A DNA stretch of 37,828 bases from a bacterium (GTDB taxonomy: Bacteria > Elusimicrobiota > Elusimicrobia > Elusimicrobiales > UBA9959), in assembly GCA_021847485.1 (NCBI GenBank), contig JAJZRA010000013.1, forward strand, positions 1 through 37,828, read 5' to 3'. Both the position numbers and the translations under genes were made by a program. This document shows, piece after piece, positions 1 to 37,828 of this stretch. Numbering within the stretch: position 1 is the stretch's first letter; the number at the start of each line of letters is the position of its first letter. The notes under the pieces are model-generated. The model made no database searches. It had not been told where the DNA came from and was given only the letters and a program-made list of their open reading frames with translations.

Positions 1-548
1 TGAAAGAGGCCATCGAGCAGGCCACCCGCAGCCGCCTGCACATCCTCGACCTGATGGAGAAGGCCATGCCCCAGCCCCGCGCGGACATCTCCGAGTGGGC
101 GCCCCGCATCGTCAAGCTGCAGCTGCCGAAGGACAAGATCGGCGCGTTCATCGGCCCCGGCGGCAAGAACATCCGCGGCATCATCGAGAAGACCGGCGCC
201 AACATCGAGGTGGAGGACGACGGCAGCGTGTTCGTCTCCAGCGTCGACAAGGCCAGCCTCGAGGCCGCCAAGCAGATGGTGGAGTACTTCACGATGGAAG
301 TAGAGGTCGGCAAGGTCTACAAGGGCCGCGTCGTCTCGATCGTAGACTTCGGCGCTTTCGTCGAGGTCCTGCCCGGCAAGGAAGGCCTGCTGCACATCTC
401 CGAGATCGACCTCAAGCGCATCAACCGCGTCGAGGACGTCCTGAAGATGGGCCAGGAAGTCGAAGTGAAGTGCGTGGACATGGAGAACAACGGCAAGTTC
501 CGCCTCTCCCGCCGCGTGCTGCTCCAGGGCGGAGCCAGCAAGAAGTAA
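1..548 (+). CDS. pnp: Polyribonucleotide nucleotidyltransferase, C-terminal part (5' truncated)
   Basis: Polynucleotide phosphorylase degrades RNA 3' to 5' using phosphate and acts in mRNA turnover. Only the last 181 residues are in the window; the reading frame enters at base 3. The tail of the second RNase PH core is visible as the IEQATRSRLHILDLM segment, followed by a KH domain with its GxxG loop (FIGPGGKN, about bases 147-173) and an S1 domain (VYKGRVVSIVDFGAFVEV, about 315-370) that ends near the stop. The KH-S1 order and the short tail after S1 match the family, so the 3' end looks intact. A strong GC hairpin lies just after the stop. The start and the catalytic PH domains lie outside the window. 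Confidence 0.95.
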   Translation, partial: KEAIEQATRSRLHILDLMEKAMPQPRADISEWAPRIVKLQLPKDKIGAFIGPGGKNIRGIIEKTGANIEVEDDGSVFVSSVDKASLEAAKQMVEYFTMEVEVGKVYKGRVVSIVDFGAFVEVLPGKEGLLHISEIDLKRINRVEDVLKMGQEVEVKCVDMENNGKFRLSRRVLLQGGASKK

Positions 549-557
549 GCCCGACAT

Positions 558-586
558 CCGGCCCCCGCGCCAGCCGCGGGGGCCGG
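558..586 (+). terminator. GC hairpin after pnp (terminator-like, poor U tract)
   Basis: A perfect 12-bp stem (558-569 with 575-586) and a 5-nt loop sit 9 nt after the pnp stop. The bases that follow are A-rich then TTT, not a clean T run, so this is either a weak intrinsic terminator or a 3'-end stabilising or processing hairpin between pnp and accB. Confidence 0.55.
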
Positions 587-617
587 AAAAATTTCCAGGA
601 TCACAGTGGAGGCTACA

Positions 618-1103
618 ATGAAAAAACCAGCCAAAGCCCAGTCCGAAACCGCTTTCGACCAGGTCCAGAAGTTCTACCAGTTCATGAACTCGAACAAGCT
701 CGAGGTCATAGAGTTCTCCAAGGACGACACCTATATCAAGCTGGTGCGCAAGCACAGCGCCGCCGTCCACCAGATCCCCGTTTTCGCCCCGGGCGCGATG
801 GCGACCGCGGCGGCCCCGGCCGGCAAGGCCGCTCCCGCCGCGCGGCCCGCTCCGGCGGCCCACTCCGGCGAGACCATCAAGGCCCCGATGTCCGGCATCT
901 TCTACCGCGCGCCGAGCCCGTCCAGCCCGCCGTACGTCCGCGAGGGCGACACGGTCAAGGAAGGCCAGGTCATCTGCGTCATCGAGGCCATGAAGGTCTT
1001 CAACGAGATCAAGGCCGAGTTCGACTGCGTCATCGAGAAGGTGCTGCAGGAGAACGGCAAGCCGGCAGAACCCAACGGCGACCTTTTCCTCGTCAAGAGA
1101 TAA
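618..1103 (+). CDS. accB: Biotin carboxyl carrier protein of acetyl-CoA carboxylase
   Basis: Carries the biotin that is carboxylated by AccC and delivers CO2 to acetyl-CoA through AccAD, the first step of fatty acid synthesis. The 161-residue product has an N-terminal AccB-specific region (about residues 8-50), an Ala/Pro-rich linker (55-85) and a biotinyl domain ending the protein. The biotinylation motif EAMKVFNEI is intact, with the acceptor Lys at residue 126. I chose ATG 618 because GGAGG (608-612) lies 5 nt upstream; the in-frame GTG at 606 overlaps that site. No accC follows, unlike the common accBC pair; a small winged-helix gene starts 3 nt after the stop instead. Confidence 0.95.
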   Translation: MKKPAKAQSETAFDQVQKFYQFMNSNKLEVIEFSKDDTYIKLVRKHSAAVHQIPVFAPGAMATAAAPAGKAAPAARPAPAAHSGETIKAPMSGIFYRAPSPSSPPYVREGDTVKEGQVICVIEAMKVFNEIKAEFDCVIEKVLQENGKPAEPNGDLFLVKR

Positions 1104-1106
1104 GAG

Positions 1107-1331
1107 ATGGAAGAGACCGCCAAGTTCACCGACAGCGTGGCGCAGACCGCCGGCAACCTGCTGGAAGCCCTCAAGGCCGCCGGCGGCGACGCCTCCTCGT
1201 GGGACCTCAAGCTCAAGCTGCACCTGTCCAGCTCGGCGCTCTACCTGGCGCTGGGCTGGCTGGCGGCCCAGGGCAAGGTAGCCCTCTACCCGAAGGAACT
1301 CAACTTCAGGGTAGTTCTCACCGAAAAATAA
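1107..1331 (+). CDS. Small winged-helix domain protein (DUF2582-like)
   Basis: A 74-residue protein whose pattern (two helices, the LYLALGWLAAQGKVAL segment, then a beta strand at the end) matches the stand-alone winged helix-turn-helix family DUF2582 as I remember it. The family has no established function; the fold suggests nucleic-acid or protein contacts. It begins 3 nt after the accB stop and lies 28 nt before ftsK, so it is probably co-transcribed with both. No signal peptide or membrane segment is visible. The family call rests on recognition of the sequence pattern; a specific regulatory role should not be assumed. Confidence 0.75.
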   Translation: MEETAKFTDSVAQTAGNLLEALKAAGGDASSWDLKLKLHLSSSALYLALGWLAAQGKVALYPKELNFRVVLTEK

Positions 1332-1359
1332 GCGCACGCCGCAGGCGCGCGCCCGTACC

Positions 1360-3684
1360 ATGCGCGACTTCGCAAAGAACAGAGCCTCCGCCTCGGGGAA
1401 GAAGAAGACCTCCACGCTGTCCCACGTCCTGTACTGGGCGGGAGCCTTCGCTTTCAACGTCTGGCTGATCTGGGCGCTGCTGAGCTCCCCGGGCTCGCGC
1501 GGCCTGGTGGGGGAGACCGCGGCCTCGGCGCTGACCGGCTTCCTCGGCCACACGGCCTACCTGTTCCCGTTCCTCTTCCTGTACGGCCTGGTAGCGCTGC
1601 TGCTCAACCTCAACAAGCCGCACAAGGGCGCGCTGACGCTGACGGCCGGCACGCTGATGGTGCTGGGCTCCAGCTCCGCCCTGATCGGCCTGCTGAGCTC
1701 GCGCTTCGGCCCGGAGCATTTCGACGGGGGCTGGCTGGGCTACTTCCTCGAGCAGGCGCTCTCGCGCATGTTCGGCGGCGTGGGCGCCGGCCTGTTCGCC
1801 GCGGTCATCCTGTTCGCCGGCGTGCAGCTGCTCTTCAAGATCTCCTGGCGCAAGGTCTTCAAGTACGCCGCCGCCGCGGCCATGGAGGACTACCGGCACT
1901 GGCTCTCCGCCCGCCGCGAGCTCTCGGCCAAGCTTAAACTGATAGCCGAGAAGGAGAAGGCCGAAGGCCCCGCCTACGACGCGAAGCCCATTCCCGAACC
2001 GCCGCCGGTGGTCCGGGCCGAGCCCAGGCCCGAGCCGGAGCCCAGGCCCGTGCCGCAGGTGGTGCGCGCGCAGGCGGAAGCTCCGGCCGCCGCCAAGCCC
2101 CAGCCCGCCAAAGCGCAGCCGGCCGCGGCCGCCAAGGCCGCTGCCGCGGACAAGGAGAAGCTCTCCGATCCTTATTTCAAGAACTTCAAGCTGCCCGGCA
2201 CCGACCTGCTGGAGCCGCCGTCCCAGCAGGGCTCCGTCGGCCCCGGCGACGACGAGATCAACTCCGCGCGCATCCAGCTGGAGACCACGTTCAAGAGCTT
2301 CAACGTGGACGTGCACGTCTCCGGCGTCTATCCCGGCCCCGTCATCACCCGCTACGAGGTCACGCCGGCGCCCGGCGTGAAGATCAGCTCGATCGTGGCC
2401 CTCTCCAACGACGTGGCCCTCGCGATGAAGTCCGCCGGCGCCATCCGCGTGATAGCCCCTATCCCCGGCAAGTCGGCGATCGGCTTCGAGATCCCCAACA
2501 ACACCCGGGCCAAGGTCTGCCTGCGCGAGCTGCTAGAGAGCTCGCAGTTCAACGGGGCCCGCGCGCCGCTGACGTTCGCGCTCGGCCGCTACGCCGAGGG
2601 CGCCGTGGCCGTGGCCAACCTCGAGACCATGCCCCACCTGCTCGTGGCCGGCGCCACCGCCAGCGGCAAGAGCGTCTTCATGCAGTCGCTGATCCTGTCG
2701 CTGATGTTCCGCAACAAGCCCGACGAGGTCAAGTTCCTCTTCATCGACCCGAAGCGCCTCGAGCTGACCTTCTACGAGGACATCCCCTACCTTTACGACC
2801 CGAAGGAGACCCCGGACCGGGTCTCGGTCATCACCGACCCGAAGGACGCGGCCAAGTCCCTGGTGGCGATGACCCGCGTGATGGAGAAACGCTACAAGAA
2901 GTTCGAGAAGGCCCGCGTCAAGAACATCGCCTCCTACAACAAGTGGGCGCTCGAGAACGGCCAGCCGCAGGAGTACTACATCGTCGTCGTCATCGACGAG
3001 CTGGCCGACCTGATGCTGCAGACGCGCAACGTCGTCGAGGACGCGATCCAGCGCCTCGCGCAGATGGCCCGCGCCGTCGGCATCCACCTGGTGCTCGCCA
3101 CGCAGCGCCCGTCGGTGGACGTCATCACCGGCGTCATCAAGGCCAACCTCCCGTCGCGCGTCGCGCTGCAGGTCACCTCCAAGACCGACTCCCGCGTCAT
3201 CCTCGACAGCCCCGGCGCCGAGGCGCTGATAGGCAAGGGCGACCTGCTCTACCTCGCGATCGACGCGCAGAAGCCGTCCCGCATCCAGGGCGCCTTCGTC
3301 GGCGAGGACGAGATCCGCAAGGTGGCGGATTTCGTGAAGGCGCAGGCCAAGCCCAACTACCAGCCGCTGGCCGAGGACGAGGAGACGCAGGGCACCGGCA
3401 AAGGCAGTTCCTCCGAGGAGATGATAGCCGCGCTCAGGCTGGTGACGGAGCGCCGCCGCGTCTCGCAGGACCTGCTGAAGGCGCATTTCGGCTCGTCGGC
3501 CAGGGCCACCAACATTCTGAGCATCCTCGAGATGAACGGGTTCATACACAAGCCGGAAGGTTCCAACCGCTGGGAAATATTCTTCGACAAAATAGAGTCC
3601 CACCTCAACGCCCAGGCCTCCGCGGCCGTCCAGCCGCGGCAGGAAGAGGAGCCCGCCGGCGAGGAGTTCACTAGAAATGAATAA
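1360..3684 (+). CDS. ftsK: DNA translocase FtsK/SpoIIIE family
   Basis: A septum-anchored ATPase that pumps chromosomal DNA during division and helps dimer resolution. The 774-residue product has about four N-terminal membrane segments (roughly residues 25-165), a short Pro/Ala/Glu-rich linker (about 195-265), then the motor: the FtsK alpha region, Walker A GATASGKS at 431-438 (Lys437), Walker B in VVVIDELADL, the ATQRPSVDVITGVIKANLP region, and a C-terminal winged-helix gamma domain (about 685-745) that reads KOPS-type sequences in characterised members. Its length is nearer SpoIIIE/SftA-sized proteins than the long E. coli FtsK linker form. No clear Shine-Dalgarno precedes ATG 1360. The 3' end overlaps lolA by 8 bp. 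Confidence 0.95.
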   Translation: MRDFAKNRASASGKKKTSTLSHVLYWAGAFAFNVWLIWALLSSPGSRGLVGETAASALTGFLGHTAYLFPFLFLYGLVALLLNLNKPHKGALTLTAGTLMVLGSSSALIGLLSSRFGPEHFDGGWLGYFLEQALSRMFGGVGAGLFAAVILFAGVQLLFKISWRKVFKYAAAAAMEDYRHWLSARRELSAKLKLIAEKEKAEGPAYDAKPIPEPPPVVRAEPRPEPEPRPVPQVVRAQAEAPAAAKPQPAKAQPAAAAKAAAADKEKLSDPYFKNFKLPGTDLLEPPSQQGSVGPGDDEINSARIQLETTFKSFNVDVHVSGVYPGPVITRYEVTPAPGVKISSIVALSNDVALAMKSAGAIRVIAPIPGKSAIGFEIPNNTRAKVCLRELLESSQFNGARAPLTFALGRYAEGAVAVANLETMPHLLVAGATASGKSVFMQSLILSLMFRNKPDEVKFLFIDPKRLELTFYEDIPYLYDPKETPDRVSVITDPKDAAKSLVAMTRVMEKRYKKFEKARVKNIASYNKWALENGQPQEYYIVVVIDELADLMLQTRNVVEDAIQRLAQMARAVGIHLVLATQRPSVDVITGVIKANLPSRVALQVTSKTDSRVILDSPGAEALIGKGDLLYLAIDAQKPSRIQGAFVGEDEIRKVADFVKAQAKPNYQPLAEDEETQGTGKGSSSEEMIAALRLVTERRRVSQDLLKAHFGSSARATNILSILEMNGFIHKPEGSNRWEIFFDKIESHLNAQASAAVQPRQEEEPAGEEFTRNE

Positions 3685-4411
3685 GCTGATGACCGCCGTA
3701 CTGCTCCTCGCTCTCGCACCCGCGGCGTACCCGCAGAAAGCCGCGCCCAAAAAGGCGCCCGCCGCCAAGACCAAGCCGGCCGTGACGGTCTCCACCGCCG
3801 CCCCGGCCGCCAGGGAAGCCGACAGGTCCGCCGAGGTACTGGCGAAGCTGAAGGCCTGGGACGACAAACTGGAGTCCCTCAGCGCCGACTTCACGCAGGA
3901 AGTGAACTTCAGGGAGGCCGGCCTGAAGCAGCGCGTCGAGGGCAGCCTGCGCTACGTCAAGCCCAACCTGCTGCGCATCGAGCACGTCAAGCCGGCCCGC
4001 CAGATAGTGGTGACGGACAAGAGCCTGATCTGGATCTACAAGCCCGAGGACAAGCAGGCCGTCCGCACCGGGTGGGAGGACTGGCGCCGCACGCAGGACC
4101 AGAACTTCTCCGGTATCCTGGACTTCGGCGACTACGCCTCGTTGACGGCCAAGAACAACGCCGCGGTCAGCGGGGGGAAGGACGGCAAGCCCTGGAAGGT
4201 GGTCTTCACGCCCAAATCGGGCGCCGCCTACAGGCTGACGCTGACGCTCTCGCCCGAGGACTACTTCCCGACCGGCGCGGAGCTGCTGGTGGACGACACG
4301 CTGATCACCACCGAGCTGAAGTCCGTGGAGCGCAACGGCAAGATAGACGAAGCCGTCTTCAGGTTCTCGCCGCCCAAGGGCGTCGAGGTCCTGGAATTCA
4401 AGAAACAATAA
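3677..4411 (+). CDS. lolA: Outer-membrane lipoprotein carrier protein LolA
   Basis: Periplasmic chaperone that takes mature lipoproteins from LolCDE across the periplasm to the outer membrane. The 244-residue product begins with a signal peptide (MNKLMTAVLLLALAPAAYPQ) followed by a Lys/Ala/Pro-rich spacer. The LolA fold starts near residue 50, with the characteristic LSADFTQEV segment, the GSLRYVKPNLLRIEH strand pair and the KSLIWIYKPEDKQ strand. No lipobox is seen, in keeping with a soluble periplasmic carrier. The start lies inside the end of ftsK (8-bp overlap); ftsK-lolA adjacency is common in bacteria. This is one of the best signs that the host is a diderm. Confidence 0.93.
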   Translation: MNKLMTAVLLLALAPAAYPQKAAPKKAPAAKTKPAVTVSTAAPAAREADRSAEVLAKLKAWDDKLESLSADFTQEVNFREAGLKQRVEGSLRYVKPNLLRIEHVKPARQIVVTDKSLIWIYKPEDKQAVRTGWEDWRRTQDQNFSGILDFGDYASLTAKNNAAVSGGKDGKPWKVVFTPKSGAAYRLTLTLSPEDYFPTGAELLVDDTLITTELKSVERNGKIDEAVFRFSPPKGVEVLEFKKQ

Positions 4412-4437
4412 GGAAGGGGAAAGGGCCCGTTCGACCG

Positions 4438-5052
4438 ATGACCTTAGCCAACCGCATCACGCTCGGCCGCATGGGCCTCAGCCTCGTCATCTTCGTCCTC
4501 ATCATCTCGAGGACGCTGTGGGCCGAGGCCGGCGCGCTGGCGCTGCTGACCCTGGCCAGCATCTCCGACGGCATCGACGGCGTGATCGCGCGCCGCACGA
4601 TGACGACGACCCATTTCGGCGCCATCGCCGACCCGTTCGCCGACAAGATCCTGATCATGGCGGTCTTCCTGGCCTTCGCCTCGGTCAGGGAGCTCGCCGT
4701 GCCGCTGTGGGCGGTCTTCCTTATATTACTGCGCGAACTGACCATCTCCACGCTGCGCGTCCTCGCGGCGCTGCACGGCGAGGTCATGAAGGCCGAGCAG
4801 GCCGGCAAGATCAAGACCTTCATCCAGATGACCTCGGCCTTCGTCATCCTGGGGCTGCTCGTGCTGCGCTTCTGGCAGCGCGAGGCCGGTCCCCTGCCGT
4901 GGCCCCCGCTGCAGGAGGCCGCGGCGCTGGCCAAGCCCGCGGCGTGGTGGCTCACCGTCGTCTCGGCCCTCTTCACCGTGGCCAGCGGCGTCATCTACCT
5001 CTACAACCACCGGGCCCTGCTGCGCAGGTCCTGGAGCGAGCGCGGGCGCTGA
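4438..5052 (+). CDS. pgsA: CDP-diacylglycerol-glycerol-3-phosphate 3-phosphatidyltransferase
   Basis: Makes phosphatidylglycerophosphate from CDP-diacylglycerol and glycerol-3-phosphate in the inner membrane. The 204-residue protein has several hydrophobic segments and the complete CDP-alcohol phosphotransferase signature DG-x2-AR-x8-G-x3-D-x3-D, starting with DGVIAR and ending DPFAD. The open frame extends upstream into lolA, but ATG 4438 gives the normal N-terminus (MTLANRITLGRMG). The next enzyme of the pathway, pgpA, starts on the last base of its stop codon (TGATG). Substrate choice within the CDP-alcohol family is inferred from the N-terminal ANxIT pattern and the pgpA partner. Confidence 0.93.
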   Translation: MTLANRITLGRMGLSLVIFVLIISRTLWAEAGALALLTLASISDGIDGVIARRTMTTTHFGAIADPFADKILIMAVFLAFASVRELAVPLWAVFLILLRELTISTLRVLAALHGEVMKAEQAGKIKTFIQMTSAFVILGLLVLRFWQREAGPLPWPPLQEAAALAKPAAWWLTVVSALFTVASGVIYLYNHRALLRRSWSERGR

Positions 5053-5537
5053 TGCGGCCCAAGGACTTCGCGGTGAAGTTCCTGGCGAGCGGCGCCTTCG
5101 TCAGCTACGTACCCGCCCGCCTCACCGGCTTCCGCAAGTTCACCGGGTCCGGCCTAGCCGGCACGGTCCTCGCGCTGCTGCTGCTGCCGCTGCTGCCCTC
5201 CGACCCGCGGGTCTTCGCCGTTTTCTGCCTGCTCTTCCTGCCTTTCTCCGTCTGGGTGGCGCACCTGGCCTCGGCCCTCTACGCCACCCACGACGACCCT
5301 CGCATCGTCATCGACGAGATCATAGGTTACTGGACCGCGCTGCTGTTCCTGCCGCGCACCGGCTTCCACCTGGCGGCCGCCTTCGTGCTGTTCAGGGCCC
5401 TGGACACGCTGAAGCCCTGGCCGATCAGGAAACTAGAGACCTCCGTCGGTGGGGGTTTTGGTATAATTATAGACGACGTGCTGGCCGGCCTGGAGGCGAA
5501 CCTCCTCGTGCGGCTCGCCGCGAAGCTATTCCTATGA
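5052..5537 (+). CDS. pgpA: Phosphatidylglycerophosphatase A
   Basis: Removes the phosphate from phosphatidylglycerophosphate to yield phosphatidylglycerol. The 161-residue membrane protein shows the PgpA landmarks: DDPRIVIDEIIGYW, the FRALDTLKPWPIRKLE segment and the closing GFGIIIDDVLAG motif, whose acidic residues belong to the active site in the family. Three to four hydrophobic segments are visible. ATG 5052 overlaps the pgsA stop by one base, and the 3' end overlaps the next gene by 4 bp (ATGA). pgsA and pgpA together form a complete two-step phosphatidylglycerol branch. An extended -10 promoter box lies within its last 80 bases. Confidence 0.93.
   Translation: MRPKDFAVKFLASGAFVSYVPARLTGFRKFTGSGLAGTVLALLLLPLLPSDPRVFAVFCLLFLPFSVWVAHLASALYATHDDPRIVIDEIIGYWTALLFLPRTGFHLAAAFVLFRALDTLKPWPIRKLETSVGGGFGIIIDDVLAGLEANLLVRLAAKLFL
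5459..5467 (+). promoter_or_regulatory. Extended -10 promoter box inside pgpA
   Basis: TGGTATAAT matches the extended -10 pattern TGnTATAAT exactly, in an unusually AT-rich patch of a GC-rich gene. No good -35 is present 17 bp upstream. It would start transcription near 5474, about 60 nt before the gene at 5534, and could give that gene expression independent of the pgsA-pgpA transcript. Confidence 0.45.
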
Positions 5538-6448
5538 GAAAGACCCTGGCCTGCGCCCTGCTGCTCGTTTCCGCGCCGCTCTCCGCGCAGATGCTCCAGG
5601 TCATCCCCGCCGTCAGCACCGCCGTCCCCGAAGGGCTGCAGCTCTCCACCGCCGCCCCGGCGGCCGCGCCGCGCCAGGCCGGCCCGTCCAAGCCGGCCGC
5701 CTACGTCACAGGCAGGGTCCCGCTCAGCGGCATCGTGCTGATGCCCACCGCCTACCGCGGCCGCGGGCGCAACGCCATAGGCCTGGGCCTGGATTTCAAC
5801 GCCGCCTACTACATAGGCCGGCTGTACGGCAAGAACTCCTACGAGTGGACCACCGAGAAGAAGAACTACCTCGACCGCGTAGGCCTCTGGCTGCTCTCGG
5901 CCGACTCCAAGATGCAGGTCCAGACCGAGGGCCGCTGGCGCCCGGCGATGGCCGCGGGCGTGCAGGGCATCCTCAAGTTCCGCGACGCGGCCCAGCCCAC
6001 GCTCAACCAGCCCACGGTCACCACCAAGATAGGCTCCAAGAACACCGACACCTACGCCAACGCCTACGTCGCGCTGACCAAGCGCCTGCACCCGAAGCTC
6101 CTCGTGAACGCCGGCTACTCCGACGGCGACATGCCCAAGGTCATCTACGGCCTCTCCGAGTTCCTCTCCAAGGAGGCCATCAACCTCGCTCGCGGCAACC
6201 CGACCACCGACCCGGTGCAGCTGCCGACCGGCATGCTCTTCGGCGGCGTCATGTGGCTGCCAAAGCCGGACTCGCCGCTCGCGCTCGAGGTGATGATCCC
6301 GCAGGGCGCGCCGCAGAGCCCGAAGCTCTTCAACCTGCACCTCGGCACGCTGCTCAAGCTGAACTTCGAACTTTCCTACCTGACGTTCAAGGGCGGCTGG
6401 GACCTGATGGGCATGTTCCAGTTCCGCTACAACTACCTGCCTAAATAA
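5534..6448 (+). CDS. Exported protein of unknown function, possible outer-membrane beta-barrel
   Basis: I do not recognise a family. The 304-residue product starts with a clear signal peptide (MRKTLACALLLVSAPLSAQ), then an Ala/Pro-rich stretch to about residue 55. The rest alternates short hydrophobic and polar strands with many Gly, Tyr and Trp residues and ends in FQFRYNYLPK, a beta-rich finish that would suit a barrel, although the final Phe typical of many porins is absent. No lipobox is seen. It overlaps pgpA by 4 bp (ATGA), so it is translationally coupled to the phosphatidylglycerol genes, and it also has its own candidate promoter (5459-5467). An intrinsic terminator follows 22 nt after the stop. 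Confidence 0.8.
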   Translation: MRKTLACALLLVSAPLSAQMLQVIPAVSTAVPEGLQLSTAAPAAAPRQAGPSKPAAYVTGRVPLSGIVLMPTAYRGRGRNAIGLGLDFNAAYYIGRLYGKNSYEWTTEKKNYLDRVGLWLLSADSKMQVQTEGRWRPAMAAGVQGILKFRDAAQPTLNQPTVTTKIGSKNTDTYANAYVALTKRLHPKLLVNAGYSDGDMPKVIYGLSEFLSKEAINLARGNPTTDPVQLPTGMLFGGVMWLPKPDSPLALEVMIPQGAPQSPKLFNLHLGTLLKLNFELSYLTFKGGWDLMGMFQFRYNYLPK

Positions 6449-6469
6449 ACCCGCTCCGCTTACGGGATA

Positions 6470-6498
6470 AAAAAGCCGCGCTTGAAGCGCGGCTTTTT
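6470..6498. terminator. Bidirectional intrinsic terminator between convergent genes
   Basis: A GC-rich stem (AAAAAGCCGCGC at 6470-6481 with GCGCGGCTTTTT at 6487-6498) has a 5-nt loop. A run of five A on the left and five T on the right means it works in both directions, ending the (+) operon at 6448 and the (-) operon whose last stop is at 6520. Confidence 0.9.
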
Positions 6499-6519
6499 AA
6501 CGTCCCGGCGCCGGGGGGG

Positions 6520-8643
6520 TCAGCGGCCCCGCAGCTGCGCCAGGTAGCGCCCCGCCGTCGGGTGCGCGGGGTTGAGGCGCACCGTCTGTTCCAGCTCGCT
6601 CCGGACGCGGTCCCAGTCGCGGTTCCAGTAGAGAATGGCCAGGTTGTAGTGGGCGTCCGCCATGCGCGGGTTGGCCTGCAGCGCCCGCGTGTAGGCGGCC
6701 TCGGCGCCGGCCTTGTCGCCGGTCTTCTCCAGCGCCACGCCGTAGTTCAGCCACGCGTAGGCGCTGCCGGCGGCCAGCGAAGCGGTAAGGGCGGGCAGCG
6801 AGTAATATTCCCGGGCGAGCTCCTGCAGCCTGCCGTAGACGCGCGCCGACGCCAGGAAGCGGTCCCGGGCCGCCGGCCAGTCGGCGTGCGCGGCGAAGTA
6901 GAGCCCCTCGTAGAGCGGCGCGTCGGGCAGGTCCGGGTCCAGGGCCGAGGCCAGTTCCAGCCTGGCCTCCCACTTCCGGTCTATCCCTCCGGAGGCGCTC
7001 CTGGCGGCCGCCCCGGCCATCAGGCCCTGGGCATAGGAGACTCCCAGGTCCTTGTCGAAGAAATCGCGGTAGGGCCTGGCCAGCCGGGAATAGGAATAGA
7101 ACAGCCACGGGTCCGCGGCCGGCGGAGGGCCCGGGAAGATCTCGTTGACGATGCCGCGCGCCGCCGCGGGCAGTTTGTCCGGCAGCTCGACGTCCATCGT
7201 GGCGTAGACGGCCCGGCCGCGGTTGGCCGCTGCGAAGGCCTTCCACTCCGCCTCGCCGGCGCCGTTCAGGTTGACGAGCGCGAGGTCAGGGCTGTACCTG
7301 GCCTTGGAGGCCCGGTACCACGGCGAGCCGCTCAGGCCCTGGGCCACTATTTCGATGTCGGGACGCAGGCCGAGCACGCTCTGGAGGTACCACAGCGAGA
7401 AGAGCTGCACGTCCTTCTTGGCCACCAGCACGGAGCCCGGCGGGACCGACCGCATCGCGTCGGAGGCGTAGTCCTCGGCCGCGAAAAGCCCGCGGCGGAA
7501 GGTCCCGCGGGCGTTGTGCCACAGCACGAAGGCGGCCGAGAGCGCGGCCGCCAGCAGCAGGCCGCGCGCGGCCTTCGGGTACGCGGCCGCGGCGTACCAG
7601 AGCCCGGCCGCCGCCCAGAAGGCCGCGGCCAGGTCCGGCAGCAGGTAATACGGCTCGACGATGGCCAGCGCGTGGGGATTGGGCGGCATGTTGGCCATAT
7701 AAAGGAAGACCGGCCCGGCGACGGCGAAGAGGACCGCGAACGCCGCCAGGCGGCGGCGGTCGGAGCGCCATTCCGCCCAGGCGCCGTAAGCCGCGAAGGC
7801 CAGGCCCGGCCCGAAGTTGCCCCAGAGATGGGCGGCGTAGGCCTTGAGATTGGGCCAGAACAGCGCGCCGGGCGCGTAATTGGCGGAGATCAGGTCCAGC
7901 GTGGAGCCGTAGCTCTTGCGCGTGATCACCGCCAGGAACGTCGCGGCGTCGGCGGGGTGGCTCCAGTCGAAGACGGGCCAGCCCGAAGAGCGCAGCGGCA
8001 GGTAGAGGTAGAAGGAGAAGCCCAGCAGGAAGAGCCCGCCCGCGGCCGCCAGCCCGCGCAGGCCGGCCGCCCTGAGCCCGGGCCAGAGCAGGACCAGCAG
8101 GGCCGGCGCGCAGAGGACCAGGTCCATGCGGTTGGCCATGCCGAGGCCCAGCAGGAAGGCGGAGAGGTAAAGCGCCCGGCGCCCGGTCCCCGAGGCGCAA
8201 GCCAGCAGCGCCGCCGCGAAGAGGAAGTTGAGCGCGTACATCTCCGGCACCGACGAGACGGTGCGCAGCGTGAAGTTGAAGCCCAGCAGCAGCGCCGCGA
8301 AGAGGCCGGCGGCGGGGGAGAAGGCCGCGGCAGCCAGCCGCCACAGCGCGAAAACGCCGGCCAGCCCGGCCGCGGCGGAGAACAGGTTGAGCCGCCACGC
8401 CGGGTTGCCCAGCGGCAGCATCGAGAAGAGCCTGGCCGCCGCGAGGTAGAGCGGGTAGCCTGGCTGATGCGCCACGCCGAGGGTCCACGCGGCGCTCGCC
8501 ATCTCGCCGGAGTCGCGGTAAGGCGGCAGGCCCGGCGGCAGGGAATAGATATAGAGGGGGATCAGCAGGGCCGACAGCAGCAGCGCGTATAGCGCCGCCT
8601 CCCCGGGAACGCGGCGGCTTTCGAGGGGCTGGTTGGTCTCCAT
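6520..8643 (-). CDS. DUF2723 multi-pass membrane protein with C-terminal TPR repeats
   Basis: A 707-residue protein. The N-terminal part (about 15-370) has roughly ten hydrophobic segments and the DUF2723 hallmark near residues 40-65: PYRDSGEM followed by TLGVAHQPGYPLY, where the acidic pair in the first periplasmic loop resembles GT-C glycosyltransferases (the protein O-mannosyltransferase type). A periplasmic domain follows, then TPR-like helices at about 540-700 (for example ALEKTGDKAGAEAAYTRALQ and ADAHYNLAILYWNRDW). The likely role is transfer of a sugar or other lipid-linked group, but donor and acceptor are unknown. It starts 21 nt after the TPR lipoprotein stop and is its operon partner. 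No clear Shine-Dalgarno precedes ATG 8643. Confidence 0.85.
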   Translation of the reverse strand: METNQPLESRRVPGEAALYALLLSALLIPLYIYSLPPGLPPYRDSGEMASAAWTLGVAHQPGYPLYLAAARLFSMLPLGNPAWRLNLFSAAAGLAGVFALWRLAAAAFSPAAGLFAALLLGFNFTLRTVSSVPEMYALNFLFAAALLACASGTGRRALYLSAFLLGLGMANRMDLVLCAPALLVLLWPGLRAAGLRGLAAAGGLFLLGFSFYLYLPLRSSGWPVFDWSHPADAATFLAVITRKSYGSTLDLISANYAPGALFWPNLKAYAAHLWGNFGPGLAFAAYGAWAEWRSDRRRLAAFAVLFAVAGPVFLYMANMPPNPHALAIVEPYYLLPDLAAAFWAAAGLWYAAAAYPKAARGLLLAAALSAAFVLWHNARGTFRRGLFAAEDYASDAMRSVPPGSVLVAKKDVQLFSLWYLQSVLGLRPDIEIVAQGLSGSPWYRASKARYSPDLALVNLNGAGEAEWKAFAAANRGRAVYATMDVELPDKLPAAARGIVNEIFPGPPPAADPWLFYSYSRLARPYRDFFDKDLGVSYAQGLMAGAAARSASGGIDRKWEARLELASALDPDLPDAPLYEGLYFAAHADWPAARDRFLASARVYGRLQELAREYYSLPALTASLAAGSAYAWLNYGVALEKTGDKAGAEAAYTRALQANPRMADAHYNLAILYWNRDWDRVRSELEQTVRLNPAHPTAGRYLAQLRGR

Positions 8644-8664
8644 AGGCGGAGACTATTCTATAAC

Positions 8665-9765
8665 TTATTTGCGCCCGGCGGCACGCCCCGGGGCGGGCGC
8701 GCCGGGGGCGGGGAGCAGCGCCCTGATCTCGGCGGCGCGGGCGGGGGCCAGCGCCGCCGCGCGCAGCAGGTCGCGCCTGGCGCCGCGCGCGTCGCCGCGT
8801 TCCGCGAGCAGGCGGCCGCGCAGCTCCAGCGCGGCCGCGTCCGACGGCAGCCGCCGCACGGCGGTCTCCGCGGCCTCGAGGCCGGCGTCCAGTTCGCCGG
8901 CGCGGTGCATGGCCGCGCCCAGCAGCAGGTAACTGGTGGCGTAGTCGGAGACCTCCCGCCATTGCATCGCGGCCGCCCTGTCCCACGCCCCGCAGACGAA
9001 GTCGCCCTCTGCCTCGCAGGAGGCGGCGCGGTCCAGGTAGTAGGCCGGCTCTCCGCCGCTCAGGCGGATAGCGTCGGTGAAGCGGGCCACGGCCACTTTG
9101 TGCAGCCCGCGCGCGGCGGCGAGGCGCCCCAGGAGCCAGAGCGCCTCGTGCGAGCCGGGGGCCAGTTCCAGCGCCCGGCGGCCGGCGGCCTCGGCCCCGT
9201 CCAGGTCGCCGAGTTCCCGGAGGCAGCGCAGGGCCAGCAGCCGCCCTTCCGGCCCGGACGGTTCCAGGCCGGAGAAAGCGGCCGCGTCCGCTGCGCAGCC
9301 GCGGTAGTTCCCGAGCTCCAGGCGCGCCCCGGCGCGGGCGAGGTACGCGTCTGGATAGGCCGGATCGAAGGCCAGCGCGGCAGAAGCGAAACGTTCCTGA
9401 CCGGCGTGATCGCCGTAGAGGCCGCCGCGCACCTGCGCCTTCAGGAGGTTGGAAAGTTCCTGGGCGTAACCCAGGCGGATGGCCCTGTCGGCGTAGTCCA
9501 GCGCGGCGGGCCCGTCGCCGGCGCCGTAGCTGACCCGGGCGCGGTAATAATACAGCAGGGCGTCGCGGGGGTGCTCCTTCAGGCGGGCGTCCAGGAAGGC
9601 CAGCGCCGTTCCGGCCCCCTTGGCGCGGACCAGCCTCTCGACGTTATCCCACGAGACCGCGCGCGCGCGGGCCCCGGCCGCCCGCCGCTGCACGGCGCAG
9701 GAAAAGGCCAGCAGCAGCGCGGCTCCGGCGCCCGCCGCCAAAGCCGTCCTGATGGTCCTGGTCAT
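8665..9765 (-). CDS. TPR-repeat protein, probable lipoprotein
   Basis: A 366-residue protein with a hydrophobic N-terminus (about residues 8-22) ending in LLAFSC, a plausible but non-ideal lipobox with Cys23, followed by at least seven TPR-like units. Examples are DALLYYYRARVSYGAGDGPA, a unit containing LALRCLRELGDLDGAEAAGR, and a unit containing LELRGRLLAERGDARGARRD. TPR arrays are protein-binding scaffolds. It is the first gene of a two-gene (-) operon with the DUF2723 protein, which also carries TPRs, so the two may form one envelope complex. The start at 9765 has no Shine-Dalgarno; a terminator hairpin with a T8 run ends only 2 nt before it. It closes with an Ala/Pro/Gly/Arg-rich tail. 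Confidence 0.85.
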   Translation of the reverse strand: MTRTIRTALAAGAGAALLLAFSCAVQRRAAGARARAVSWDNVERLVRAKGAGTALAFLDARLKEHPRDALLYYYRARVSYGAGDGPAALDYADRAIRLGYAQELSNLLKAQVRGGLYGDHAGQERFASAALAFDPAYPDAYLARAGARLELGNYRGCAADAAAFSGLEPSGPEGRLLALRCLRELGDLDGAEAAGRRALELAPGSHEALWLLGRLAAARGLHKVAVARFTDAIRLSGGEPAYYLDRAASCEAEGDFVCGAWDRAAAMQWREVSDYATSYLLLGAAMHRAGELDAGLEAAETAVRRLPSDAAALELRGRLLAERGDARGARRDLLRAAALAPARAAEIRALLPAPGAPAPGRAAGRK

Positions 9766-9767
9766 AT

Positions 9768-9819
9768 AAAAAAAAGGCAGGGCTGCCTTTTGGGGGGTAG
9801 GGTGAGGGAGGCAGCCCTG
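9768..9819 (-). terminator. Intrinsic terminator or attenuator in the leader of the TPR lipoprotein gene
   Basis: On the minus strand an 11-bp perfect stem (9809-9819 with 9778-9788), a 20-nt C-rich loop and then CC plus eight T (9768-9775) form a textbook Rho-independent terminator. It lies between the promoter at 9828-9856 and the start codon at 9765. It could attenuate the operon or define a very short RNA of about 50 nt. Confidence 0.8.
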
Positions 9820-9827
9820 ACATGTCT

Positions 9828-9856
9828 ATTCTAGCACCCCACCTGATATTTGTCAA
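9828..9856 (-). promoter_or_regulatory. Near-consensus sigma-70 promoter for the TPR/DUF2723 operon
   Basis: On the minus strand TTGACA (9856-9851), a 17-bp spacer and TAGAAT (9833-9828) match the sigma-70 consensus at 11 of 12 positions. Transcription would begin near 9821, immediately ahead of the leader terminator. Confidence 0.85.
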
Positions 9857-9863
9857 GTCCCGC

Positions 9864-9881
9864 GTGTAACTCCCGTTACAC
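9864..9881. promoter_or_regulatory. Inverted repeat upstream of the -35, candidate operator
   Basis: GTGTAAC-N4-GTTACAC is a perfect 7-bp palindrome 7 bp upstream of the -35 box at 9851-9856 in the minus-strand sense. Size and position suit a dimeric regulator. No specific regulator is recognised. Confidence 0.45.
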
Positions 9882-9892
9882 CCGCAGACGAA

Positions 9893-9923
9893 GAGGCCCC
9901 GGCGCGTCGCCGCGCGGGGCCTC
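9893..9923. terminator. Long GC hairpin downstream of the HTH-receiver gene
   Basis: GAGGCCCC (9893-9900) pairs with GGGGCCTC (9916-9923), and GCGCG (9902-9906) with CGCGC (9911-9915), giving 13 bp with one bulged base. It lies 48 nt beyond the (-) gene stop at 9972. No T run follows on either strand, so it is a weak terminator or an RNA 3'-end structure. Confidence 0.4.
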
Positions 9924-9971
9924 CTGTTTGTGCGCCTCCCTAACCCCTACCCTTGGTACCCTATCCCCGGA

Positions 9972-10550
9972 TCAGTCGTTCTGGCCCGCCCAGGACTCTA
10001 TGCGGTCCACTATGTCCTGGAACTTGAAAGGCTTGACGTAATAAGCGTCCGCGCCGGCGGCCAGGATCTTGTTCTTGATGTCCTCGGAATCGTAGCCGGT
10101 TATAGCGATGACGAGCGTCTTCTTGTTGCTGGCCTTTATGATCTCGCAGACCTTGAAGCCGTTGATGTCCGGCAGCATGATGTCGAGGATGACCACGTCG
10201 GGCTTCTCGCTGCCGACGAGCGAGCCGGCCTGGAAGCCGTCGGGCGCGGAGAAGATGTCCCACTTCTTCCTGAAGGTCTTGAAGAAGCGCTCCATCAGCT
10301 TCAGGAATTTCTCGTCGTCCTCGACGATCAGTACTTTCATAGACGTAGCCATCCGTTCCGATAATTCCTTGGGCGCGGGGATCTTGTTCTCCCTCAGGAA
10401 CTCCCCGAGGTCCTCGGCCTTTATCCGCCTGTGCCCGCCCAGGGTGTTGAACGCCTTCAGCTTGCCCGCGTCCACCCAGTTGGCCACCGTGCCCGGCGAA
10501 AGTTCCAGCATCTTCGCCACTTCGAACGTGCTAAAGATCTTCTGTCTCAT
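9972..10550 (-). CDS. Response regulator with N-terminal MerR/excisionase-like HTH
   Basis: A 192-residue protein: residues about 6-55 form a MerR/excisionase-type HTH (FSTFEVAKMLELSPGTVANW and TLGGHRRI), and residues 71-190 form a receiver with the acidic pair in VEDDE, phospho-acceptor Asp123 in ILDIMLPDING, a Thr in AITGYD and Lys in YVKPF. The DNA-binding domain comes before the receiver, the reverse of OmpR/NarL proteins. I start at 10550 (MRQKIF) rather than the upstream ATG at 10619 because GAGGA lies about 7 nt before it and the strong promoter at 10599-10626 overlaps the longer start. No histidine kinase is adjacent; a receiver-GGDEF gene is divergent. Confidence 0.88.
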   Translation of the reverse strand: MRQKIFSTFEVAKMLELSPGTVANWVDAGKLKAFNTLGGHRRIKAEDLGEFLRENKIPAPKELSERMATSMKVLIVEDDEKFLKLMERFFKTFRKKWDIFSAPDGFQAGSLVGSEKPDVVILDIMLPDINGFKVCEIIKASNKKTLVIAITGYDSEDIKNKILAAGADAYYVKPFKFQDIVDRIESWAGQND

Positions 10551-10598
10551 GTTGTGTTCCTCTATGGTGCGATTTTTGCGATTTTTGACCTTTTTGAT

Positions 10599-10626
10599 AT
10601 TATAGCATAAAGTTGACATTTGGCAA
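10599..10626 (-). promoter_or_regulatory. Sigma-70 promoter with extended -10 for the HTH-receiver gene
   Basis: On the minus strand TTGCCA (10626-10621), a 16-bp spacer and TGCTATAAT (10607-10599) give a perfect extended -10. The expected start is near 10592, with a leader of about 40 nt. A TTGACA on the plus strand (10613-10618) overlaps it, with only a poor -10 (TAGATA, 10636-10641). Confidence 0.8.
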
Positions 10627-10662
10627 GAGTGATTTTAGATACCCGGCCCGGTCCGGGCGCGG

Positions 10663-10677
10663 GCGGCCGGTACGGGG
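10663..10677 (+). repeat. 15-bp direct repeat, copy 1, in the divergent regulator intergenic region
   Basis: GCGGCCGGTACGGGG occurs here and again, identically, at 10775-10789. This copy is GC-flanked and lies between the two divergent promoters, so it may be a regulator-binding site. Confidence 0.5.
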
Positions 10678-10737
10678 GGGGCGGCCGCGCGGCGCGGCAC
10701 CGGGCAGCCCGTTGTTGCGTTCTTATATATTATTTTT

Positions 10738-10743
10738 TATAAT
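10738..10743 (+). promoter_or_regulatory. Candidate -10 box for the receiver-GGDEF/kinase operon
   Basis: A perfect TATAAT lies in a strongly AT-rich patch (about 10721-10745). The sequence 17 bp upstream (TTGCGT, 10715-10720) is a poor -35. A second box, TATAAG, is at 10753-10758. Either would leave a 45-60 nt leader before the TTG start at 10810. Confidence 0.45.
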
Positions 10744-10774
10744 TATCCCGAGTATAAGATACATTTAAGGGCCC

Positions 10775-10789
10775 GCGGCCGGTACGGGG
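10775..10789 (+). repeat. 15-bp direct repeat, copy 2
   Basis: Identical to 10663-10677, 112 bp away, and placed just downstream of the candidate -10 boxes. The two copies bracket the AT-rich promoter core, an arrangement that would suit a looping or blocking regulator. Confidence 0.5.
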
Positions 10790-10809
10790 CCCGTCAAGCG
10801 GGGGAAGAC

Positions 10810-11745
10810 TTGCTCGGAAAGAAAGTTCTGGTGGTGGACGACGACCCCAACGTGGGGCTGTTGATCTCCGCCGTCCTGAAGAAGTACAACTACTCCGTCA
10901 CCACCATCTACCACGGCGACGAGGTCCTTCCTTTCCTGCGCGACAACAAGCCGGACCTGATCCTGCTGGACCTGCGTATGCCCGGCATCGACGGCTTCGC
11001 CCTCTGCAAGCGCATCCGCGAGGCCCCCGGCACGCGGGACATCCCGGTGGTCATCCTCAGCGGCGTCTCCGAGGTGGACGCCAAGGTCAGCTCGATAGAG
11101 CTGGGCGCCGACGATTTCATCACCAAGCCTTTCGACGTGCGCGAGCTGCGCGCGCGCATCAACCGCATCCTCAAGCGCAAGAGCGCCGACACCGCGCTGA
11201 ACCCGCTGACCCGCCTGCCGGGCAGCCCCGCCATCGAGGAGGAGGTGATGCGCCGCGTAGCCGACAACGAGCCTTTCGCGTTCTGCTACGTCGACGCGGA
11301 CAACTTCAAGGCCTACAACGACGTCTACGGCTACGCCAAGGGCGACGAGGTCATCAGGCGCATCGCCTCGCTGCTTTCCGAGAAGGCGCGCGAGACGGCC
11401 GGCGAGGACTACTTCGTGGGCCACGTCGGCGGCGACGACTTCGTGCTGATCACCTCCCAGGAGGCCGCCGAGCCCGCGGCCAAGGCCGTCACCGAGGAGT
11501 TCGACCGCCTCATCCCGGGCTTCTACAACGAGGTGGACCGCAAGCGGGGCTTCATCACGACGATGGACCGCAAGAACAAGACGCGGGACTTCCCGATCAT
11601 GTCGCTGACCGTGGCGATCGTGGCCCCGCGCACCCAGCAGAAGCACTACGCCAAGATCGTGGAGAGCGCCGCCGAGCTGAAGCGCTACGGCAAGGACATG
11701 GCGGACAGGACCGGCAGCATCTACGTGAAGGACAGGAGGCTATGA
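10810..11745 (+). CDS. Receiver-GGDEF response regulator (PleD-like, putative diguanylate cyclase)
   Basis: A 311-residue protein with a receiver domain (residues 3-120: acidic pocket VDDDPN, phospho-acceptor Asp54 in LLLDLRMPGIDG, Lys in ITKPFD) and a C-terminal GGDEF-family domain (about 130-305) with GGDDF at 207-211 and the conserved FCYVDADNFKAYND segment. An intact GGD[DE]F motif suggests it can make cyclic-di-GMP; the usual RxxD inhibitory site is not visible upstream of it. The start is TTG at 10810, preceded by a GGGGGA ribosome site; later starts would delete the first receiver strand. It overlaps the following kinase gene by 4 bp (ATGA), so it heads the Ser/Thr kinase operon. Confidence 0.85.
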   Translation: MLGKKVLVVDDDPNVGLLISAVLKKYNYSVTTIYHGDEVLPFLRDNKPDLILLDLRMPGIDGFALCKRIREAPGTRDIPVVILSGVSEVDAKVSSIELGADDFITKPFDVRELRARINRILKRKSADTALNPLTRLPGSPAIEEEVMRRVADNEPFAFCYVDADNFKAYNDVYGYAKGDEVIRRIASLLSEKARETAGEDYFVGHVGGDDFVLITSQEAAEPAAKAVTEEFDRLIPGFYNEVDRKRGFITTMDRKNKTRDFPIMSLTVAIVAPRTQQKHYAKIVESAAELKRYGKDMADRTGSIYVKDRRL

Positions 11746-13814
11746 CGGACAACGGCAAGGATTTCTCCGGGACCGTTTTCGCCGGCTGCAAGATCATCTC
11801 CAAGCTCGGCCAGGGGGGGATGGGCACCGTCTACAAGGCGCACCAGGAGGCGCTCGACAAGTTCGTCTGCGTGAAGCTCCTCGACCCGGAGCTCGCGCGG
11901 GACCAGCGCAACATCGAGTTCTTCCTGCGCGAGGCCCGCTCCGCCGCCAAGCTGGACCACCCCAACATCGTCCACGTCTACAATTTCGGCCAGGAGAACG
12001 GCTCCTACTTCATCGTGATGTCCTACGTGGAGGGCAAGAGCCTGCAGGACATGGTGACCGAGCGCGGCCCGCTGCCGGTCAAGGAAGCCACCGGCATCAT
12101 GCTCGGCGTGCTCGACGGGCTGGCCCACGCACACTCCAAGTCCGTCATCCACCGCGACATCAAGCCCGCCAACATCCTCGTCGGCGCCGACGGCGCCCCG
12201 CACATCGTGGACTTCGGGCTGGCCCGCAGCATCAGCGAGGAGAAGCAGCTGACGATGGCCGGCGAGATGGTGGGCACCGCCTATTTCATGTCCCCGGAAC
12301 AGGGCCTGGCGGCCCAGGTGGACAGCCGCGCGGACCTCTACGCCGTCGGCGCGACCTATTTCTACATCCTGACGGGCAAATACCCTTTCGACGGCAAAAC
12401 CTCGGTGGAGGTCATCCACAAGCATATCAGCGACCCGCTGCCCAACATCATCCTGACCAACCCCGACGTGCCGCTCTGGGCCTCCCGCGTGATCGAGCGC
12501 CTGATGCGCAAGAAGCCGCAGGACCGCTACCAGACCGCCGCCGAGGTGGCCTCCGAGCTGGCGCGCGGCAACTCGGGCGAGGCCGGCACCGACTCCGTCT
12601 CCGCGGAAAAGACCTTCGACCTGCCCGAAGTCACCGCCCGCATCAGCGCCGGGACCCCGGCAGCCGACCCCGCGCCGTCCGACGCCGCCGAACCGCTGCG
12701 GCCGGCGGACCCGGAGCAGCAGGTCCCGCAGATCCCGGTGGTCTCCGGCCAGGCCGCCGCGGCCCCGGAAGCCAGGCCGGTCCTGCAGCTGGGCGCGCTG
12801 CACAACGGCCTCAAGGTGGCCGTGCACCTGGCCCTGACCACCGCCGCCACGGGACTCTTCATCCTCGCCGGGGCCAGCGGCAGGGTCCCGGGCTCGCTCT
12901 GGTCGCCGCTCGCGACCAACCCGGCCGTCTGCTTCGTCATGGCCGCGGCCGGCGCGGCGCTTTTCGCCTGGGCCGCCTGGCAGAAGCCGCTCAAATTCAC
13001 GCCGCTCTATCTTTTCTACGCCGCGGCCGCGGCCGCGGCGGCCTACTCCGGGGGGGCCTTCATCCCGGCGCCGGAGGGGGCGGACACCGTCACCAAGGCC
13101 TTCCTCGCGCTGAAGATAGGCCTGGAGAACATGTTCTCGCAGGCCAACGTCATAGTCTACGCCTTGGTCCTCTACCTGACCGCCTCCCGGCTGGTCAACC
13201 GCGCCGGCTGGAAACTCAAGGGACTGGCCGTGGCCGCCTATCTCCTCGGGCTGGCCTTCACCTACTCCTATTTCCGGGCCGGGGCCGAGCTGGCGCCCGA
13301 GCGCGTCTGGCTGGCCGTCGGCGGGGCGCTGGCCCTGGGCGGTCTCATCGCCGCCCTGACGCAGAAGGAGTTCTCGCTCTTTTTCAGCCCGCAGCTGCTG
13401 TTCCTGGCGGCCAACCTGGCGATGTTCGCGATGTTCACCAACCCGCAGGTGGAGGTCCTCACGGCTCAAAAGGTACGGGCCGAGGCGCTGAAGGCGGCGC
13501 GCCAGAACCAGCTGAACATGTACAGCTACCGCCAGGCCGTGCTGGAGGCCCAGTCCGAGGTCCTCTACGACGAGGAGGGCCGCCCGGTGGAGCGCAAGCC
13601 GCCCCCGGAGCCGGCCGAGGTCAAGCCGCCGTCGGAGATGGCGCTGCGCAACCTGGCGCGCGTGGAATATTACAGGACCCTCGGCCAGCGCATCAGCTCG
13701 GCGCTGGCGGGCTCCGCCGGCATCATCTTTATCGCGCTTTTCCTTGCGCTGATGGCCAACGCCTGCTACGTAGAGGAACTTCTCGCGGCCTACAGGGAGA
13801 GGGAGCTGTTCTAG
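11742..13814 (+). CDS. Membrane-anchored eukaryotic-like Ser/Thr protein kinase
   Basis: A 690-residue protein. The N-terminal kinase domain (about 15-280) has the Gly-rich loop GQGGMG (23-28), catalytic Lys45 in VCVKLL, the HRDIKPAN loop at 137-144 (Asp139), DFG at 157-159 and an SPE variant of the APE motif, so it should be active. A Pro/Ala-rich linker (about 290-345) contains EKTFDLPE. About seven hydrophobic segments follow (350-560), then a basic/acidic helical stretch, and a final membrane segment near 655-675. The kinase domain comes first and the membrane domain last, with no PASTA-like sensor. It is coupled to the receiver-GGDEF gene upstream and followed 19 nt later by a second kinase gene. 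Confidence 0.92.
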   Translation: MTDNGKDFSGTVFAGCKIISKLGQGGMGTVYKAHQEALDKFVCVKLLDPELARDQRNIEFFLREARSAAKLDHPNIVHVYNFGQENGSYFIVMSYVEGKSLQDMVTERGPLPVKEATGIMLGVLDGLAHAHSKSVIHRDIKPANILVGADGAPHIVDFGLARSISEEKQLTMAGEMVGTAYFMSPEQGLAAQVDSRADLYAVGATYFYILTGKYPFDGKTSVEVIHKHISDPLPNIILTNPDVPLWASRVIERLMRKKPQDRYQTAAEVASELARGNSGEAGTDSVSAEKTFDLPEVTARISAGTPAADPAPSDAAEPLRPADPEQQVPQIPVVSGQAAAAPEARPVLQLGALHNGLKVAVHLALTTAATGLFILAGASGRVPGSLWSPLATNPAVCFVMAAAGAALFAWAAWQKPLKFTPLYLFYAAAAAAAAYSGGAFIPAPEGADTVTKAFLALKIGLENMFSQANVIVYALVLYLTASRLVNRAGWKLKGLAVAAYLLGLAFTYSYFRAGAELAPERVWLAVGGALALGGLIAALTQKEFSLFFSPQLLFLAANLAMFAMFTNPQVEVLTAQKVRAEALKAARQNQLNMYSYRQAVLEAQSEVLYDEEGRPVERKPPPEPAEVKPPSEMALRNLARVEYYRTLGQRISSALAGSAGIIFIALFLALMANACYVEELLAAYRERELF

Positions 13815-13833
13815 AAGTCTCGGAGGAAAGCCA

Positions 13834-16991
<3,158 letters not shown>

Positions 16992-16995
<4 letters not shown>

Positions 16996-17801
16996 GATTC
17001 AAGCTAACCTTCGCGGCGGCCTCCGACACCGGCAAGGTCCGCAACAACAACGAGGACAGCTACCTGCTGGACCCCGAGCTGGAGCTGGCCCTCGTCGCCG
17101 ACGGCATGGGCGGCCACAAGTCCGGCGAGGTCGCGAGCTCCCTGGCCGTCAAGGTAACGCGCGACAAGTACGAGTCTATGCGCCGCACCGGCATGAAGCC
17201 GGCGCAGTACAACGACAAGTTCTCGCTCGAGTCCAACCAGCTCGGCTTCGCCGTGCAGCTGGCCAACTCCGTCATCTACGAGGCGGGCAACGCCGGCAGC
17301 GAGAACAAGGGCATGGGCACCACGCTGAGCTCCGCGCTGCTCAACCGCACCCGCCTCTGCATAGCCCACATCGGCGACTCCCGCGTCTACCTTTTCCGCA
17401 GGGGCGTCATGCAGCAGCTGACCGAGGACCACTCGCTGGTAATGGACCACGTGCGTAAGGGCCTGCTCACGCGCGAGCAGGCCGAGGCCTCGCCGCTGCA
17501 GAACATCCTGACCCGCGCGCTGGGCGCGCAGAAGACGCCGGCCGTGGACCTGGTGGAGACCGAACTGGAGGAAGGGGACCGCCTGCTGCTCTGCACCGAC
17601 GGGCTCTTCAAGGCCGTCAAGGAACCCGAGCTGCTGCAGACCCTCAAGGTCCAGCCCGACGACCAGAAGGCCTGCGACGCCCTGGTGGCCTCCGCTAACG
17701 CCGCCGGCGGCCCGGACAACGTGACCGTGGCCATAGGCACCGTGCGCAGGAAGACCTTCAACGAAACCCTAAAGGACATGTTCAGGAAAACCTATGCCTA
17801 A
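16992..17801 (+). CDS. PP2C-family Ser/Thr protein phosphatase
   Basis: Metal-dependent phosphatase that would remove phosphates placed by the two upstream kinases. The 269-residue product has the full PP2C motif set in order: VRNNNEDSYL near the N-terminus, the metal-binding VADGMGGH (residues about 36-43), GMGTTLSSA, HIGDSRVYLF, LLLCTDGL and GGPDNVTVAI. No membrane segment is present, so it is cytoplasmic. It closes with a basic, Thr-containing tail (RRKTFNETLKDMFRK). ATG 16992 overlaps the kinase stop by 4 bp and the end overlaps the FHA gene by 8 bp, so kinase, phosphatase and reader are made from one coupled message. Confidence 0.94.
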
Positions 17802-18444
17802 ACTGATGATCAAGTTCGAAGCCGCCTTCATCAAGGAGGTGAAGCTGGACAAGCCGTCCTTCACGCTCGGCCGCAAGGCGGACAACGACATCGTGCTCGA
17901 CAACCCCGCCGTCTCCGGCCACCACTGCAAGTTCTACGAGTCCGGCGGCACCTGGTTCGTCGAGGACCTCAACTCCACCAACGGCACCTTCGTCAACGCC
18001 AAGAAGGTGCTGAAATCCGGCCTGAAGCCGGGCGACAGCGTCGCCATAGTCAAGTACACGCTGGTCTTCACCGACGAGAACGCGGCCCTCTCCGCCCCCA
18101 AGGAGGAGCCGCTGCCGGCCCAGCGGCCCAAGGCTCCCCAGGGCGCGCTGGAAGTGCTGGAGAACCCCGCCGACGAACGCAAGGACTTCGAGCTGACGGC
18201 CCTCTCCACCTACATCGGCAGGTCCTCGCAGGCCACCGTCCCGTACAAGAGCGGGGGGCTCTTCGGCGGAGGGCCGGAGCTCGCCGCCGTCATCACGCTG
18301 CGCCCCGAAGGCTACTACCTCAACCCGATCAAGGAAGGCTACGCCAAATACAACGGCAACCCGCTGACGGAAAAGGTGCAGCTCAAGGACGACGACACCA
18401 TCGAAGTGGGAGCGACGCGCTTCAGGTTCTTCCTGAAAAAGTGA
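17794..18444 (+). CDS. Protein with canonical FHA domain plus second degenerate FHA-like domain
   Basis: FHA domains bind phosphothreonine peptides, so this is the likely reader of the kinase signals. In the 216-residue product the first domain (about 5-95) is canonical: FTLGRKADNDIVL, the SGHHCKFY segment and DLNSTNGTFVN provide the Gly-Arg, Ser-His and Asn residues that bind phosphothreonine. After a Pro/Lys-rich linker, a second FHA-like fold (about 125-215) keeps YIGRSSQ and a late NG, but has a Gly-rich insertion and lacks the SxxH pattern, so it probably binds something else or is structural. No membrane or signal segment is seen. It is the last gene of the operon; a terminator starts 18 nt after its stop. 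Confidence 0.9.
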   Translation: MPKLMIKFEAAFIKEVKLDKPSFTLGRKADNDIVLDNPAVSGHHCKFYESGGTWFVEDLNSTNGTFVNAKKVLKSGLKPGDSVAIVKYTLVFTDENAALSAPKEEPLPAQRPKAPQGALEVLENPADERKDFELTALSTYIGRSSQATVPYKSGGLFGGGPELAAVITLRPEGYYLNPIKEGYAKYNGNPLTEKVQLKDDDTIEVGATRFRFFLKK

Positions 18445-18462
18445 CCGCCAAGCTCCCAAGGG

Positions 18463-18494
18463 AAGCCGGGCCCTGCGCCCGGCTTTTCTTTTTT
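18463..18494 (+). terminator. Intrinsic terminator ending the Ser/Thr kinase operon
   Basis: AAGCCGGG (18463-18470), a 7-nt loop and CCCGGCTT (18478-18485) are followed by a T-rich run TTCTTTTTT. It isolates the kinase operon from groESL; its T run abuts the first CIRCE-like operator. Confidence 0.9.
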
Positions 18495-18519
18495 AGCAGT
18501 CTGGCGGAAGGAGTGCTTG
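18493..18519 (+). promoter_or_regulatory. CIRCE-like HrcA operator 1
   Basis: TTAGCAGTC-N9-GAGTGCTTG has the 9-9-9 geometry of CIRCE and matches the half sites TTAGCACTC and GAGTGCTAA at 8/9 and 7/9 positions. Its right arm overlaps the -35 box of the groESL promoter, so bound HrcA would block RNA polymerase. Confidence 0.8.
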
Positions 18520-18545
18520 ACACGTTTTCGGCCGTTTGATAAAAT
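18517..18545 (+). promoter_or_regulatory. groESL sigma-70 promoter
   Basis: TTGACA (18517-18522), a 17-bp spacer and TAAAAT (18540-18545) give a strong vegetative promoter. The start is expected near 18552, leaving a leader of about 75 nt before groES. Confidence 0.9.
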
Positions 18546-18571
18546 TAGCAATAGAGAAGTTGAAGTGCTAA
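18545..18571 (+). promoter_or_regulatory. CIRCE-like HrcA operator 2
   Basis: TTAGCAATA-N9-AAGTGCTAA, again in 9-9-9 geometry, matches the CIRCE half sites at 7/9 and 8/9. It starts at the last base of the -10 box and covers the expected transcription start. Two tandem sites imply tight heat-shock repression. Confidence 0.8.
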
Positions 18572-18628
18572 ATTTGACGCCCGCGCCCGGCGCGGACAAG
18601 ATTAAAAGGAAACACAGGAGGAAGCAAT

Positions 18629-18934
18629 ATGGCAGACACCGCTACCAAGGTAAAGATACAGCCCCTCGGCGACAGGGTCATAGTTAAACCCCTGGAGCAG
18701 AAAGAGGTGAAGAAGGGCGGCATCATCATCCCCGAGACCGCCAAAGAGAAGCCGCAGGAAGGCGAGATCGTCGCCGCCGGCAAGGGCCGCACCGAGGACG
18801 GCAAGCTCGTCCCGATGGAGCTCAAGGTAGGGGACAAGGTGCTCTACGGCAAGTACTCCGGCACCGAGATCAAGATCAACGACGAGGAATACCTCATCAT
18901 GAAGGAAGAGGACGTCCTCGGCATCATAAAGTGA
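18629..18934 (+). CDS. groES: Co-chaperonin GroES
   Basis: Heptameric lid of the GroEL folding chamber. The 101-residue product begins with a short polar extension and contains [14 protein letters not shown] at the start of the fold, the mobile-loop sequence [20 protein letters not shown], and a [12 protein letters not shown] strand near the end, all typical. Its length is normal. AGGAGGAAGC lies directly before ATG 18629. It is the first gene of groES-groEL, controlled by the promoter and paired CIRCE-like operators at 18493-18571. Confidence 0.97.
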
Positions 18935-18953
18935 TATTAAGGAGATAATTAAC

Positions 18954-20588
<1,635 letters not shown>

Positions 20589-20607
20589 GCCGCTACGGTA
20601 AAATAAG

Positions 20608-20638
20608 AACCCCGGGGCCTCAAAACCCCGGGGTTTTT
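20608..20638 (+). terminator. Intrinsic terminator after groEL
   Basis: AACCCCGGGG (20608-20617) and CCCCGGGGTT (20626-20635) flank an 8-nt loop; TTTTTATTT follows. This is a strong Rho-independent terminator. Confidence 0.92.
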
Positions 20639-20672
20639 ATTTATCAGTCTCCGCGAAACCCGGGGAACCCGA

Positions 20673-20702
20673 TTGCCGAAAGGGCCGGGGACTTTATATA
20701 TT
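20673..20702 (+). promoter_or_regulatory. Promoter placing transcription start at or near the ATG of the next gene
   Basis: TTGCCG (20673-20678), an 18-bp spacer and TATATT (20697-20702) form a moderate sigma-70 promoter. The expected start is near 20709, the base before ATG 20710, so the transcript may be leaderless. No Shine-Dalgarno is visible. Confidence 0.5.
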
Positions 20703-20709
20703 CAAACTG

Positions 20710-21351
20710 ATGGACGCCCACGGCTTTTTATACCGTCTGACGGAATGGATCGAGACCCTGCCGGACAGACCCTTCATGCTCCTGCTCTTCATCATCGGGG
20801 CCTCGCTCATGATGCTGCCTTTCGTCCTGCTCCTCGGCAAGCTGGCCAGGATGCTGGCCGATATCGGCGGGGACGATAAGGAACTGGGAAAGCTGGGCGC
20901 CGAGCTCTACGGCGGCGCCGGCGCCGACGGCCGGATAGACGGCGTCCCCGCAAGCTTCACCACCGGCCCCATGATCGTAAAAGGCAACGTCGTCGGCTAC
21001 GAGGCCGAGTTCACCTACGGCGTGGCCAACCCGCTGGGCCTGCGGCTGGTAGTGCACCGGGCCGGCCTGCTCAACCGCCCGCTAGAACTCCTGCCGCCGG
21101 AAGTGCCCGACGCGCCGGAAAGCCTGAAGGCCGCCGGCTACACCCTGCGCTGCGCCCCGCCGGAACTGGCCGCCGAGGCGGCGCGCAGGGCCGCGGCTTT
21201 CGCGCCCTTCGCGGCGGGCGGCAACCTGACCGAGCTTACGCTCAAGGACGGCGAGCTGAAAGCGCGCCTCGAAGCCGACGCGGACTGGCAGGACGCCGCC
21301 CTGCGCGCCCTGCTCAAGGCCGGCGCGGCCGCGGCGCGGAACTTCAACTGA
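20710..21351 (+). CDS. Single-pass membrane protein of unknown function
   Basis: I do not recognise a family. The 213-residue product has one strong hydrophobic segment near the N-terminus (residues about 21-45, FMLLLFIIGASLMMLPFVLL), then a mainly soluble alpha/beta region with strands such as DGVPASFTTGPMIVKGNVVG and LGLRLVVHRAG and an Ala-rich C-terminal half. The short charged N-terminus and the Lys-Arg following the helix suggest a cytoplasmic C-terminal domain. It has its own promoter after the groEL terminator and is followed 13 nt later by another small membrane protein gene, so the two are probably one operon. Confidence 0.75.
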   Translation: MDAHGFLYRLTEWIETLPDRPFMLLLFIIGASLMMLPFVLLLGKLARMLADIGGDDKELGKLGAELYGGAGADGRIDGVPASFTTGPMIVKGNVVGYEAEFTYGVANPLGLRLVVHRAGLLNRPLELLPPEVPDAPESLKAAGYTLRCAPPELAAEAARRAAAFAPFAAGGNLTELTLKDGELKARLEADADWQDAALRALLKAGAAAARNFN

Positions 21352-21364
21352 ACGGGATATCTGT

Positions 21365-21745
21365 ATGGGAATGGACTTCAAGGTCAACTTCACGACCAAG
21401 ATAAAGATAAACGGCAAGGAGTACGGCTCGCCGGAAGAAGTGCCGGAGGAGTACCGCGGCACCGTCCGGGAGGCCCTGGCCGCCGCCAAGGGGGGAGCCG
21501 CCGGGAAGATAGTCTTCAACGGCACGCCCTACGACAGCCCCGACTCCATGCCCGCCGAAGTACGCCTGGCCTACGAGGAGGCCATGCGCAAAGCGGGAGC
21601 GCAGGCGGCCAAGGATGGAACGATCGTTCCCGCCGCGCGCCAGCCGGGCCCCAGGCCGGAGGGCTCCCTGACCGGGCGCACGCTGGCCGTGATCCTGGCG
21701 CTGCTGGCGGCCGTCTTCCTTCTCAGGTATTTCGCTCCGAGGTGA
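21365..21745 (+). CDS. Tail-anchored small protein with an internal duplication
   Basis: Function unknown. The 126-residue product has two related units: residues about 13-42 (IKINGKEYGSPEEVPEEYR then EALAAAKGG) and about 47-78 (KIVFNGTPYDSPDSMPAEVR then YEEAMRKAG). Each reads as K-I-x-[IF]-N-G-x2-Y-x-SP-x2-[VM]-P-x-E-x-R plus a helix. A short Pro/Gly linker leads to a hydrophobic segment at about 104-122 (LAVILALLAAVFLLRYF) at the very C-terminus, so it is probably tail-anchored with the repeats in the cytoplasm. Start could be ATG 21365 or 21371. It is convergent with the MFS gene; a perfect inverted repeat lies between them. Confidence 0.72.
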   Translation: MGMDFKVNFTTKIKINGKEYGSPEEVPEEYRGTVREALAAAKGGAAGKIVFNGTPYDSPDSMPAEVRLAYEEAMRKAGAQAAKDGTIVPAARQPGPRPEGSLTGRTLAVILALLAAVFLLRYFAPR

Positions 21746-21769
21746 CGCCGGCATGACCGCAAAATAGGC

Positions 21770-21850
21770 AAAAATAGGGACAGACACCTATTTTGAACCT
21801 AGTTCCGGGGCATAGCGCTTTGACGTAAATAGGTGTCTGTCCCTATTTTT
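21770..21850. repeat. Perfect 24-bp inverted repeat with 33-nt loop (REP/BIME-like; possible bidirectional terminator)
   Basis: The arms 21770-21793 and 21827-21850 are exact reverse complements and hold the word GGGACAGACACCTATTT. The loop (21794-21826) includes AGCGCT. Transcripts from either side would form a 24-bp hairpin followed by T-rich sequence, which suits the convergent genes on both sides. The outer base of the right arm is the last base of the MFS stop codon. From memory, words of the type GTGTCTGTCCCTATTTT recur between genes in many bacteria and are linked with REP-associated Y1 transposases; no such transposase is in the window. Confidence 0.85.
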
Positions 21851-23097
21851 CAGGCGGGTTCGGTGGCCTGCTCGGGTGCGGGGGGAGGCGGGAGCGCGCG
21901 CAGGCCGTCCTGTTCGGGGGACAGGCGCGCGCCGAGGGAGAGGAAGCCGAGGCAGGAGGTCACGGCCAGCGCCGCCACTATGAACCACGGGCCCTGCTGG
22001 AACCGCGGGCTGAGGAAGCCGATGGCGTTGGAGCCGATCAGGATGCCGGTGGAACTGCCCACCTGCTGGAAGAGCCCCTGTATGCCCAGGTAGCGGCCCT
22101 TTTCGGCCCTGGGCGCCATGTTGGCGCCCAGCGCCTGCATGCCCGGCGAGACGGCCAGCTCGCCGAAGGTCACCACCACGATGGCCGCCGCCGCGTAGAA
22201 GAAGCTGGGCGCGTAGCCGAAGGAGAGGTAGCCCAGCGCGTAGGCCAGCGCCCCGGCCGCCAGGCCCGCCGTTATCCTGAAGTTCTCCAGCAGCCGCGTC
22301 ACCGCGTACTGGAACACCACCACCATCAGGCCGTTCACCGAGAACAGCAGGCCGATCTCCCGCTCGGAGAGGCCCAGGTAGGTTTTGGAGTAGAGCGAGC
22401 TCGACACCACCAGCTGGCTCATCACCGCGCTCATCGTGAAGCCGAAGACGCAGAACCGCAGGAAGGCCCTGTTGGAGAGCGCCTGCGCCGCGCCGCCCAG
22501 CCCCGGCGCGGTGAAGCGCCCCCTGGCCAGGCCCGGCACGTCGCGCACGGAGAGCGACACGATGACGGTGCAGACGGCGAACACCGCCGCCGTCGCGAAG
22601 AACATCAGCGAGTAGGAGCCCTCGGCGAGCAGGCCTCCCAGCGCGGGACCTAGCGCCCAGCCGGCGTTGTTCCCCATGCGCAGGAAGCCGTACGCCTTCA
22701 TGCGCCCGGCGGGGGGCGTGAAGTCCGCCACCCAGCTGCGAGCGGCCGGGTGGAAGAAGGAGCCGATGAACATGCCGAGCGGGTGGAAGACGAAGATGGC
22801 CCAGACCGGGGCCGACGACCAGATCACCCAGGCGATGACGGCTATAAGCAGCGCGCGCAGCGCCAGCGAATAGACCATGACCTTGCGGCGGCCTATCGCG
22901 TCGGAGACCTCGCCGCCCACGAACTGCGCCAGCGAGGCCACCAGCATCGAGCCGGAAAGGAAGACGCCCACCAACGGCATCGGCAGGCCGCGGTGGCCGC
23001 TCAGGTAGACGGCGAGGAAGGGGAAAGAAACGGCGTAGCCGGCCGTCATCAGGCCTTCGGCGGCGGTCAGGATCCAGAAACCGGAGGGCAGTCCCAT
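21850..23097 (-). CDS. Major facilitator superfamily transporter
   Basis: A 415-residue membrane protein with about 12 hydrophobic segments in two halves. The loop between helices 2 and 3 carries the MFS signature variant GGEVSDAIGRRKVM. Substrate is not predictable; the overall look is of a drug/efflux-type MFS. I prefer ATG 23097 (MGLPSGFWIL) because the preceding 20 residues of the longer frame (from 23157) are not membrane-like and an extended -10 box (23104-23112) sits exactly where it would start transcription at this ATG. The stop codon shares its last base with the outer edge of the inverted repeat at 21770-21850. It is divergent from yggS. Confidence 0.88.
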   Translation of the reverse strand: MGLPSGFWILTAAEGLMTAGYAVSFPFLAVYLSGHRGLPMPLVGVFLSGSMLVASLAQFVGGEVSDAIGRRKVMVYSLALRALLIAVIAWVIWSSAPVWAIFVFHPLGMFIGSFFHPAARSWVADFTPPAGRMKAYGFLRMGNNAGWALGPALGGLLAEGSYSLMFFATAAVFAVCTVIVSLSVRDVPGLARGRFTAPGLGGAAQALSNRAFLRFCVFGFTMSAVMSQLVVSSSLYSKTYLGLSEREIGLLFSVNGLMVVVFQYAVTRLLENFRITAGLAAGALAYALGYLSFGYAPSFFYAAAAIVVVTFGELAVSPGMQALGANMAPRAEKGRYLGIQGLFQQVGSSTGILIGSNAIGFLSPRFQQGPWFIVAALAVTSCLGFLSLGARLSPEQDGLRALPPPPAPEQATEPA

Positions 23098-23103
23098 ACC
23101 TAT

Positions 23104-23112
23104 ATCATACCA
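23104..23112 (-). promoter_or_regulatory. Extended -10 box giving a leaderless MFS transcript
   Basis: On the minus strand TGGTATGAT (23112-23104) fits TGnTATnAT. Six bases separate it from ATG 23097, so transcription would start at or next to the start codon. Confidence 0.55.
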
Positions 23113-23183
23113 CTCCGGGAGCGCCCGCGCACGCCGCGCCACGTCGGGCGCGGGCATTTTCCCTATGAAAAATCGGCGTTTTT

Positions 23184-23197
23184 TGCTAAAATATACT
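23184..23197 (+). promoter_or_regulatory. Extended -10 promoter for yggS
   Basis: TGCTAAAAT (23184-23192) overlaps a second box TATACT (23192-23197). ATG 23208 is only 10-15 nt downstream and has no Shine-Dalgarno, so the leader is absent or very short. Confidence 0.55.
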
Positions 23198-23207
23198 TAA
23201 TCCGACC

Positions 23208-23915
23208 ATGCCGACCGCCGAACTCACACGCAAGGGCGCGCTTCTCACCAACTTTCAGCACATAACCGGCCGCATTGCGGCCGCCTGCGCCAAGGCCGGC
23301 ACCGATCCCGCCTCCGTCACCGTGCTCGCGGTCACCAAGTACGCCGACCCCGGGGACGTGCAGCTGCTGATAGAGGCCGGCGCCCTCAAGCTGGCCGGCG
23401 AGAACAAGGTGCAGGACGCCCGCGCCAAGTGGGTGGACGGCCCGCTGGCGCCGCTGCGCTCCAGGGTGGAGCTCCATTTCATCGGCCATCTGCAGACCAA
23501 CAAGGCCAAGGCCGCCGTCGAGACCTTCGACTGGATCGACTGCGTGGACAGCCCGCGCATAGCCGCCGAGCTGAGCCGCCACGCCGTCGCGGCCGGCCGG
23601 ACCGTGCCGGTCATGCTCCAGCTCAAGCTCAACGACTCGCCCACGCAGAGCGGCGTGAGCCCCGAACAGGCGGGGGAGCTGCTGGCGCAGGTGCGCGCGC
23701 TGCCCGGCCTCGACGCCCGCGGCTACATGGGCATAGCGCCGGCCGGCGGCACGCCGGAACAGCTCCGCGCCGCTTTCGCGCTGGCGAAAAAGCTTTTCGA
23801 CAGGGATTTCCGGGGGCCGGGCTGCCGCCTGTCCCTCGGCATGAGCGGCGACTACGAGCTGGCGGTGGGGGCGGGCTCAAACCTGCCCCGCATAGGCAGT
23901 TCTCTCTTCGCCTGA
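23208..23915 (+). CDS. YggS/PLPBP-family pyridoxal phosphate homeostasis protein
   Basis: Binds pyridoxal 5'-phosphate and helps balance free PLP and amino/keto acid pools; no enzymatic reaction is known for the family. The 235-residue product is a single alanine-racemase-like TIM barrel with the PLP Lys in LAVTKYADP, then GENKVQDA, HFIGHLQTNKAK and the phosphate-binding C-terminal segment GMSGDYELAVGAGSNLPRIG. The usual mid-protein E-x-x-K-x-G loop is altered here to NDSPTQSGV. The gene is followed by a DUF167 gene, a common yggS neighbour (yggT is missing), and then mtnA. Start ATG 23208 lies just after an extended -10 promoter. Confidence 0.93.
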   Translation: MPTAELTRKGALLTNFQHITGRIAAACAKAGTDPASVTVLAVTKYADPGDVQLLIEAGALKLAGENKVQDARAKWVDGPLAPLRSRVELHFIGHLQTNKAKAAVETFDWIDCVDSPRIAAELSRHAVAAGRTVPVMLQLKLNDSPTQSGVSPEQAGELLAQVRALPGLDARGYMGIAPAGGTPEQLRAAFALAKKLFDRDFRGPGCRLSLGMSGDYELAVGAGSNLPRIGSSLFA

Positions 23916-23949
23916 TGACAGGATCCGAGCGTACAGGAGGTAGGGGACA

Positions 23950-24213
23950 ATGATAGTCAAAGTCAGAGTGATACCCAACTGTGAAGACAACGAGGTCGTA
24001 TCCCGCATCGGCAGCGTCCTGCGCGTGAAGATCTGCGCCGCCGCGGCCGATCTCAAGATCAACACGATGCTCAGGGACTACCTGTCCGAGTTCTTCGAGG
24101 TCCCGTGCAAGATGGTCAACATCATCCGCGGCGCCAAGGGCCGCGAGAAGACCGTCGAGATAACCGGCAAGACCGAGGAAGAGCTCAAGAACCTGCTGGA
24201 TTCCATCCCGTGA
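23950..24213 (+). CDS. DUF167 (YggU-like) family protein
   Basis: An 87-residue protein that covers the whole DUF167 domain: KVRVIPNCEDNEVV in place of the usual V-x-P-x-A/S-x2 start, LRVKICAAAADLKINTML where most members have A-P-x-E-G-x-A-N, and the closing VNIIRGAKGREKTVEITG strand-loop, which is typical. Biochemical function is not established. AGGAGGTAGGGG precedes ATG 23950. Its stop overlaps the mtnA GTG start by 4 bp (GTGA). The yggS-DUF167 pairing is conserved in many bacteria and supports the call. Confidence 0.88.
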   Translation: MIVKVRVIPNCEDNEVVSRIGSVLRVKICAAAADLKINTMLRDYLSEFFEVPCKMVNIIRGAKGREKTVEITGKTEEELKNLLDSIP

Positions 24214-25274
24214 TCCCGCCCCGCCTCAAGTTCACGGGCAAAGACCTCAAGGTCCTCGACCAGCGCCTGCTGCCGGACCGGGTCCACTACCTTACCGCCA
24301 GGAACGCCAAAGAGACCGCGGCCGCCATAAAGGACATGGCGCTGCGGGGCGCGCCGCTCATCGGCTGCGCCGCGGCCGACGGTTTCGCCCTGGAAATGAG
24401 GCGCCTCAGGCCCTCCTCCTCCGAAGAGCTCGGGAGGCTCGCCGTTAAGACCGCCGACCTGCTGAAGGCCGCCCGCCCTACGGCGGTAGCGCTGTTCTAC
24501 GCGGCGGACCGCATGCTGTCCAGGGCGCTGCAGTTCGCGGCGGAACACCCCGGCCGGTTCCCGCCGGCGGACCGGGAAAAGTTCTTAAAGCTCGCGGAGC
24601 GCGAGGCCCGGCTGATCACCGCCGAGGACGAAGCCGCCTGCCTGGCGATGGGCCGCCACGGCGCGGCGCTGCTGCCGAAGAACTGCGTGGTGATGACGCA
24701 CTGCAACGCCGGCGCGCTCGCGACGATGGGCATCGGCACGGCGGTGGGGGTGATCACCACGGCGCACAAGGCCGGCAAGGTCAAGCACGCCTACTCCTGC
24801 GAGACGCGCCCGTACCTGCAGGGCGCCCGCCTGACGATCTGGGAACTGATGCGCGAGGGCGTGCCGAGCGAGCTCATCACCGACAACATGGCGGCGCATA
24901 TCATCAAGACCTGCGGCGTCAACGCGATAGTGGTGGGCGCGGACCGCATAGCGGCCAACGGCGATACGGCCAACAAGATCGGCACCTACGGCCTGGCCGT
25001 GATAGCCAAACACCACAAGATCCCGTTCTACGTGGCGGCGCCGACGCCGACCGTGGACCTCAAGGCCCGCTCCGGCGACGATATCGTCATCGAGGAGCGG
25101 TCCTGCGGCGAAGTGACCTTCGTTAAGGGCAAGCGCATCGCGCCGAAGAACGTGCGCGTGCGGCATCCCGCCTTCGACGTGACCCCCGCTTCCCTCATCA
25201 CCGCCATCGTCACCGAAAAGGGCGCCATCCGCCGCCCCACCGCAGCCTCCGTAAAGAAACACCTGGCCAGCTGA
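24210..25274 (+). CDS. mtnA: S-methyl-5-thioribose-1-phosphate isomerase
   Basis: Converts methylthioribose-1-phosphate to methylthioribulose-1-phosphate in methionine salvage. The 354-residue product shows ALRGAPLIGCAAADG near residue 45, the THCNAGALATMGIGTAVGVI segment with catalytic Cys165, ETRPYLQGARLT, and GADRIAANGDTANKIGTY with catalytic Asp245. Both positions are offset by 5 from the Cys160/Asp240 pair I recall for Bacillus MtnA. The start is GTG 24210, coupled to the DUF167 stop. No other methionine-salvage gene is in the window. Ribose-1,5-bisphosphate isomerase is a related alternative but lacks some of these motifs. Confidence 0.93.
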   Translation: MIPPRLKFTGKDLKVLDQRLLPDRVHYLTARNAKETAAAIKDMALRGAPLIGCAAADGFALEMRRLRPSSSEELGRLAVKTADLLKAARPTAVALFYAADRMLSRALQFAAEHPGRFPPADREKFLKLAEREARLITAEDEAACLAMGRHGAALLPKNCVVMTHCNAGALATMGIGTAVGVITTAHKAGKVKHAYSCETRPYLQGARLTIWELMREGVPSELITDNMAAHIIKTCGVNAIVVGADRIAANGDTANKIGTYGLAVIAKHHKIPFYVAAPTPTVDLKARSGDDIVIEERSCGEVTFVKGKRIAPKNVRVRHPAFDVTPASLITAIVTEKGAIRRPTAASVKKHLAS

Positions 25275-25320
25275 GCCTCACCGCGAGAAGCGAAGTCGAT
25301 ACGACATTCTGGCCTGCCAC

Positions 25321-25435
25321 GGGCCCGGGGGCCGGAAAAACCGGCGTCGCGCACACCGTGCGCGCGCCTGCCTACCTCGGACCTCGCGCTTACGCAAGCT
25401 CGGTCCTCCGGAGGCTTTTTCCAACCCCCGGGCCC
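25321..25435 (+). repeat. Folded repeat unit E1 (three-way-junction-like), forward copy
   Basis: An outer stem of 11 bp (25321-25331 with 25425-25435) continues after an internal loop with 7 bp (25334-25340 with 25416-25422). It encloses hairpin A (25348-25364, CGCGCAC/GTGCGCG, loop ACC) and hairpin B (25379-25406, GGACC/GGTCC outside GCTT-ACGC-AAGC). The reverse complement of the neighbouring unit at 25462-25587 has the same core, with paired changes that keep the stems. No reading frame is credible here. It may be a mobile structured repeat or an RNA. Confidence 0.75.
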
Positions 25436-25461
25436 GCGTCAGACTACTAGAACCTGGAGGG

Positions 25462-25587
25462 CCGGCAAGGGTGTGCCTTTCGAGGGATGTCGCGGAGGGT
25501 CCGGCTTGCGTAAGCGCCGGACCCGAGCGAACAAGGCGCGGGCACGGTGTGCCCGACGCCGGCCCGAGGAAGGCATACCCTTGTCGG
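25462..25587 (-). repeat. Folded repeat unit E2, inverted divergent copy of E1
   Basis: The outer stem pairs 25462-25477 with 25572-25587 (16 bp including two G-U pairs), then extends a few more pairs. It encloses hairpin B' (25497-25524, GGGTCCGGC/GCCGGACCC around TTGCGTAAGC) and hairpin A' (25539-25555, CGGGCAC/GTGCCCG, loop GGT). Read on the minus strand, the order and loops match E1. E1 and E2 together fill most of the 395-bp gene-free interval 25275-25669; the remainder holds a GGACC/GGTCC hairpin (25586-25590 with 25606-25610) and AT-richer sequence leading into the next gene. Confidence 0.75.
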
Positions 25588-25669
25588 ACCGACTGGGCAT
25601 CTCGCGGTCCCCATAGAGAGAGGGGAAGCTTGTAATCTCTTTGTAACAGGGGTTTGTTAACATTTAAGC

Positions 25670-26698
25670 ATGACGGAACAGATTTCGCGGTATTACCTGT
25701 ACATCAAAAAGAGCATCCGCGGGCCCTTCGCGCCCAAGGACGCCGCTCTGCAGCCCGGCTTCACCCGCTCCACGCTGGTCTGCCCCGAGCGCATGCTCGG
25801 CCAGTGGCGCGAGGCCGGCCTCGAGGCCGCCTTCCAGGGCCTGCTCGAGGTCCCTCCGGCGCAGCCCGCCAAGCCCAGGCCCCCTATGACCGTGGAAGCC
25901 GTGGAGGAGGCCGCCAGCCGCTCGCTGCTCGAGAAGGCCATAGCCAAGAACGCCGCGCTGGAGCGCGAGGTCAAGGAACTGCGCAAGGCCTACAACTCCG
26001 AGAAGCACGATTTCGAGGAAAGCCTGCGGCGCAAGGAGGGGGAGGTCAAGGCTCTCGCCGAGAAGCTCAAGCGCGCCGTCGACAACGCCCAGCAGGTCCG
26101 CGGCGAGCACCCGTCGTGGGAGACTTTATACAAGACCCTCAAGAAGCGCTCCGAGGAGAAGCTCTCCGAGGCCACGCAGGCCGTAGCCGAACGGACCGCC
26201 GAGATCTCGCGCCTCCGGGAGCAGTTGGCCGACTCCGCCGACCGCGCTCGCGCCGCGCTGCGCAAGGCCGAAGAGGGCGGCGGCGCCGTCGCCGCCGGGC
26301 TGGAAGAGCAGCTGAAGGAGCTCAGGTCCCAGCTCGAGGAGAAGGACATCCTCGCGCGCAGCCTGCAGGACAACATGGCCGCGCTGGTGGGCAAGAACGA
26401 GGAGTTCCAGCGGATCATGCTAGACGAGCGCCGCGACGCCGAGGAGCGGGACAAGAAATTCTGCGAGGAGATAGGCCGCCTGCGCTCCGACCTCAAATGG
26501 CGCGACGGGGAACTGGCCAAGGTCCGCGAGGAGCTCTTCGACGCGATGAACCGCCTGAAGGAGTTCGAGGCCGTGGGCGAGCTCAAGAGCCGCGAGCAGG
26601 AGGAACTCTACGGCGTCCTCAGCGCCAAGCTCAAGCTGCTCTCCGGCTATTTCGAGAACCTCGAGTCCCGCGTCAAGTACGCCTTCCGCAAGGCCTGA
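25670..26698 (+). CDS. Coiled-coil protein with N-terminal GYF_2-like domain
   Basis: A 342-residue cytoplasmic protein. Residues about 7-60 (YYLYIKKSIRGPFAPKDAA, then TLVCPERMLGQWREAGLEAA) resemble the GYF_2-type pattern in which a Tyr/Gly-Pro-Phe strand precedes a TLVCPEG-QxWxPA segment. After a Pro-rich linker (62-72), residues about 80-320 are an almost uninterrupted heptad-rich coiled coil (Glu/Lys/Arg/Leu/Ala), ending in a short basic tail. GYF-type domains bind proline-rich peptides, so a scaffold or tether role is possible; no function is established. No strong Shine-Dalgarno is visible at ATG 25670. It precedes the Tol-like operon and has its own terminator. Confidence 0.78.
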   Translation: MTEQISRYYLYIKKSIRGPFAPKDAALQPGFTRSTLVCPERMLGQWREAGLEAAFQGLLEVPPAQPAKPRPPMTVEAVEEAASRSLLEKAIAKNAALEREVKELRKAYNSEKHDFEESLRRKEGEVKALAEKLKRAVDNAQQVRGEHPSWETLYKTLKKRSEEKLSEATQAVAERTAEISRLREQLADSADRARAALRKAEEGGGAVAAGLEEQLKELRSQLEEKDILARSLQDNMAALVGKNEEFQRIMLDERRDAEERDKKFCEEIGRLRSDLKWRDGELAKVREELFDAMNRLKEFEAVGELKSREQEELYGVLSAKLKLLSGYFENLESRVKYAFRKA

Positions 26699-26726
26699 GC
26701 CGCCGCCCCGCCAGGGGCCGCGGCCT

Positions 26727-26756
26727 GCCGGGGAGCCCCGCCTCCCCGGCGTTTTT
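26727..26756 (+). terminator. Intrinsic terminator after the coiled-coil gene
   Basis: GCCGGGGA (26727-26734) pairs with TCCCCGGC (26743-26750) around an 8-nt loop, followed by GTTTTTAT. It separates the coiled-coil gene from the Tol-like operon. Confidence 0.88.
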
Positions 26757-26780
26757 ATGTCCCGGCGCCGCGGGCCTAAT

Positions 26781-26789
26781 TGCTATAAT
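26781..26789 (+). promoter_or_regulatory. Extended -10 promoter of the Tol-like operon
   Basis: TGCTATAAT is a perfect extended -10. The start is expected near 26796, giving a leader of about 23 nt with AGGA before ATG 26819. No strong -35 is seen. Confidence 0.7.
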
Positions 26790-26818
26790 TTATGAAGTAT
26801 AAGACAGGATAAAGACGC

Positions 26819-27451
<633 letters not shown>

Positions 27452-27460
27452 CGGAGAGCC

Positions 27461-27868
27461 ATGCGCGTCCACACCGTCAAGAGCGGCATCATAGCGGAGA
27501 TCAACATGATCCCGCTGATCGACGTTTCGCTTATCCTGCTCATCATCTTCATGGTCATCACGCCGTTCCTCGTGCAGTCCCAGATCCAGGTCAGCCTGCC
27601 GAAGGCCTCCACCGGGGTCAAGACCGGCGAGGACAACGTGCTGAAGGTGCAGCTGGCCGCGGACGGCCGCATGACCGTGGACGGCAAACCCGTCCGCGCC
27701 GGCGGCCTGGACCGGGAGCTGATGCTGCGCTTCGCCAAGTCCTACCGCAAGACCGTCCTGGTCGAGGCGGACAAGTCCGTCCCCGTGGAGCGCGTCGTCG
27801 GCGTCTTCGACGCCGCCAAGCGGCTGGGCGCCGGCAAGATAGGCATAGCCGTCAAGCCGGAGAACTGA
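27461..27868 (+). CDS. ExbD/TolR family protein
   Basis: Partner of the proton-channel protein. The 135-residue product has one N-terminal membrane helix (about 14-36) with the conserved channel Asp in INMIPLIDVSLILLIIFMV, then a periplasmic domain with VSLPKAS and the usual D-G-R-M-T-V-D-G strand and ERVVGVFDAAKRLGAGKIGI end. GGAGAGCC before ATG 27461 supplies the ribosome site. All conserved features are present, so it should form a working complex with the product of 26819-27451. Confidence 0.92.
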   Translation: MRVHTVKSGIIAEINMIPLIDVSLILLIIFMVITPFLVQSQIQVSLPKASTGVKTGEDNVLKVQLAADGRMTVDGKPVRAGGLDRELMLRFAKSYRKTVLVEADKSVPVERVVGVFDAAKRLGAGKIGIAVKPEN

Positions 27869-27877
27869 GGCCGGGCC

Positions 27878-28549
27878 ATGCGGCACTACCTGCTCTATTC
27901 CTCCTCGGCCCACTTCGTGCTGCTGGCCCTCATCTTCTTCCTGTCCCGCCATTCCCTGATGCCGGCCAAACGCGAGGCCTACTACATAGATTTCATCGGC
28001 CCGTCCAAGATAGTCACGATGGAGAAGGTCGGCCTGGCCGAGGGCCCTAAAGCTCCCCCGGCGCCCAAGGAGGCGGCCAAGGCCGCGCAGGCGGCGCCCA
28101 GGGCGCCCAAGCCGGCCGCCAAGCCCGACGAAGACGACTTTTCCTCGGGCGCGCTGCCCGCGCCCAGCGTCCTGGCCGGCGGCGCCAAGCTCTTCGAACC
28201 CGAGCAGCCCAAGCCGCAGGCCGGGGAAGGCGGGGAGGAAGGCACGCCGATAGTCACCGACTCCGCCAACTTCCCGTACCCCTGGTACATCACCCAGGTG
28301 CGCGAGGCGCTCTGGAACACGTGGACGGCCAAGATGCCTTCCGGCGGCGGACTGCGCTGCACCGTGCGTTTCTCCATCCTGCGCGACGGCTCGGTCAAGT
28401 CGGTCTCGGTGGAGAAGTCCTCCGGCAACCGGCTCTTCGACAGCGCCGCCGAGAGCTCGGTGGAGAGCTCGGCCCCTTTCCCGGTCCTTCCGGACGATTT
28501 CTACGAGGACCGCCTGACGGTCCACGTCGAGTTCAAGGCGATGGAATGA
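27878..28549 (+). CDS. TonB/TolA-like energy transducer
   Basis: A 223-residue protein with one N-terminal membrane anchor (about 4-24, LLYSSSAHFVLLALIFFLS), a Pro/Ala/Lys-rich periplasmic linker (about 55-95) and a C-terminal TonB-type domain (about 130-220): PYPWYITQVREALWNTW, a V-R-F-S-I-L-R-D-G-S-V strand pair, VEKSSGN, and the closing V-H-V-E-F strand. It would carry force from the TolQ/TolR-type complex to the outer membrane. The P-W-Y-x3-V start is closer to the TolA/TonB_2 group than to classical TonB. It overlaps the following small membrane protein gene by 4 bp. Confidence 0.88.
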   Translation: MRHYLLYSSSAHFVLLALIFFLSRHSLMPAKREAYYIDFIGPSKIVTMEKVGLAEGPKAPPAPKEAAKAAQAAPRAPKPAAKPDEDDFSSGALPAPSVLAGGAKLFEPEQPKPQAGEGGEEGTPIVTDSANFPYPWYITQVREALWNTWTAKMPSGGGLRCTVRFSILRDGSVKSVSVEKSSGNRLFDSAAESSVESSAPFPVLPDDFYEDRLTVHVEFKAME

Positions 28550-28920
28550 CCGGCACCGGCGCGCTCATCCTCGTCTCGGCCCTCGTCAACCTGGCGGCTT
28601 TCGTCTGCTTCCCGGAGACCGGCCGCTTCGGCTGGACCTTCCTCTATATTTCCGTCCTGCTGTGGGCGGCTTTCGCCTTCTTCCTGGGCGCGCACCCGCC
28701 GCTCACCGCCGCGGGGTCGGCCGCGCGGCTGCTGACCTTCGCGCTGGGCTGCGCCCTCGCCGTCCTTTCCTTCCTGCCGCAGCGCGACGCCGTCAGCCCG
28801 CTGCGCAAGCTCTCCGACGGGCGCTACCCGGACCGCCGGGCGGTATTCCTGGGCCTGCTGCGCCTGGGCATAGACTGGCCCGGCCTGCTGCCGCCGCAGA
28901 AGCCGGAGGTACTGCCGTGA
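28546..28920 (+). CDS. Small multi-pass membrane protein, paralogue of the next gene
   Basis: Unknown function. A 124-residue protein with three hydrophobic segments (about 5-22, 31-48 and 58-76) and a soluble tail with LPQRDAVSPLRKLSDGRYPD then a GLLRLG segment. The same tail signature occurs in the next gene, so the two arose by duplication. ATG 28546 overlaps the TonB-like stop by 4 bp (ATGA), and the 3' end overlaps the next gene by 4 bp (GTGA). Its place right after tolQ-tolR-tonB suggests that it works with that complex, but this is inferred from position only. Confidence 0.78.
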   Translation: MTGTGALILVSALVNLAAFVCFPETGRFGWTFLYISVLLWAAFAFFLGAHPPLTAAGSAARLLTFALGCALAVLSFLPQRDAVSPLRKLSDGRYPDRRAVFLGLLRLGIDWPGLLPPQKPEVLP

Positions 28921-29339
28921 GCCTGATATTCAAGATCGCAGGCGTCGCCCTGCTGCACGCCGCCTTCTTCACCGCCTACCCGTCCACCGGGCCCTACGGC
29001 AACTATTACCTGGCCGGCTCGCTGCTGGTCTGGAGCGTCTTCGTCATCTTCCTGAACACCAGCGCCAAGCTGGTGACCTTCTTCAGCGGCGCGGCGGGCT
29101 TGGCGCTGAACCTGGCGGCCTTCGGGCTGATGGCCGCCGCCCTGGCCCTGACCATGCCGCAGCGCGACGGCACCAGCGTGCTGGAGAAGCTGAAGAAGGG
29201 CCGCTACCCGGACCGGGCGACGGTGAACGTCGGCCTGCAGCGCTTCGGCGTGCACCTGGACCGCGAGGTCAAGCAGGGCGTGGGGGGCTTCGACCGGGAA
29301 GTGCGCAAGGCCATCAACAAGCTCAAAGAGGACCGATGA
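28917..29339 (+). CDS. Small multi-pass membrane protein, paralogue of the previous gene
   Basis: Unknown function. A 140-residue protein with three hydrophobic segments (about 4-20, 31-50 and 56-78) then a cytoplasm-like tail with MPQRDGTSVLEKLKKGRYPD and VGLQRFGVHLDREVKQGVGG, matching the previous protein over Q-R-D-x2-S-x-L-x-K-L-x2-GRYPDR. It is longer by a charged C-terminal helix (about 115-140). The start is GTG 28917, coupled to the preceding stop (GTGA); the end overlaps the epimerase start by 4 bp. The shared GRYPDR motif is a useful search term for the family. Confidence 0.78.
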   Translation: MSLIFKIAGVALLHAAFFTAYPSTGPYGNYYLAGSLLVWSVFVIFLNTSAKLVTFFSGAAGLALNLAAFGLMAAALALTMPQRDGTSVLEKLKKGRYPDRATVNVGLQRFGVHLDREVKQGVGGFDREVRKAINKLKEDR

Positions 29340-30295
29340 ACGGAAAGACGGTTGCGGTTACGGGAGGGACCGGATTCATAGGGACCGCGCTGACGCGGGC
29401 CCTGCTGGCGCGCGGCTACGCGGTACGCATCTTTACCCGCCGTTACCCGGCCCGCCGCGTGGAGGGCGCCCAGTACGCCGAGGTCTCATACGACGACAGG
29501 GAATCGCTGAAGCGGGCGGCCGAAGGCGCCGATCACGTGGTCCACATGGCGGCCACGCTGTTCTCGCGCACGCGCGCCGGCTTCGAGCGGACCAACGTCG
29601 GCGGGACCGCCGCGCTGGTGGCCGCGCTGGCCTCCCTGCCCAAGCCGCCGGAGAAGCTGGTCTACGTCTCCAGCCTGGCGGCCGGGGGCCCCACTCCCGA
29701 CGGCGGCGAGCCGCGCACCGAGGAGACGCCCGACGCGCCGGTCTCCGAGTACGGCCGCACCAAGCTGGGCGGCGAGAAGGAGGTGCAGCGCCTGCCGCCG
29801 TTCGTGCGGCGCACCGTGCTGCGCCCGCCCATAGTCTACGGCCCCAACGAGTACGCCGTCTCCAAGATCGCGCACTGGGTCCGCAAAGGCTTCATGGTGA
29901 ACGCCGGGGCCTCGGGCGCCTTCAGCTTCGTCTACGTGGACGACCTGGCCGCCGCCATCATAGAGGCCCTGGAGAACCCGGCCACGGACGGCCGGACCTA
30001 CTACGTCTGCGAGAACCGCGCCTACCCGTGGAAGGACTTCATCGCCATGCTGGCCTCCGCGATGGGCGTGAAGATGCCCTTCATGCTGGACCTGCCGCGC
30101 CCGCTGCTCAGCGCGCTGGGCCTGGCCTACGAGGCGGTCTCCCTGCTGGGCCGGGCGGAGCCGGTCTTCAACCGGGACAAGGCAAAAGAGGGAGCGGCCC
30201 CCAACTGGACGGCGTCCTCCTCCAAATGGGAGCGGGACACCGGCCGCGCGGCCTGGACGCCGCTGGCGGAAGGGATAAAAAAGACGTTCAGCTGA
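29336..30295 (+). CDS. NAD(P)-dependent epimerase/dehydratase-like SDR protein
   Basis: Extended short-chain dehydrogenase/reductase fold, 319 residues, cytoplasmic. The nucleotide-binding loop GGTGFIG is at 10-16, a D-H-V-V-H-M-A-A segment follows near residue 65, and the catalytic YxxxK pair is Tyr139/Lys143 in YGRTKLGGE. LRPPIVYGP follows, as in UDP-sugar epimerases and 3-beta-HSD-like enzymes. The substrate is unknown; sugar-nucleotide or steroid/isoprenoid alcohols are both possible. It is the last gene of the Tol-like operon and coupled to it by a 4-bp overlap (ATGA). A tRNA gene follows 50 nt after its stop. Confidence 0.88.
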   Translation: MNGKTVAVTGGTGFIGTALTRALLARGYAVRIFTRRYPARRVEGAQYAEVSYDDRESLKRAAEGADHVVHMAATLFSRTRAGFERTNVGGTAALVAALASLPKPPEKLVYVSSLAAGGPTPDGGEPRTEETPDAPVSEYGRTKLGGEKEVQRLPPFVRRTVLRPPIVYGPNEYAVSKIAHWVRKGFMVNAGASGAFSFVYVDDLAAAIIEALENPATDGRTYYVCENRAYPWKDFIAMLASAMGVKMPFMLDLPRPLLSALGLAYEAVSLLGRAEPVFNRDKAKEGAAPNWTASSSKWERDTGRAAWTPLAEGIKKTFS

Positions 30296-30307
30296 CCCTA
30301 TTTTTTA

Positions 30308-30313
30308 TATAAT
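30308..30313 (+). promoter_or_regulatory. -10 box upstream of tRNA-Ser
   Basis: TATAAT in an AT-rich gap after the epimerase gene. No good -35 is visible 17 bp upstream. Transcription would start near 30320, leaving about 26 nt before the mature tRNA end. Confidence 0.55.
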
Positions 30314-30345
30314 AGTTCTGCTGTTTTGGGTTACAGCCGTTTTGG

Positions 30346-30437
30346 GGAGAGATGGCCGAGTGGTTGAAGGCACCGGTTTGCTAAACCGGCATACGAGGGT
30401 AAACCTTGTATCGAGGGTTCGAATCCCTCTCTCTCCG
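30346..30437 (+). tRNA. tRNA-Ser (anticodon GCU)
   Basis: A 92-nt class II tRNA. The acceptor stem GGAGAGA (30346-30352) pairs with TCTCTCC (30430-30436) and leaves discriminator G 30437. The anticodon arm CCGGT-TTGCTAA-ACCGG gives GCT at 30380-30382, reading AGC/AGU serine codons. A long variable arm (ATACGAGGGTAAACCTTGTAT) follows, and the T arm has GAGGGTTCGAATCCCTC. CCA is not encoded. Confidence 0.97.
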
Positions 30438-30516
30438 TCCTTTTTCCCGGGTTAGCGCCGGGGAGCCGCCGCGGTCCCTGGGAAGACCGCGGCCGCGCAG
30501 CAGCGGGGGGGGAACA

Positions 30517-33500
30517 ATGCCGCCAACAGAACGCTCCGGGCCCGGCTTCATCCTCATAACCGAGGACGATCCCGGCGTCTGCGAACTGGAGTCGCAGCGC
30601 CTCGAGCCCCTGGGGCTCAGGGTGGTCCGCGCCTCGCGCCCCGAAGAGACCATAGAGATCCTAAAGAGCTCCTCCCCGGAGCTCATGCTGCTGGACTATT
30701 CCCTGCCAGGCATGAACGCCCTGGACCTGGTGGACCGGCTCAAGCGCGACGCCATCGCCGTGCCGCCTTTCGTCATCGTGACGGGCCGCGGCGACGAGAC
30801 CGTGGCCGTGAAGGCCATGAAGACCGGCGCGCTGGACTACCTGGTCAAGAACGCCTCCTTCCTCGACAACATCCTGCCTACCGTGGAGAAGGCCCTCGAG
30901 AAGGCCACGCTGCAGGCCAAGCTGCTGCGCGCCGAGAAGGACCTGCGGCGCAACCTGCGCCTCTACAACTTCCTCGCTTACGTCAACCAGACCGCCGCCC
31001 ACGAGAAGGACCGCGCCGCCCTGCTAAAGCGCGTCTGCGAGATAGCCGTAGAGACGGGCGGCTTCAAACTGGCCTGGGTGGGCGAGCCGGACGCCGACAT
31101 GGGCCGCGTCCTGCCGCTCTGCCACGCCGGCGGGCCGGCCGAATACCTGCAGTCCCTGCGCATCGACCTGAACGGGAGCCAGTATGCCTCCGGCCCCACC
31201 GGCGCCGCGCTCAAAGAGCGCAGGATAACCTTCTCCATAGACATCTCCACTGACCCGGCCATGGCGCCGTGGCGGGAGAAAGCCCTCAAAGCGGGCTTCA
31301 GGTCCTCGGCGGCAATCCCGCTCGAGATCGACGGCACCCTCTCGGCCATGCTCTGCCTCTACTCCCCGGAACCGGCCTTCTTCACCCCGGAGGAACTGCG
31401 CCTGCTTTCCGAGGTCCGCGCCGACATCTCGCTGGCGCTGGAGGCCATCCAGAGCGAGGAGCGGCGCGCCGCCTCGCAGGCGGCGCTGGAGCGCACCGCG
31501 GGCCAGCTGGCCCACGTGATGGAGGCCACGCAGGTGATGCTCTTCCAGCTGCGCCCGGGCGGCGACGGCCATTTCGTGACGGAATGGGTCAGCGGCAACA
31601 TGGAAAGCCTCACCGGCTACGACGTGAGCGAGATCCTGGCGCCGGGCTGGTTCGAGAAGGTTGCCTTTAGCGGCGACATAGCCCGCGTCCTCGCCGAGAA
31701 GAACACGGAACTTTTCAGGACCGGCCGGCTGGAGCAGACCTTCAGGATACGCCGCAAGGACGGCAGGACGGTCTGGATCCAGTCGCAGCTGAAGCTGGCC
31801 TCGGAAGGAGGCAGGGAGATCATCGGTTCCTGGACCGACATCACCCGGCTGAAGGAATCCGAAGAGCGCTTCCAGGAGCTTTTCGTCAAGGCGCCTATAG
31901 GCTACCAGTCTCTCGACGGCGAGGGACGGCTGCTCGCCGTCAACCAGACCTGGTGCGACATCTTCGGCAGGCGGGAGAAGGACGTACTCGGCGCGAACTT
32001 CCGGGACCTGCTCGCCCCGGCCTCCAAAGCCGCTTTCGCCGGCCATTTCCCGGCGTTCCGGGAGGCGGGCGCCGAGGCCGACGCCGAGTTCGACGCGCTG
32101 CGGCCGGACGGCACCACCCGGCGCGTCTCGCTGAAAGGCCGCGTGGCCCACAACGCGGACGGCAGTTTCCGCCAGACCCACTGCGTCCTCACCGACGTCA
32201 CGGACACCTGGAGGTCCCGCGAGCAGGCCGACCTCCTGAGCACGGCCCTCAAGGCGAGCTTCAACGAGATCTACATCTTCGACCCGGACACCTTCCGGTT
32301 CATCCTGGTCAACGACGGAGCGGCCCGGAACCTCGGCTACTCCCTGGCCGAGCTGGAAGGCATGACGCCCTGGGACCTAAAGCGCGAGTTCACGGAGGGG
32401 TCTTTCAGGAGCAGGATCGCCCCGCTGCTGGAAGGCCGGTCGCAGAGACTCATCTTCGAGAGCGCCCACTCTCGGAAGGACGGCACCTCCTACCCGGTGG
32501 AAGTGCGCCTGCAGCTGGTGGAGACCGGCAAGCGCCGGGTCTTCCTCGCCGTAGTCAACGACATCACCGAGCGGAGGAAGAACGAGAAGCTGATGAACGA
32601 GATGGCCGCCATGCAGAAGGTGGAATCCCTGGGCCAGCTGGCGGGCGGCATAGCGCACGACTTCAACAACATGCTGACCGGCATCCTGGCCAACATCTCG
32701 CTGCTGGAGAGCCGCTGCGGCGCCGACCGCGAGAACGCCCAGATCCTGCGGGAGACCATAGAGGCGGCCAGGAGCGCCCAGGCCCTGACCTCCAACCTGC
32801 TGGCTTTCTCGCGCGGCGGCAAGCCGGTAAAGAAGGAGTTCTGCCTGGACAGGGCCCTCGCCGACATCTTCCACCTGGCGACCCGCGGCACGAACTGCGC
32901 TTGCGAGGCCGACATCCGCCCCGGGCTCTGGAGCGTAGAGGGGGACGAAGGCCAGCTCAAGCAGGCCGTCAACAACCTGCTGATAAACGCGCTGCAGGCC
33001 ATGCCCGAAGGCGGCCGGCTGACCCTGCGGGCGGCCAACTACACCAGGGACCAGAGCCCGCCCGACGGGCTGGAACCGGGGGAATACGTGCGCGTTTCCG
33101 TGTCCGACACGGGGCTCGGGATACGCCCGGAAGACCTGCCGCGGGTCTTCGATCCTTATTTTACGACCAAGGCCAAGGGGCACGGCATAGGCCTCTCCAT
33201 GACCTGGTCGGTGGTGAAGAACCACGGCGGTTATATCACGGCTTCGTCCGAGCCGGGCAAAGGTTCCGTCTTCGAGCTCTACCTGCCCGCCACCGGGCGC
33301 CGGCTCGATGAACCGGCCGCGGGAAAACGAGAGGCGCCCAAGGGCTACGGCCGCGTGCTGGTCCTCGAGGACGAGGAAGTGGTCTACAACGCGCTGCGCC
33401 GGATGCTGACCGAGCTCGGCTACGAGTGCGAGGTAGCGCAGGACGGGGCCGCGGCGGTGCGCCTCTACCTGGAGGAGAAGGCCAAAGGTCGCCCCTTCAG

Positions 33501-33732
33501 GGCCGTCATCATGGACCTCACCATCCCCGGCGGCATGGGCGGCAAGGAAGCCGTCGCCCGGCTGCGGGAGAGCGCGCCCGAAGCCAGGGTCATAGTCTCC
33601 AGCGGCTACTCCGACGAAGGCGTCCTGGCCGACTTCGCCAGGTACGGCTTCGACGCGATGCTGCCCAAGCCCTACAAGTTCGAGGACCTGGCCGCCGCGC
33701 TGGCCGCCCTCCTCAAGGACGGGCCGCGGTGA
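30517..33732 (+). CDS. Hybrid histidine kinase: receiver-GAF-PAS-HisKA-HATPase-receiver
   Basis: A 1071-residue cytoplasmic protein without membrane segments. In order: a receiver (about 8-130, Asp60 in LLDYSLPG), a GAF-like domain (about 150-310), three PAS/PAC units (about 325-700, including EWVSGNMESLTGYDVSEIL and RIRRKDGRTVWIQSQ), a HisKA dimer domain with GQLAGGIAHDFNNML (His714), an HATPase with the N box LINALQA, SDTGLGI and KGHGIGLS, and a C-terminal receiver (about 944-1068, Asp1000 in IMDLTIPGG). ATG 30517 is preferred, with a G-rich ribosome site; a longer frame would run into the tRNA. It overlaps the next kinase by 4 bp. Confidence 0.93.
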   Translation: MPPTERSGPGFILITEDDPGVCELESQRLEPLGLRVVRASRPEETIEILKSSSPELMLLDYSLPGMNALDLVDRLKRDAIAVPPFVIVTGRGDETVAVKAMKTGALDYLVKNASFLDNILPTVEKALEKATLQAKLLRAEKDLRRNLRLYNFLAYVNQTAAHEKDRAALLKRVCEIAVETGGFKLAWVGEPDADMGRVLPLCHAGGPAEYLQSLRIDLNGSQYASGPTGAALKERRITFSIDISTDPAMAPWREKALKAGFRSSAAIPLEIDGTLSAMLCLYSPEPAFFTPEELRLLSEVRADISLALEAIQSEERRAASQAALERTAGQLAHVMEATQVMLFQLRPGGDGHFVTEWVSGNMESLTGYDVSEILAPGWFEKVAFSGDIARVLAEKNTELFRTGRLEQTFRIRRKDGRTVWIQSQLKLASEGGREIIGSWTDITRLKESEERFQELFVKAPIGYQSLDGEGRLLAVNQTWCDIFGRREKDVLGANFRDLLAPASKAAFAGHFPAFREAGAEADAEFDALRPDGTTRRVSLKGRVAHNADGSFRQTHCVLTDVTDTWRSREQADLLSTALKASFNEIYIFDPDTFRFILVNDGAARNLGYSLAELEGMTPWDLKREFTEGSFRSRIAPLLEGRSQRLIFESAHSRKDGTSYPVEVRLQLVETGKRRVFLAVVNDITERRKNEKLMNEMAAMQKVESLGQLAGGIAHDFNNMLTGILANISLLESRCGADRENAQILRETIEAARSAQALTSNLLAFSRGGKPVKKEFCLDRALADIFHLATRGTNCACEADIRPGLWSVEGDEGQLKQAVNNLLINALQAMPEGGRLTLRAANYTRDQSPPDGLEPGEYVRVSVSDTGLGIRPEDLPRVFDPYFTTKAKGHGIGLSMTWSVVKNHGGYITASSEPGKGSVFELYLPATGRRLDEPAAGKREAPKGYGRVLVLEDEEVVYNALRRMLTELGYECEVAQDGAAAVRLYLEEKAKGRPFRAVIMDLTIPGGMGGKEAVARLRESAPEARVIVSSGYSDEGVLADFARYGFDAMLPKPYKFEDLAAALAALLKDGPR

Positions 33733-36700
33733 CCCCTGCCCCTGCGGCCGGCCACCGGCGCGAAGCGCGGCTGCTGATAGCGCTCTTCGCGCTGTCCTCG
33801 GCCGCCATCATAGGCGGCACCTACGCTTACTACCGCTATTACCGCGCTTCCTTAATAACCGAAAAATCAGACCTGCTCTCTTCCATCGCCGCCACCAAGA
33901 TAGACGAGATAGCGGCCTGGCGCGCCGAGAGGCTGCGCGACACGGCCTCGCTGCTGGACAGCCCGCTGCTCACCCCGGCCCTGGCCCGCTTCGCGGCGGC
34001 GCCCGGCGACAGGGAACTGGCCGGTCTGATAAAGAAGCGCCTCGAAGCCTTCATCCACAATAACCAGTACCGCGGCGCTTACCTGTTGGAGCCCGGGGGG
34101 CGCGTCTACGTTTCAGCGGGCGAGCCGCCGGACACGCTGAAAGACGATCTGCCTGAAACCACGGAGCTTATAGACAGGGCTGCCGCGGCCGGAGCCCCTG
34201 TTATAGGCAAACTGCGGCTGCGCGCGAGGGACGGCAGCCAGACCTTCAAAATAGTCGCCCCGGCCGCGCGCCTGACCTCGGGCAAGCGGCTTTTCCTGCT
34301 GCTCTCCGCCGATCCGCGCGTTTACCTCTACCCGCTGGTGGAGAAATGGCCCACCAACAGCTCCACGGCCGAGACGCTGCTGGTAAGACGCGAGGGGAAC
34401 TACGCGCTCTTCCTCTCCCCGCCGAGGCACCTGAAGGGCGCAGCGCTTAAGCTTAAACTGCCCCTCGCCAACGATCAACTTCCGGCGGCGATGGTACTGG
34501 AAGGCCGGCGCGGCATAGTCACCGGCTACGACTACCGCGGCCGCAAGGTGCTGGCGTACGTCGCCATGATCCCCGGCTCATCCATGGGCATGGTGGCCAA
34601 GGTGGACGAGGCCGAGATCTTCCGGGACCTGCGCCGCTACTCCGTCCTGCTCTTCCTGCTGACGGCCGCTATGCTGGCCGCCGCCGGGGCCGGCACCTAC
34701 CTGCTGATAAGCCGCGGGGAAAGGGAATACGCGCGGAGGCTGCTCTCCGCCCAGGCCGAGAAAGAGAAATACCGCCTGAACTACGAAACGCTGGCCGAAA
34801 AGGCCGGCGACGCGCTGCTCATCGCCGACCTGGCCGACATGCGCGTCCTGGAGGCGAACCCCAAGGCCGCCGAGACCTACGGCTACCCGGCCGGGGAGCT
34901 GCGCGGCCTGCCTATGGAGGCACTGATACCGGAAAGCGGCCGCGCGGCCTTCCGGGAAAGGACCAGCCGGAACGTGGCCGAAGGCAGCCGCCACTACGAG
35001 GCGGTCCATCTCCGCAAGAACGGCGAGACCTTCCCCGCCGAGGTGACCGCGACGATCCTCACAGAGGGCGGGCGCAGGCTGATGTTCAGTATAACCCGCG
35101 ACGTCACCGAACGGCACAGGAGCGAAAAGACCATACGCGAGAACGAGGCCATCTTCTCGGCGTTCCTCAAGCACAGCCCGGTCTACATCTTCTTCAAGGA
35201 CAAGGACCTGCGCGCGCTGCGGCTGAGCGACAATTTCTCCGCCATGCTCGGCATGCCGGCCGAGCGGGCGCTCGGCCGGACGATGGAGCAGCTCTTCCCG
35301 GCGGACCTCGCCCGCACGATGACGGCCGACGACAGGCGCGTCCTCGAAAGCGGCAAGGCCCTCACCGTGAAGGAGACTTTCGGCGGGCGGGTCTACGAGA
35401 GCACCAAGTTCCCGGTCTACCACGAGGGGCGGCCGCTGATGCTCGCCGGCTTCACCGTGGACATAACCGAGCGCGAGAAGGCGGAGGCGGCCCTGCGGGA
35501 GAGCGAGCGCCGCCTCTCCACGCTCATCTCCACGCTGCCCGGCATCGCCTACCGGTGCCGCAACGACGCGGACCGGACCATGGAATTCCTCAGCGAGGGC
35601 TGCCTCGCGCTGACCGGCTACGCCGCGGCGGACTTCGTCGCGGGCCGCAAGCCCGCCTTCAGGGACATAGTGCTGCCCGAGGACAGGCAGGCCCTCGCGG
35701 CGGCCCTCGACAAGGCCGCAAAGGACGGGAGCCAGTACCGGGTCTCCTACCGCATCCGCCACCGCTCCGGCGAACCGCGCACCGTCTGGGAGGCCGGCAG
35801 CCCGGTGCGCGGCGCGGGAGGGGAGACCGAGGCCCTGGAGGGCCTCATCACCGACGTCACCGAGCTGAAACGCGCCGAGGAGCGCATAGGGGTGCAGGAA
35901 GAACTGCTGCGCCTCACCGGCGAAATGGCCAAGGTGGGCGGCTGGGAGTTCGACGCGGAGACCGGCGCCGGCACCTGGTCCGCCGAAGTGGCCCGCATCC
36001 ACGGCCTGGACCCGGCCGATCCTACCAGCATGAGCAGGGGGCTGAGCTTCTATTCCGGCGAGTCCCGGCGCCGGATAGACCAGGCCGTGAAAGAAGCCCT
36101 GGAGCTCGGCAAGCCCTACGAGCTGGAACTGGAGCTGACGGCGGCCGACGGCGTCCGCAAATGGGTGCGGACCATCGGGCGGCCGGTGGTCCGCGGCGGC
36201 AAAACGCTAAAGGTGCACGGCACCTTCCAGGACATCACCGAGAGCAAGCTGGCCGAGCAGAAGCTGCGCAAGAGCGAGAAGGCCCTCAGGGAGGCCCAGC
36301 GGCTCGCCAAGATCGGCAACTGGGATTGGGACGCCCGAGCGGACGTCATCAGCTGGTCTGAGGAATACTACCGCATCTACGGCCTGGACCCGGCCAAACC
36401 GCCGCCGCCCTATGCCGAACACCTGAAAGCCTATACCCCCGAGAGCGCCGCCCGGCTGGACGCCGCGGTGCAGGAGAACCTGCGCAGCGGCAAGCCTTAC
36501 GAGGTGGACCTGGAGCTGACGGACCCCGGGGCTCCCGCGCGCTGGGTCACCGCCCGCAGCGAGACCGTGCGCGACGCCGCCGGCGCCATCGTCGGGCTGC
36601 GCGGCACCGCCCAGGACATCACCGAGCGCAAACTGGCCGAGCGGGAGCGCGAAGCCTACGCCAGGGCGGTCGCCGAGAAGAACAAGGAGCTCGAGGACTT

Positions 36701-37421
36701 CCTCTACATAGCTTCCCACGACCTGCGCGGGCCGATGGTGAACATCCAGGGCTTCTCGCAGAACCTGCAGAAATACTGCGGCGAGATAGCCGCCGGCCTG
36801 CCGCCGGAGGCCGCGGCCGCCAAGCCGCGCCTCGCCGAGGTCCTGAGCACGCGCATGCCGGAGGCCCTGAACTTCCTGCTCGGCAGCGCCGCGCGGCTGG
36901 ACAGCCTCATAAATTCCCTGCTGAAAGTCTCCAGGCTGGGCCGCGCCGAGCTCAACCCCGCGCCGCTGGACATGGACAAGTTCATCTCGGAGCTGACGGG
37001 CGGGATGGATTTCCAGATCAGGGAAGCCGGGGCCGAGGTGAGGACGGGGCCGCTGCCGTGGTGCGTGGCGGACAAGGCGCAGCTGTCCCAGGTCTTCTCC
37101 AACCTGCTCGAGAACGCCCTCAAGTACCGCTCGCCCGGGCGCAAGCCGGTCATAGAGATCTCCGGCGCGCCGGTCCCCGGCGGCTGGGCCGAGTACTCCG
37201 TCGCCGACAACGGCATAGGCCTGTCGGAGGAGGAGGCGGCCGGCAGGATCTGGACGCCTTTCTACCGGGCCCAGCCCCGCGGCGAGATAAAAGGAGAAGG
37301 GCTCGGCCTGACGGCGGCCAAGCGCATAGTGGAGAAGCACGGCGGCGAGATACGCGCCGCCAGGATAGAGGGCGGGGGGGCGCGGTTCACGGTGAAACTG
37401 AAGGCCTGGAGGCCGGCATGA
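33729..37421 (+). CDS. Membrane-bound multi-PAS sensor histidine kinase
   Basis: A 1230-residue protein. Two membrane helices (about 13-35 and 300-322) flank an extracytoplasmic sensor of about 260 residues, possibly Cache-like (the LRLRARDGSQTFKIVAPAAR and SSMGMVAKVDEAEIFRDLRR segments). Five PAS/PAC units follow (about 345-980). HisKA has DFLYIASHDLRGPMVNIQ (His997), the type found next to bacteriophytochrome kinases, and the HATPase keeps SNLLENALKYRS, VADNGIGL and GEGLGLTAAKRIVEKHGGEI. There is no receiver of its own. GTG 33729 overlaps the stop of the hybrid kinase by 4 bp, and the stand-alone receiver gene overlaps its end by 4 bp. Confidence 0.93.
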   Translation: MTPAPAAGHRREARLLIALFALSSAAIIGGTYAYYRYYRASLITEKSDLLSSIAATKIDEIAAWRAERLRDTASLLDSPLLTPALARFAAAPGDRELAGLIKKRLEAFIHNNQYRGAYLLEPGGRVYVSAGEPPDTLKDDLPETTELIDRAAAAGAPVIGKLRLRARDGSQTFKIVAPAARLTSGKRLFLLLSADPRVYLYPLVEKWPTNSSTAETLLVRREGNYALFLSPPRHLKGAALKLKLPLANDQLPAAMVLEGRRGIVTGYDYRGRKVLAYVAMIPGSSMGMVAKVDEAEIFRDLRRYSVLLFLLTAAMLAAAGAGTYLLISRGEREYARRLLSAQAEKEKYRLNYETLAEKAGDALLIADLADMRVLEANPKAAETYGYPAGELRGLPMEALIPESGRAAFRERTSRNVAEGSRHYEAVHLRKNGETFPAEVTATILTEGGRRLMFSITRDVTERHRSEKTIRENEAIFSAFLKHSPVYIFFKDKDLRALRLSDNFSAMLGMPAERALGRTMEQLFPADLARTMTADDRRVLESGKALTVKETFGGRVYESTKFPVYHEGRPLMLAGFTVDITEREKAEAALRESERRLSTLISTLPGIAYRCRNDADRTMEFLSEGCLALTGYAAADFVAGRKPAFRDIVLPEDRQALAAALDKAAKDGSQYRVSYRIRHRSGEPRTVWEAGSPVRGAGGETEALEGLITDVTELKRAEERIGVQEELLRLTGEMAKVGGWEFDAETGAGTWSAEVARIHGLDPADPTSMSRGLSFYSGESRRRIDQAVKEALELGKPYELELELTAADGVRKWVRTIGRPVVRGGKTLKVHGTFQDITESKLAEQKLRKSEKALREAQRLAKIGNWDWDARADVISWSEEYYRIYGLDPAKPPPPYAEHLKAYTPESAARLDAAVQENLRSGKPYEVDLELTDPGAPARWVTARSETVRDAAGAIVGLRGTAQDITERKLAEREREAYARAVAEKNKELEDFLYIASHDLRGPMVNIQGFSQNLQKYCGEIAAGLPPEAAAAKPRLAEVLSTRMPEALNFLLGSAARLDSLINSLLKVSRLGRAELNPAPLDMDKFISELTGGMDFQIREAGAEVRTGPLPWCVADKAQLSQVFSNLLENALKYRSPGRKPVIEISGAPVPGGWAEYSVADNGIGLSEEEAAGRIWTPFYRAQPRGEIKGEGLGLTAAKRIVEKHGGEIRAARIEGGGARFTVKLKAWRPA

Positions 37422-37828
37422 GCGAAGAGAACAACAACGCGCAAGTAACCATAGTCATAGCCGAGGACGACGACGGGCACGCCCGCCTCATCGCCGAGCA
37501 TTTCGAGGACGCAGGCGTCACCAACCCGCTGCTTCGCCTGAAGGACGGCGAGGAAACCCTGAATTTCTTCTTCCGCTCCGGCGCCGGCCCGAAGGCCGAG
37601 CCGGGCAGGCCCTACCTGCTGCTGCTCGACATCAAGATGCCGGGCATCGACGGTATAGAAGTGCTCAGGCGGCTCAAGGCCGACGAGCGCCTGCGGAAGC
37701 TGCCGGTCATCATGCTGACCACCACGGACGACCCGCGCGACGTGGACGCCTGCTACGCGGCCGGGTGCAACAACTACCTGACCAAGCCGGTGGCCTTCGA
37801 CCGGTTCGCCGAGGTCATCAGGCGCCTC
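37418..37828 (+). CDS. Rcp1-like single-domain response regulator (3' truncated by window)
   Basis: The first 137 residues of a receiver: VIAEDDDGHARLI gives the acidic pocket, phospho-acceptor Asp71 is in LLLDIKMPGIDGIEVL, the switch Thr is in VIMLTTTDD and Lys is in YLTKPVAF. The loop before Asp71 is longer than in CheY, as in Rcp1-type partners of phytochrome-like kinases, which suits the HisKA type of the upstream kinase. ATG 37418 overlaps that kinase stop by 4 bp, so they are likely a cognate pair. The end lies beyond the window; an output domain cannot be excluded, but the family is normally receiver-only. Confidence 0.9.
   Translation, partial: MSEENNNAQVTIVIAEDDDGHARLIAEHFEDAGVTNPLLRLKDGEETLNFFFRSGAGPKAEPGRPYLLLLDIKMPGIDGIEVLRRLKADERLRKLPVIMLTTTDDPRDVDACYAAGCNNYLTKPVAFDRFAEVIRRL

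Follow-up and report, generated by a model that had tools for sequence, protein, structure and literature searches.

REP and REPIN elements (PMC3116915, PMC3733652) are short intergenic palindromes that occur predominantly as head-to-head dimers, with heterodimers common, and their stems are simple hairpins of 5-13 bp. CGTC REPs have no linked transposase (PMC3733652); for palindromes arranged head to head and unlinked to a transposase, they are the closest precedent. Bacterial MITEs, including Correia/NEMIS, ERIC, RUP and CIR (PMC2229807), are non-autonomous elements with inverted ends and a large fold. NEMIS occurs with or without a 50-bp internal insert and is the nearest precedent for internal-insert variants, and CIR, which consists of two arms with a linker, is the nearest for two-armed folds (PMC2229807). 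The mobile hairpins of organelles, described from Allomyces and sponges (PMC2800124), include double hairpins, and those of Allomyces lack flanking duplications.

The element reported here resembles each of these systems in the respects just named, but, unlike the simple REP hairpins, it is built of three-way-junction units whose outer stems measure at least 16 bp, and it has inverted ends and nested inserts. In contrast to bacterial MITEs, it has conserved branched cores with hypervariable stems and recurrent inserts in the hairpin tips, and in contrast to the organellar elements it is bacterial, with three-way-junction cores and paired units. The interval under study is probably one copy of a non-autonomous, mobile family of palindromic DNA, REPIN- or MITE-like, that belongs to one family of Elusimicrobiota. 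The copies lie dispersed between genes, occupy a given locus in some related species and are missing from it in others, and are modular, arranged head to head and often nested.

The 395-bp interval at 25275-25669 of the window (the whole stretch of 37,828 nucleotides that was analyzed) lies between two genes and contains no credible gene. It folds at -223.2 kcal/mol, compared with -168.1 +/- 5.9 kcal/mol for shuffled sequences (z -9.3), and none of 100 shuffles folded as well. The upstream gene ends with a stop codon at 25274, and its start at 24105 is provisional. The downstream reading frame has no Pfam match, is retained, with at least 65% identity, in 29 of the 32 genus genomes, and served as the anchor of the locus in comparisons across genomes. 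Elsewhere in the window, in-frame tandem repeats rich in CAGCCGAGGCCGGCCCAGACCGCC at 16372-16524, within a long open reading frame (13834-16995), are probably a Pro/Ala-rich repeat region. The features of the locus are as follows.

24105..25274, + strand: upstream flanking gene, IF-2B family, methylthioribose-1-phosphate isomerase (mtnA) type (Pfam PF01008, 1.3e-81)
25280..25298, + strand: left terminal inverted repeat with the tail motif ACCGCGAGANGNNNAGTCG, pairing with the right copy
25314..25442, + strand: unit E1, type I, with outer stem 25314-25340/25416-25442 around a three-way-junction core
25343..25368, + strand: E1 hairpin A, with the invariant tip CAC-ACC-GTG at 25352-25360 and covarying stem pairs
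25379..25406, + strand: E1 hairpin B, with tip GCGCTTACGCAAGC and one TC/TC internal loop (GA/GA on the opposite strand)
25459..25590, - strand: unit E2, type II, with outer stem 25459-25486/25563-25590 and the E1-type core in inverted orientation
25504..25517, + strand: tip of E2 hairpin B, GC-TT-GC-GTAA-GC-GC
25543..25551, + strand: tip of E2 hairpin A, CAC-GGT-GTG
25590..25608, - strand: right terminal inverted repeat; the same two-ended layout occurs in genomes G002, G004, G018 and G027
25670..26698, + strand: downstream flanking open reading frame of 342 amino acids, starting at 25670

The full element was extended to 25280-25608, a total of 329 bp, to take in the 19-bp inverted copies of ACCGCGAGANGNNNAGTCG that bound it on both sides (inverted ends ACCGCGAGAWGNNNAGTCG). 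The tail motif of the left end has about 140 exact matches in 24 of the 32 genomes of the genus, and its reversed control has none. Two-ended copies, 329-412 bp long, were found in five genomes; many copies lack one end, and most units lack one or both. Within the ends are two three-way-junction units, E1 on the plus strand and E2 on the minus strand, whose cores (25334-25424 and 25479-25569) score 98.2 and 97.4 bits with covariance model R1. Units of the family are 100-130 bp long, and each consists of an outer stem, of type I (as in E1) or type II (as in E2), that closes a three-way junction bearing hairpin A, with the invariant tip CAC-ACC-GTG, and hairpin B, with the tip GCGCTTACGCAAGC. 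The stems of both hairpins are hypervariable and still complementary. Neighboring units are always arranged plus then minus, in all 21 pairs (8 of 8 in the same genome and 13 of 13 in relatives). In a check for GTAG/CGTC end tags, CGTC was frequent at a stem mismatch of type I units, but variable.

A second palindromic interior (GGGGCCCCGCC...GGCGGGG plus GGAAACCGACGCAAGGGTTTCC) is found at five loci (L144, L145, L146, L061 and L070). Its outer ends are those of type II units, and it has no three-way-junction core. A minimal element (L111:18924-18965) comprises two abutting inverted ends with nothing between them, and is perhaps the remnant left by loss of an interior.

Copies of the element are abundant in its own genome, a 2.2-Mb assembly of 122 contigs with 83% completeness, where BLAST gave 129 matches and a search with a covariance model built from 37 units gave 46 unit matches. 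All 32 genomes of the genus carry units, with between 9 and more than 71 matches per genome. The genomes analyzed are all incomplete metagenome-assembled genomes (MAGs), and many copies lie at contig ends. Across the phylum, units are present in 47 of 341 genomes: those of the genus, others from four more genera of its family and, as weak cases, two from a different family. When 84,980 species representatives were scanned, hosts named to phylum among the matches listed were all Elusimicrobia or Elusimicrobiota MAGs, the others being titled simply 'bacterium'. A search of IMG/VR for carriage by phages gave no matches. The element is almost the sole dispersed repeat in 434 kb sampled, and we found no literature on repeats in Elusimicrobia in the library searched. 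Integron attC sites, which have RYYYAAC/GTTRRRY boxes beside gene cassettes, were considered by eye; the element's neighbors are ordinary single-locus genes. A reading made earlier from the sequence alone had offered a non-autonomous, BIME-like mobile repeat as one option, to be judged by whether many intergenic copies exist in the host and its relatives, and these searches found them.

Occupancy of the mtnA locus was compared in 27 genomes. In about half, the gap is 43-125 bp, and a folded palindromic element is present in 12. Occupied and empty loci alternate across species, with at least nine changes on the gene tree; this count scores as empty two genomes that lack upstream sequence, and some of the occupied loci carry the second interior. 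In a close pair of genomes with about 4% flank divergence, a 128-bp unit in G010 is cleanly absent from G001, and the site is otherwise nearly identical (L453/L454). Because short TCAG/CCAG repeats and a left-over arm are found there, the sequences suggest that this difference arose by deletion more than by insertion. Mobility is judged from genome comparison and not from direct observation. Together, copy number and turnover of the locus rule out a single-copy noncoding RNA. At another site, G010 has 1.4 kb with two open reading frames (269 and 115 amino acids) between plus and minus units (L341:1075-2535), and G001 has one unit and no open reading frames (L331). Judged by eye, neither G010 reading frame (L074/L341) encodes a transposase-like protein.

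Classical MITEs, that is, deletion derivatives of a DDE insertion sequence whose transposase acts on the 19-bp inverted ends, are a possible but doubtful explanation. The element is non-autonomous, smaller than about 600 bp and present in many copies, and conserved inverted ends are found here (25280-25298/25590-25608) and in four further two-ended copies. The same end also surrounds the second interior (L144, L145). However, no consistent target-site duplication occurs at the five two-ended copies, whereas bacterial MITEs would be expected to have one, and most units lack one or both ends. The parent insertion sequence was not found either: no ends lie 0.6-6 kb apart in the 1.1 Mb examined, and no paired ends enclose a gene among exact matches in the genus, both in incomplete genomes. 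Among the copies examined, a search for an autonomous one, in which inverted ends would flank a gene, likewise found none.

It is somewhat less likely that the units are REPIN-type elements moved by resident RAYT (Y1/HUH) transposases, which bind folded single strands. Head-to-head hairpin pairs with a bulge and mismatches are indeed REPIN-like, and Y1_Tnp (RAYT-type) genes are present in 27 of the 32 genomes of the genus; in the element's own genome, they match the REP transposase model NF047646 with scores under the cut-off. However, the five genomes with no Y1_Tnp match still have 27-62 units, no unit occurs in 121 kb around 30 Y1-transposase loci, and the units are much larger and more branched than hairpins of 20-40 bp. 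Two RAYT genes of the own genome are flanked by different inverted repeats of their own. These RAYT-like genes (L167:2138-2818 and L168:2390-3112, on contigs C5 and C67) have the repeats TTATGGTGACACACAACTTAA and AAATAGGGACAGACACCTATTT; a pair of the second repeat is also found in a different species, at its mtnA locus (L143). No linkage to RAYT genes was thus found at the loci examined, and no gene family recurs beside the element. The mobilizer may be a single-strand enzyme that reads the tips or a DDE enzyme that reads the inverted ends.

The element works like a REPIN or a MITE and is filed as a member of neither, because its units are three-way junctions rather than simple hairpins of about 20-40 bp, because none was found near the RAYT-type loci examined (CGTC REPs also lack such a link), and because the two-ended copies have no consistent target duplication. 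The family is new and unusually branched and nesting, and is set apart by its branched core, by nesting in its tips and by documented rewriting of its arms.

The palindrome nuclease SbcD (TIGR00619) scores above cut-off in 2 of 61 genomes of this order, compared with 8 of 14 control genomes, and seems absent from much of the order. Loss of SbcD was considered as the cause, since only 1 of 32 genomes of the genus scores above cut-off. Relatives free of the element also lack a match, so this loss is at most permissive.

The sequence-only reading had aligned E1 with the reverse complement of E2, had noted a common core in which both sides of a stem change together, and had taken this as selection for structure. 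The alignment and its coordinates are correct, the paired changes are real, and the TC/TC internal loops of E1 and E2 also differ. Covariation persists with more sequences: in an alignment of 37 units, 170 cells are changed on both sides, and the score is 0.339, compared with 0.179 for the best slid control and with no equal among 500 shuffles. An alignment of 119 matches (112 distinct units) agrees. Selection for structure accounts for a part of this pattern, in that the tips, the TT bulge and the tandem TC/TC mismatches are kept strand-specifically, but much of the covariation looks mutational.

Orthologous copies reveal how the arms change. In copies whose flanks differ by about 4%, entire hairpins or individual arms have been rewritten. 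In one pair of copies (L337/L342), hairpin B is altered in both arms, together with one base pair of hairpin A and with the outer stem; in another (L333/L344), one outer arm in G010 exactly complements its partner arm, which is itself hardly altered. Hairpin B is replaced in two pairs (L437/L438 and L455/L456), and the core is inverted in place between its arms in a further one (L445/L446). Among 11 orthologous elements, 28 pairs changed on both sides and are still Watson-Crick, about 28 times the 1.0 expected from independent change, although replacement of hairpins has left some columns misaligned. One-sided changes number 63, close to the 47 expected under neutrality, so stem mismatches are not purged at once.

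When template switching takes place between inverted repeats, it is reported to homogenize the arms and invert the spacer (PMC8604942), and it can give multi-base compensatory changes (PMC8794818). The changes seen here are alike; those papers concern yeast genes and RNA genes, whereas here the process would maintain a whole mobile family. From the comparisons of orthologous sequences, we infer that much of the covariation is driven by template switching and by exchange of modules. Because recopying alone would erase them, the tips, the TT bulge and the G.A mismatches are presumably retained by selection. Paired changes alone are no proof of an RNA gene, because they seem to result largely from one strand being recopied from the other.

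Hairpins are also found inside hairpins. In comparisons of copies with and without the insert within the same genome, a 44-46-nucleotide double hairpin (GCCGCCTGAAGCGCATAGCGCTTGATGCGGCACGGCCATAGGCC and variants) is placed in three different hairpin tips.

25354..25355, + strand: insertion point in the tip of E1 hairpin A, seen in copy G000:C108 (L011 compared with L012)
about 25512/25513, + strand: insertion point in E2 hairpin B, GTA^AG in the GTAA loop, with 44 nucleotides inserted in other copies and up to 17 supporting comparisons
about 25548/25549, + strand: insertion point in E2 hairpin A, in the GGT loop, with 45 nucleotides inserted in other copies and up to 11 supporting comparisons

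The 46-nucleotide insert is seen only in G000 and at none of the loci examined in other species, so the three placements could result partly from exchange between copies. Further hairpin-forming modules (about 28, 40, 102 and 124 nucleotides) recur at fixed sites, some of them in other species. Nesting also occurs in Allomyces hairpins. The unrelated outer stems around a common core fit such a modular, nested construction, which explains them.

A mobile palindromic family of this kind could work as follows. The element would be moved in trans by an enzyme of the host or of an element, which may recognize the folded single strand (through the tips CAC-GGT-GTG and GC-GTAA-GC with its TT bulge, and the tandem G.A), the inverted ends, or both. 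The hairpin tips themselves may be target sites, and insertion into them would place hairpins inside hairpins. Judging from the orthologous copies, arms would be kept complementary mainly by replication template switching, in which an arm is recopied from its partner and cores are flipped, and exchange of hairpin modules between copies would also keep stems complementary. Meanwhile, selection would hold the tips, bulge and mismatches. A bolder version is improbable: that these mobile hairpins exist as folded single strands and enter other DNA hairpins at their loops, which produces the nesting, with one arm recopied at each mobilization or replication, so that stems drift freely while the tips and tandem G.A stay fixed and are read by a putative enzyme.

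The sequence-only reading had also raised an undescribed RNA. A structured or cis-regulatory RNA (a terminator, mRNA stabilizer or small RNA) selected for its fold would account for the strong folding and significant covariation, and one strand, with a GNRA-like GTAA loop and tandem GA mismatches, folds better by 2-4 kcal/mol. However, the pairing argues against an RNA. Among about 2,384 cells of hairpins A and B in 112 distinct units, 87.4% are Watson-Crick and 11.7% pyrimidine-pyrimidine (278 mismatches, which in hairpin B are mostly tandem TC/TC, or GA/GA on the opposite strand); G.T and A.C account for 8 cells each (0.3% each) and purine-purine for 6, together less than 1%. Local tRNAs have 4.7% G.U (11 of 234). 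Because G.T and A.C pairs are almost absent, neither strand tolerates wobble; one strand keeps tandem G.A. By a home-made gene caller, which makes the counts approximate, single units have no preferred orientation beside co-directional genes (17 in the same direction and 21 in the opposite one, p 0.63); they are enriched in convergent gaps (23 of 73 versus 70 of 463) and depleted in divergent ones (5 of 73 versus 62 of 463). Units are rare inside open reading frames. Rfam gave no credible match at gathering or permissive thresholds, and presence or absence at orthologous loci and inversion of the core in place also argue against an RNA, which is therefore very unlikely. If the host itself had spread the units as architectural DNA sites (BIME-like gyrase/IHF or nucleoid sites), this would suit the intergenic positions and the tendency to avoid divergent promoters, but copy number differs so widely between species, and locus occupancy turns over so readily, that this explanation is barely credible.

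Textbook covariation normally counts as proof that an RNA is functional; here it occurs in a mobile DNA palindrome, seemingly largely as a result of template switching. This is a concern for all RNA-discovery pipelines based on covariation. The hairpin tips are recurrent insertion points in a bacterium, which raises the question of what enzyme recognizes these conserved tips. Many related genomes have dozens of copies each, and the family is a natural series for measuring the recopying of arms, the swapping of modules and the inversion of spacers.
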